Source: a virus. From it: a stretch of DNA of 37,340 nucleotides. Of this stretch, positions 1 to 37,340 are shown one piece after another. A model generated the notes under the pieces. It was not told the origin of the DNA. It saw only the letters and a program-made list of their open reading frames with translations, and searched no databases. Positions within the stretch are counted from its first letter, which is position 1, and every line of letters begins with the position of its first letter. The stretch lies in the IMG/VR virus record IMGVR_UViG_3300008448_000266, positions 1 through 37,340 of that record; one strand, written 5' to 3'. The position numbers were made by a program, and so were the translations under genes.

Positions 1-14
1 ATTATAGCGAATTT

Positions 15-46
15 TTTGTTTGATTTAATTTTTTTTTGTATATTTA
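15..46 (+). promoter_or_regulatory. Bacteroidota-type promoter P1
   Basis: TTTG at 15-18, a 20-bp spacer, and TATATTTA at 39-46, in the AT-rich leader before the gene at 70. This matches the Bacteroidota housekeeping pattern (TTTG, about 19-21 bp, TAnnTTTG) apart from the last base. The same geometry recurs ten more times in the window. The gap from box to ATG is 23 nt. Confidence 0.7.
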
Positions 47-69
47 TAATAAATAAAATAAGATAAAAA

Positions 70-351
70 ATGGATAATTTTGATTTAAAAAAATTCTTAG
101 TAGAAAACAAATTAACTGAAAATTCTCGGTTAAATGAAAATGAAGATAAAGTAAAAACTATTTTAAGTAAAATAGGTGATATTGAAGAAAAAATATATGA
201 TCAATATAGTGATGATGAAATCGAAGCTAAATTCGATTATAGTAAAGCTATAGAGGATATTAAAACAAAATATAAAGATGATAAAGATAAAATGTATGAT
301 GCCTTAGTATCTCATTTGAAAAAATTAAAATCCTCTTTCCCTTTAAAATAA
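70..351 (+). CDS. Small charged hypothetical phage protein
   Basis: A 93-aa Lys/Asp/Glu-rich, mostly helical protein with no signal peptide or membrane segment. The N-terminal pattern FDLKKFLVENKLTENSRL looks like a short leader-like segment that I recall at the front of many small proteins of aquatic T4-like phages; its role is unknown to me. The gene has its own promoter (15-46) and ends before a strong hairpin terminator (373-399), so it is a single-gene transcription unit. No function can be assigned. Confidence 0.75.
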   Translation: MDNFDLKKFLVENKLTENSRLNENEDKVKTILSKIGDIEEKIYDQYSDDEIEAKFDYSKAIEDIKTKYKDDKDKMYDALVSHLKKLKSSFPLK

Positions 352-372
352 AAAAATAAAACAAATAAAGTT

Positions 373-399
373 AAGCTTGGGAAACCAAGCTTTCTTTGT
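373..399 (+). terminator. Rho-independent terminator overlapping promoter P2
   Basis: Stem AAGCTTGG (373-380), GAAA tetraloop, CCAAGCTT (385-392), then a T-rich tract TCTTTGT. It ends the transcript of the gene at 70. The rising arm contains CTTG (376-379), which is the -33 element of the next promoter. Confidence 0.85.
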
Positions 400-407
400 T
401 ATATTTA
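376..407 (+). promoter_or_regulatory. Promoter P2 fused to a terminator
   Basis: CTTG at 376-379 lies within the terminator stem. A 20-bp spacer follows, then TATATTTA at 400-407. The gap to the ATG at 422 is 14 nt and contains the leader AAATAAAGGTT. It drives the polymerase A-like gene. Confidence 0.7.
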
Positions 408-421
408 AGTAAATAAAGGTT

Positions 422-1699
422 ATGTTTTGGCTAGTAGAATCAAATGATCAACTCCAATATTTCATTGATGTAAATAAAGATAAAGACATTAGTGAGGTAT
501 TTATTGAAGTTATTCAAAATAACGATAACTACCATCCCACCATCTCCACCCCTATTTTATTTTATGTAAGACCTGTTGGATATAAAAAAGGATTTATATT
601 TCCCCTCCAACACAATGATTCATTTTCGGTAAAACCATCCTTACTAAAAGAATTATTTGATTCCTTTGATACAGTATATGTAAGAGATAAAAAAGCATCT
701 CTTCACCACTTCAAACACCATAACATCCAGGATATAAATTTTATCTCCAGTTTAGAAAAACTAGATTTTAATACACCAGTTCACCAACATTTTTACCAAA
801 GATATGGGGATAGAGAGGATATAAATAAAATAATCCCTATTGTAAAACACTATGAAAGGTGTGAATTGATTTATGAAAAGGTTCAACCAACAATACTTTC
901 AGAAAAACCTCAACATTTTCATTTTTATAATAATGAGGCAGCCCCTGTATTTTACATGGTAGAAAAAAACGGAATATATATAGATAATTATGAATTTAAC
1001 AAGTTTTATGAAATACACGATCCCTCATATTCAATCAAAGATGATAGAATTTTTACCAGCTACAATCTTTACACAACCACTCGCCGACCAAGTAATGCTT
1101 TTAATGGCATTAATTTTGCTGCCCTAAACAAAGAAAGTGGTGCCCGAAAATCATTCATTCCACAAAATGATTTGTTGATTGAATTTGATATTTCCTCTTA
1201 CCATCCTACTTTAGCAAATAAATTAATGGGTGAGAATTTCAATATCTCTCATCTATATGAGGAGGTAGGTAAAGAAAATGTATTTAGACAATTATATGGT
1301 GGAATACAAGAACAATATCTTGATATACCCTTCTTTGCCAAATGTAAAGAATACATAGACAATAACTGGAAAAATTACAATAACTCCGGTAAAGTTATTG
1401 TACCACTTTCAGGATATTGTATTGAAAATGTTGAAAATCCTAACCCATATAAATTATTCAATTATATACTTCAAAACTACGAGACCGCATTAAATACCAT
1501 TATATTACGTAAGATTATCACGTTATTGAGGGGCAAACACACCAAACCGGTATTATATGTGTATGATTCTATTTTGCTTGATTATGCGAAAAGTGATGGA
1601 AAGGAACTACTCGAGCAAATAAAAGATGTGTTTAGTCAACACGAGTTAACCGTAAAAATTAAATTTGGACCCAACTATGATAGCCTTTGTTCCCTGTGA
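422..1699 (+). CDS. Diverged family A DNA polymerase-like protein
   Basis: 425 aa. I read it as a compact Pol I-like protein. Residues 1-110 resemble a degenerate 3'-5' exonuclease domain (FIFPLQHND near 58) without a clear DxE site. VEKNGIYID (180-188) matches the 'ME..G..vD' segment just before Pol I palm domains. TTRRPSNAFNGINF (219-232) matches the region before motif A. Motif A is FDISSYHP, with catalytic Asp at D256. Motif B keeps K284-x3-F288-x3-Y292-G293, the exact Pol I O-helix spacing. Motif C is VYDS with D382 instead of VHDE. Both catalytic Asp are therefore present, but the motif A Glu (SQIE) and motif C His/Glu are changed. It is shorter than typical Pol I Klenow regions (about 600 aa). 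It has its own promoter. A family B replicative polymerase is encoded at 21535, so this is probably a repair, priming or specialised polymerase (inference). Confidence 0.7.
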   Translation: MFWLVESNDQLQYFIDVNKDKDISEVFIEVIQNNDNYHPTISTPILFYVRPVGYKKGFIFPLQHNDSFSVKPSLLKELFDSFDTVYVRDKKASLHHFKHHNIQDINFISSLEKLDFNTPVHQHFYQRYGDREDINKIIPIVKHYERCELIYEKVQPTILSEKPQHFHFYNNEAAPVFYMVEKNGIYIDNYEFNKFYEIHDPSYSIKDDRIFTSYNLYTTTRRPSNAFNGINFAALNKESGARKSFIPQNDLLIEFDISSYHPTLANKLMGENFNISHLYEEVGKENVFRQLYGGIQEQYLDIPFFAKCKEYIDNNWKNYNNSGKVIVPLSGYCIENVENPNPYKLFNYILQNYETALNTIILRKIITLLRGKHTKPVLYVYDSILLDYAKSDGKELLEQIKDVFSQHELTVKIKFGPNYDSLCSL

Positions 1700-1727
1700 T
1701 ATTTATTGTCAAACCGACACTGAAGAG

Positions 1728-2120
1728 ATGGCATTTTCAAACAAGTTATTCTGCACCTTTGTTGAGGAATCACAGGTTGATTACTTTGTAGAAGAGATTA
1801 AACAATACTATACAATAGCATATAATAAAATATTTGTTTTATACATAAAAAGCAACAACGAGTATGTCTGTACATACAATATTGTTGAAAACAATATCGA
1901 TTATGTTCCCGAACATACCATACTGGTACACCGTAAAAAAGAATCAAATACTTTGTATACAATAAATGCTCTAAATGAGTTAATTAAGAGACTAAATGAT
2001 GGGGTAGTTGATACAAATTATAAAATCAATTGGCAACATTATAAAAACACAATCTTACTCACTCAGCATGATGAGTTAAAACAGCTGAAGACAAAAATTC
2101 ATAAGATTGTTGAACTTTGA
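1728..2120 (+). CDS. Hypothetical protein cotranscribed with the PolA-like gene
   Basis: About 130 aa from ATG 1728, beginning MAFSNKLFCTFVEESQ. The pattern continues YNKIFVLYIKSNNEYVCTYNI, alternating strands typical of a small alpha/beta phage protein. I know of no function. An in-frame ATG at 1677 (overlapping the previous gene by 23 nt) would add 17 residues. I prefer 1728 because the conserved-looking region starts there. It ends just before a terminator at 2125. Confidence 0.7.
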   Translation: MAFSNKLFCTFVEESQVDYFVEEIKQYYTIAYNKIFVLYIKSNNEYVCTYNIVENNIDYVPEHTILVHRKKESNTLYTINALNELIKRLNDGVVDTNYKINWQHYKNTILLTQHDELKQLKTKIHKIVEL

Positions 2121-2124
2121 TAAA

Positions 2125-2152
2125 GAAGCTTGGTTATCCAAGCTTTCTTTTT
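2125..2152 (+). terminator. Rho-independent terminator overlapping promoter P3
   Basis: Stem AAGCTTGG (2126-2133), loop TTAT, CCAAGCTT (2138-2145), then TCTTTTTT. Its stem is identical to that of the terminator at 373. The CTTG of the rising arm doubles as the -33 element of P3. Confidence 0.87.
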
Positions 2153-2160
2153 TATATTTA
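2129..2160 (+). promoter_or_regulatory. Promoter P3 of the replication operon
   Basis: CTTG 2129-2132, 20-bp spacer, TATATTTA 2153-2160. The gap to the gp32 ATG at 2182 is 21 nt, including AAACAAAAAGTTAT. It drives the gp32-uvsX-rnh-gp41-nrdJ operon. Confidence 0.7.
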
Positions 2161-2181
2161 GTTACATAAACAAAAAGTTAT

Positions 2182-2997
2182 ATGGATTTAAATCAGATTA
2201 AACAGAGGCTAAATGCCATGCAAACCAAACCTGGTAAGAAAAATACAGGTGAGGACCGCAAAAAATTCTTTTGGAAACCTTCGGTTGGTAAGCAGGTTAT
2301 CCGTATTGTTCCATCCGCGTTTGACAAAACAAACCCATTTAAAGAGTTGTATTTCCACTATGGTATCGGAAATCGTACCATGATTTCTCCAATGAATTTT
2401 GGTGAAAAAGATCCTATTGTGGAATTTTCAAAACAATTACGCCAAACCCAAGACAAAGAAAATTGGAAATTGGCTAAAAAATTGGATCCTAAAATGCGTG
2501 TATTCGCTCCCGTAATCGTACGTGGTGAAGAGCATTTGGGTGTTCGTTTGTGGGAATTTGGTAAAGAAATTTACCTAGAATTCTTGTCATTAGCTGATGA
2601 TGAGGACATCGGGGACTACACCGACATTTTAGAAGGAAGAGACATTACTGTTGATACAGTAGGTCCAGATGTTACAGGTACTGCCTACAACAAATCCTCA
2701 ATTCGTGTTAAAACCAAACAATCGAATTTGGCTGAGGACAAAGAAACCATTAAAAGATGGTTATCTGAGCAACCCAACCCAACCGAATTGTACAAGCGTT
2801 ATGAATTTGATGAAATGAAGCGTTTGTTACAAGAGTGGTTAAACCCTGAAGAGGAAGTTCCTGCTACCCAAGTAGTAGAGGAAGATGAGGAAGAAGTAGT
2901 TAAACCTGTAAAATCTAATTATTCATTAGAACCTAAAGCAACTAAAACTGACAAGTTTGATGCTTTGTTTGGTGATGATGATGATTTGCCCTTCTAA
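2182..2997 (+). CDS. gp32: gp32-like single-stranded DNA-binding protein
   Basis: 271 aa. It coats ssDNA during replication and recombination. The N-terminus is basic (MDLNQIKQRLNAMQTKPGKK), followed by the gp32-type core with FFWKPSVGKQVIRIVPS (29-45), YGIGNRTMISPMNFG, and KMRVFAPVIVRGEE leading into GVRLWEFGKEIYLEFLSL. A linker leads to a strongly acidic tail (VEEDEEEVV ... FGDDDDLPF). Two points are unusual. There is no cysteine anywhere, so the zinc site of T4 gp32 is absent. The last residues DDDDLPF copy the C-terminal tip of bacterial SSB rather than the T4 gp32 tail. It is first in the operon, 2 nt before uvsX, as in many T4-like phages where these genes cluster. Confidence 0.88.
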   Translation: MDLNQIKQRLNAMQTKPGKKNTGEDRKKFFWKPSVGKQVIRIVPSAFDKTNPFKELYFHYGIGNRTMISPMNFGEKDPIVEFSKQLRQTQDKENWKLAKKLDPKMRVFAPVIVRGEEHLGVRLWEFGKEIYLEFLSLADDEDIGDYTDILEGRDITVDTVGPDVTGTAYNKSSIRVKTKQSNLAEDKETIKRWLSEQPNPTELYKRYEFDEMKRLLQEWLNPEEEVPATQVVEEDEEEVVKPVKSNYSLEPKATKTDKFDALFGDDDDLPF

Positions 2998-2999
2998 TT

Positions 3000-4082
3000 A
3001 TGGCTAAAAAATCGCTTACTGAGGCAGTATCTGCCCAAATTCAGGGAAACTTTGACCTTGAGCGTTTTAAGGAGAAAAAACTCCTTAATACAAACGTAAA
3101 GTTCAAGGAACAAAGATGGATTCCTTTCTCAAAAGCACTCCAGCAATCGATCTCGGTTGCTGGGGCCCCTATGGGTCACATCTCATTGTTGAGAGGTCAC
3201 AGTAATACTGGTAAAACAACAGCATTACTTGAGTTGGCAATCAGTGCTCAAAAAATGGGTATTCTTCCCGTATTCATCATCACAGAAATGAAATGGTCTT
3301 GGGACCACGCCCGTACAATGGGATTCAAATTGGATGATGTTGTTGATAAAGAAACTGGTGAGGTAGTTGACCACAGTGGATTCTTTATTTACCGAGACAG
3401 AGCATCCTTAGGTACAATTGAGGATGTAGCAGAATTTATTGCTGATTTGTTGGACGAACAGAAAAAAGGTAACCTACCTTATGACTTGTGTTTCTTCTGG
3501 GATTCAATTGGTTCAATACCCTGTAAATTGAGTGTTGAGGCAAATAAAAATAATCCAATGTGGAATGCAGGTGCTATGTCCCAACAATTTGGTAACTTTA
3601 TCAACCAACGTTTTCCATTATCTAGAAAAGAAAATTCACCCTATACCAATACAATGGTAGCCATTAACAAAATTTGGGTTGCTCCTGCTGAAAACATCAT
3701 GTCGCAACCAAAAATGAAAATGAAAAATGGTGAAACTATGTTTTTGGATGCCTCTATTGTATTGACTTTTGGTAATATTACCAATAGTGGTACAAGCAAA
3801 ATCAAGGCAACCAAAGATGGTAAAGAGGTAGAATTTGCTGTTCGTACTAAAGTATCTTGTGATAAAAACCACGTAACAGGTCTACAAACAAAAAGTGTTG
3901 TAATTGCCACTGTCCATGGTTTTATCGAGGATGATAAAAAAGATATCGATACCTATAAAAAAGAACATTCCCATGAATGGAAAAACATTTTAGGTGATGG
4001 TAAATTTGACATCATTGAAGACACCTCAGATTGGAACGAATCAACTCGTGATATACCTTTAGGATTGATGGATGAGGAATAA
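3000..4082 (+). CDS. uvsX: UvsX-like RecA-family recombinase
   Basis: 360 aa. It catalyses homologous pairing and strand exchange in recombination-dependent replication. Walker A is GHSNTGKT (66-73) and Walker B is LCFFWDSIGS (163-172). The Gln/Asn-rich GAMSQQFGNFINQ stretch corresponds to the DNA-binding loop region of RecA-family proteins. The C-terminus is acidic (LGLMDEE). It starts 2 nt after gp32 and overlaps rnh by 11 nt, so co-expression with its ssDNA partner is likely. Confidence 0.92.
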   Translation: MAKKSLTEAVSAQIQGNFDLERFKEKKLLNTNVKFKEQRWIPFSKALQQSISVAGAPMGHISLLRGHSNTGKTTALLELAISAQKMGILPVFIITEMKWSWDHARTMGFKLDDVVDKETGEVVDHSGFFIYRDRASLGTIEDVAEFIADLLDEQKKGNLPYDLCFFWDSIGSIPCKLSVEANKNNPMWNAGAMSQQFGNFINQRFPLSRKENSPYTNTMVAINKIWVAPAENIMSQPKMKMKNGETMFLDASIVLTFGNITNSGTSKIKATKDGKEVEFAVRTKVSCDKNHVTGLQTKSVVIATVHGFIEDDKKDIDTYKKEHSHEWKNILGDGKFDIIEDTSDWNESTRDIPLGLMDEE

Positions 4083-5112
4083 AGAATTATTTTCTCTTCT
4101 TGACAACATCAAGAAAGACGAGGAGGTTCCAACTTTCTCAAGACACAGTCGAGTTTTGTTTATTGACGGATTAAATCTATTTTTTAGAAACTTTGCAATG
4201 TTGAACTTCGTTAACCAAAACGGAGTTCACATTGGTGGGTTAGCTGGATTCTTAAGATCTTTAGGTGCACTTATTAAACTAAATCAACCAACCTCTGTTT
4301 ATGTAGTATTTGACGGAATGGGTTCTTCTTTAAATAGGAAGAACCTTCTTCCCGAATACAAATCTAACAGAAACATTACCCGAATTACCAATTGGGACGT
4401 GTTTGAAAATTTGGAGGAAGAAAATGATGCTAAGGTGGACCAAATATCAAGACTTATCCATTATTTGCGCTGTTTACCCGTTAATATAGTATCACTCGAT
4501 AAAGCCGAGGCTGATGATGCAATCGCGTACCTTGCTAACTACTTTGCGAAAGAACACAACTCCCAATCCATTATTGTCTCTAGTGATAGAGACTTTATTC
4601 AACTAGTTAGTGATAATATTACTATATATCGTCCAACAGAAAAAGACTTTTACACAGCCCAAACAGTAAAAGAAAAGTTCGACATATTACCTAATAATTT
4701 TATCATCTATAAAACATTGTTGGGAGATAACTCCGATAAAGTACAAGGTATCAAAGGACTAGGTGCCAAAAAATTACTCAAATTATTCCCAGAATTAACC
4801 CAAAAACACGTTACATTGGATGACATTTTAGAAATCAGTGCTCAAAAATACCAAGAACACATCATATATTCTAAAATTGTATTTGAGGAAAATAATTTGC
4901 GCCGAAACTATCAGCTGATGGATTTACAAAATCCTTTGGTAGACGACAGTCAGATTCGTATACTCGAGCAAATAGTGGAACAACAAATACCTTCTCTAGA
5001 TATTCCGTCATTCATGCAAATGTATAATGAGGATGGTTTAGGAAATATTTTGAAAAACGTTAACTATTGGTTACAAGAAAATTTTAAAGTATTAAACAGT
5101 TTTAGAAAATAA
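4072..5112 (+). CDS. rnh: T4 RNase H-like 5'-3' exonuclease (FEN family)
   Basis: 346 aa. It removes RNA primers and flaps from lagging-strand fragments. Acidic metal-binding motifs of the FEN/5'-exonuclease family are in order: FIDGLNLFFR (D32), VVFDGMGS (D81), AEADDAIAYLA (E146, D148, D149), SSDRDFIQL (D172, D174), LLGDNSDKVQGIKGLGAKK (D219, D222, then the helix-hairpin-helix). The start ATG overlaps the uvsX end by 11 nt. Length is close to T4 Rnh (305 aa), with a longer N-terminus. Confidence 0.88.
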   Translation: MRNKELFSLLDNIKKDEEVPTFSRHSRVLFIDGLNLFFRNFAMLNFVNQNGVHIGGLAGFLRSLGALIKLNQPTSVYVVFDGMGSSLNRKNLLPEYKSNRNITRITNWDVFENLEEENDAKVDQISRLIHYLRCLPVNIVSLDKAEADDAIAYLANYFAKEHNSQSIIVSSDRDFIQLVSDNITIYRPTEKDFYTAQTVKEKFDILPNNFIIYKTLLGDNSDKVQGIKGLGAKKLLKLFPELTQKHVTLDDILEISAQKYQEHIIYSKIVFEENNLRRNYQLMDLQNPLVDDSQIRILEQIVEQQIPSLDIPSFMQMYNEDGLGNILKNVNYWLQENFKVLNSFRK

Positions 5113-5117
5113 AAGTT

Positions 5118-6485
5118 ATGACATTAGGCTCATTAGCATCTTATGGAACCAGTTTCCAAATTAAAGTAATTGCCTGTTTGCTGAATGATAAAAAATTCTT
5201 ACAAACAGTCCACGACATTCTATCGGATGAGTATTTTGATAACTCATCACACAAATGGTTAATTCAACAAATCTTGAAATACTACCACGAATACCATACT
5301 ACCCCTAGTATGGAATATTTCCAGGTAGAAATTAAAAAAATTGAAAACGAAATTCTAAAAGTTGCTCTAGTTGAGCAATTAAGGGAATGTTACAAATCAT
5401 TTGAAAGTGCTGAAGATATTGAATATATCGAGAAAGAATTTGCTGCTTTTTGTAAAAACCAACAGTTAAAAAATGCACTATTAAATAGTGTAGATATGTT
5501 AAATGCTGGTGATTATGATTCAATCCGATTTTTAATTGATAATGCCTTAAAAGCAGGTCAAGACAAAAATATTGGTCATGAATATGAAAAGGATGTTGAA
5601 TCTCGCTACAGACACGAACATAGAATGATTGTTGCTACCCCATTTGACAAATTCAATGATCTACTCCAGGGTGGACTAGGAAATGGTGATTTAGGTATCG
5701 TCTTTGGTTCCCCAGGAGGTGGTAAATCATGGAGTTTGGTTGCAATGGGTGCACATGCTGTAGAAATGGGCTTTAATGTCATTCACTATACTCTAGAATT
5801 GGGAGAAGGTTATGTTGGTAAACGATATGATGCTTATTTTTCCCAGGTTAGTGTAGCCGAGGTTCACAACCACAGAGACCAGGTAGAAAAAGCCATTACA
5901 AATTTACCAGGTAAACTAATTATTAAAGAATACCCTCCTAAAAAGGCATCAATTTCTACTCTAGAGGCACATATCCAAAAATGTATAGATGCCGATACTA
6001 AACCAGATTTAATCATCATCGACTATGTGGATCTTCTTTCATCATTTCGCAAAACAAAAGAACGAAAAGACGAAATAGATGATATTTATATTAGTACTAA
6101 AAGTCTTGCCCGACAACTTAATATCCCCGTTTGGACTGCCTCACAGGTAAACCGAGCAGGAGCCAAAGACGATATTATTGAGGGTGATAAAGCGGCCGGC
6201 TCATATGATAAACTTATGATTGCCGATGTTGCTATATCCCTTTCACGTAAGCGACAAGACAAAGTTAGTGGACTAGGAAGATTTCACATTATGAAAAATA
6301 GATACGGAATGGATGGTTTAACATTTAATACTAAAATTGACACCACTACTGGTAGGTTTGAGTTATTGGGTGAAAGTTTTGATGATGATGAAACACCCCA
6401 ACCAAAACAAAGCACTTATGCTAACCAATTAGATTCCGTTGATAAATCACTTCTTGCTCAAAGATTTTTTGAACTAAATCACTAA
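5118..6485 (+). CDS. gp41: DnaB-like replicative helicase (gp41)
   Basis: 455 aa. It is the hexameric 5'-3' helicase that unwinds DNA ahead of the fork. The N-terminal helical domain (1-150) is followed by a RecA-like core: GSPGGGKS Walker A (197-204), YTLELGE with the catalytic Glu near 227-230, DLIIIDYVDLL Walker B, and the WTASQVNRAG motif. It follows rnh by 5 nt with AAAAGTTATG at its start. A separate gp61-like primase was not seen in this window. Confidence 0.9.
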   Translation: MTLGSLASYGTSFQIKVIACLLNDKKFLQTVHDILSDEYFDNSSHKWLIQQILKYYHEYHTTPSMEYFQVEIKKIENEILKVALVEQLRECYKSFESAEDIEYIEKEFAAFCKNQQLKNALLNSVDMLNAGDYDSIRFLIDNALKAGQDKNIGHEYEKDVESRYRHEHRMIVATPFDKFNDLLQGGLGNGDLGIVFGSPGGGKSWSLVAMGAHAVEMGFNVIHYTLELGEGYVGKRYDAYFSQVSVAEVHNHRDQVEKAITNLPGKLIIKEYPPKKASISTLEAHIQKCIDADTKPDLIIIDYVDLLSSFRKTKERKDEIDDIYISTKSLARQLNIPVWTASQVNRAGAKDDIIEGDKAAGSYDKLMIADVAISLSRKRQDKVSGLGRFHIMKNRYGMDGLTFNTKIDTTTGRFELLGESFDDDETPQPKQSTYANQLDSVDKSLLAQRFFELNH

Positions 6486-6499
6486 AATTATTTAAAACT

Positions 6500-8353
6500 A
6501 TGAATATCGAACAAAGTATCTTGTCGGATGTTACCGTATACCTTAAGTATGCTAAGTATGTCCCTGAAAAAAACAGGCGTGAAACCTGGGAAGAACTCGT
6601 AACTCGTAATAAAAATATGCACTTGGAAAAGTTTCCTCAATTAACTGAGGAAATCGAGGCAGCATATAAATACGTTTACGATAAGAAAGTACTCCCATCA
6701 ATGCGCTCAATGCAATTTGCAGGTAAACCAATTGAAATAAACAATTCACGTATTTTCAATTGTTCTTATTTGCCAATTGATGATTACAGAGCTTTTTCTG
6801 AAATTATGTTTTTGTTACTTTCTGGTTGTGGGGTTGGATACTCTGTTCAAACACACCACGTGGAACAATTACCTGAAATTAGAAAACCACTAAAATCAAA
6901 ACGTTACCTAGTGGGTGACTCTATTGAAGGATGGGCCGATGCTGTCCGTATGTTAACTAAAGCTTATTTTGGTTTTACATCCACTGCCCCATTATTTGAT
7001 TTTAGAGACATCCGTCCTAAAGGTGCATCTTTAATTACCGTTGGAGGTAAGGCACCAGGTCCAGAACCATTGAAAATTGCCCTAGTACATATGCAAGCAA
7101 TTTTGGACCGTAAAAACGATGGTGAAAAGCTAACTACACTAGAATGTCATGATATTATCTGTCATTTGGCCGATGCTGTATTGAGCGGAGGAATTCGTAG
7201 GGCTGCTTTAATTTCCTTATTTAATTTGGATGATGAGGATATGTTGACTTGCAAATTCGGAAACTGGTGGGAAAATAACCCACAACGTGGCCGTGCTAAC
7301 AATTCAGCGGTATTACTTCGTAACAAAATTGACAAAGACACATTCTTGAATCTTTGGAAAAAAATCGAGGCATCAAACAGTGGAGAACCTGGTTTCTTAT
7401 TTACAAATGATAAAGATGCCGGAACTAACCCATGTGCCGAAATTAATTTGAAAGCAAACCAATTCTGTAACTTGTGTGAAATCAATGCATCCGATTTGGA
7501 AACACAAGAGGAATACAATGCAAGAGCTAAAGCTGCTGCCTTTATTGGTACATTACAAGCTAGCTACACTGATTTCCATTATCTAAGAGATGTTTGGAGA
7601 AAAACAACAGAAAAAGAGGCATTATTAGGTATTGGAATGACCGGTATTGCATCCGGTGCTATTTTCAAATTAAGTATGAAAGAGGCAGCAAAATCAGCTT
7701 GTGAAGAAAACGAAAGGGTAGCAGGTATTTTAGGTATTAACAAAGCAGCCCGCGTTACTACCGTAAAACCATCCGGTACTACATCTTTGGTATTAGGTAC
7801 CTCATCTGGTGTACATGCTTGGCACGATGATTACTATATGCGCCGAATCCGTTTAGGTAAAAATGAGGCATTATATTCTTACCTATCTATTTACCACCCA
7901 GAAATGCTTGAGGATGATGTGTTCAAACCAACTATCCAATCGGTATTGTCGATTCCACAAAAATCACCTGAGGGTTCAATTACCCGTAGTGAATCTGCTT
8001 TGGAAATGTTGGAAAGAATTAAAAAACTCAACAAAGAATGGATTAAACCTGGTCACAGAAGAGGATCCAACATGCACAACGTGTCTGCTACTGTAACAAT
8101 TAAAAAAGATGAGTGGGGACAAGTTGGTGATTGGTTGTTTGATAATAAAGAATACTTCACCGCATTATCATTCTTACCTGAGGACTTAGGAACATATGTT
8201 CAGGCACCTTTTACTACTATCACAAAACAGGAATTTGATGAGGCTGTTAAATCACTACATTCAATTGACTTGTCAAAAGTTGTTGAAATTGATGATAATA
8301 CAGCATTAATGGATCAAGCCGCTTGTGCTGGTGGAGCGTGCGAAATCGCCTAA
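6500..8353 (+). CDS. nrdJ: Class II (adenosylcobalamin) ribonucleoside-triphosphate reductase
   Basis: 617 aa, of the monomeric RTPR type. It reduces ribonucleotides to deoxyribonucleotides using B12. Residues correspond to the Lactobacillus enzyme: NCSY with C88 and FCNLCE with C323 as the redox pair, NPCAEI (310-315) with radical C312 flanked by N310 and E314, and the C-terminal CAGGAC pair C609/C614. C312 to C323 is 11 residues, as in RTPR (C408 to C419). It is shorter than RTPR (739 aa). The C-terminal pair is normally recharged by thioredoxin, and two thioredoxin-like genes lie downstream (15224, 19353). It is the last gene of the replication operon, followed by a terminator. Confidence 0.9.
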   Translation: MNIEQSILSDVTVYLKYAKYVPEKNRRETWEELVTRNKNMHLEKFPQLTEEIEAAYKYVYDKKVLPSMRSMQFAGKPIEINNSRIFNCSYLPIDDYRAFSEIMFLLLSGCGVGYSVQTHHVEQLPEIRKPLKSKRYLVGDSIEGWADAVRMLTKAYFGFTSTAPLFDFRDIRPKGASLITVGGKAPGPEPLKIALVHMQAILDRKNDGEKLTTLECHDIICHLADAVLSGGIRRAALISLFNLDDEDMLTCKFGNWWENNPQRGRANNSAVLLRNKIDKDTFLNLWKKIEASNSGEPGFLFTNDKDAGTNPCAEINLKANQFCNLCEINASDLETQEEYNARAKAAAFIGTLQASYTDFHYLRDVWRKTTEKEALLGIGMTGIASGAIFKLSMKEAAKSACEENERVAGILGINKAARVTTVKPSGTTSLVLGTSSGVHAWHDDYYMRRIRLGKNEALYSYLSIYHPEMLEDDVFKPTIQSVLSIPQKSPEGSITRSESALEMLERIKKLNKEWIKPGHRRGSNMHNVSATVTIKKDEWGQVGDWLFDNKEYFTALSFLPEDLGTYVQAPFTTITKQEFDEAVKSLHSIDLSKVVEIDDNTALMDQAACAGGACEIA

Positions 8354-8372
8354 CTTCGGCTAAAAATTAAGG

Positions 8373-8401
8373 AAGGGCTTGGTTTTCCAAGCCCTTTTTT
8401 T
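8373..8401 (+). terminator. Strong terminator overlapping promoter P4
   Basis: 10-bp stem AAGGGCTTGG (8373-8382), TTTT loop, CCAAGCCCTT (8387-8396), followed by a run of T. CTTG of the rising arm is the -33 element of P4. Confidence 0.92.
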
Positions 8402-8409
8402 TATATTTA
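8378..8409 (+). promoter_or_regulatory. Promoter P4 of the small-gene cluster
   Basis: CTTG 8378-8381, 20-bp spacer, TATATTTA 8402-8409. The ATG is 13 nt further (8423), with AAATAAGTT just before it. Confidence 0.7.
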
Positions 8410-8422
8410 CTACAAATAAGTT

Positions 8423-8839
8423 ATGAATATAGAAAATTTAAATCCCGAGGAATTAAGAACGTTACAAACATTACTCAATAAAATTAATCCTCCTCAACCA
8501 CAACCCAATTTATATTTTGATCCTGTCAATAAAATGATTGACGATATTATGGATGAATTTGATTTTTATAAAGTTCAAGAAGTAATGGAGTATTTAAATT
8601 GGAGATGGGCTGGTGAGTATGTTACCATAGACATGCTTAAAGAAACAGCCAAGCGATTACTTAGAGAGGCAGCCGATTTGAGACTAGGTGATTATAAAGA
8701 CACACACTGGGAACAAGGTGTTATTTGTGCTACTGGTGGATTTCAGGCAATGGCGTGGTGTAATGAAGATAAAACTGAAGTTAATGCTTTGGATTTGAAA
8801 TTTGTATTAGCAGATTGGGATGCTCAAATAGAAGATTAA
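8423..8839 (+). CDS. Hypothetical phage protein
   Basis: 138 aa. It has a helical N-terminal segment (NPEELRTLQTLLNKI), a Pro/Gln linker, then a compact domain containing YLNWRWAGEYVTIDML, ATGGFQAMAWCNED and LKFVLADWD. I recognise the general look of a protein frequent in large phages but know of no function. It is first in an operon of small genes (8423-11160). Confidence 0.78.
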   Translation: MNIENLNPEELRTLQTLLNKINPPQPQPNLYFDPVNKMIDDIMDEFDFYKVQEVMEYLNWRWAGEYVTIDMLKETAKRLLREAADLRLGDYKDTHWEQGVICATGGFQAMAWCNEDKTEVNALDLKFVLADWDAQIED

Positions 8840-8840
8840 T

Positions 8841-8909
8841 ATGGTAATATTTTTATTAATAGTGGTGATATTGTATTTAGGTGCTATAAACGATAAATTG
8901 AAAAAATAA
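8841..8909 (+). CDS. 22-aa single-pass membrane micropeptide
   Basis: MVIFLLIVVILYLGAINDKL plus two Lys, then stop: a short hydrophobic helix followed by a positively charged tail. The ATG is 1 nt after the previous stop, and the stop shares the A of the next ATG (TAATG at 8907-8911), which suggests translational coupling. A matching hydrophobic micropeptide precedes a related gene at 9402. Function unknown. It could be a chance ORF, but its context is repeated. Confidence 0.5.
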   Translation: MVIFLLIVVILYLGAINDKLKK

Positions 8910-9142
8910 TGACACCAAAAGAAAAAGCAGAACAACTTATAGATAAGTTTTATCAAACAACCCCAAACGAAGCTTGGATTAATGAACCTATTGGAATAGC
9001 AAAAGAATACAAAGCTTTTAATCAAGCAAAAGAATGTGCATTGATTATGATAGAAGAAATATTATGTAATTCAACATTTTTATTAAGTAATGGAGAATTA
9101 TATTACTGGAGAGAAGTAAAACAAGAAATAGAAAAGTTATGA
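8909..9142 (+). CDS. Small helical hypothetical protein (MTPKEKAEQ type)
   Basis: 77 aa, predicted helical: MTPKEKAEQLIDKFY, then AKECALIMIEEIL and YYWREVKQEIEKL. It has the same plan as the protein at 9476 (MTPHQKAAHEIIHEYY ... AVDCALLSVKRLI ... YDEVQTELYKI), so the two look like diverged paralogues. It overlaps the next gene by ATGA. Function unknown. Confidence 0.75.
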   Translation: MTPKEKAEQLIDKFYQTTPNEAWINEPIGIAKEYKAFNQAKECALIMIEEILCNSTFLLSNGELYYWREVKQEIEKL

Positions 9143-9405
9143 CACAAGAGGAACTATATAAGATAGCATCTGACTCATGGGAAGGGTGTGATGGATGTAA
9201 TGAAAATGATAGAATGTTCTGGATTAATGGATTTATGAAAGCAGCCAATTTATTTGGTGACATAGATAATTTACCTAACTCTCAACAATTAGAGGAAAAA
9301 GGACAATTAATGGGTGAGTTATTTAATAAATTAATCAATAATCAACAAAATCTAGACCCTGAATTTGGTAAAATCATTTCGGAAAACTTTGATGATTTAA
9401 TATGA
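9139..9405 (+). CDS. Small hypothetical protein
   Basis: 88 aa, acidic. It contains CDGCNENDRMFWINGFMKAANLF near the N-terminus; the single CxxC is not enough to call a zinc site. It is coupled to both neighbours by ATGA overlaps (9139-9142 and 9402-9405). Function unknown. Confidence 0.72.
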   Translation: MTQEELYKIASDSWEGCDGCNENDRMFWINGFMKAANLFGDIDNLPNSQQLEEKGQLMGELFNKLINNQQNLDPEFGKIISENFDDLI

Positions 9406-9479
9406 AACTATTAACTGTTTTAGTAGTACTGTGGTTTATGATTATATTTTTTGGGAAAGTAAAAATAGAGGAAGCATGA
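9402..9479 (+). CDS. 25-aa single-pass membrane micropeptide
   Basis: Begins MKLLTVLVVLWFMIIFFGKV and ends KIEEA. It is one hydrophobic helix with a charged tail. ATGA overlaps link it to the gene before (9402-9405) and after (9476-9479). Like the peptide at 8841, it lies directly before an MTP(K/H)xKA-type gene, so the two-gene unit appears twice. Confidence 0.55.
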   Translation: MKLLTVLVVLWFMIIFFGKVKIEEA

Positions 9480-9781
9480 CACCACACCAAAAAGCAGCAC
9501 ACGAAATTATTCATGAATACTATTTCATGTTACCAAACAATGGTTCATTAAATAGTGGTATTAATAGTTGTGAATCAAGATATAAGGAAGCAGTTGATTG
9601 TGCTTTACTAAGTGTTAAACGACTTATATTAACATTAGAATTTATGGCAATGGAACCTAATTCTGCTTTTGTAATGGATAGAATAAATTTTTATGATGAG
9701 GTACAAACCGAATTATATAAAATAAAAAATGGTTATAGTAAATTATCATGGGAAGAATTAATTGAGATATTTAAAAAATAA
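9476..9781 (+). CDS. Small helical hypothetical protein (paralogue of 8909)
   Basis: 101 aa starting MTPHQKAAHEIIHEYYFMLP, the same opening as the protein at 8909, with a comparable central AVDCALLSVKRLI helix and YDEVQTELYKI segment. It has a longer C-terminus (LSWEELIEIFKK). I chose ATG 9476 over an upstream in-frame ATG at 9431 because 9476 gives the shared MTP start and an ATGA overlap. Function unknown. Confidence 0.72.
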   Translation: MTPHQKAAHEIIHEYYFMLPNNGSLNSGINSCESRYKEAVDCALLSVKRLILTLEFMAMEPNSAFVMDRINFYDEVQTELYKIKNGYSKLSWEELIEIFKK

Positions 9782-9782
9782 T

Positions 9783-10019
9783 ATGAAAAAAATAATTATA
9801 ACATTATGTGCTGTAGTCGGAATGGCTAGTTGCACTAACCAACCAACCCAGAAAACAACTAAACCATTTATTGCTGTAATGCAAAACGGAATGGACTACA
9901 GTGAAATTGGATGTGACAGTTTTAAAATGATAAGTAAAACACAAGTCATTACCTACAACAATGGTGCGGCAATGCCTATTGTAGCTGATGAAATTAGAGT
10001 TCATGCTAATGAACAATAA
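9783..10019 (+). CDS. Small lipoprotein
   Basis: 78 aa. MKK, a hydrophobic stretch (IIITLCAVVGM), then lipobox GMASC with C18 as the expected lipidated residue, followed by a Thr/Gln-rich segment (TNQPTQKTTK). The mature part is about 60 aa and hydrophilic. It would be anchored in the cell envelope. Phage lipoproteins are sometimes superinfection-exclusion factors, but nothing here proves that role. Confidence 0.72.
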   Translation: MKKIIITLCAVVGMASCTNQPTQKTTKPFIAVMQNGMDYSEIGCDSFKMISKTQVITYNNGAAMPIVADEIRVHANEQ

Positions 10020-10233
10020 TCAAATACCTACAGCATTAGAATTCCTACTTAGGGATGAAAGTAATATTTTCAATGAAGTAGACATCACTCAAGCTATGGA
10101 TGAATACGCTAAACTACATGTTGAAAGAATAAAACAATTCTTGTATGAAGAAATATGTGAGCGTAGAGATTATTCAGCATCTAAAATGTGTGAAGAAGTA
10201 ATTAAATTTATAGAAAACAATGAGCAACGATAA
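10009..10233 (+). CDS. Small hypothetical protein
   Basis: 74 aa, mostly helical (ALEFLLRDESNIFNEV, EYAKLHVERIKQFLYEEI). It starts at ATG 10009 inside the end of the lipoprotein gene (ATGAACAATAA), giving MNNN. It ends in NNEQR, where the next gene starts in the same kind of overlap. Function unknown. Confidence 0.65.
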   Translation: MNNNQIPTALEFLLRDESNIFNEVDITQAMDEYAKLHVERIKQFLYEEICERRDYSASKMCEEVIKFIENNEQR

Positions 10234-10438
10234 AATTAAAACAGTAAACATGAATAAAGGTACATTGGAAAATGTATTGAATGATTTAGAACACTTGTCC
10301 GGATTAATGAATGATTTGATTGTTGATATGCACAATGTAAAGGGTGGTCAACAAGCAAGACATAGTTATATGCTTTATAGAAAGTATATTTGGGATATTC
10401 AAGCTGAATTAAAAAAAGGTATAATCAATGAGCAATAA
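10220..10438 (+). CDS. Small hypothetical protein
   Basis: 72 aa beginning MSNDKIKTVNMNKGTLENVL and ending KKGIINEQ, predicted helical. It starts inside the previous gene (ATGAGCAACGATAA) and ends inside the next (ATGAGCAATAATAA). Function unknown. Confidence 0.65.
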   Translation: MSNDKIKTVNMNKGTLENVLNDLEHLSGLMNDLIVDMHNVKGGQQARHSYMLYRKYIWDIQAELKKGIINEQ

Positions 10439-10655
10439 TAAACAAAGTAGCGTAGTAGATTTTATCTATAATGAACTTTTTGTCGTAAAGAGATGGATGG
10501 ATTTAACTCCTGGGGATATAGAATATATATTCAATCAAGCCAAAGCAATGCACAAACAAGAATCAATTGATTTGCTGAATCACCACAACGATATTTTTGA
10601 TACAAGTGAAGAACATTACAACAAATGGTTTAAAGGTAATAATGAGCAACAATAG
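10428..10655 (+). CDS. Small hypothetical protein
   Basis: 75 aa beginning MSNNKQSSVVDFIYNELFVV and ending KGNNEQQ, helical. It is joined to both neighbours by the recurring overlap AATGAGCAA...ATA. Function unknown. Confidence 0.65.
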   Translation: MSNNKQSSVVDFIYNELFVVKRWMDLTPGDIEYIFNQAKAMHKQESIDLLNHHNDIFDTSEEHYNKWFKGNNEQQ

Positions 10656-10908
10656 GATTAATCAATATAGCATAACATACTCTAAACCTGAACCTGATTA
10701 TGAATTTTCAAAAAGTTTAATGGAAATACTATCATTGATTGAAGCAAAATACGGGGATAATCAAACATTTACCCTTGAAATGGGTAACTTTACATCTGAT
10801 GAGTATGGTAGTTACAGAATGATATTTAAGGATTCTAAAAATCCGGACATTACTTTATGTACTGTGATTTGGGATAGGATATTTGGAGAAGTAAAAATAC
10901 AAGAATAA
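10642..10908 (+). CDS. Small hypothetical protein
   Basis: 88 aa from ATG 10642 (MSNNRINQYSITYSKPEPDY), with beta-rich spacing in FTLEMGNFTSDEYGSYRMIF and TLCTVIWDRIFG. An upstream in-frame start at 10597 is rejected because 10642 lies in the same AATGAGCAA overlap as the preceding genes. Function unknown. Confidence 0.65.
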   Translation: MSNNRINQYSITYSKPEPDYEFSKSLMEILSLIEAKYGDNQTFTLEMGNFTSDEYGSYRMIFKDSKNPDITLCTVIWDRIFGEVKIQE

Positions 10909-11075
10909 TGACACAACAAGAATTTGAACAACATAGACAAAAATGGTTAAAAGAATGGGCCGATCATTGGAGATTACTAGATATTGATTTTGAATGTTAT
11001 ATGCTCATGCAGGGTATTACCCCTGATGATTATAAAAAATTAAATGAGGCTAGTTGGAAAACAAATGAAAAATAA
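10908..11075 (+). CDS. 55-aa hypothetical protein
   Basis: Begins MTQQEFEQHRQKWLKEWADH and ends NEASWKTNEK. Trp/Gln-rich and helical. It starts in a TAATG overlap with the previous stop, and its end overlaps the next small gene. Function unknown. Confidence 0.6.
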   Translation: MTQQEFEQHRQKWLKEWADHWRLLDIDFECYMLMQGITPDDYKKLNEASWKTNEK

Positions 11076-11160
11076 AATTGATTGGGAAGAAATAAAATCC
11101 AGTATCTACTTGATAATTTATTTGGCTACAATGATGGGGATAGCCTATATTTTTCTTTAA
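11065..11160 (+). CDS. 31-aa membrane micropeptide
   Basis: MKNKIDWEEIK followed by a hydrophobic helix (SSIYLIIYLATMMGIAYIFL) and stop. Single membrane pass, charged N-terminus. It overlaps the previous gene by 11 nt and is last in the operon, ending just before promoter P5. Function unknown. Confidence 0.5.
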   Translation: MKNKIDWEEIKSSIYLIIYLATMMGIAYIFL

Positions 11161-11163
11161 AAA

Positions 11164-11188
11164 AAGTTTGGCTATCAGTCTTCTTTTT
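11164..11188 (+). terminator. Weak, degenerate terminator hairpin before P5
   Basis: AAGTTTG / CAGTCTT around a 5-nt loop can pair imperfectly (one mismatch, one G-U), followed by CTTTTTT. It sits in the same place relative to the promoter as the perfect hairpins elsewhere and looks like a decayed copy. Confidence 0.4.
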
Positions 11189-11198
11189 TGTATACTTA
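11167..11198 (+). promoter_or_regulatory. Promoter P5
   Basis: TTTG 11167-11170, 20-bp spacer, TATACTTA 11191-11198. The ATG is at 11215, after a 16-nt gap containing AATAAAAGGTT. Confidence 0.65.
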
Positions 11199-11214
11199 AT
11201 ACAAATAAAAGGTT

Positions 11215-11727
11215 ATGACTGAAGTTGAAAAATGTTTAAAGTGGAAGTTGACCCATGATCCTACACCTCCAAAACCAAACAAAACATACAATAAATTTTT
11301 TTGGTGGCGCCGTTATCAAGAACATAAATTTTTATCTAAAATGTCCCCTATTTGGAATAAGGCCAAAAACGGTGATTATGATGTTTCACCGTATTGGAAG
11401 CAATTTCAATGGGAATTTTGGTTTGAAGAACAAGAAATAGCTAAATTCCATAAAGAATATAGCGGTGCTGCCGAAAATTTTGGATGGGGAGAAAGACAAG
11501 TATCCAAACTGTTTTGGGAAAGAAGAAAACGTTTGTTGAATGATGCCGAACGCGATGAAAAAAACAGATGGGAGTTATTAGTAAAAGATCTCAAAACATG
11601 TTTTGGTGGTACCGAAGAGGAAATAAAGGATATGTTTGAATCGTTTGAAGGTACAATGATTGAATTTATTACCGCTTATCGTGATTCAAGAAATCTTCCA
11701 AAAATCCAACCTGTTCCTAAATTTTAA
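11215..11727 (+). CDS. Hypothetical protein, rich in aromatic residues
   Basis: 170 aa, strikingly rich in Trp/Phe and charge (NKFFWWRRYQEHKF, WKQFQWEFWFEEQEI), with a helical C-terminal half (WERRKRLLNDAERDEKNRW). No membrane segment. It has its own promoter and is followed at once by promoter P6, so it is a single-gene unit. Function unknown. Confidence 0.75.
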   Translation: MTEVEKCLKWKLTHDPTPPKPNKTYNKFFWWRRYQEHKFLSKMSPIWNKAKNGDYDVSPYWKQFQWEFWFEEQEIAKFHKEYSGAAENFGWGERQVSKLFWERRKRLLNDAERDEKNRWELLVKDLKTCFGGTEEEIKDMFESFEGTMIEFITAYRDSRNLPKIQPVPKF

Positions 11728-11759
11728 TTTGGTTATTTAAGATATTTTTATTATATTTA
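11728..11759 (+). promoter_or_regulatory. Promoter P6, leaderless type
   Basis: TTTG 11728-11731 (as ATTTGGTTATTT), 20-bp spacer, TATATTTA 11752-11759. Only 4 nt (AGTT) separate the box from the ATG at 11764, so the transcript probably begins at or very near the start codon. Confidence 0.7.
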
Positions 11760-11763
11760 AGTT

Positions 11764-12540
11764 ATGAAAATAAGTCATGAAGTTCCTTTATGTTTATTAG
11801 AGGATAGTTTAGGTTTTAATGATTATGATTATGCCCTAGTGCATTTACTAGACAAAGATGAGGACTATGTTGATTTCTTTATGAAAGCAAAACAACAAGG
11901 TCGTTATATTATTTTAGATAATTCACTACATGAATTAGGAGAGGCATATCATGATAAAGGTTTATTACATTGGGTTGATAAATTGCGTCCTAATGAATTT
12001 ATTGTTCCTGATGTATGGGAAAATACAAATGCATCTATTGTTAATGCTAGAAAATGGGCTACAATTGAATTGCCTGAAGAAGTTACTAAAGTAGCAGTTG
12101 TTCAAGCTCAAAACTTTTTAGATGCTGTTGTTTGTTATCAAACATATAAAGATTTAGGTTATAAAAAGATTGCTTTTTCATATGGTGCTGAATATTATTT
12201 AGATCATTCTAATCATCCTAATAAAAACTTAGCTAAATCATTAGGTCGTATTCAAGTAATAAGTAGAATGTATGAAATGGGTTTGATTGATCCTAATGAC
12301 AGGGTACATTTATTAGGCTGCCAGGTACCACAAGAATTTAGTTGGTACAAAGATGCTGGATTTATTGAAACTATTGATACATCAAATCCTATTATGGCAA
12401 CTTTAGATGGTATTAAGTATGGTAGAAATGGTTTAACTGAAAAACCAAAATCTAATATGAATAATAATTTTTATATCACCGATATAGATTATGATTTATT
12501 GGATTATAATATATCAATATTTAGAGAATTATTAAAATAA
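11764..12540 (+). CDS. dpdA: DpdA/TGT-like DNA 7-deazaguanine transglycosylase
   Basis: 258 aa. It resembles the tRNA-guanine transglycosylase TIM barrel: ILDNSLHELGE (50-60) carries a candidate catalytic Asp (D52); FIVPDVWEN (79-87) and KIAFSYG follow; DRVHLLGCQVPQEF (179-192) then TIDTSNP (203-209) match the TGT 'LMGVG...FD..P' region, with D205. The TGT zinc cysteine set is not evident. Phage DpdA enzymes of this superfamily exchange guanine in DNA for a deazapurine. The same operon encodes QueC, QueD and QueE, with FolE nearby, which makes DNA modification the likeliest role. A tRNA role cannot be excluded from sequence alone. Confidence 0.62.
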   Translation: MKISHEVPLCLLEDSLGFNDYDYALVHLLDKDEDYVDFFMKAKQQGRYIILDNSLHELGEAYHDKGLLHWVDKLRPNEFIVPDVWENTNASIVNARKWATIELPEEVTKVAVVQAQNFLDAVVCYQTYKDLGYKKIAFSYGAEYYLDHSNHPNKNLAKSLGRIQVISRMYEMGLIDPNDRVHLLGCQVPQEFSWYKDAGFIETIDTSNPIMATLDGIKYGRNGLTEKPKSNMNNNFYITDIDYDLLDYNISIFRELLK

Positions 12541-12543
12541 GTT

Positions 12544-12699
12544 ATGAATAAAGTATTAAAAATCGTTTACAAATGTACCATTGGGATTAATATCCTAGCA
12601 GGTTTAGTTAGTATTATTAACCACAACTATGTTTTGGGAATTAACCAATTTCTAGTTGCTTGGTTTATGTTTATGTATTATAATGAAAGAAATAAATAA
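12544..12699 (+). CDS. 51-aa small membrane protein
   Basis: Begins MNKVLKIVYKCTIGINILAG. It has two hydrophobic stretches (CTIGINILAGLVSII and INQFLVAWFMFMYY) and ends NERNK. It starts 3 nt after the transglycosylase with AAGTTATG context. Function unknown. Confidence 0.6.
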   Translation: MNKVLKIVYKCTIGINILAGLVSIINHNYVLGINQFLVAWFMFMYYNERNK

Positions 12700-12702
12700 G
12701 TT

Positions 12703-12930
12703 ATGGAAGAAATGTTATCACTTTATGATTACTTAGGTAAAGCAGCAGGTAGAGAATTAGGAAACCAAGTTTACAAATCCGCTAGTGCTAAAAAAATCCA
12801 AGTAACAGAAAAACACGTATCAAATCCTGTTTATTCAGGTAAAATTTTAATGTATCCAAAATCATTTTTGGACAGTTATTTTAACCCTCAACCAGTGAAC
12901 AATTATGAACACGAAGACTTACCCTTCTAA
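12703..12930 (+). CDS. Small hypothetical protein with SSB-like C-terminal tip
   Basis: 75 aa. It opens MEEMLSLYDYLGKAAGRELG, and YSGKILMYPKSFLDSYF precedes a short tail ending YEHEDLPF. That end matches the acidic-LPF tip of this phage's gp32 (DDDDLPF) and the (D)DLPF/(D)DIPF tip of bacterial SSBs, which recruits replication and repair proteins. It may compete for, or recruit, SSB-interacting proteins (inference). It lies inside the deazaguanine operon. Confidence 0.7.
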   Translation: MEEMLSLYDYLGKAAGRELGNQVYKSASAKKIQVTEKHVSNPVYSGKILMYPKSFLDSYFNPQPVNNYEHEDLPF

Positions 12931-12934
12931 ACCA

Positions 12935-13066
12935 ATGAAAGATATTAATCCTGCTTGGGAAGCTGAGATTAAAAAACAATTAGATGCTATTTGGGAAAAT
13001 CGTTATCGCCTTAGCTTGTCTAATTTAGAAATGTTATGTAGATTAGCAAACAAAACAAAATTATAA
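12935..13066 (+). CDS. 43-aa hypothetical protein
   Basis: Begins MKDINPAWEAEIKKQLDAIW and ends LEMLCRLANKTKL; amphipathic and helical. It lies between tightly packed genes (4 nt after the previous stop, 1 nt before the next ATG). Function unknown. Confidence 0.6.
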   Translation: MKDINPAWEAEIKKQLDAIWENRYRLSLSNLEMLCRLANKTKL

Positions 13067-13067
13067 T

Positions 13068-13403
13068 ATGGAACCAAATACATTTTTACACAATGGATCA
13101 TCTTATGCTTTAGGTACATCAAACGCAACTATCCTTTCTAACCCTAGCAGTTATGCTTTAAACACACCAATTTCACAATCATTTAATTTAATACCACAAA
13201 ACACAGTTATGCAAAACAAAGTAGCAGTTTTCAAAGTAACAAGAGACGAAAACAACAAAATCACAGACACTAAGTTTATTAAAGAACTTTGGGTAGAAAC
13301 AAAAAATCAATCAGTAGAATTTCAAGTAGCTAGAGATAAAGATTTAGCTGACTATGATGCTAACGATTTATTTATTAAAACAATTTACACAGTAACATTT
13401 TAA
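13068..13403 (+). CDS. Hypothetical protein
   Basis: 111 aa. The first 45 residues are low-complexity Ser/Asn/Thr (SSYALGTSNATILSNPSSYAL contains two SSYAL repeats), followed by a beta-like half (KVAVFKVTRDENNKITDTKF ... FIKTIYTVTF). Its stop shares the A of the queC ATG. Function unknown. Confidence 0.7.
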   Translation: MEPNTFLHNGSSYALGTSNATILSNPSSYALNTPISQSFNLIPQNTVMQNKVAVFKVTRDENNKITDTKFIKELWVETKNQSVEFQVARDKDLADYDANDLFIKTIYTVTF

Positions 13404-14311
13404 TGAATAAACAAGCAGTATTGTCATTAAGTGGAGGTATGGATAGCTCCACGTTGTTGCTTCATCTACTTGCCAATGGCTATGAAGTGACAGCACTGTC
13501 TTTTGATTATGGACAAAAACATCGAGTTGAACTTGAGCGTGCTCAAGATTTAGTAAACTATTTAAATTTACACTTATTAACTAAAAACCATCCTCCATTA
13601 CCTAAAGGTGTTAGTATTGAGCAAGTACTTGGTAAACAACCTATTAATTACCAAGTAATTAAACTTGATGGATTGAGCCAACTACTCAATTCAGCACTTG
13701 TAACAGGTGGGGCTGAAGTTCCTGAAGGCCACTATGCTGAAGAAAATATGAAAGCAACTGTCGTACCTAATAGAAACAAAATATTTAGTAGTATAATTCA
13801 GGCAGTAGCCTTATCAATAGCAGATGCTAAAAACACGGACGTTCATATTGCGATGGGTATTCATGCTGGTGATCACGCTATTTATCCTGATTGTCGTCAG
13901 GAGTTTAGGGATATTGATTATCAGGCCTTTGTTGCTGGGAATTGGAATGCTGAAAGAGTTAGTTACTATACTCCTTATATAAACGGAGATAAATACTCTA
14001 TTTTAGAAGATGGTCTAAAATGTTGCGAAACATTAGGGGTTGATTTTGATGAAATATATAAACGTACAAATACATCTTATAAACCAATGCAACATTCAGT
14101 TTATTGGGAAAATGAACATGGTGAAACACTTCATTCAGTTGAATGGTTTAGTGATTACAAATCAGCATCTTCTGTTGAACGAGTAGAGGCATTTATTAAA
14201 TTAGGAAGAAAAGATCCTGTATCTTATGCCGATGAATTTGGCCCAGTAACTTGGGAGTACGTAAAAGAGTACGTATCGTCCGTTTTAGATGATTACCAAA
14301 AAACAGTATAG
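13403..14311 (+). CDS. queC: QueC-like 7-deazaguanine ligase lacking its zinc cysteines
   Basis: 302 aa, against about 220-230 for usual QueC. QueC turns 7-carboxy-7-deazaguanine into preQ0 with ATP and ammonia, through an amide. The P-loop SGGMDSS (10-16), SFDYGQKHRVEL, VPNRNKIF (121-128) and YPDCRQEF (161-168) are classic QueC. The zinc site is not: TCY is replaced by TSY (S225), and the CGxCxxC motif aligns with DYKSASS, so the ligand positions become D251, S254 and S257. Extra length lies in an insert around 60-115 and in a C-terminal tail from 265. The enzyme may stop at a different product or bind no metal (inference). Confidence 0.8.
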   Translation: MNKQAVLSLSGGMDSSTLLLHLLANGYEVTALSFDYGQKHRVELERAQDLVNYLNLHLLTKNHPPLPKGVSIEQVLGKQPINYQVIKLDGLSQLLNSALVTGGAEVPEGHYAEENMKATVVPNRNKIFSSIIQAVALSIADAKNTDVHIAMGIHAGDHAIYPDCRQEFRDIDYQAFVAGNWNAERVSYYTPYINGDKYSILEDGLKCCETLGVDFDEIYKRTNTSYKPMQHSVYWENEHGETLHSVEWFSDYKSASSVERVEAFIKLGRKDPVSYADEFGPVTWEYVKEYVSSVLDDYQKTV

Positions 14312-14504
14312 AAAATCCCAACCTTATCCCCAAATGTATATTGTGGTAAACAAAGCTGGAGAAGTATTCTCTGGCTTTGTACAAGGTTCTATTCAATGGT
14401 CCTATAATTGGTCTAATGCAAAACCACTATTTGAACAAAACACATCTTGGCTCCTGTCTCTAAATCCAGGAGCCGAGGTAATTAAAGAAGAAGAAATTAT
14501 ATGA
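14289..14504 (+). CDS. Small hypothetical protein
   Basis: 71 aa. The core MYIVVNKAGEVFSGF ... WSYNWSNAKPLF looks like a small beta domain seen in other phages; function unknown. ATG 14289 overlaps queC by 23 nt; an in-frame ATG at 14334 gives the bare core and is an alternative start. It overlaps the next gene by ATGA (14501-14504). Confidence 0.68.
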   Translation: MITKKQYRKSQPYPQMYIVVNKAGEVFSGFVQGSIQWSYNWSNAKPLFEQNTSWLLSLNPGAEVIKEEEII

Positions 14505-14737
14505 AAAAATTACATGAACAAAAAAGTATTATTGATCCTGAGAAGGTAATCAAAGTAGAACCGAAAATGGTTAGAGAAGATTTTAAACATCCAGATGCTA
14601 AAAAACACCAATTAGTTAGTTTTATTAAATCGGGTGTTAGAATAATTGGTTACACCTTTTTATTTTTTGACATTACTATGGCCGCAGTAATACTAATTGC
14701 AAGTGAGGCAATAGGGGTTTTAGAAGAATTAGTATAA
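14501..14737 (+). CDS. Small membrane protein
   Basis: 78 aa. The N-terminal half is charged and soluble (PEKVIKVEPKMVREDFKHP), followed by a hydrophobic segment around 45-70 (IIGYTFLFFDITMAAVILIA) and a short EELV end. Single pass, perhaps a hairpin. Coupled to the previous gene by ATGA. Function unknown. Confidence 0.7.
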   Translation: MKKLHEQKSIIDPEKVIKVEPKMVREDFKHPDAKKHQLVSFIKSGVRIIGYTFLFFDITMAAVILIASEAIGVLEELV

Positions 14738-14741
14738 TAAT

Positions 14742-15221
14742 ATGGCACAATCATACTTAAATTTTAAGCAAAACTTAAATGAGTCTGATCAAAAACTTTT
14801 AGAAATTGGACAACTTGTTGACCCATATATTAAAGATTTTATGTTTAATGAAGTAGGAAATACTATTTCTACCAATTTTAAAGATGATCAACATAATGAT
14901 ATTAGTGTTAGATTTCATAAATTTAAAAAAGAATCTAGTGGTTATGAAGTAGAATTCACAATTAATAATAAAAGTGCTGAAGCATTTAAAACAGATACAA
15001 AACATTTTTTTAAAATAATATCTACTGTTACACATGCTATAAATAAATTTATTGAAGTTTATAACCCAACACAATTATTCATTGAAGGAATGGATAAACC
15101 AAGTAAAGAAGGACAAAAAAATATAATATGGTTACAATATATTAAAGTTAATTTGGATGCTACTGATTATGTAATAGGAAACCATAAAAATGGATTTATG
15201 ATTCAAAAAAATACAAAATAA
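14742..15221 (+). CDS. Hypothetical protein
   Basis: 159 aa. The helical N-terminus (YLNFKQNLNESDQKLLEIGQ) leads to an alternating alpha/beta domain (ISVRFHKFKKESSGYEVEF, FFKIISTVTHAINKFIEVY, FIEGMDKPSKEGQKNIIW). No motif recognised. It lies 2 nt upstream of the thioredoxin gene. Confidence 0.72.
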   Translation: MAQSYLNFKQNLNESDQKLLEIGQLVDPYIKDFMFNEVGNTISTNFKDDQHNDISVRFHKFKKESSGYEVEFTINNKSAEAFKTDTKHFFKIISTVTHAINKFIEVYNPTQLFIEGMDKPSKEGQKNIIWLQYIKVNLDATDYVIGNHKNGFMIQKNTK

Positions 15222-15223
15222 AT

Positions 15224-15463
15224 ATGAAAAAATTAATATATTTTAGCGCTGGCTGGTGTCAGCCGTGTCGTACACTAGGTCCTATTATGGAACAAGTACG
15301 AGAAAAAATACCAGTAGAAAAAATTGATGTTGATAATGCTCCAGCAGTTGCGGCCGCTTATAATGTCCGTAACATTCCAACCGTAATTCTTGTGGAAAAC
15401 GGAGAAGAAATTCGTAGATTTACAGGTGTAAAACCGTTAAACGATATCTTAAATTTTATATAA
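15224..15463 (+). CDS. Thioredoxin
   Basis: 79 aa, a minimal thioredoxin fold: active site WCQPC (11-15), cis-proline NIPT (P51), FTGVKPLNDIL at the end. It is shorter than E. coli TrxA (109 aa) because the first strand and helix are missing. A likely use is to reduce the C-terminal cysteine pair of the class II reductase. It lies 2 nt before queD. Confidence 0.88.
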   Translation: MKKLIYFSAGWCQPCRTLGPIMEQVREKIPVEKIDVDNAPAVAAAYNVRNIPTVILVENGEEIRRFTGVKPLNDILNFI

Positions 15464-15465
15464 AA

Positions 15466-15927
15466 ATGAATAAATATATTTCAACAAAAGTATTTGATGG
15501 ATTCAGTTGTGTGTTCCGTCAATGGAAAGCAGAGGGTACACACTGTAAATTCCTTCATGGTTATGGAGTAAGCTTCAAAGTATGGTTTGAGGGTGAACTT
15601 GATGAAAGAAATTGGGTTTGGGACTTTGGAGGTATGAAACGTGCCAAAGGAACTATCGATGGTATGAATCCTAAAGAATGGATGGACTATATGTTTGATC
15701 ATACTCTAATTATTGCCGAAGATGATCCATATTTGGCTGGATGGAAAGCTATGGGTGAACATGGATTGGCTCAAGTAAGAGTTATTCCTGCTGTCGGTGC
15801 TGAACAATTTGCTAGATTTATATATGAAAAACTTAATACATTTATTAATGAAGAAACTAATGGACGTGTTAAAGTTATTCAAGTAGAATTTATGGAACAC
15901 GGAAAAAACAGTGCAATTTATAAATAA
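15466..15927 (+). CDS. queD: QueD-like 6-carboxytetrahydropterin synthase
   Basis: 153 aa. It converts dihydroneopterin triphosphate to 6-carboxytetrahydropterin, the second step of deazaguanine synthesis. It has FDGFSCVFRQW (10-20), then THCKFLHGYGVSF with the catalytic Cys four residues before the first His (CxxxH), DFGGMK, and FDHTLIIAEDDP with the catalytic Asp-His pair. In E. coli QueD the zinc is held by the His of FSAAH and both His of HGH. Here these align with Phe, His and Tyr, so two of three ligands differ. I recall the same FRQW/HGY form in other phages, so it is probably a stable subfamily, not decay. Confidence 0.8.
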   Translation: MNKYISTKVFDGFSCVFRQWKAEGTHCKFLHGYGVSFKVWFEGELDERNWVWDFGGMKRAKGTIDGMNPKEWMDYMFDHTLIIAEDDPYLAGWKAMGEHGLAQVRVIPAVGAEQFARFIYEKLNTFINEETNGRVKVIQVEFMEHGKNSAIYK

Positions 15928-15932
15928 TAAAA

Positions 15933-16748
15933 ATGGATAATACTAAAGTAACAGAAAAACAATGGAACATCCAGGAACCTGGTCGTATCACAGATTATAA
16001 TAAAAAATTACCTGTACTAGAGGTTTATACATGTGTTCAATCAGAGGGATCACGTCAAGGTAGACCCACAGTGGCAATCAGAACAACTGGTTGTACCCAC
16101 AGATGTTGGTTTGGTGCCGGTGGTTGGTGTGATTCTTGGTACACGAGTATTCACCCTGAAAAAGGTATTTATACCTTTAATGACATTATTAAAATCTATG
16201 ATGAAAACCCTCATATTAGAGAAATGATGTTGACTGGTGGTTCACCTACTATGCAACCTGACCTTTGTAATGAATTAACTCACTTTGCTTATGAGAGAGG
16301 TATTTTCATTACTATTGAAACTGAAGGATCACATTTTATTAAAACAGATCACCAAATTGGTTTAATTTCTTTATCACCTAAGTTTAGTAATTCTGTTCCT
16401 AAGCTTGATGTTAATACACCAATGGGTAAGTTAGTTGACCAAAAAATGATTGATCAACACAATAAATTCCGTTTAAATTATGAAGCAATGCAAATGATGA
16501 TGGAATATCACGGTGATTATCATTTTAAACCTGTATGGGATGGTACTGATGAAAACTTTAATGAAATTGAAGAATTTAGATTAAAGATGGATATTCCAAA
16601 ATGGAAAACCTGGTTGATGCCTGCTGGTGATACTAGAGAAACATTAATTGAAATGTATCCTATCTCAATTGAAAAATGTATGCAAGTAGGTTATAATTGG
16701 ACTGGTAGAGACCACATTATTGCTTACGATACTAAAAGAGCAGTTTAA
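15933..16748 (+). CDS. queE: QueE-like 7-carboxy-7-deazaguanine synthase (radical SAM)
   Basis: 271 aa. A radical SAM enzyme that rearranges carboxytetrahydropterin to carboxydeazaguanine. VYTCVQSEGSRQGRPTVAIR (31-50) is the usual QueE opening. The cluster motif is C54-x3-C58-x7-C66, unlike the canonical CX3CX2C. MLTGGSPTMQP (99-109) is the SAM-binding GGEP motif with Ser for Glu. It is longer than most QueE (about 210-250 aa). It follows queD by 5 nt and shares a TAATG overlap with the thioesterase gene. Confidence 0.85.
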   Translation: MDNTKVTEKQWNIQEPGRITDYNKKLPVLEVYTCVQSEGSRQGRPTVAIRTTGCTHRCWFGAGGWCDSWYTSIHPEKGIYTFNDIIKIYDENPHIREMMLTGGSPTMQPDLCNELTHFAYERGIFITIETEGSHFIKTDHQIGLISLSPKFSNSVPKLDVNTPMGKLVDQKMIDQHNKFRLNYEAMQMMMEYHGDYHFKPVWDGTDENFNEIEEFRLKMDIPKWKTWLMPAGDTRETLIEMYPISIEKCMQVGYNWTGRDHIIAYDTKRAV

Positions 16749-17149
16749 TGGACTTACTTTCAACCCACCCAGTTAAAAAACTAGATTTAGGCTTTCACGG
16801 CAATCTATTCGGCGGCAAATTGCTTAGCTGGATAGATGCCGCTGTTGCCGCTTATGCAATGGAAAAATGCAGATCACAAAATATGATTACAATTGCCATT
16901 GATGAATGTGTATTTAAAAAACCTGCCCGGGAAAAAAACCTAGTAAAAATTTATGCCGAAATGGCTAAAGTAGGAAATACATCTGCTACCTTTAGAGTAG
17001 AGGCAAGAGCCTATAATGTATTTAGAGGAGATGAAGTTACTTTATTATCTACCAACATGACATTTGTTAGAGTAGATGATGAAGGGATGCCTATCTCAAT
17101 ATCCAAACAGGTTAAAGACCAATTTTACACACCCGAATCAAAATTATGA
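16748..17149 (+). CDS. YciA-like hotdog acyl-CoA thioesterase
   Basis: 133 aa. NLFGGKLLSWIDAA (19-32) is the hotdog thioesterase signature with candidate catalytic D30. It also has ECVFKKPAREKNLVKIYAE and the strand TSATFRVEARAYN. It would hydrolyse acyl-CoA thioesters. An unusual metabolic gene for a phage, placed between queE and a membrane protein gene and coupled to both by short overlaps. Its substrate and purpose are unknown; lipid or envelope remodelling is one guess. Confidence 0.82.
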   Translation: MDLLSTHPVKKLDLGFHGNLFGGKLLSWIDAAVAAYAMEKCRSQNMITIAIDECVFKKPAREKNLVKIYAEMAKVGNTSATFRVEARAYNVFRGDEVTLLSTNMTFVRVDDEGMPISISKQVKDQFYTPESKL

Positions 17150-17550
17150 TATCATTAATATTATGTGCATTGGCAGGAGCCTTAAATGCCACCTACGAAA
17201 TTTTATTTGTAAGCTTTAAATATAGCATTTTCAGCAAATTAAATCCTCAATACTGGGACCCTAAAACATCCTGGGTATACAAATGGAAATATCCTTTAAG
17301 ACCGGCTACCAATCGTTGGTATTATTTTGGGTTTATTCCCCGTCATGAGGAAAGGTTTCCTTATTCATCCACTATTTTTGTTTGGGCAACTGATGCCTGG
17401 CATTTATTTAAGGCAATAATGCTGGTATGTTTGATGTCGGCAATGGTTTTATATTCACCTATTATTACACCCTTTGTTGATTTCTTTTTACTTTATGTTG
17501 CTTTTACATTTGTTTTTACAATTTTTTATGATTATATTTTAAGACGATGA
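17146..17550 (+). CDS. Membrane protein of unknown function
   Basis: 134 aa. An N-terminal hydrophobic segment (ISLILCALAGALNATYEILFV), a polar aromatic loop (WVYKWKYPLRPATNRWYYFGF), and two C-terminal hydrophobic segments (AIMLVCLMSAMVLY and FVDFFLLYVAFTFVFTIFY). About three membrane passes. ATGA overlaps on both sides. Adjacency to the thioesterase may hint at a lipid-related pair (inference). Confidence 0.72.
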   Translation: MISLILCALAGALNATYEILFVSFKYSIFSKLNPQYWDPKTSWVYKWKYPLRPATNRWYYFGFIPRHEERFPYSSTIFVWATDAWHLFKAIMLVCLMSAMVLYSPIITPFVDFFLLYVAFTFVFTIFYDYILRR

Positions 17551-18794
17551 ATCGATTAGACGAACAATACCAAAGATTACTTCAAGACATTATTGAATTT
17601 GGAGTAGAAAAAAAGGATAGAACAGGAACAGGAACTAAATCTTTATTTGGTTATACTATTAGACATAATATGAGAAATGGTTTCCCATTACTTACAACCA
17701 AAAAAATGGCTTGGAAACAAATAGTAACAGAGTTAATATGGTTCTTAAGAGGTGATACTAATATCAAGTATTTAGTTGATAATGATTGTCATATTTGGGA
17801 TGGTGATGCGTATAAGAATTATGCCGCTAAAACATCGATGGATGCTGATGGACAATTTACAAAAGAAGAATTCATCAATAAAATCAAAACAGATGATAAG
17901 TTTGCTAAGAAGTGGGGTGACCTTGGTAGAATCTATGGGGCGCAATGGAGAAGTTGGGACACCAGTATTCCAGTAGACCAAGTTGTAGAAGTAAGTGATG
18001 ACGGTGAATTTGAACTAGAATACAATTCAATAGACCAAATCCAAAACCTAATCAATGAACTTAAAACAAATCCTGACTCAAGACGATTAATGGTTTCGGC
18101 TTGGAACGTAGGTGAATTAGACCAAATGGTATTACCTCCTTGTCATTATGGATTTCAAGTTTATACTAGAGAGTTGACATTTGCTGAACGTTTAAACTTA
18201 TTAGGTAATATTAAAGCAGAAGATATAAATAAGGATTGGTTTGAAAAAAATAATACTCCTAAACGAGCAATCTCTTTAATGTGGAATCAAAGATCGGTTG
18301 ACACCTTTTTGGGTCTTCCCTTTAATATAGCCAGCTATGGTTTATTACTTGAGATTATTGCTAAAGAAGTTAATATGGTACCTGATGAATTGATTGGTAA
18401 TTTAGGTGATACTCATTTGTATTTGAATCATATTGAACAGGCTAAAGAACAAATTGGTAGAGATTATACATTAGATGAACGACTTAATATGGTTTCTGAG
18501 GAAATACAAAAAGAATTTAGTAATGGTATAGTTAATTTACCTAATTTTCCAAACACTCCAGTTTGGAGTGATGGTGGGAAAATGTCCTGTTTAGATGATT
18601 TTGGAGTACCTCGTAGAACAAGAGAACCATTTGAATTACCTAAATTGAAAATAAATACTGAATTTTGGCAAACAGAATCAGGTGAATGCGGAATAGGGCC
18701 TTTAAAAACAAATTTGATGGGATTTGAAATTGACGATTTTACTTTAGAAAACTATCAATCACACCCAACAATTAAAGCACCCTTGTCAAATTAA
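17547..18794 (+). CDS. thyA: Thymidylate synthase ThyA with insertions
   Basis: 415 aa, against 264 in E. coli. It makes dTMP from dUMP. DRTGTGT (24-30) contains the phosphate-binding Arg; also present are LIWFLRGDTN, the SRR pair near 179-180, LPPCHYGFQ with nucleophile C199, LPFNIASYG with N260, and GDTHLYLNH with H290. Extra sequence is inserted after FQVYTREL (about 209-240) and in a long C-terminal part (about 303-390). All key residues are present, so it should be active. It is last in the deazaguanine operon. Confidence 0.93.
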   Translation: MNRLDEQYQRLLQDIIEFGVEKKDRTGTGTKSLFGYTIRHNMRNGFPLLTTKKMAWKQIVTELIWFLRGDTNIKYLVDNDCHIWDGDAYKNYAAKTSMDADGQFTKEEFINKIKTDDKFAKKWGDLGRIYGAQWRSWDTSIPVDQVVEVSDDGEFELEYNSIDQIQNLINELKTNPDSRRLMVSAWNVGELDQMVLPPCHYGFQVYTRELTFAERLNLLGNIKAEDINKDWFEKNNTPKRAISLMWNQRSVDTFLGLPFNIASYGLLLEIIAKEVNMVPDELIGNLGDTHLYLNHIEQAKEQIGRDYTLDERLNMVSEEIQKEFSNGIVNLPNFPNTPVWSDGGKMSCLDDFGVPRRTREPFELPKLKINTEFWQTESGECGIGPLKTNLMGFEIDDFTLENYQSHPTIKAPLSN

Positions 18795-18795
18795 A

Positions 18796-18827
18796 TTTGG
18801 TTTTATTAAATTATTTTATTATATTTA
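18796..18827 (+). promoter_or_regulatory. Promoter P7
   Basis: TTTG 18796-18799 (ATTTGGTTTTATT), 20-bp spacer, TATATTTA 18820-18827. The ATG is at 18842, after a 14-nt gap ending AAAAAGTT. No terminator hairpin is seen between thyA and this promoter. Confidence 0.7.
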
Positions 18828-18841
18828 CAAAATAAAAAGTT

Positions 18842-19147
18842 ATGACATATGAAAATTTTCTAAAAGTAATTTTACAATTACAAAAACAAGACAGAATTAT
18901 AGATAACCTCTATAAAAATAATGTTGACTTGATTGAGTTTGTAGATCCTTACCACGGCATTATACAAACTCTCATGAAAGAAATCTACGGCGAGGAAGGA
19001 GTTGATTGGTTTAACTGGTTCTGTTATGAAAATGATTTTGGAACAAAAGGATTAGAGGCATGGGATGAAAATAAAAATCGAATCTGTTACAGTCATGAAA
19101 CACTGTGGCAATATTTAGAAACACTTAAAAAAGAAAATGGAAAATAA
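18842..19147 (+). CDS. Hypothetical phage protein
   Basis: 101 aa, helical. It has DPYHGIIQTLMKEIYGEEG and VDWFNWFCYENDFG, then CYSHETLWQYLETLKK. It looks like a protein common in large phages but without a known role. It is first gene of the operon leading to folE and dcd, and overlaps the next gene by 11 nt. Confidence 0.75.
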   Translation: MTYENFLKVILQLQKQDRIIDNLYKNNVDLIEFVDPYHGIIQTLMKEIYGEEGVDWFNWFCYENDFGTKGLEAWDENKNRICYSHETLWQYLETLKKENGK

Positions 19148-19340
19148 TTTTAAACCAGACTCGATTGTACAAGCAATCATTGATAAGTTTGCCGCTAGAG
19201 CAAAAATGGGAAAAGAAAAATACGGTGTTACTATGGACCGTGATGATTTAGAATTTTGGGATTGGTTAAACCATTTTCAAGAGGAATTAATGGATGGTAT
19301 AGTATATGCTGAAAAATTAAAACAACAAATTAAAAAATAA
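19137..19340 (+). CDS. Small helical protein, possibly MazG-like
   Basis: 67 aa: FAARAKMGKEKYG, then DDLEFWDWLNHFQEELMD and GIVYAEKLKQQ. The EExxD helix and KYG pattern recall short all-alpha NTP pyrophosphatase-like phage proteins that trim nucleotides. A full set of metal ligands cannot be confirmed, so the function is tentative. Its nucleotide-metabolism neighbours agree with the idea. Confidence 0.6.
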   Translation: MENNFKPDSIVQAIIDKFAARAKMGKEKYGVTMDRDDLEFWDWLNHFQEELMDGIVYAEKLKQQIKK

Positions 19341-19352
19341 TATTTATACGAT

Positions 19353-19646
19353 ATGAAACGTATAACACCAGAACAATTTGAATCATATTTAAAATTTGAA
19401 GACCATTTCTATGCTTTCTTTTCTTCCGATACTTGTAGACATTGTCAAACAATCTCACCGGTTTTAGAAAAAGCATTTTCCTCTTCAAAAACACCATTAT
19501 ATAATGTGAATCAAGAAGATCCTTTTTTAAATGAGGAAATGGGTGTTGAATTTTACCCAACAGTTTTAGAAGTTAAAAATGGAAAAGTTATAAAAAAATA
19601 CGTAGGTTTTAGCAGATTAGTTCATGAATACCAAAATTCTATTTAA
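19353..19646 (+). CDS. Thioredoxin-like protein
   Basis: 97 aa. FFSSDTCRHCQTISP has a CxxC site (C28-R-H-C31), and EFYPT carries the cis-proline (P69). CRHC differs from the WCGPC/WCQPC of classical thioredoxins, so redox potential and partner may differ. It is the second thioredoxin-type gene in the window and overlaps the phosphoribosyltransferase by 23 nt. Confidence 0.8.
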   Translation: MKRITPEQFESYLKFEDHFYAFFSSDTCRHCQTISPVLEKAFSSSKTPLYNVNQEDPFLNEEMGVEFYPTVLEVKNGKVIKKYVGFSRLVHEYQNSI

Positions 19647-20142
19647 CGAGCAGCAAATTCAAGATGCTGTAAAAACAATTTCTTACGATATAAACACCAC
19701 CACAGATTACTGGAGTGAAAAAAATGTATTTGTTGGAGTACTAACAGGTGGTTATATGTTTTATTCTGATTTGGTAAAACAAATCAAATTTCCTATTGAA
19801 TGTGATTTTATCCGAACCAAATCATATGTAACAAATCAATCCCAAGTTAAACCTGTGGTAACCAAAGATTTAGAGATAGATGTAGAGGAAAAAAACATAT
19901 TCCTAATCGATGACATTCTAGATTCAGGCAATACAATGAAATTTTTATTGAATCACTTTCTAAGCAAAAAACCACTTAGTATAAATATTGTAACCTTATT
20001 AACTAGAGAGGGAATAAAGTTTGAAAATAGATTTGGAAAAATGTATACTGGTTTATATATTGAGGATGACAGTTGGGTTGTAGGATACGGAATGGATGAT
20101 AACGGTTTGTATCGCAACACCCCTTATATATTTGTAAAATAA
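19624..20142 (+). CDS. Hypoxanthine phosphoribosyltransferase-like purine salvage enzyme
   Basis: 172 aa. The PRPP-binding loop is NIFLIDDILDSGNT (91-104). FVGVLTGGYMFYSDLVKQI matches the first conserved loop of HPRT, and DFIRTKSY and the C-terminal DDSWVVGYGMDDNGLYRN segment fit the purine-binding end of the family. It would join hypoxanthine or guanine to PRPP to give IMP or GMP. It lies 8 nt before folE, whose substrate is GTP, so it may feed that pathway (inference). Confidence 0.85.
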   Translation: MNTKILFNEQQIQDAVKTISYDINTTTDYWSEKNVFVGVLTGGYMFYSDLVKQIKFPIECDFIRTKSYVTNQSQVKPVVTKDLEIDVEEKNIFLIDDILDSGNTMKFLLNHFLSKKPLSINIVTLLTREGIKFENRFGKMYTGLYIEDDSWVVGYGMDDNGLYRNTPYIFVK

Positions 20143-20149
20143 GTTTTAT

Positions 20150-20848
20150 ATGACTAACGATAATAAAAAAACATTTACCCTCGATTTAGAGGTAGTTAAA
20201 ATGGGTTATGCCAATGGAATTGCTCCTGGTTTCCCACTTACTGAAAAAGAAAAATGGTCTATGGTAGACGAAGCAGCAGAGGCATATGGTAAATTCTTAG
20301 ATGCTTTAGGTTGTGATTGGAGAAATGACCCCAATTCCTCCGATACTCCTAGACGAGTAGCAAAAGCATATGTATTTGATCTATGGAAAGGTAGATACGA
20401 TTCAATGAGTGATATTACCTCATTCCCATCAGATGGTTATGATGGTATTGTAATTGAACGTAATATTCCTCTAACTAGTATGTGTTCACACCACCACCAA
20501 ACAATTGGAGGTGTAGTTCATATTGGTTATGTAGTAGGTGAAAATGGTTCTGTAATTGGTTTAAGTAAATTAAATCGTATTGTAGAACATTTTGGACGTA
20601 GGGGTGCTATTCAAGAACAATTAACATCCGCTATTCACCAAGCAGTAGATAAAATTTGTGAAAACAACAAAGGTGTTATTGTCACTGTAGTTGCAACTCA
20701 CAATTGTGTTTCCTGTAGAGGTGTAAAACACCAAGGTGCTTCAATGGTTACCACCAAAGCCTCTGGAGTATTTTTAAACAATGAAAACCAAGCACGTAAA
20801 GAATTTTTTGATTCATTAAAAATAAACAACGGAGGACATCAGATATGA
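20150..20848 (+). CDS. folE: GTP cyclohydrolase I
   Basis: 232 aa. It converts GTP to dihydroneopterin triphosphate, the first step toward deazaguanine (and folate). DTPRRVAKAYVFDLWKG (65-81) and IPLTSMCSHHHQTIGGVVHI supply zinc ligands C112 and H115; THNCVSCRGV supplies C186. GLSKLNRIVEHFGRR and the C-terminal MVTTKASGVF are conserved. Unlike the QueC and QueD variants, its metal site is intact. Its last codons contain GGAGG ahead of the next start. Confidence 0.93.
   Translation: MTNDNKKTFTLDLEVVKMGYANGIAPGFPLTEKEKWSMVDEAAEAYGKFLDALGCDWRNDPNSSDTPRRVAKAYVFDLWKGRYDSMSDITSFPSDGYDGIVIERNIPLTSMCSHHHQTIGGVVHIGYVVGENGSVIGLSKLNRIVEHFGRRGAIQEQLTSAIHQAVDKICENNKGVIVTVVATHNCVSCRGVKHQGASMVTTKASGVFLNNENQARKEFFDSLKINNGGHQI
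20831..20835 (+). promoter_or_regulatory. Unusually good Shine-Dalgarno for dcd
   Basis: GGAGG lies 9 nt before the dcd ATG at 20845, inside the end of folE. Most genes here have no such site and start in A-rich context, as is usual in Bacteroidota, so this is an exception. It may also just be the Asn-Gly-Gly codons of FolE. Confidence 0.4.
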
Positions 20849-21351
20849 TTTTAAACGCAGAACAAATAATGGAGCAAGGTCTAATTACTATAGACAATGC
20901 TTATGGAAAACCTGCTCAAGTAGGTTATGATTTATCTATTAAAGGGGTAAATAAAGTTGGAGGTAGAGTTGGTAAAGTATTGGTTGATAAAACTGAACTT
21001 AACACTCATACCCCTGTTGAAAAAACTAATTTAGATGGTAAATCTGGATTTTTATTATATGCTGGAGTTTATGATATGATTATGAATGAGGGTTGCAATA
21101 TTCCCTCTAACAAAGTAGGTTTAGTTAGACAACGTTCATCATTAATGAGAAATGGAGCCATTATTACCTCTAGCATTTTTGATCCAGGATTTAAAACAAA
21201 TAATGTAGGTACTTATATGATTGTGTTTGAAACTATTTTTATTGAAGAAAATGCTAGAGTAGCACAAATGTATTTTCATGAATGTGAACCTGTAGCCCAA
21301 GACAAATTATATAATGGTCAATGGCAAAACGATAAACAAAGAAATAAATGA
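20845..21351 (+). CDS. dcd: dCTP deaminase / dUTPase family protein
   Basis: 168 aa. AQVGYDLSIKGV (24-35), RQRSSLMRNGA (95-105), SSIFDPGFKTNNVGTYMIVFET (from 109) and RVAQMYFHECEP are the conserved blocks of the Dcd/Dut trimer fold. E129 sits where Dcd has its catalytic Glu. It would supply dUMP precursor for thymidylate synthase. It overlaps folE by 4 nt. Pure dUTPase activity cannot be excluded. Confidence 0.85.
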   Translation: MILNAEQIMEQGLITIDNAYGKPAQVGYDLSIKGVNKVGGRVGKVLVDKTELNTHTPVEKTNLDGKSGFLLYAGVYDMIMNEGCNIPSNKVGLVRQRSSLMRNGAIITSSIFDPGFKTNNVGTYMIVFETIFIEENARVAQMYFHECEPVAQDKLYNGQWQNDKQRNK

Positions 21352-21482
21352 TAGATGCAATTATTTTAGTTTCAATTCTTGCTGTAGTTGGAGGTTTAGT
21401 ATTTTGGTTAAAAAAACATTCCGATAAAGTAAGAAAAGAAATGATTCAAGAAATAGAGGATGAACAAAATCCCTCTAATTAA
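21348..21482 (+). CDS. 44-aa single-pass membrane peptide
   Basis: Begins MIDAIILVSILAVVGGLVFW, one hydrophobic helix, then a basic/acidic tail (LKKHSDKVRKEM ... EDEQNPSN). It starts in an ATGA overlap with dcd and ends before a terminator. Function unknown. Confidence 0.6.
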   Translation: MIDAIILVSILAVVGGLVFWLKKHSDKVRKEMIQEIEDEQNPSN

Positions 21483-21494
21483 TTAATTGGTTTA

Positions 21495-21522
21495 AAGGCT
21501 TGGTTTTCCAAGCCTTCTTTTT
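21495..21522 (+). terminator. Terminator overlapping promoter P8
   Basis: 9-bp stem AAGGCTTGG (21495-21503), TTTT loop, CCAAGCCTT (21508-21516), then CTTTTTT. The rising arm carries CTTG of the polymerase promoter. Confidence 0.92.
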
Positions 21523-21530
21523 TATATTTA
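21499..21530 (+). promoter_or_regulatory. Promoter P8 of DNA polymerase, leaderless type
   Basis: CTTG 21499-21502, 20-bp spacer, TATATTTA 21523-21530, then only ATTA before the ATG at 21535. It combines the terminator overlap with the 4-nt leaderless spacing. Confidence 0.72.
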
Positions 21531-21534
21531 ATTA

Positions 21535-24126
21535 ATGTATCAAGCAATTTATTACGATAGAGACGAAAGACAATATTATCTAAGAGATGATAAAAAAGGG
21601 TGGAAATCCTTTAAATATTATCCAACATATTATCTTCCTGATCCTGAAGGAGAAATGCAAACACTAGATGGTGTTAGAGTATCTCCTGTTACTAAAATGA
21701 AGGATTGGCAAGATACTAGATATTATGAAAAAGATGTTGATAAGGATGTTCGTGTATTAGTTGACCTTTATTATGAAACAGATGATACCCCAACTTTCCA
21801 TAATGTAGTTTACTTAGATATTGAGTGTGAGATTGCAGGTGCATTAACTGAAGAATATATTAAAGATCCTAAAGGTAAAATTACATCGGTAGCTCTATAT
21901 GACAATAATACTCAACAATACTATTGCTTAATTGTAGATGAAACTAACTCAATCGGTAATTTTACTGAAGATAACAAAACAATTATTACATACCCTAATG
22001 AAAATGAATTGTTACATGGGTTTTTAGATAAATGGATTGAATTGGATCCTACTATTATTGCGGGGTGGAATAGTGGATTTTTTGATATTCCCTACCTGTA
22101 TTATCGTATTAAAAAAGTATTAGGTGATTCTGCGGTAGTTTATCTATCTCCACTTAATAAAATGTGGTTTACACCACAATTCCCAGAACAACCAGTTAAT
22201 ATAGCAGGTATTTCCCATCTTGACTATATGCAGTTGTTTAAAAAATATATTACTAAACAAGAGCCATCTTATAAATTAGGTGATATAGGTAAAAAATATG
22301 CCAAATTAGATAAAATTGAATATCAAGGCTCATTAGATAAATTATTTAAAGAAGATCCTCATAAATTTATTGATTATAACTTACGTGACGTAGAAATCAT
22401 AGTTGAATTAGAAAAGAGACTTAAATTTATTGAATTAACAATTACAATTTGTCACTTGTGTCACACAACATATGAGGCAATCTATTATTCAACTTTACTA
22501 AATGAGGGTGCTATTTTAACTTATCTAAAACGTAAAGGTATTGTTTCACCAAATAAACCAACTACCTACAATCCAGCATTAAAAGAATTAGTAGAAGAAT
22601 ACGCTGGTGGTTATTTAAAAGATCCAGTACCTGGTTTATATGAGTGGGTTATTGACTTGGACTTTACCTCTCTATACCCATCAATCATCAGATCACTTAA
22701 TATGGGTATTGAAACTCTAGTAGGACGAATAGTAAATAGAGACAAATATGATAATCAGTGGTCACTTAAAGAATTAAAAGAATTAGATCCTGATTTGGAA
22801 TTAACTATTGAAAAAGTTAAAAAAGATAGAACCACTATTCGTAGTGAGGTAAAAGTAAAAGAATTAATAGATATAATTGTAAAAAATGATTTAATTATTT
22901 CGGCCCCTGGTGTTATTTTTAGAAAAGATGTATCTAGTGTTGTTTGTGAAATATTGGCTGACTGGTTTGCTAAACGTCAAGAATATAAAAAATTAATGAA
23001 AAAAGCATATAAGGAAGACAATGATCCGGTTATGGGTTCTTTTTATGATAGACGTCAACACGCATATAAAATTAAACTAAATGATGTTTATGGTGTGTTT
23101 GCTATTAATGGGTGGAGATACACCGATGGTAATAAGTTTATTAGTAAAGCTATCACATTAACTGGCCAACGATTAACTCAAGAATCAATCAAATTTGTTA
23201 ATGAGTGGATGAATCAACAATTAGGAACCGAAGACAAAGACTATATTGTTACCTCCGATACTGACTCATTATTCATTCAGGTTAAAGACTTAATTTTACA
23301 ACGTAACCCCGAACTAATAGATGCCGATAGAGAAACAATTGTAAAAGAGGTATTACAAGCTGCTACCGAGATCCAAAAACTAGCAAATGATAACTTACAC
23401 AAATTAGTTCAAGAATTATTCAACATCAAATACCCAAACGAACCTCATTATTTTGAGTTAAAACAAGAGGTTGTACTTGAACGAGGTTATTTTGCTGGTA
23501 AAAGAAGATATGCTCAATTTATTGTAAATAAAGAAGGTGTACCTGTTGAGGAACTAGATGTAAAAGGACTAGATTTGATGAAATCAAATTTCCCACCTTT
23601 ATTCAAACGATTTGGGGAAGATATAATTAAACAAATCATGTTTGGTAAATCTAAACCAAGTATAGATTCTCAAGTACTTGATTTTAGAGAATCACTACAA
23701 ACAATTGAATGGAAAAAAATCCTAAAACCAACTGGATTGAAACAATTAAGAGAATATACTGAATCACCTCCTAAGTTAGGTGAAATATTTTCAAAATTGA
23801 AATCTAAATGTCCAATTAATACTAAAGCAGCTATATTCTATAATGATCTGCTTAAATTTAAAAAACTAGACAAAAAACACTCATTATTTCAGGTAGGTGA
23901 TAAAATGTTTATTGCCTATTTAAAAAACAATCCATATAAAATAGATGTTATTGGATTTAATGGATATGATGACCCTCCAGAGGTAATTGAATTTATTAAT
24001 ACCTATATTGATCGAGATGGTATTTTTGATGGTGTTATGAAAAATAAACTAGAAACACTATATGATGATATTGGGTGGGGAAAACCAATTTTCAATCGTA
24101 ATGTTCATAAGTTTTTTAAATTTTAG
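21535..24126 (+). CDS. gp43: Family B replicative DNA polymerase (gp43-like)
   Basis: 863 aa, close to T4 gp43 (898 aa). Exonuclease motifs: YLDIECE (D95, E97), GWNSGFFDIPY (N179, D184), YNLRDVEI (Y281, D285). Polymerase motifs: motif A DLDFTSLYPSI (D376), motif B KLNDVYGVF, motif C TSDTDSLF (D575, D577). All proofreading and catalytic residues are present. The C-terminus (NRNVHKFFKF) could contact the sliding clamp. Monocistronic, with its own promoter. No intein or split is seen. Confidence 0.95.
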   Translation: MYQAIYYDRDERQYYLRDDKKGWKSFKYYPTYYLPDPEGEMQTLDGVRVSPVTKMKDWQDTRYYEKDVDKDVRVLVDLYYETDDTPTFHNVVYLDIECEIAGALTEEYIKDPKGKITSVALYDNNTQQYYCLIVDETNSIGNFTEDNKTIITYPNENELLHGFLDKWIELDPTIIAGWNSGFFDIPYLYYRIKKVLGDSAVVYLSPLNKMWFTPQFPEQPVNIAGISHLDYMQLFKKYITKQEPSYKLGDIGKKYAKLDKIEYQGSLDKLFKEDPHKFIDYNLRDVEIIVELEKRLKFIELTITICHLCHTTYEAIYYSTLLNEGAILTYLKRKGIVSPNKPTTYNPALKELVEEYAGGYLKDPVPGLYEWVIDLDFTSLYPSIIRSLNMGIETLVGRIVNRDKYDNQWSLKELKELDPDLELTIEKVKKDRTTIRSEVKVKELIDIIVKNDLIISAPGVIFRKDVSSVVCEILADWFAKRQEYKKLMKKAYKEDNDPVMGSFYDRRQHAYKIKLNDVYGVFAINGWRYTDGNKFISKAITLTGQRLTQESIKFVNEWMNQQLGTEDKDYIVTSDTDSLFIQVKDLILQRNPELIDADRETIVKEVLQAATEIQKLANDNLHKLVQELFNIKYPNEPHYFELKQEVVLERGYFAGKRRYAQFIVNKEGVPVEELDVKGLDLMKSNFPPLFKRFGEDIIKQIMFGKSKPSIDSQVLDFRESLQTIEWKKILKPTGLKQLREYTESPPKLGEIFSKLKSKCPINTKAAIFYNDLLKFKKLDKKHSLFQVGDKMFIAYLKNNPYKIDVIGFNGYDDPPEVIEFINTYIDRDGIFDGVMKNKLETLYDDIGWGKPIFNRNVHKFFKF

Positions 24127-24135
24127 TAAAAATAA

Positions 24136-24167
24136 TTTGTTTATTTAAAAGTTTGTTTTTATATTAC
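24136..24167 (+). promoter_or_regulatory. Promoter P9, leaderless type
   Basis: TTTG 24136-24139, 20-bp spacer, TATATTAC 24160-24167, then 4 nt (TAAT) to the ATG at 24172. The box departs from TATATTTA at its last two positions, so it may be weaker. Confidence 0.6.
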
Positions 24168-24171
24168 TAAT

Positions 24172-24867
24172 ATGAGAATTAAAGACGGAATAATTTTAAT
24201 AATTGGTAGTTTAGTAGTAGGCTGGGCTATTTTACATTCAAGACCTGTAATTAAAGATCCACTAGCTTGGGGTGAGATTGCATTACTAGACACCTTTACT
24301 CCGGCTAAACCTGTAGACACGGTAATTTCGGTTAAGGGCAAAAAAGCATTATTTATAGGTGATTCCCACACGGCAGCTGATTATGGGTGGCAATACCAGG
24401 TTTGCAAACAAACAGGAATGAGTTTTAATAATACAGCCGTTGGAGGAAAACAAACCTCATGGATGGTTCAAATATCACAAACATCTATAACTCCTTATTT
24501 TGATTATTGTTTCATTTTTGGAGGTGCTAATGATATGGCCGGTAACAGACCTCCTATGAGATCAGTTAAAAATATTCAGTCTATTGTTGATGTATGTAAT
24601 AAAAATAATATTAAACCTATAGTGATAACAGGGTTTGATCCTATAACTTGTATAGATATTAGGGGTAGAGATAATTATAAAGGTTATCCCCAACGCTATG
24701 CTAAGTTTCAACAACTGCTCTTAGATTCAATTCAAGGTGCATTAGTACTAAAGACTCATTGTATTTCAAGAACAGACTGTGGGGATTTTCTATGTCATAT
24801 GACAGCATCAGGACATAAAAAGATGGCTCAAGCTGTTATTCAAGGTTGTAAATTTAAGAAAATATAA
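24172..24867 (+). CDS. Membrane-anchored SGNH/GDSL hydrolase
   Basis: 231 aa. A hydrophobic segment at about 7-22 (IILIIGSLVVGWAILH) acts as signal anchor, putting the domain outside the cytoplasm. SGNH blocks: LFIGDSHT (S65), AVGGKQTSW (G91), FGGANDM (N120), and GDFLCHMTASGHKKMA with D205 and H209. Such enzymes remove acetyl or other ester groups, often from glycans or peptidoglycan. A place in the host envelope suggests surface-glycan editing, for example to block re-infection (inference). Note that the acidic residue is four rather than three before the His. Confidence 0.8.
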   Translation: MRIKDGIILIIGSLVVGWAILHSRPVIKDPLAWGEIALLDTFTPAKPVDTVISVKGKKALFIGDSHTAADYGWQYQVCKQTGMSFNNTAVGGKQTSWMVQISQTSITPYFDYCFIFGGANDMAGNRPPMRSVKNIQSIVDVCNKNNIKPIVITGFDPITCIDIRGRDNYKGYPQRYAKFQQLLLDSIQGALVLKTHCISRTDCGDFLCHMTASGHKKMAQAVIQGCKFKKI

Positions 24868-24868
24868 A

Positions 24869-25267
24869 ATGAAAAAATTATTACTTTTATTATTAATCAT
24901 TCCGTCTAAGATTTTTGGACAGTATGTAACAGTTCCTACTCATTATGATTGTGAACATGCTGCTAATCATATTTTAAAAGGACATCTTCCTATGTTTTTA
25001 TCTGATTCAGTAAAATTAGTTACTGAAAAGAAAAAAGAAAGATATGTTACTGATTATGGTTATCCTATTGATAGAGTTAAATCTAAAATTGATAAAGTAT
25101 TTCTTAAGGGAAAACCGGAATTTACAAGTAGAACCAATGGTGGATATATTTTTTCTATAGCCGTTATTGATAAAAATGATGATACTAAGGTAATAAACTA
25201 TGTGACGTTTCATGTGGATGCTTGGACTCAAAAAATAGTTGAAATTGAAATTTTATTAGGAGAATAA
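24869..25267 (+). CDS. Secreted hypothetical protein
   Basis: 132 aa. A typical Sec signal peptide (MKKLLLLLLIIPSKIFG, cleavage likely before Q18), then a small domain with DCEHAANHILKGHLPMFL and GGYIFSIAVIDKNDD. The ...GQ junction is a common Bacteroidota form. It starts 1 nt after the hydrolase stop. Function unknown. Confidence 0.75.
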   Translation: MKKLLLLLLIIPSKIFGQYVTVPTHYDCEHAANHILKGHLPMFLSDSVKLVTEKKKERYVTDYGYPIDRVKSKIDKVFLKGKPEFTSRTNGGYIFSIAVIDKNDDTKVINYVTFHVDAWTQKIVEIEILLGE

Positions 25268-25269
25268 AT

Positions 25270-25416
25270 ATGCCTTGGTGGGATAAATACTTTTTTCAAA
25301 TATACTGGGGTTGTATAGCTGGAATATTTGCATTGAGTGCAGTTTCATATACTCATAAGCCTAAAACTAAAAAACCTAAGTTTGAAACAATTGAATACAA
25401 AGACACAATAAAATGA
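25270..25416 (+). CDS. 48-aa membrane peptide
   Basis: Begins MPWWDKYFFQIYWGCIAGIF, an aromatic N-terminus running into one membrane helix (GCIAGIFALSAVSY), then a Lys/Pro tail (HKPKTKKPKFE). It lies between two secreted-protein genes and overlaps the next by ATGA. Function unknown. Confidence 0.6.
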   Translation: MPWWDKYFFQIYWGCIAGIFALSAVSYTHKPKTKKPKFETIEYKDTIK

Positions 25417-26231
25417 AAAAATTAATATTAATGTTAATGGTGCTATTTACCGGAATGGTAAATGCACAATGTGATTTTTCTAAAGTAAACTTGAAACAAT
25501 GGAATCAAGGTACTTACTACAAATTTCAACTAACTGGATGGGATACAGATTCATGTAAAAATTACATGTTTATGGTCTATGATTTCCAAAACAAGAAAAC
25601 AGACACTATTCCTGATAAAAGTGGTATAGTTGAAGTTAGTTTTAACCTCCCAGGTGAATACAAGTTGTATGTAAAGTTGTGGGACAAATGCAAAAAGTGT
25701 GATACAGCAATGTATCGTATAATAAAAGTTGCTGGTTGGAAACCAACGGCAAATGTAAAGTTTATTAAAAAGACTTGTGATAGTATGTGGTTTGAAATGC
25801 CCGCAATGAATACTAAAGATACTTGTTGGACTAACTACTTTTATGTTTATGGAGGTAAAGAATTAGATGATTTAACTACTAAAGAATGGACTACAATGAG
25901 TGACTATGATTTGTATATGTATTATAGTTTTGATGAAAAAGACTTATTAGCTAATCCTGAATCAAGAATACTAAAATATAAATTTCCTAAAGATGGTAAA
26001 TATTTAGTTATTGGTCAGTATTACAATAAATGTCTAAATCAAGACACAGTTATATTTACTCGTCATACTATTGATTGTAATATATCATCTGTAACTGAAT
26101 TTAATAAACAACAAGTTTTACCTGTAGGTACTTATGATGTATTAGGCAGACCTGTAAATGAAATGAAAGAAGGTCAAGTATACATTGAAGTTCTTAATAA
26201 TGGTACTCGCAGAAAAATACTTAAAAAGTAA
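25413..26231 (+). CDS. Secreted protein with T9SS-type C-terminal sorting domain
   Basis: 272 aa. The signal peptide MKKLILMLMVLFTGMVNA is cleaved before Q19. The mature part is Cys-rich and beta-like (FNLPGEYKLYVKLWDKCKKC, FPKDGKYLVIGQYYNKC). The end, YDVLGRPVNEMKEGQVYIEV then GTRRKILKK (241-272), follows the type IX secretion type-A sorting domain pattern 'YD..G..V......G.Y.v....g..kKi.k'. In Bacteroidota that domain sends proteins across the outer membrane to the surface. The domain is short, so the call is probable, not certain. A T9SS substrate encoded by a phage would be unusual. Confidence 0.72.
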   Translation: MKKLILMLMVLFTGMVNAQCDFSKVNLKQWNQGTYYKFQLTGWDTDSCKNYMFMVYDFQNKKTDTIPDKSGIVEVSFNLPGEYKLYVKLWDKCKKCDTAMYRIIKVAGWKPTANVKFIKKTCDSMWFEMPAMNTKDTCWTNYFYVYGGKELDDLTTKEWTTMSDYDLYMYYSFDEKDLLANPESRILKYKFPKDGKYLVIGQYYNKCLNQDTVIFTRHTIDCNISSVTEFNKQQVLPVGTYDVLGRPVNEMKEGQVYIEVLNNGTRRKILKK

Positions 26232-26232
26232 A

Positions 26233-26270
26233 AATTTCCCCACTTCTGGGATACCAGATTTGGGGAATTT
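26233..26270 (+). terminator. Long hairpin terminator of the exported-protein operon
   Basis: TTCCCCA..TCTGG pairs with CCAGA..TGGGGAA around a GATA loop, with a 2x2 internal mismatch. It is followed by ATTTATATATTTA and not a clean T run. It sits between the genes at 25413 and 26292. Confidence 0.72.
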
Positions 26271-26271
26271 A

Positions 26272-26279
26272 TATATTTA
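26272..26279 (+). promoter_or_regulatory. Possible promoter lacking the -33 element
   Basis: TATATTTA followed by TAACAAACAAAA and the ATG at 26292. No TTTG occurs 24 nt upstream, where all other promoters have it; that position is in the hairpin loop. Either a different promoter class or read-through expression. Confidence 0.4.
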
Positions 26280-26291
26280 TAACAAACAAAA

Positions 26292-26744
26292 ATGAAAAAA
26301 TTTATCTTATCTGTAGTTGCTTTACTAGGTTTAGTATTCACTACAAACGCTCAAATGATCGTAGACGCTGAAATGTTCAAAGCTAACCCTAACCAGTTTA
26401 TGGGTAAAGTTGTAACAATCAAAAATGTAGTTTACAAAGGAAGTTCAATGACTCCAGGTTCACCACAAGGTGGAGCAGTTAGCTCACCATCAGGATCAAC
26501 AGGTGCAGGTGCTCCAGTAGGTGTAGCTGGACCAAGTAGTGGTAAATCTCAATCAGCTTATTGTAATCCAAATCCACAATTTACTTTAACTAAGTGGATC
26601 TTAGGACCTAACAATGATTTATGTGTGCAAGTTGATACTCGTGTTAAACCAATGGTTGACATGTGTCAAGTAGGTGGAGTAGTAAAATCTATCTCTTTCC
26701 GTTGCACTCCTACTATGTATGTTGCTACTCGTGTAGAGAAGTAA
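26292..26744 (+). CDS. Secreted protein with Gly/Ser/Pro linker
   Basis: 150 aa. The signal peptide ends ...TTNA with cleavage before QMIVD, typical of Bacteroidota. FKANPNQFMGKVVTIKNVVYKG resembles the start of an OB-fold. A low-complexity Gly/Ser/Pro/Ala stretch (about 55-85) interrupts the domain, which resumes with FTLTKWILGPNNDLCVQVD. Five Cys in the mature part may form disulfides. Function unknown. It stands alone between two terminators. Confidence 0.75.
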   Translation: MKKFILSVVALLGLVFTTNAQMIVDAEMFKANPNQFMGKVVTIKNVVYKGSSMTPGSPQGGAVSSPSGSTGAGAPVGVAGPSSGKSQSAYCNPNPQFTLTKWILGPNNDLCVQVDTRVKPMVDMCQVGGVVKSISFRCTPTMYVATRVEK

Positions 26745-26766
26745 TTTTTACTATTTTTTACTTAAA

Positions 26767-26798
26767 TTTGGAGGGGCGAAAGCCCCTTCTTATATTTA
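26767..26798 (+). promoter_or_regulatory. Promoter P10 of the clamp gene, leaderless type, with hairpin in the spacer
   Basis: TTTG 26767-26770, 20-bp spacer, TATATTTA 26791-26798, then 4 nt (ATTT) to the ATG at 26803. The whole terminator hairpin (26773-26786) lies inside the spacer. Confidence 0.72.
26773..26790 (+). terminator. Terminator inside the P10 spacer
   Basis: GGGGC (26773-26777), GAAA tetraloop, GCCCC (26782-26786), then TTCTT. A short, very stable hairpin after the gene at 26292. Confidence 0.82.
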
Positions 26799-26802
26799 AT
26801 TT

Positions 26803-27540
26803 ATGATTAGCAAGAAAACTTTATCATCCATAATAGATAAGTATTATTTGAAAGGATTATGTGATTCGGCCGTATGGAAAATTAAAGATAAAAATCTTAT
26901 TATTGATTTTATTACCACTAATAGTGATATGGTAGGTAGTATTAAAACATCTAATTTTGACTTAGAAGACACCGAATTGGCAATTTATGATACTTCATTA
27001 TTAGATAGACAACTCCAGATTACCTCTGGAGATATTGATTTATCTATTATAAAAAGCGGAAAAATAAATACAAAACTTACAATATCGGATGCCCAATTTA
27101 GAATTCAATTTTCTTTGGCTGACAAAATGTTAATCCCACCTGTCCCTAAAATAGAAGAACCCCAAGTATATCAGGTAGAGGCTAATTTAGATTTTGAAGC
27201 AATTGGTGCTATGATTAAAGCAAAAAATGCATTACAAAAAATATCCACAGTATCATTTGGGGTTGAAGGTAATTTTGATGGTGGGTGGGATTTAGTCGCA
27301 AATTTTGGCGATATAAACGATTATTCAAATAAAATATCATATAATATAACCTCCGCACAAGTTACAGGGATTACCTCACTAAACTTAACTTTCAATTCAG
27401 ATATATTGAAAGAAGTATTGGATGCAAATAAAGGAGCAAGTAATGCTAAGATGAGTATTTTTGATCAAGGACTAATGAAATTAGAATTTAATGACGAGGA
27501 TATTACTAGTACTTATTTTATTGTTTGTAAAGAAGGATAA
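26803..27540 (+). CDS. gp45: Sliding clamp (gp45-like processivity factor)
   Basis: 245 aa, against 228 in T4. It forms the ring that tethers the polymerase to DNA. The fold pattern follows gp45: LEDTELAIYDTSLLDRQLQI corresponds to T4 'DVAIYDLNGFLGIL'. KINTKLTISDAQFRIQFSLA and the proline-rich inter-domain link (LIPPVPKIEEPQ) are followed by a second similar domain (FEAIGAMIKAKNALQKISTV) ending STYFIVCKEG. Sequence identity to T4 is low, so the call leans on length, fold pattern and nearby clamp-loader genes. Confidence 0.78.
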   Translation: MISKKTLSSIIDKYYLKGLCDSAVWKIKDKNLIIDFITTNSDMVGSIKTSNFDLEDTELAIYDTSLLDRQLQITSGDIDLSIIKSGKINTKLTISDAQFRIQFSLADKMLIPPVPKIEEPQVYQVEANLDFEAIGAMIKAKNALQKISTVSFGVEGNFDGGWDLVANFGDINDYSNKISYNITSAQVTGITSLNLTFNSDILKEVLDANKGASNAKMSIFDQGLMKLEFNDEDITSTYFIVCKEG

Positions 27541-27561
27541 ATTTAAATATTTATCATCAAA

Positions 27562-27593
27562 TTTGGTTTTATAAAAAAAGTTTCATATATTAT
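27562..27593 (+). promoter_or_regulatory. Promoter P11 of the chaperonin/clamp-loader operon, leaderless type
   Basis: TTTG 27562-27565 (ATTTGGTTTTAT), 20-bp spacer, TATATTAT 27586-27593, then 4 nt (AGTT) to the ATG at 27598. Confidence 0.65.
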
Positions 27594-27597
27594 AGTT

Positions 27598-27863
27598 ATG
27601 GCAAAAGGAAAAAAAGCATACATTAAAAAACTCACTGACCCTGTACTAGAACCCCACTTTATCCAGATGGATGAGCTAAATTACACTTTGTGTGAAGCCT
27701 CAGATTCTGGTAGTGTTAAGGTACTTGGTTATTACAGTAGTTTAGGAAGAGCCTTAGAGGCATATTGCAAATCAGCAGTAGTAAAAAATGATTATTCATC
27801 AATCAAAGATTATATTACAGAATATAACAATCTTACAGACAAAATAAAAAATACATTCAGTTT

Positions 27864-27867
<4 letters not shown>
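27598..27867 (+). CDS. Small hypothetical protein
   Basis: 89 aa, basic N-terminus (MAKGKKAYIKKLTDP). MDELNYTLCEASDSGSVKVL and YYSSLGRALEAYCKSAV form a strand-then-helix unit seen again in the protein at 29952 (SLTEALNAYYVES). Function unknown. It overlaps groES by ATGA. Confidence 0.72.
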
Positions 27868-29767
<1,900 letters not shown>

Positions 29768-29769
29768 AA

Positions 29770-29955
29770 ATGCAAGATGCGATAGGTTTAATAGGGAAAA
29801 AATTGATAATTAATAAAGTTACTTATACTGTAACTAATATCCAATTTATTCCAGGTTCAAACGTATTATACATTACTATAAGCGATAATAAGGTATTTAT
29901 TAATTACCCAATAAATTCCCTATTACCCTATCTAATCGCACAAATTAAGTTATGA
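29770..29955 (+). CDS. 61-aa hypothetical protein
   Basis: Beta-rich: GKKLIINKVTYTVTNIQFIP and VLYITISDNKVFINYP, a small barrel-like pattern. It starts 2 nt after groEL and overlaps the next gene by ATGA. Function unknown. Confidence 0.65.
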   Translation: MQDAIGLIGKKLIINKVTYTVTNIQFIPGSNVLYITISDNKVFINYPINSLLPYLIAQIKL

Positions 29956-30188
29956 AACAAGAAAAAAACATTGAAATTGCTAACCGTGTTCCCCCTGGTG
30001 ACAAGTGGGAAGTAAACGGTAAAATTTATAATTCATTAACAGAGGCATTAAATGCCTATTATGTTGAATCTACCGTAAAACCCTCTGCTTTTAGGCTTGA
30101 ACCCTTAAAAGGAAAATTGTATGTTATTAGAGAAGAAGAAAAAGAAGTAAAACCTAAAACTTATAACATTTACGGAGAAGATGAATAA
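29952..30188 (+). CDS. Small hypothetical protein
   Basis: 78 aa. GDKWEVNGKIYNSLTEALNA shows a strand then helix, then FRLEPLKGKLYVIREEEKEV. The SLTEALNAYY helix echoes the protein at 27598. It overlaps the clamp-loader gene by 8 nt. Function unknown. Confidence 0.68.
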   Translation: MKQEKNIEIANRVPPGDKWEVNGKIYNSLTEALNAYYVESTVKPSAFRLEPLKGKLYVIREEEKEVKPKTYNIYGEDE

Positions 30189-31116
30189 AAGAGAACATAC
30201 CTTACTGGTTGAAAAATACCGTCCAAACCAACTAGATAACTATGTTGGTAATGAAAACATCAAACAAGTTATAGCCAAATACCTAGAACAAAACGATATT
30301 CAAAACTTTTTGTTTTATGGTCCTGCTGGTACAGGAAAAACTACTCTAGCTAAAATTATTGTAAATAATATTAATTGTGATTTTATTTATATAAATGCTA
30401 GTGATGAAAGAGGAGTAGATACTATTAGAGATAAAGTATCTGGATTCGCTAGTACAGCATCTTTCAAACCACTTAAAGTAGTAATTTTAGATGAGGCTGA
30501 TTTTTTAACTATCCAAGCACAAGCATCTTTACGAAATATAATCGAAACTTTTTCTCGTACTACACGATTTATTTTGACTTGTAATTTTGTAGAACGTATT
30601 ATTGATCCTCTTCAATCACGTTGTCAGGTACTTAAGATTGTACCTCCATCAAAATCAGATGTTGCAAGACACGTTGCCAATGTTTTAGATAAAGAAAACA
30701 TAACATTCGAATTGAAAGATATTGGAGCTGTTGTAAATAAATTTTACCCTGATTTACGTAAAATATTAAATACATGTCAATCCTCTACTGTTGATAGTGT
30801 TTTAAAAGTTGATTCATCAATATTGGTTTCTGGGACTTATCATTCTCAAGTTCTTAACTTATTAAAGAAACCAACTTCAACTACCTTTACTCAACTTAGA
30901 CAGATAATTGCTGATTCTGGAGTAAGTGATTATGATGATTTGTTTAGATTTTTATTTGAAAATGTAAGTGAATTTGCTCCTAATAGAGAGGGTGAAGTAA
31001 TTATTATCTTGTCTGAAATGCAATACCAATCAGGATTTAGAATAGATAAAGAAATTAATATAATGTCTTGTCTTTCTCAAATTTTGTCCGTAGTTTCCAA
31101 GAAACAAGTAATATAA
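30181..31116 (+). CDS. gp44: Clamp loader ATPase subunit (gp44-like)
   Basis: 311 aa, an AAA+ ATPase of the RFC/gp44 type. VEKYRPNQLDNYVGNE (10-25) is the RFC box; Walker A is GPAGTGKT (47-54), Walker B VVILDEAD (100-107), and SRC (146-148) holds the arginine finger. The C-terminal collar domain follows. With the gp62-like protein at 31553 it opens the clamp encoded at 26803. Confidence 0.93.
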   Translation: MNKREHTLLVEKYRPNQLDNYVGNENIKQVIAKYLEQNDIQNFLFYGPAGTGKTTLAKIIVNNINCDFIYINASDERGVDTIRDKVSGFASTASFKPLKVVILDEADFLTIQAQASLRNIIETFSRTTRFILTCNFVERIIDPLQSRCQVLKIVPPSKSDVARHVANVLDKENITFELKDIGAVVNKFYPDLRKILNTCQSSTVDSVLKVDSSILVSGTYHSQVLNLLKKPTSTTFTQLRQIIADSGVSDYDDLFRFLFENVSEFAPNREGEVIIILSEMQYQSGFRIDKEINIMSCLSQILSVVSKKQVI

Positions 31117-31361
31117 TGTTTCCACAAGTATTAAATAATAATGGTACTCTTTGTTTAGTTTACCGTAAAGTTAAATTTAAACAAGAAGATAAGGATTTTA
31201 TAAATGAATTAAAAGAGTATTGGCACTGTGATACTGTTTTAAAAAATAATGATGAATTTTACTTTTGTAGAAAAGTAGATGATATCGAATTTGAAGAAAT
31301 AAATAACGAACAATTAATAGAAAACGAAAATGAAGAACCAAGAAGTGAAAATGAACTTTGA
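31116..31361 (+). CDS. Small hypothetical protein
   Basis: 81 aa from ATG 31116, which shares an A with the gp44 stop (TAATG); an upstream in-frame start at 31068 would run far into gp44 and is rejected. Strand pattern GTLCLVYRKVKFKQED, then YWHCDTVLKNNDEFYFCRKV, and an acidic tail (EEINNEQLIENENEE). Function unknown; it lies between the two clamp-loader genes. Confidence 0.7.
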   Translation: MFPQVLNNNGTLCLVYRKVKFKQEDKDFINELKEYWHCDTVLKNNDEFYFCRKVDDIEFEEINNEQLIENENEEPRSENEL

Positions 31362-31572
31362 TTTAAAAGCTACTACAGGATTAAACACCGAAAGTGGTTC
31401 CCCAGTATGGCAAGAAGGAGTTATCTTACGTAAAGTAAGTAAATTTATTGCTGGTACTCCTGAAGATGCTATTGTACCTATTCCAGTATTTTTTGATCCA
31501 AATACAGGTAAAATGCTAGAAGGAATGGTACCTAAGGATTTAAGAGAAGAATATGCCGATTACCTTATTTAA
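31351..31572 (+). CDS. Small hypothetical protein
   Basis: 73 aa from ATG 31351 (MNFDLKATTGLNTESG); an in-frame ATG at 31330 adds 7 residues and is possible. VPIPVFFDPNTGKMLEGMVP suggests a small compact beta protein. It overlaps both neighbours. Function unknown. Confidence 0.65.
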   Translation: MNFDLKATTGLNTESGSPVWQEGVILRKVSKFIAGTPEDAIVPIPVFFDPNTGKMLEGMVPKDLREEYADYLI

Positions 31573-31978
31573 TTGGTTAGATAATATTACTGTAGGAAAA
31601 CAAGATTGGGACTCTTTTTCAACCGATGATAAAGAGTCTTTCAATCCTTATATGATTCATAGATTCGTGTCTATGTATGAACCATATGTTGATTTAGTCA
31701 ACATAGTACAAAAGATTCCCTACACCGAAAAAGAAAAAATTTATACCGTTTATAAAACTATGTTGCCGAGAAAAAAAGTATTTTTTAAATACATTAAAAG
31801 TAGTCGCAAACGTCCTAATGAGGATCTAGTTTCTAAACTGGCTAATTATTTTTCTTGTTCTTTAGGTGAGGCCGAGGAATACACTACCCTTCTAGATAAA
31901 GTAGGGATGGAGGTTATTCTAAGTAAAATGGGAATTGAAGAAAAAGAAATTAAAAAGTTAGTTAAAGAAATAAAGTAG
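31553..31978 (+). CDS. gp62: Clamp loader small subunit (gp62-like)
   Basis: 141 aa, against 187 for T4 gp62. The pattern FNWLDNITVGKQDWDSFS, FNPYMIHRFVSMYEPYVDLV, MLPRKKVFFKYIK matches what I know as the gp62-like subunit of aquatic T4-like phages, and it sits next to gp44 as in T4. Similarity to T4 itself is weak. It starts 20 nt inside the previous gene and ends in a TAGTG junction with the nuclease. Confidence 0.68.
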   Translation: MPITLFNWLDNITVGKQDWDSFSTDDKESFNPYMIHRFVSMYEPYVDLVNIVQKIPYTEKEKIYTVYKTMLPRKKVFFKYIKSSRKRPNEDLVSKLANYFSCSLGEAEEYTTLLDKVGMEVILSKMGIEEKEIKKLVKEIK

Positions 31979-32925
31979 TGGCTAAAAAGTTACCAAGAAT
32001 AGTAAAGGACATACAAAAATATGTTCCTAGGGAAATTAACTATGCTAAAGATAGTATGATATCTTATAGTCAATTCTCTATGTATAAAACATGTCCTCAC
32101 AAATGGGGCCTTACATACAAAGATAAAAATAAAGCATTTAGTGACAGTATACATACTGTTTTTGGAACGGCATTCCACGAAACATTCCAGCACTACTTGA
32201 CAACCGCTTATGAGGTATCAGGTACTGTTGCTGATAAAATTAACTTAGAGGAACACTTTCAATCTAAATTTATAGAAGCTTATCAAAAATCTTACAAATC
32301 AAATAATAATCAACACTTTTCCTCTGCTGAGGAAATGAGAGAATTTTTTGATGATGGATTAGCTATACTTGATTTTGTAAAAAAGAATAGAAGTAAATAC
32401 TTTAAATCTAGAGGATGGCATCTAGTAGGTATAGAAATGCCTATTGTTATTACTCCCCACCCCCAATATAAAAATGTATTGTATAAGGGACTATTAGATT
32501 TAGTATTATTTGATGAAAAATATAATATGTTTTACATCTTTGATATAAAAACATCCACTAAAGGTTGGGATGATAAAACTAAAAAAGATGAATTAAAACA
32601 ATTCCAATTAATATTATATAAACAATTTTTTGCAAAACAATTTAACATACCTGAGGAACAAATTAATATTGAATTTTTTATTGTTAAAAGAAAAGTACAC
32701 AATAATCCTGACTTTCCAATTAAAAGAATTCAACAATTTGTTCCACCATCAGGAAAAATAAAAATTAACAAATCGTTAAAAGAAATACAATCATTTATTG
32801 AGGATTGTTTCTCTACTGATGGAAAAATCCAACAAAAAGAACATCCAAAAAACCCAGGAAGACACTGTATGTATTGTCCCTTTAATGAAACTTCTTTGTG
32901 TGATAAATCAAGTATCCTTAGATAG
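31978..32925 (+). CDS. RecB/Cas4-like PD-(D/E)XK nuclease with a cysteine cluster
   Basis: 315 aa, GTG start sharing the G of the previous TAG. SYSQFSMYKTCPHKWGL supplies C39; GTAFHETFQHYL gives H67; YKGLLDLVLFD gives D174; YIFDIKTSTKGW gives D189 and K191. The C-terminus HCMYCPFNETSLC gives C297, C300 and C308. The one-plus-three cysteine layout is that of the iron-sulfur cluster in Cas4 and AddB nucleases. It probably processes DNA ends in recombination. There is no CRISPR array, so a Cas4 role in adaptation is unlikely here. Confidence 0.83.
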   Translation: MAKKLPRIVKDIQKYVPREINYAKDSMISYSQFSMYKTCPHKWGLTYKDKNKAFSDSIHTVFGTAFHETFQHYLTTAYEVSGTVADKINLEEHFQSKFIEAYQKSYKSNNNQHFSSAEEMREFFDDGLAILDFVKKNRSKYFKSRGWHLVGIEMPIVITPHPQYKNVLYKGLLDLVLFDEKYNMFYIFDIKTSTKGWDDKTKKDELKQFQLILYKQFFAKQFNIPEEQINIEFFIVKRKVHNNPDFPIKRIQQFVPPSGKIKINKSLKEIQSFIEDCFSTDGKIQQKEHPKNPGRHCMYCPFNETSLCDKSSILR

Positions 32926-32928
32926 TTA

Positions 32929-32936
32929 TATATTTA
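32929..32936 (+). promoter_or_regulatory. Possible promoter lacking the -33 element
   Basis: TATATTTA followed by TATACAAATATAATGTT and the ATG at 32954. The nearest TTTG (32895-32898) is 30 bp away, too far for the spacing seen elsewhere. Like 26272 it may be another promoter class. Confidence 0.35.
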
Positions 32937-32953
32937 TATACAAATATAATGTT

Positions 32954-33136
32954 ATGGAAAAAGATTTAGCTTTAACGTCTGTAAAGATAAAAAAAGATTT
33001 GTTTGAGGAATTTAAAATTGAATGTGTAAAAAGAAAATTTACTTTAAATAAGCTTGTTAATCGAGCTGTTTTTTTGTATATTACTAACGAAGATTTTAGA
33101 AAAACATTACACAACCAAACAACAATCGGAAAATAA
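32954..33136 (+). CDS. Ribbon-helix-helix DNA-binding protein
   Basis: 60 aa. LALTSVKIKKDLFEEFKIEC has the single strand then helix of Arc/CopG proteins, followed by the turn and second helix (RKFTLNKLVNRAVFLYI). It should bind DNA as a dimer. It could repress or activate the promoter just upstream, or others in the phage (inference). ATG 32954 is chosen over an upstream start that would overlap the nuclease gene. Confidence 0.75.
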   Translation: MEKDLALTSVKIKKDLFEEFKIECVKRKFTLNKLVNRAVFLYITNEDFRKTLHNQTTIGK

Positions 33137-33153
33137 TTTATTTAAAAAAAGTT

Positions 33154-34605
33154 ATGCCAAATAAAGAGTTAGTGGATAAACACTATATCCCAAAAGACCA
33201 ACGTAAAAAAATCATGCTTTTATGTGATGATATTCGAGTTCACTCGGGTATTGCTCATATGGGGCGTGAATTAGTTATCAACACCTGCCATCATTACAAT
33301 TGGGTAAACATTGGTGGAGCCGTAAAACATCCTGAATCGGGTCAAAGATTTGATTTGTCTGAGGATACAAACAAACAAGCAGGAATTACAGATTCATCTG
33401 TAACACTTTATCCTGTAGATGGTTATGGAAATCCTGATTTGATTCGTCAATTGATTCAAATGGAAAAACCAGATGCTTTGTTTTTAATTACCGACCCTAG
33501 ATATTGGGTTTGGTTATTCCAGATGGAAAATGAAATTAGAAAACATTGCCCTATTATCTATCTAAACATTTGGGATGACTATCCGGCTCCATTGTACAAT
33601 GAAACATTCTATGAATCTTGCGATGCATTGTTAGGTATTTCAAAACAAACCGTCAATATCAATAAATTGGTATTAGGTGATAAATCAGGAAACAAAATTA
33701 TTGAGTATGTTCCTCATGGTGTAAATCACGAAGTATTTTATCCTATGAGTAAAGAAGAAAAATCAAATACTGATTTCTTAAACTTTAAAAAAGATTTATT
33801 TGAAGGAAAAGAATACGAATATTGTGTTTTCTTTAACTCTCGAAACATTCGCCGCAAACAAATCCCAGATACTATTTTAGCATTTAGACATTTTGTTGAT
33901 CGCTTACCTAAAGAAAAAGCAGAAAAATGTGTATTATTACTACATACCCAACCTGTTGATGAACATGGTACTGATTTAAATGCTGTTATTGAATTGTTAT
34001 GCCCTGAATACTGTAATGTTGTATTTACTAAAGGACCTATGGCTCCTCAACAATTAAACTGGTTATATAATATAGCAGATACTCAAATATTATTAACATC
34101 TAATGAGGGATGGGGATTGAGTTTAACTGAGGCTATACTTAGTGGTACTCCAATAATTGCTAACGTAACTGGAGGTATGCAAGACCAAATGAGATTTGTT
34201 AAGGATGGAAAATGGATGGAATTTGATGGAGAATTCCCTTCTAACCATAGAGGTACCATCAAAGAATGCGGTGAATGGGCATTCCCAGTATTCCCGACAT
34301 CTCGTTCATTAGTAGGTTCAGTACCAACACCTTACATCTTTGATGATAGATGTGAACCAGAAGATGCAGCCGATCAAATTGAGGCAGTTTATAACCTAGG
34401 ACCTGAGGAAAGACAGAGAAGAGGTAATACCGGACGTGAGTGGGCTTTAGGTGATGAGGCTGGGTTTACATCTGAAAAAATGGGTAACCGTGTAATTGAA
34501 TATGTTGATGAATTATTTGATACTTGGGAACCAAGAGAAAAATATGAATTCATTCTAGCAGGTGATTATAAGAAAAAAGTTTTAAACCATAAATTAATAT
34601 ATTAA
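33154..34605 (+). CDS. GT-B glycosyltransferase (GT4-like)
   Basis: 483 aa. Two Rossmann-type halves: IMLLCDDIRVHSGIAHMGRE at the N-terminus and the donor-binding C-terminal part with TSNEGWGLSLTEAILSGTPI, which contains the EX7E motif of GT4 retaining enzymes. VPHGVNHEVFYP is the typical hinge. It transfers sugar from a nucleotide donor; the acceptor is unknown (virion protein, DNA or host glycan). It starts in AAAAGTTATG context and abuts the next GT gene (TAATG). Confidence 0.85.
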   Translation: MPNKELVDKHYIPKDQRKKIMLLCDDIRVHSGIAHMGRELVINTCHHYNWVNIGGAVKHPESGQRFDLSEDTNKQAGITDSSVTLYPVDGYGNPDLIRQLIQMEKPDALFLITDPRYWVWLFQMENEIRKHCPIIYLNIWDDYPAPLYNETFYESCDALLGISKQTVNINKLVLGDKSGNKIIEYVPHGVNHEVFYPMSKEEKSNTDFLNFKKDLFEGKEYEYCVFFNSRNIRRKQIPDTILAFRHFVDRLPKEKAEKCVLLLHTQPVDEHGTDLNAVIELLCPEYCNVVFTKGPMAPQQLNWLYNIADTQILLTSNEGWGLSLTEAILSGTPIIANVTGGMQDQMRFVKDGKWMEFDGEFPSNHRGTIKECGEWAFPVFPTSRSLVGSVPTPYIFDDRCEPEDAADQIEAVYNLGPEERQRRGNTGREWALGDEAGFTSEKMGNRVIEYVDELFDTWEPREKYEFILAGDYKKKVLNHKLIY

Positions 34606-35915
34606 TGAAACCGTTATTTGTAATAAGTTGTCCTATTGATACCTACTCAGGGTATGGTGCTAGATCTAGAGATTTAGCTAAAGCAATCATCCAAACAGAT
34701 AAGTATGATGTTAAAATCATACCTCAGAGATGGGGTAATACTCCTTGGAATTTTATTCAAGACCATCAGGAAAAATGGGGATTTTTAAAAGATCATTTCC
34801 TACAACATCAGTTACCAAAACAACCTGAAATTTGGGCTCAGGTTACTATCCCAAATGAGTTCCAACCTGTGGGTAAATTTAATATCGGCTTTACTGCCGG
34901 TATTGAATCCACAGTATGTGCTGCTGATTGGATTGATGGAATGAATAGAATGAATGTAAACTTTGTTTCTTCTGAACATTCTAAAAAGGTATTTCAAGAA
35001 TCTTCATTTGAACAACGTGATCAAAATACCCAACAGTTAGTTCGTACTATTAAACTTGAAAAACCAGTTGAAGTGTTATTTGAAGGAGCAGATTTAGATG
35101 TATATAAGGCATTAGAATCATCAACAGAATCAGTTAAAACCTTTGATAAACTTGCTAGCATTAAGGAAGACTTTGCTTACCTATTTGTTGGTCATTGGTT
35201 AAATGGGGATTTAGGGGAGGATAGAAAGAATATTGGATTATTGATTAAAGCCTTCTACGAAACGTTTAAAAACAAAATGAAGAAACCTGCTTTAATACTA
35301 AAAGTATCTATGGGAGGTACCTCTTATTTAGATAGAGAAGAAATGTTGAAACGAATTGCCTTGATTAAAAAGACAGTTAATTCAATTAACCTACCTAACA
35401 TCTATTTGTTACATGGTGAATTCTCTGATGAGGAAATGAATTTACTTTATAATCATCCTAAAGTAAAAGCAATGGTTTCTTTAACTAAAGGTGAAGGATT
35501 TGGTAGACCATTATTGGAATTTACTTTAAGTAAAAAACCAATCCTAACTACAGGATGGTCAGGACATATGGATTTTCTAGATCCAGAATGTACTACTCTG
35601 CTTTCAGGTCAATTAACTAATGTTCATCCGAGTGCTGCTAATGACTGGTTATTAAAAGATTCACAATGGTTTTCCCCTGATCATGGTCAGGTAGGACATT
35701 ATCTAAGAGATATCTTTGAACATTATAAGAAGTATGTTCCCTTAGCTAGAACCCAGGCCCATAAGTCTAAAACCAGTTTTTCATTTGATAAGATGAAAGA
35801 ATTGTTAGATGAAAGATTGACAGCCCTAGTACCTGAATTTCCTAAAGAAGTTAAACTTCAATTACCTAAGTTAAAGAAAATTGAATTACCTAAACTAGAA
35901 AAAATAAATGGATAA
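34605..35915 (+). CDS. GT-B glycosyltransferase (GT4-like)
   Basis: 436 aa. CPIDTYSGYGARSRDLAKAI at the N-terminus and SLTKGEGFGRPLLEFTLSKK with an EX7E motif near the C-terminus. YLFVGHWLNGDLGEDRKNIG is typical of the donor-domain entry. The Lys/Leu/Pro-rich end (LQLPKLKKIELPKLEK) is a repetitive tail. It probably works with the upstream GT. Confidence 0.83.
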   Translation: MKPLFVISCPIDTYSGYGARSRDLAKAIIQTDKYDVKIIPQRWGNTPWNFIQDHQEKWGFLKDHFLQHQLPKQPEIWAQVTIPNEFQPVGKFNIGFTAGIESTVCAADWIDGMNRMNVNFVSSEHSKKVFQESSFEQRDQNTQQLVRTIKLEKPVEVLFEGADLDVYKALESSTESVKTFDKLASIKEDFAYLFVGHWLNGDLGEDRKNIGLLIKAFYETFKNKMKKPALILKVSMGGTSYLDREEMLKRIALIKKTVNSINLPNIYLLHGEFSDEEMNLLYNHPKVKAMVSLTKGEGFGRPLLEFTLSKKPILTTGWSGHMDFLDPECTTLLSGQLTNVHPSAANDWLLKDSQWFSPDHGQVGHYLRDIFEHYKKYVPLARTQAHKSKTSFSFDKMKELLDERLTALVPEFPKEVKLQLPKLKKIELPKLEKING

Positions 35916-36363
35916 TTTAACAATTTGTGATAGATGCGGGTCGGATGCCTGCTATACTCAAGATATTTCTCCCGAAATTAAAAGCTATTTTTGTTATGGA
36001 TGTGGGTTTCAAACCCACTCCATGATGAAAATAGGAAGTGAATTTTTAGAAGAACAACTTTCAACACTCCCCGACTTGTATAAAGCATTAATGGGAGAGG
36101 ATGAAAACACTGGTATGGTTTGGATGCCGTCGGTAGTCAATATACCTAATCAAGGGATGGTTTTTGTCGATGGTAACAATGAAAATAATTGGAAATGGGC
36201 CGCTGTTAAGGCTGTTCCTGTTAAAGAGGAAGAGAAAACTAAATATCCAATCCCTAACCAAAAAGGAAAGTATTACGAATATAGAATGGATATGAGTACT
36301 ATAAAACATTTTGAAGAACGTGATTTTATAGAAGCTCTTTCGTATATTGAAGTATTACCTTAA
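35908..36363 (+). CDS. Zinc-ribbon hypothetical protein
   Basis: 151 aa. CDRC (7-10) and CYGC (29-32) form a probable zinc ribbon. The rest has no known motif (MGEDENTGMVWMPSVVNIPN, WKWAAVKAVPVKEEEKTKYP). It overlaps the end of the GT gene by 8 nt. I know similar proteins only as phage hypotheticals. Confidence 0.72.
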   Translation: MDNLTICDRCGSDACYTQDISPEIKSYFCYGCGFQTHSMMKIGSEFLEEQLSTLPDLYKALMGEDENTGMVWMPSVVNIPNQGMVFVDGNNENNWKWAAVKAVPVKEEEKTKYPIPNQKGKYYEYRMDMSTIKHFEERDFIEALSYIEVLP

Positions 36364-36367
36364 TAAT

Positions 36368-36988
36368 ATGAAAATTAGTTATGCTGTTACTGTCTGTGAT
36401 GAATATGTTGAAATCCAGCAGTTATTATCCCAACTCCTCGAACATAAAAGAAAAGAGGATGAGATAGTAGTTTTATTTGATGATAGTAAAAATTCAACCT
36501 CAGTTGAAGATTATCTACGTAGCCACTCCATAAATGGAGAATTTAATTGGCACAAATCAACATTCAATAAAAATTTTGCAGACTGGAAAAACCGCTTAAC
36601 TACCCTATGTTCAGGTGATTTTATCTATCAGATTGATGCTGATGAATTATTGTCACCTGAAATGTTTGATCTCTTACCTGAGATTATCAAATCTAATCCC
36701 GAGGTAGATCTGTATTATGTTCCTAGGATTAATACCGTAAGTGGTATCACCCAGGAGCATATACAGAAATGGGGTTGGAGATATGAAAATAACCGAGTTA
36801 ATTGGCCTGATTATCAAACTAGAATCTACAGAAAAGAACCTAGAATACAATGGAAAAATCCGGTACATGAGATAATTGAAGGATATAAACAATTTACAGT
36901 GTTACCTGCTGTAGATGAGCTAGCTTTAATTCATCACAAAACAATTGAAAGACAAGAAAAACAAAATAATTTTTATAATACACTATAA
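36368..36988 (+). CDS. Family 2 (GT-A) glycosyltransferase
   Basis: 206 aa from ATG 36368. ISYAVTVCDEYVEIQQLLSQ is the GT2 opening, EIVVLFDDSK the nucleotide-binding strand, and GDFIYQIDADELL carries the DxD-type metal site (DAD). NPVHEIIEGYK follows. A start at 36347 would overlap the preceding gene and is less likely. It ends in a TAATG junction with the next GT-like gene. Confidence 0.83.
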   Translation: MKISYAVTVCDEYVEIQQLLSQLLEHKRKEDEIVVLFDDSKNSTSVEDYLRSHSINGEFNWHKSTFNKNFADWKNRLTTLCSGDFIYQIDADELLSPEMFDLLPEIIKSNPEVDLYYVPRINTVSGITQEHIQKWGWRYENNRVNWPDYQTRIYRKEPRIQWKNPVHEIIEGYKQFTVLPAVDELALIHHKTIERQEKQNNFYNTL

Positions 36989-37340
36989 TGAAAAACATAA
37001 TATTCATACCTGCGTATAATGGATATACCCAAGAACTTGGACTATGTATTAATACTTGGAAAAATTATGCTAAAAGACATAATATCGATATAATAATAGC
37101 AGATAATGACCTAAACAGTGAATTTGAACCCTGGGGGCATGGTATTTGGGAAAGATGGAAAGATGAAAGCTTAATAAATAGAGAATGGGATAGAGTATTA
37201 TTAGTAGATGCTGATACAATGATTAGATGGGATGCCCCTAATATATTTGAATTAACTTATAAAGAAAAATTCTGTGTAGTAAGAGATGCCTCAGGAGAAG
37301 GTTCGGGTAGATATCATTTAAACCAATGGGTAAAAGTAAA
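36988..37340 (+). CDS. GT-A glycosyltransferase-like protein, cut by window end
   Basis: At least 117 aa, 3' end missing. NIIFIPAYNGYTQELGLCIN at the N-terminus and RVLLVDADTMIRWDAPNIF with a DxD motif indicate a GT-A fold. The acceptor is unknown. It continues the row of glycosyltransferase genes. Confidence 0.72.
   Translation, partial: MKNIIFIPAYNGYTQELGLCINTWKNYAKRHNIDIIIADNDLNSEFEPWGHGIWERWKDESLINREWDRVLLVDADTMIRWDAPNIFELTYKEKFCVVRDASGEGSGRYHLNQWVKV

Follow-up and report, generated by a model that had tools for sequence, protein, structure and literature searches.

A phosphoribosyltransferase tied to FolE as a candidate guanine recycler in phages with predicted 7-deazaguanine DNA

How might a phage that exchanges guanine for a 7-deazaguanine in its own DNA pay for the operation? 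For every deazaguanine that TGT-type base exchange inserts, one guanine is ejected and one GTP has been used at FolE, a hidden cost of the modification. With full replacement in a genome of ~160 kb and 32% GC, ~51,000 guanines would be ejected per genome by simple arithmetic. The question is raised here by an IMG/VR virus record of 37,340 bp and 32% GC (the window, meaning this whole stretch), which is possibly a fragment. Its source is probably a phage of Flavobacteriia; the Bacteroidota-type promoter motif was no more frequent than expected by chance.

A first-pass annotation of this DNA had proposed that a complete preQ0 gene set lies together with a DpdA/TGT-like gene, and this was borne out: FolE, QueD, QueE, QueC and a 258-aa ORF were all found where it had placed them, as judged by Pfam and PHROG matches and, for the 258-aa protein, by fold (Table 1). 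All genes considered are on the plus strand. Between positions 13068 and 21351 they overlap or nearly touch, forming a near gap-free run in the order QueC, small proteins, thioredoxin, QueD, QueE, 4HBT thioesterase, ThyA, a second thioredoxin, HGPRT, FolE, and Dcd. The thioredoxin-like gene between QueC and QueD has a counterpart in nearly all loci of relatives. ThyA and Dcd, together with a ribonucleotide reductase, are also part of the region. That the transglycosylase opens this operon, as had been suggested, can be said at most in a loose sense: the 258-aa gene sits just upstream of the Que run, but a same-strand ORF terminates 36 bp upstream of it, and gaps of 162 bp (holding a short ORF) and 137 bp intervene between it and position 13068.

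Table 1. Genes of the window discussed in the text, with the matches on which each assignment is based
Feature	Position	Strand	Evidence or remark
Ribonucleotide reductase gene	6500-8353		within window
Predicted DNA guanine transglycosylase, DpdA-like (258 aa; minimal TGT barrel lacking the zinc domain)	11764..12540	+	AF2 fold, VIA-align, tblastn, conserved residues
QueC, converting CDG to preQ0; other residues at all four zinc-cysteine positions	13403..14311	+	Pfam QueC 1.2e-36
Thioredoxin-like protein, small	15224..15463	+	between QueC and QueD; phrog_22 1.2e-9
QueD	15466..15927	+	Pfam PTPS 4.8e-15; PHROG QueD-like phrog_2389 6.5e-41
QueE radical SAM enzyme	15933..16748	+	Radical_SAM 6e-7; PHROG QueE-like phrog_2076 3e-47
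4HBT-family thioesterase	16748..17149	+	Pfam 4HBT 6.6e-17; overlaps QueE end
Hypoxanthine-guanine phosphoribosyltransferase (HGPRT), candidate guanine recycler	19624..20142	+	Pfam Pribosyltran 3.4e-24; phmmer HGPRT 4qri 8e-31
FolE, GTP cyclohydrolase I	20150..20848	+	Pfam 1.5e-42; phrog_2197 5.6e-58

The 258-aa protein matched no Pfam family, Pfam TGT included, and its PHROG match (phrog_19058, 7.8e-42) is a family without a name. An AlphaFold2 model, with 65 relatives in the alignment, reached a pLDDT of 96.3. By VIA-align, its best structural match was the archaeal TGT 1iq8 (Z 17.4), and the DNA preQ0 insertase DpdA 7ui4 aligned with a Z of 17.2 (rmsd 3.2, 229 residues), with sequence identities of 13-14% to these two matches. 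Among viral models, a protein of Cellulophaga phiST matched at TM 0.85. Sequence profiles, on the other hand, were negative: the family profile found nothing real among PDB sequences, hhalign against E. coli TGT was not significant, and, of the DpdA subfamilies that the first-pass annotation had put forward for a profile check, DpdA1, the phage 9g type, gave no significant match (hhalign E 0.34, probability 0.2%). The relation to TGT and DpdA is therefore visible by structure alone. Nor can the Pfam TGT model rule out a phage DpdA, since it found no match in four deazaguanine phages, including VpKK5 with its annotated DpdA1.

The closest named relatives by tblastn are proteins of Flavobacterium phage immuto (36.5% identity, annotated DpdA) and Campylobacter phage CP220 (36.7%, annotated hypothetical), both aligned over 90%. 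Chryseobacterium MA9V-3 and Bacillus BSP7 matched less strongly, and in each of them the gene lies beside Que genes. QueC, QueD, QueE, and FolE occur within about 10 kb of nearly every relative, a recurrence which argues that their grouping with the 258-aa gene is not chance. Across 11 divergent relatives, D52, N53, D83, R162, H182, G185, and D205 are invariant and Q114 is nearly so. Along the barrel, the order of D52, D83, Q114, G185, and D205 parallels that of TGT residues D102, D156, Q203, G230, and D280, and these may correspond to one another, the mapping being by order and not by residue-level structural alignment. The only cysteines are at positions 10, 124, and 186, and the zinc site of tRNA TGTs (CxCxxC..H) is absent. 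The fold, and the presence of the closest relatives in phages with Que genes or measured deazaguanine DNA, support the earlier assignment of a DpdA/TGT-like transglycosylase beside a complete preQ0 pathway. By sequence and model we group the protein with its small DpdA-type relatives in CP220 and immuto, and predict that it exchanges guanine in DNA; we take this branch to be the one named DpdA3 in the 2023 literature.

Which base would be inserted? Alignment with E. coli QueC showed that the window QueC retains the ATP-pyrophosphatase P-loop and active-site motifs (SGGMDSS, VPNRN, YPDCRQEF) and carries Ser/Asp/Ser/Ser where the four zinc cysteines are expected; by regular expression, the zinc motif is absent in 100 of 101 relatives. 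The protein is a predicted zinc-less variant with the other motifs kept. In twelve contigs of relatives (99-269 kb), no QueF was found above the Pfam cut-off, and among relatives' long contigs only that of immuto has a formyltransferase, which makes a preQ1-type product unlikely for the window, itself perhaps a fragment. Two sub-threshold QueF matches in these long contigs may be FolE, because phage FolE scores weakly on the QueF model. As the simplest predicted DNA base, dPreQ0 is the most likely; dADG is possible if QueC stops early, and the QueC proteins of the window clade and of immuto are without zinc cysteines.

The least expected member of the cluster, which the first-pass annotation did not include, is the HGPRT gene, ending 7 bp upstream of FolE. 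Its homology to 4qri is full length (residues 7-171), and its PRPP motif, IDDILDSG, is intact, as it is in 217 of 217 phage PRTases with a length of 120 aa or more. An Asp of HGPRT contacts purine N7, an atom that 7-deazaguanines do not have; this N7-contacting Asp is invariant in these phage PRTases. At what we take to be the position of human K165, the purine-O6 Lys (placed by visual comparison of the alignment with the human motif), the window HGPRT and its relatives have Arg. This Lys-to-Arg change is possibly conservative, and from its sequence we describe the protein as HGPRT-like, predicted to work like HGPRT. HGPRT of the window kind occurred in 18 of 50,697 deposited phage records, none of which was recognised as a deazaguanine phage and several of which resemble bacterial sequence. 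Among relatives of the 258-aa protein, an HGPRT gene is present at most loci.

Many of the loci without HGPRT have an unrelated XGPRT in its place. In immuto it adjoins FolE, and in Brevundimonas MaInes it lies directly 3' of FolE; in the jumbo phage PA5oct it adjoins QueE, FolE being encoded at a separate site, and in Cellulophaga phiST the XGPRT itself lies elsewhere in the genome. The association extends to gene fusion, with an XGPRT domain forming the first ~110 residues of FolE in Vibrio VpKK5, Sphingomonas MMDA13, and Stenotrophomonas and Pseudomonas phages. Built from 21 of these fused domains, a profile matched XGPRT structures over its length (7.9e-10). For VpKK5, MMDA13, and Stenotrophomonas, the fused gene directly precedes an annotated DpdA. 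Scanning with the fused domain returned 58 loci with 30 fusions, 26 of them accompanied by Que genes and DpdA; the remaining four lie at the end of a contig or on a contig that is short. No PRTase was detected by Pfam in CP220, MA9V-3, and BSP7; many small phage PRTases escape Pfam PF00156, so that absence by Pfam is weak. Phage 9g and most matches of a QueC search also show no PRTase, so that the enzyme is an accessory part of deazaguanine systems.

To gauge the linkage, loci were collected around each type of gene, those of the PRTases by PRTase sequence only. Among loci 18 kb or longer, all 30 seeded with XGPRT and 35 of the 38 seeded with HGPRT held QueE, QueC, or both, counts that come from seeds taken from deazaguanine phages and from loci that are not independent within a clade. 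DpdA was present in 28/30 and 28/38 of these loci, respectively, a recognised DpdA thus missing in two and ten, where flanks are limited. With DpdA as the seed and the same 18-kb minimum, 30 of 34 loci had a PRTase. HGPRT lay within 300 bp of FolE in 97/115 loci, and XGPRT, in both gene orders, in 60/73; after dereplication of the PRTases at 80%, with short contigs included, proximity to FolE was seen for 30/49 (HGPRT) and 40/61 (XGPRT). As a control we used thymidylate synthase, a seed selected for neither PRTase nor Que: its 67 loci of at least 10 kb comprised four with PRTase and Que, none with PRTase alone, two with Que alone, and 61 with neither (Fisher 2e-5). A Dcd-seeded scan returned too few loci for use as a control. 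The rule is one-directional: PRTase predicts Que, and Que does not predict PRTase.

From the observed gene identities, folds, conservation, and linkage, we infer a DNA substrate, an exact base, guanine as the PRTase substrate, and a recycling loop. FolE, QueD, QueE, and QueC would make the free 7-deazaguanine base from GTP, and the transglycosylase, a minimal TGT fold of the kind seen in CP220 and immuto, would put it into the DNA of the phage in place of guanine, each swap releasing one guanine. HGPRT would then couple the released guanine to PRPP, giving GMP, which host kinases would convert to GTP, the substrate of FolE, such that the purine ring is recycled. On balance we favor this proposal as a whole, with synthesis of the deazaguanine, DNA exchange by the 258-aa protein, and recycling of the ejected guanine by HGPRT.

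Other roles for the PRTase have to be weighed against guanine recycling. Its partner in adjacency and fusion is FolE (or QueE) and not DpdA, as would fit an enzyme that feeds FolE with GMP/GTP by drawing on whatever guanine, hypoxanthine, or xanthine the host offers, rather than specifically on DpdA-ejected guanine, and general supply and recycling would use the same enzymes. Yet where the flank permits, PRT-FolE fusions nearly all lie beside DpdA, and ejected guanine, arising 1:1 with FolE demand, is the obvious source; the data do not fully separate the two, and we consider general supply unlikely, although it retains some weight. An alternative substrate is the deazaguanine base itself, whose nucleotide would then be reduced, phosphorylated, and polymerised, with replacement proceeding through a modified dGTP, a route once put forward for Campylobacter phages (PMC6884629). 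Such a route would suit full replacement, and the window does have a ribonucleotide reductase gene. We nevertheless prefer guanine as the substrate, because CP220 is fully replaced without a recognised PRTase, yet has a transglycosylase homologue, and because the PRTases keep an invariant Asp for an N7 that deazaguanines do not offer; polymerisation of a modified dGTP appears improbable to us.

Two further readings would detach the PRTase, or the whole pathway, from DNA modification. Large phages accumulate genes of nucleotide metabolism, and the PRT-FolE link might be a by-product of such ordinary build-up, for which the ThyA, Dcd, and ribonucleotide reductase of this region could be cited. 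We give this a slim chance: PRTases are rare in ThyA-seeded loci and, where present, are accompanied by Que, and two unrelated PRTase types as well as a fusion keep the same partner. The TGT fold of the 258-aa protein, with its base predicted only, would also be compatible with a pathway serving tRNA, through queuosine or archaeosine. This is highly improbable in our view, the protein having three cysteines only and no zinc motif of tRNA TGTs, and its relatives occurring in phages with deazaguanine DNA (PMC8306585).

Beyond the window, we lean slightly toward the view that phage DNA-deazaguanine systems include a dedicated guanine recycler, recruited on several occasions from PRTase types that are unrelated to one another and in some cases joined to FolE as a fusion. 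This recycler would return ejected guanine to GTP and allow large-scale replacement without draining the guanine pool. If this is true, the FolE-tied phage PRTase would explain how phages meet the cost of base exchange, could mark heavily modified phages at the gene level, and would favor exchange in finished DNA over the modified-dGTP route. PRT-FolE, a bifunctional enzyme, is open to direct assay. The deazaguanine pathway itself is of a known kind, and the new feature is the recurrent PRTase with its two unrelated types and FolE fusion; it is unmentioned in the 2019 Nature Communications paper and the MMDA13 paper, while mention in the 2023 DpdA3 paper or the 2019 Campylobacter phage paper is possible.

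Among known systems, immuto (MW353176) resembles the window in its QueC, 64% identical and likewise without zinc cysteines, in its DpdA with FolE, QueD, QueE, ThyA, and GroES/GroEL nearby, and in a guanine-type PRTase adjoining FolE. It differs in having QueF and a formyltransferase, in a PRTase of XGPRT rather than HGPRT type, and in the location of DpdA after FolE. CP220 and CPt10, in whose DNA 100% of dG is replaced by dADG (PMC8306585), share the transglycosylase homologue, whereas their pathway genes are scattered, their QueC retains some zinc cysteines, and a PRTase is absent by Pfam. The DpdA1 cluster of Enterobacteria phage 9g likewise combines FolE, QueD, and QueE with a transglycosylase, but the latter is a DpdA1, longer than the proteins of the 258-aa family and showing no profile match to them, QueC is of the Gat-QueC form, and no PRTase is annotated. 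In Vibrio phage VpKK5 and Sphingomonas MMDA13, finally, QueE, QueC, QueD, FolE, and DpdA form a single run together with a guanine-type PRTase, as in the window, although there DpdA is of the DpdA1 type and the PRTase is the XGPRT domain fused to FolE.

All four zinc cysteines of QueC are replaced in the QueC of the window (13403-14311), where the alignment places Ser, Asp, Ser and Ser at the respective positions. Sequence comparison revealed the same replacement in the clade to which the window belongs (L133 to L144) as well as in the Flavobacterium phage immuto, and these zinc-cysteine-less proteins have kept the catalytic motifs.

Relatives of the 258-aa DpdA-like protein also occur on contigs binned with bacteria, namely, a Pelagibacter MAG (L128) and two MAGs of Flavobacteriales/Flavobacteriaceae (L126 and L127). 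These are probably phage contigs that were swept into bacterial bins; two of the five bacterium-binned relatives indicate flavobacteria as hosts.

In the jumbo Pseudomonas phage PA5oct (L165, 5995-7372), a gene for the guanine-type phosphoribosyltransferase XGPRT, annotated as hypothetical, immediately precedes QueE. Pfam found no TGT in PA5oct, and it also misses the annotated DpdA of Vibrio phage VpKK5.

Additional genes of the window are listed in the table.

Additional genes within and around the deazaguanine cluster
Feature	Position	Location	Family
Ribonucleotide reductase	6500-8353	upstream of cluster	phrog_367
Small thioredoxin-like protein, first	15224-15463	inside cluster	
4HBT thioesterase	16748-17149	overlaps QueE end	
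Small thioredoxin-like protein, second	19353-19646	inside cluster	
GroES/GroEL-like pair, phage-encoded	27864-29767		
Glycosyltransferases, two adjacent	33154-34605, 34605-35915		phrog_2170

The first thioredoxin-like protein is found in nearly all relatives, and immuto likewise encodes a GroES/GroEL-like pair. The 4HBT gene of the window overlaps QueE; in E. coli, too, a 4HBT protein, FadM, adjoins a gene of this pathway, queC. The paired glycosyltransferases could act on DNA or on the host surface.

Follow-up and report, generated by a model that had tools for sequence, protein, structure and literature searches.

A zinc-cysteine-free branch of QueC, probably still a preQ0 synthase, in a predicted phage 7-deazaguanine DNA-modification cassette

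The two-step reaction of QueC and the role of DpdA are established. Canonical QueC carries a motif signature that includes SGGxDS, YxQxHxxE, VPxRN, YPDC and TxY, and zinc is required for its function, according to PMC13329287; the same source reports that Y35, R99, Y131 and Y189 of the E. coli enzyme are each essential for Q. YPDC is assigned a role in CDG recognition (PMC13329287 and PMC13279940). The QueC fold is also found in Cap9 (type IV CBASS) and QatC (qatABCD), for which conjugation of a deazaguanine to protein is known or proposed and which keep the zinc cysteines (PMC13329287 and PMC13279940).

The window, i.e. the whole stretch of DNA analysed here (37,340 nucleotides, IMG/VR record IMGVR_UViG_3300008448_000266), is a 37-kb virus record and a contig fragment. 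Its QueC shares with the canonical enzymes from Bacillus subtilis (3bl5) and Erwinia carotovora (2pg3) the fold, the ATP loop, YxQxHxxE, VPxRN, YPDC and the TxY tyrosine, and its gene has the same FolE, QueD and QueE neighbours; however, the viral form is without the four zinc cysteines, is 70-80 aa longer and scores below the NCBIfam cut-off. The Flavobacterium phage immuto encodes a QueC that is 64% identical, has the TNTSY...SDYKSASSVERVEAF loop in common with it, and belongs to the same FolE, QueD, QueE and DpdA set, to which immuto, unlike the window, adds QueF and a formyltransferase-domain protein. The QueCs of Cysteiniphilum and Facilibium (Fastidiosibacteraceae) are 60-62% identical, with the same Cys-less loop and with phage-type QueE and QueD adjoining, but they are cellular and, along with QueF, TGT and QueA, serve tRNA queuosine. 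This Cys-less branch is absent from the accessible part of a 2026 survey of the QueC family, whose canonical signature lists the zinc motif. We state the novelty of the subfamily with reservation, as Cui et al. 2023 may discuss the protein.

The former zinc site and its conservation

Table 1. Features of the cysteine-free QueC and of the associated genes in the window.
Feature	Position	Strand	Basis or remark
DpdA-like (TGT-fold) transglycosylase, phrog_19058	11764..12540	+	36% to the DpdA-annotated protein of immuto
Cys-less (C-minus) QueC, 302 aa	13403..14311	+	ATG start; PF06508 1.2e-36; AlphaFold2 pLDDT 92
PP-loop SGGMDS, ATP site, residues 10-15	13430..13447	+	residues 10-12, 14 and 15 invariant, 66/66 aligned QueCs
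Variable loop insert, residues ~57-80	13571..13642	+	short or missing in relatives such as L054, L072 and L085
YPDC, CDG recognition motif, residues 161-164	13883..13894	+	Y161, P162 and D163 invariant
TSY, residues 224-226	14072..14080	+	Ser225 in place of first zinc Cys; alignment
Beta-hairpin insert ahead of former zinc loop, residues 229-250	14087..14152	+	AlphaFold2 strands 229-236 and 242-250
DYKSASS in place of CGxCxxC, residues 251-257	14153..14173	+	alignment
C-terminal helix, residues 284-301	14252..14305	+	AlphaFold2 model
QueD	15466..15927	+	PF01242 4.8e-15; phrog_2389 6.5e-41
QueE (CDG synthase)	15933..16748	+	phrog_2076 3e-47; TIGR03365 3.2e-15
FolE (GTP cyclohydrolase I)	20150..20848	+	phrog_2197 5.6e-58

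The window QueC scored 126.7 bits against the Pfam QueC family PF06508 (gathering score 22) and 121.4 bits against the NCBIfam equivalog TIGR00364, whose cut-off is 150.3. The initial annotation had described a protein about 75 aa longer than usual, with an intact P-loop and YPDC, in which TCY had become TSY and CGxCxxC had become DYKSASS; each of these points was borne out. We aligned 66 QueCs, 61 of them Cys-less, and found the C(x)8CxxCxxC zinc motif absent from the viral protein, all four cysteines being replaced: S225, D251, S254 and S257 occupy the cysteine columns of the four-Cys QueCs, and the motif aligns gap-free. Among the 61 Cys-less rows, position 225 is Ser in 60, and the three columns within DYKSASS change from Cys to D/H/S/N, to S/T and to S/D, respectively.

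The rest of the active site is retained. SGGMDS, YGQKHRVE, VPNRN and YPDC are all found in the viral protein, and across the 66 QueCs there is little or no variation in the P-loop, YGQKHxxE, VPNRN, YPDC or the TxY tyrosine. The Cys-less proteins keep the residues that correspond to Y35, R99, Y131 and Y189 of E. coli QueC; Tyr226, which is invariant in the alignment, corresponds to Tyr189. The alignment placed no other conserved cysteines in the site, and a replacement Cys/His ligand set was rejected, none being conserved over the 61 Cys-less rows. The sole cysteine invariant over these rows is C164 of YPDC, which is common to four-Cys QueCs, while C207 is present in 39 and C208 in 52 of the 61.

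At 302 aa, the viral protein is ~70-80 aa longer than the QueCs of known structure, which have 219 and 232 aa, and the extra ~75 aa fall into three segments, a loop, a beta-hairpin and a C-terminal helix. The hairpin varies in length within the Cys-less clade. Since the loop and the hairpin are shorter or missing in close Cys-less relatives, these additions are not tied to the loss of the cysteines. The first Foldseek matches of the AlphaFold2 model were the QueCs 2pg3 and 3bl5, and with VIA, QatC, Cap9 and QueC matched the model equally (Z 17.4-18.2, ties). Eight neighbouring genes in the window, as scanned with Pfam, belong to families other than the CBASS (CD-NTase) or Qat (qatA, qatB, qatD) partners.

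IMG/VR encodes at least 600 relatives of the viral QueC. We read the signature in the best 80 of these together with the window and immuto, and SDYKSASSVERVEAF or a close variant was present in 82/82 loci, much more often than chance would allow. Pairing the viral gene with five neighbours gave dN of 0.12-0.16 and dS of 0.77-0.91 (dN/dS about 0.13-0.18), and two other pairs gave dN/dS of 0.20 and 0.29. Cys-less QueC occurs in 35/35 long viral records, and a second, normal four-Cys QueC was found in none of these 35. Strict conservation, purifying selection and the confident model of a QueC fold support the view, also taken initially, that the Cys-less viral gene is not decaying. In comparison, four cysteines are kept in 11 QueCs of other phages, among them CAjan and HVTV-1 (CAjan, whose QueCs have all four, is a dPreQ0 phage). 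Of the low-scoring planctomycete relatives, the 18 whose frame could be read are also all Cys+ by a simple pattern, and two yielded no frame. Hence, the loss is a property of the branch and not divergence noise.

The phage cassette

The 258-aa product of the DpdA-like gene gave a model with a pLDDT of 96, whose top matches were the TGT 2ash and the bacterial DpdA 7ui4. The protein matches no curated TGT family in Pfam or NCBIfam; phrog_19058 is a PHROG of unknown function, for which predicted structure suggests a compact TGT/DpdA fold, and its Campylobacter phage homologues are labelled hypothetical. The DpdA-like gene is present in 33/35 viral records, sometimes only a few bases from queC. 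A search of 15 cellular genomes with the phage DpdA family returned no matches, and the controls were equally silent. FolE of the window keeps its Cys/His ligands, as judged by eye.

QueF with an intact SNCRVTNQPDWG site is encoded by two phages of the clade, immuto and L049 (2/35 viral records); none was seen in the window, which is a contig fragment. Both QueF phages also have a formyltransferase gene near DpdA and QueF (L163:7040-9016, and L178 in the L049 phage), identified by a Pfam match in immuto and by resemblance only in L049. A formyltransferase beside DpdA and QueF suggests a formylated preQ1 base.

A phage-like contig binned as Spirochaetia (L156:1-2922) carries QueF and a DpdA-like gene together with a QueC that has four cysteines and is closely related to the Cys-less clade. 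Hence, Cys-bearing and Cys-free QueCs fill the same cassette slot.

Two further features of these contigs were recorded. One contig, G066 (L055 / L177, 111,940 bases), has two queC genes ~46 kb apart, both Cys-less, and only the second copy is near a DpdA-like gene. The window encodes a GroEL-type chaperonin at 28151-29767 (PF00118, 9.3e-78), with GroES and GroEL at the matching place in immuto.

Cellular relatives and the probable product

In a scan of species genomes, Cys-less QueCs came from Cysteiniphilum, Facilibium and one bacterium of the Thiotrichales, from planctomycetes including Pirellulaceae/Mariniblastus, from one Neomarinimicrobiota, from TMED161 and from Poseidoniales archaea. 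We tested 42 genomes and found one full-length QueC per genome; the search for a second, normal QueC in them returned only short PF06508 P-loop matches. QueA, TGT, QueF (above cut-off) and QueD are all encoded in 23/23 bacterial genomes of the Cys-less set (6 Fastidiosibacteraceae/Thiotrichales, 16 planctomycetes and 1 Neomarinimicrobiota); among the 16 planctomycetes, L148 has retained the first cysteine. The Poseidoniales encode QueD and a long PF01702 frame of 698-822 aa, the size of arcTGT, in 13/13 genomes, and their Cys-less queC has FolE, QueE and often QueD as neighbours. QueA, and QueF above cut-off, were not found in these 13, and archaea are expected to be without both. The exception is TMED161 (G039, 1.2 Mb), which has a Cys-less QueC without TGT or QueA. 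Some further MAG contigs with a Cys-less QueC and a DpdA-like gene look viral.

The queuosine and archaeosine pathways consume preQ0; hence, a sole, Cys-less QueC should make preQ0, unless every one of these organisms relies on salvage despite a complete de novo pathway. A second QueC may have been missed in the MAGs, or these organisms may salvage preQ0. The initial annotation had proposed an altered function with a product other than preQ0, and this part found no support, since the bacteria (23/23) and archaea (13/13) with preQ0-consuming pathways have no full-length QueC besides the Cys-less one.

The C-minus QueC is thus very probably a zinc-independent preQ0 synthase that works with FolE, QueD and QueE and feeds the DpdA-like transglycosylase for 7-deazaguanine DNA modification. 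CDG would be made by FolE, QueD and QueE and adenylated by the C-minus QueC using ATP; attack by ammonia on adenylated CDG would give the amide ADG, and dehydration of ADG, using another ATP, would yield preQ0. Where canonical QueC has the zinc knuckle, beside the essential TxY tyrosine, this enzyme would have a Ser/Asp loop free of metal, SDYKSASS, that runs into the next helix. The DpdA-like transglycosylase would swap guanine in phage DNA for the base, protecting it from restriction, and in a few relatives the base would be further reduced by QueF. We infer the metal-free state, preQ0 as the free product and the identity of the base in DNA, be it dPreQ0, dADG or another.

Because cells without the zinc motif keep preQ0-consuming pathways, the motif would mark the zinc-bearing branch of QueC and not activity. 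Since Cap9 and QatC, with their known or proposed other chemistry, keep the zinc cysteines, cysteine loss is also no predictor of a new product, contrary to the initial reasoning. Ribosomal proteins L31, L36 and S14 have C-minus paralogues in which the four cysteines of the zinc ribbon were lost in concert with function kept. Such ribosomal paralogues often exist as an additional, zinc-controlled copy, whereas the C-minus QueC stands alone in its genomes. If zinc-independent preQ0 synthesis is correct, zinc in QueC is scaffolding and not chemistry, the same job is done without the zinc site in phages, gammaproteobacteria, planctomycetes, Neomarinimicrobiota and marine archaea, and preQ0 synthesis becomes assignable to hundreds of genes that fall under the curated QueC cut-off; lost metal ligands would then be no basis for reading a new product.

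The phage enzyme might, unlike its cellular kin, have changed its product (to ADG, 7-deazaguanine or another derivative), with the DpdA-like protein writing that base genome-wide. QueF occurs in only 2/35 viral records, so preQ0 use is presumptive for most phages; however, a product other than preQ0 is opposed by the FolE, QueE and QueD neighbours, by QueF in the two clade phages and by the four-Cys QueC in the L156 DpdA/QueF cassette, and we regard such a change as unlikely.

We consider it improbable that the second, dehydrating step was lost without the zinc site, so that the enzyme stops at the amide and ADG is inserted to give dADG in DNA. The nearest relatives of the DpdA-like protein are in immuto and in Campylobacter phages, CP220 for example, and Campylobacter phages are reported to be highly modified with dADG (PMC6884629, citing Crippen et al. 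2019). However, QueC of Campylobacter phage CPt10 has four cysteines; hence, dADG there does not come from cysteine loss. In addition, the nitrile is needed by those members of the clade that are cellular, and QueF, which acts on the nitrile, is encoded by immuto and L049.

A phage CDG decarboxylase, named DpdL, was reportedly predicted by Cui et al. in 2023. The name was not found in this sense in the other literature searched. That the viral protein is such a decarboxylase, giving 7-deazaguanine in DNA, is very improbable: its ATP site, which a decarboxylase would not need, is invariant, and the clade supplies the sole QueC of organisms that have queuosine or archaeosine machinery.

Equally hard to credit is that zinc is still bound through Asp/Ser or His in place of Cys. 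Asp251 is present in 49/61 Cys-less rows and Ser is common at 225, 254 and 257, but no column of the site holds one ligand type (D/H/S/N, S/T and S/D alternate), and serine is a poor zinc ligand. Finally, a decaying or inactive gene, with preQ0 supplied by host QueC, is extremely improbable: QueC is stated to need zinc (PMC13329287) and hosts may own a QueC, but the signature is conserved in all 82 loci read, the low dN/dS goes with intact catalytic residues, and cells that have retained the pathway depend on this clade for their only QueC.

Origin of the loss

In the tree built from all columns, a single branch separated the Cys-less proteins from the rest (SH-aLRT 94). When the motif columns were dropped and long branches excluded, three Cys+ proteins fell inside the Cys-less set, so two changes were needed; a single origin was not rejected (AU p=0.169). 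Hence, the loss may have occurred twice. The viral and Fastidiosibacteraceae QueCs, which have a common SDY[KQ]SASS loop, formed one clade (support 100/97) that was strong in both trees. Since this clade is firm in either tree, the nearest cellular evidence stands for a single or a double loss.

In Cysteiniphilum, the Cys-less queC adjoins QueD and QueE, and this QueE is 60% identical to that of the window. The queC-queD-queE cluster of Fastidiosibacteraceae (L085, L086, L089-L092, L094 and L096) is the one most like that of the phage, and it holds the only QueC and QueD of the family. The tRNA queuosine genes of Fastidiosibacteraceae and the phage DNA-modification cassette appear, by their sequences, to have a common origin by gene transfer, in one direction or the other.

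In many Poseidoniales archaea, the Cys-less QueC frame runs on into a methionine sulfoxide reductase B domain, SelR, which in L100:5926-7146 matches PF01641 at 4.8e-50. Similar QueC-SelR frames, judged by eye, are present in other Poseidoniales loci (L099, L101-L104, L111, L124, L130, L136, L138, L143 and L145).

Follow-up and report, generated by a model that had tools for sequence, protein, structure and literature searches.

The gene and its surroundings

The DNA that was analysed (the window) is an entire virus record of 37,340 bases. The open reading frame named in the original prediction is present on the + strand and encodes a 272-residue protein (Table 1), which begins with MKKLILMLMVLFTGMVNA followed by QCD and ends with GTYDVLGRPVNEMKEGQVYIEVLNNGTRRKILKK; the tail on which this analysis centres is TYDVLGRPVNEMKEGQVYIEVLNNGTRRKILKK. 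Both the sequence and a rule-based scan revealed a clear Sec signal peptide, as had been predicted, so that the Sec type I signal expected of T9SS cargo is present, and this signal is kept in the relatives described below. A lipoprotein was considered and rejected, because Cys20 follows Q in this protein and K in most relatives (AQC or AKC), not a small residue, and no lipobox is formed.

Table 1. Features of the locus, in window coordinates; residue numbers refer to the 272-residue protein
Feature	Position	Strand	Basis
SGNH/GDSL hydrolase with N-terminal membrane segment	24172-24867	+	PF13472, 6.3e-9; often found beside the family, in either order
132-residue protein with signal peptide	24869-25267	+	Adjoins the family in several relatives
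Small membrane-protein ORF, 48 codons	25270-25416	+	Its stop and the start of the gene under study overlap (ATGA), read from the sequence
Gene under study, 272-residue Ig-like protein, predicted to be secreted, with short T9SS-type tail	25413-26231	+	ORF; conserved phage-only family
Sec signal peptide, residues 1-18, predicted cleavage between NA and Q	25413-25466	+	Sequence; rule-based scan; kept in relatives; AlphaFold2 models an N-terminal helix at low confidence
Ig/FnIII/PKD-like domain 1, residues 26-106	25488-25730	+	AlphaFold2; Foldseek match to tandem FnIII domains; PF00801 (PKD) in 4 of 32 members, best 3.5e-6
Ig-like domain 2, residues 116-220	25758-26072	+	AlphaFold2
Flexible linker, residues 221-236; expected site of the cut by the sortase PorU	26073-26120	+	pLDDT below 50 at 226-228; position analogous to mapped cleavage sites (PMC11969387)
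Short T9SS CTD-like tail, residues 237-272; strands 237-241, 256-261 and 266-270	26121-26228	+	AlphaFold2 (whole protein and tail alone); profile tests; structure search
Motif B-like loop YDVLGRPV, residues 241-248	26133-26156	+	D242 and G245 invariant in 32 members; equivalent to the RgpB motif L-beta3-beta4 with FDMNGRR (PMC11285876)
Motif D-like strand GQVYIEV, residues 254-260	26172-26192	+	Family alignment; alignment to CTD strands 6-7; canonical GxY not kept family-wide
Motif E-like basic C-terminus RRKILKK, residues 266-272	26208-26228	+	K268 invariant; basic residue of the last strand essential according to PMC11969387 and PMC11285876
Stable RNA hairpin immediately after the gene	26236-26267	+	-21.4 kcal/mol, z -4.4, 0 of 200 shuffles

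The gene is placed between the DNA polymerase gene and GroES/GroEL, outside any structural cluster. The ATGA overlap of stop and start suggests that it may be translationally coupled to the 48-codon ORF, and the SGNH/GDSL hydrolase could modify acylated surface glycans. The hairpin sits between the gene and the next ORF, is followed by an A/T-rich, not T-only, stretch and is possibly a terminator or an mRNA 3' end; Rfam gave no match in the window. A 150-residue protein with a signal peptide (TNA before Q) and a Gly/Ser/Pro-rich insert is encoded at 26292-26744, and no homologue of it was found in the loci that were compared.

A conserved family confined to phages

A search by way of the GDSL neighbour, followed by a family alignment, yielded 32 distinct members of the family, and more were found later by the tail alone. 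The family is present on more than 40 contigs, exclusively of phages, and no member was found among isolated phages. The nearest relative of the window's protein (L001) is 61% identical over its length, tail included. In 84,980 bacterial and archaeal species, each represented by one genome, there was neither a family member nor a relative of the cohesin cargo described below, and a bacterial origin was rejected on this ground. Members are 167, about 280 or about 375 residues long, with a signal peptide and a tail common to all three; because the length differs between the same two ends, it suggests that the number of Ig-like units varies from one to three per member.

The Cys-rich character ascribed to the protein was borne out by seven cysteines (C20, C48, C93, C96, C122, C138 and C207) that are invariant in the 32 aligned relatives. 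The same alignment shows no variation at D242, G245 and K268 of the tail and conservation of 90% or more at R246, V248 and G264, and the tail itself is retained in 31 of the 32 distinct members. Purifying selection acts on the tail, where dN/dS lies well under 1, and dN falls far short of dS in the body too. Searches with the tail profile found the short tail on this one family and not on unrelated phage proteins, so that the idea of a general tag on such proteins was dropped. A match of a single member to CARDS_D3 (PF22346) lay below the cut-off and was taken as chance, comparison with Rhs/YD repeats gave nothing beyond short YD..GR matches, and a search of PDB sequences with the whole family returned nothing useful.

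Profile comparison of the tail with T9SS signals

The C-terminus had originally been assigned to the T9SS type A sorting pattern, with a profile search set in advance as the test. The resemblance of the motifs stood and the type A assignment failed: neither PF18962 nor TIGR04183 matched the 272-residue protein or its tail, PF18962 matched in no frame of the window, leaving the 37-kb record without a canonical CTD, and it matched none of the 32 aligned family members (L054, discussed below, is not among these). As the curated models span about 75 positions and the tail has about 36 residues, this negative result is compatible with a shorter signal. The fold agrees with the profile search, in that AlphaFold2 gives three strands in about 36 residues and not the seven-stranded Ig-like sandwich of about 70-80 residues that defines type A.

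Shorter signals are known from Prevotella intermedia, in which Ye et al. (2025; PMC11969387) described 48 'short' CTDs of 43-55 residues that form one three-stranded sheet corresponding to strands 3, 6 and 7 of long CTDs. In these the glycine of motif B and the basic residue of motif E are absolutely conserved, motifs B and D are 1-6 residues apart, and in vivo cleavage and glycosylation were shown for some of them; according to the authors, P. intermedia is the only species reported to have both kinds of CTD. In RgpB, the loop with FDMNGRR, and its glycine, are required for secretion (PMC11285876). The phage tail resembles the short CTDs in lying at the extreme C-terminus behind a linker, in forming a single three-stranded sheet within about 50 residues of the end of domain 2 in the AlphaFold2 model (43-55 from the cleavage site in P. 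intermedia, and from the expected site here), in the invariant motif B glycine with an adjacent basic residue (G245 and R246), in the basic motif E residue of the last strand (K268) and in the few residues that separate B from D. It differs in belonging to a phage protein of a non-Prevotella lineage and in the unconserved GxY of motif D: the glycine of GxY/GxN is present in the window's protein as G254 and missing in most members, with the hydrophobic strand conserved.

To quantify the likeness, a CTD reference profile was made from 30 plasmid-borne Bacteroidota CTDs. The tail profile scored 20.1 against the full-length profile, which none of 300 column shuffles reached. A composite target, in which strands 3, 6 and 7 of the 30 bacterial CTDs were joined according to the published equivalence, gave a probability of 91 and a score of 26.1; none of 600 column shuffles came up to this value (best 17.4), the reversed profile scored 7.9, and 11.2 was the highest score among body windows of this family. 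The gain of the composite over motif B alone appeared only with a 4-column gap, other spacings scoring 19-20, and because of this limit the part of the match that covers strands 6-7 is suggestive. The match to motif B is robust.

Predicted structure of the tail

The AlphaFold2 model of the whole protein (mean pLDDT 85.2) contains two Ig/FnIII-like sandwiches, a linker with pLDDT below 50 and a separate three-stranded sheet, and the tail modelled alone adopted the same three strands (pLDDT 86.5). When the tail model was compared with 350,542 PDB chains, the top one of 376 Foldseek matches was 8gl6_D, the CTD of RemA on the F. johnsoniae translocon, at an E-value of 0.64, which is not significant, and a probability of 0.41. 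Alignment of the same candidates with VIA-align placed four T9SS CTDs in the top 14 rows (Z 2.9 for RgpB, 2.8 for RemA with 24% identity over 42 residues, 2.7 for NucA and 2.6 for RemZ), in company with unrelated small sheets of equal or higher Z. Each of these E- and Z-values is weak, as obtained with a predicted model of 50 residues. Since our CTD profile picks out no more than about 15-17 T9SS CTDs in the 177,635 distinct PDB sequences, a recurrence of T9SS CTDs among the structure matches of the modelled tail would be unlikely to arise by chance. Compared with the type A domains of RgpB, RemA and NucA, the tail has a similar motif B (YDVLGRP against FDMNGRR), similar basic residues in the last strand and matches in fold and profile, whereas the PNP start and four of the seven strands are absent from it and the curated models do not detect it.

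Canonical T9SS signals in a family member and in sister phages

One protein (L054:10001-10939) belongs to the family over its signal peptide and body and ends in a long type A CTD, not in the short tail. This CTD has the PNP start and the segment WPNGVYYLWV, with PF18962 at E 4.3e-5 and 24.2 bits and TIGR04183 at 7e-4, both a few bits under the cut-off. Because L054 is homologous over signal peptide and body, the short tail and the canonical CTD share, as judged from sequence, one place in homologous proteins, and we regard this replacement as the strongest single argument for a T9SS signal.

Canonical signals are also encoded elsewhere in the 50 sampled records, each of which contains a family member or the tail. 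Type A CTDs above the cut-off were found in 15 of them, mostly on a protein of about 630-660 residues whose examined members combine a signal peptide with cohesin domains, and an above-cut-off type B CTD in 5, on proteins of 746-1728 residues; 8 of the 11 records of at least 100 kb carried one type or the other. In one case (L132:1088-6123) a 1512-residue protein with an above-cut-off type B CTD splits the family gene after its first domain, and the leftover short tail forms a separate fragment downstream. A cultured, syntenic relative, Flavobacterium phage vB_FspM_immuto (MW353176; host Flavobacterium sp. LMO8), has 27 ORFs in common with the window. Its type A cargo scores 39.3 bits, above the cut-off (immuto35A_15, L076:12691-13422, MW353176.1), and is annotated only as cohesin domain-containing. 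The main text of the Baltic Sea Flavobacterium phage paper makes no mention of T9SS, cohesin or immutovirus.

The two neighbours of this gene, immuto35A_13 and immuto35A_14 (a C-type lectin and a hypothetical protein), have signal peptides too. The family of about 630-660 residues with cohesin domains and a type A CTD (L041:75-1979, L043:12905-14800 and similar) has partial-length kinship with two adjacent immuto ORFs. A distinct phage protein of 329 residues (L131:2381-3370), outside the short-tail family, has a type A-like CTD (E 2.4e-6 to the CTD profile).

Interpretation

We conclude, with a probability of roughly 0.75, that the gene encodes a phage-borne T9SS cargo with a minimal signal, which would be shown on the host surface or released from it. 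The proposal of a T9SS-tagged, Cys-containing surface protein encoded by a phage is thus well supported as regards the signal and not as regards a regular type A domain (about 36 against 70-80 residues). In the mechanism that we envisage, Sec would export the protein, the signal peptide would be cut after NA and the disulfide-bonded Ig-like domains would fold in the periplasm. The last 36 or so residues, with YDVLGRPV and RKILKK, would be recognised by PorV in the SprA/Sov pore and would take the protein across the outer membrane, a step modelled on the short-CTD proposal for P. intermedia; a cut in the linker would finally separate off the Ig-like body, which would stay on the host surface or be released from it. 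We infer the host T9SS, the shuttle used, the binding of PorV, cleavage, surface display and function alike. Evidence against this reading consists of the missing curated T9SS match, the unconserved GxY of motif D, a composite score that depends on spacing, weak structure scores, a tail confined to a single family and the fact that the window, a 37-kb fragment, has no canonical CTD of its own.

Some of these points would equally suit a protein that Sec exports to the periplasm or the outer membrane, with a three-stranded module that is an ordinary small beta domain and merely resembles T9SS motifs. Three-stranded sheets are common, unrelated folds stand equally high in VIA-align, and YD..GR motifs occur in Rhs/YD repeats as well, which together with the lack of a curated profile match and the weak motif D speak for such a domain. 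Against it, a canonical CTD replaces the tail in L054, no shuffle among the 600 or the 300 reached the observed scores, the top PDB match is a T9SS CTD and bona fide T9SS cargo is encoded in sister phages, so that we consider an ordinary beta domain improbable. We hold it very unlikely indeed that the protein is a virion component, such as a tail fibre or a head decoration made of Ig-like domains. Ig/FnIII-like domains are common in phage tails and several of the viral fold matches are tail proteins, but a Sec signal peptide is at odds with such a role, the position between DNA polymerase and GroES/GroEL is outside any structural cluster, and the structural genes of the syntenic phage immuto lie far off.

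As to what a T9SS cargo of this kind would do, the tandem Ig-like domains and the failure to detect a catalytic domain suggest binding or masking, and the protein most likely acts at the surface as a non-enzymatic binder or mask, changing either how other phages adsorb or how the infected cell adheres. The originally proposed effects, blocking of other phages or a change in gliding or adhesion, are plausible candidates. Because phage-resistant isolates of F. columnare carry mutations in T9SS genes (PMC9233685), the surface that the T9SS builds appears relevant to phage adsorption, and a cargo on this pathway could plausibly affect the adsorption of other phages. It is also quite possible that the cargo helps the infected cell to adhere, aggregate or capture nutrients instead of excluding phages: its domains are of the Ig/PKD-like binding type with no catalytic domain found, and related T9SS cargo has cohesin domains, whereas the resistant F. 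columnare could be read as favouring exclusion. A wider and rather doubtful extension is that large T4-like Bacteroidota phages run a T9SS-borne remodelling of the surface, in which the Ig-like family with its minimal signal, the type A cohesin protein and the giant type B gliding-type cargo would exclude rivals that need T9SS-delivered receptors.

If the T9SS reading is correct, phages exploit the host T9SS with a signal cut down to three strands, which would show what part of a CTD suffices for recognition and would extend short CTDs beyond Prevotella. Counts of phage-encoded T9SS cargo would also be too low, since tails of this type escape the curated models. T9SS genes are a mutational path to phage resistance in Flavobacterium (PMC9233685), which makes phage cargo on this system a natural candidate for superinfection exclusion. 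Phage-encoded T9SS cargo has been published before, as sorting-domain enzymes and a PA14 protein of Cryophage (PMC7468147) and as a BACON ORF with a T9SS sorting domain in a crAss-like phage (PMC6949934). These share with the family described here that phage genes carry host T9SS sorting signals, and they are proteins with the T9SS sorting domain, whereas the present family is compact, Ig-like and equipped with a minimal signal. The new element is that a conserved family of phage proteins carries the short signal; a family of this kind beside long type A and type B cargo was not found in the searchable literature, which leaves most subscription journals uncovered.

The host of this large virus appears to be a Flavobacterium-like bacterium, by analogy with the cultured syntenic relative that grows on Flavobacterium sp. 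LMO8. The two phages are alike in their syntenic replication/queuosine/GroEL region, and immuto differs in encoding canonical type A cargo without the Ig-like short-tail family. Positions 11764-20848 of the window hold queuosine/7-deazaguanine-type genes that match QueC, QueD, QueE, FolE and a DpdA-like transglycosylase of immuto, which suggests that the phage DNA may be modified.
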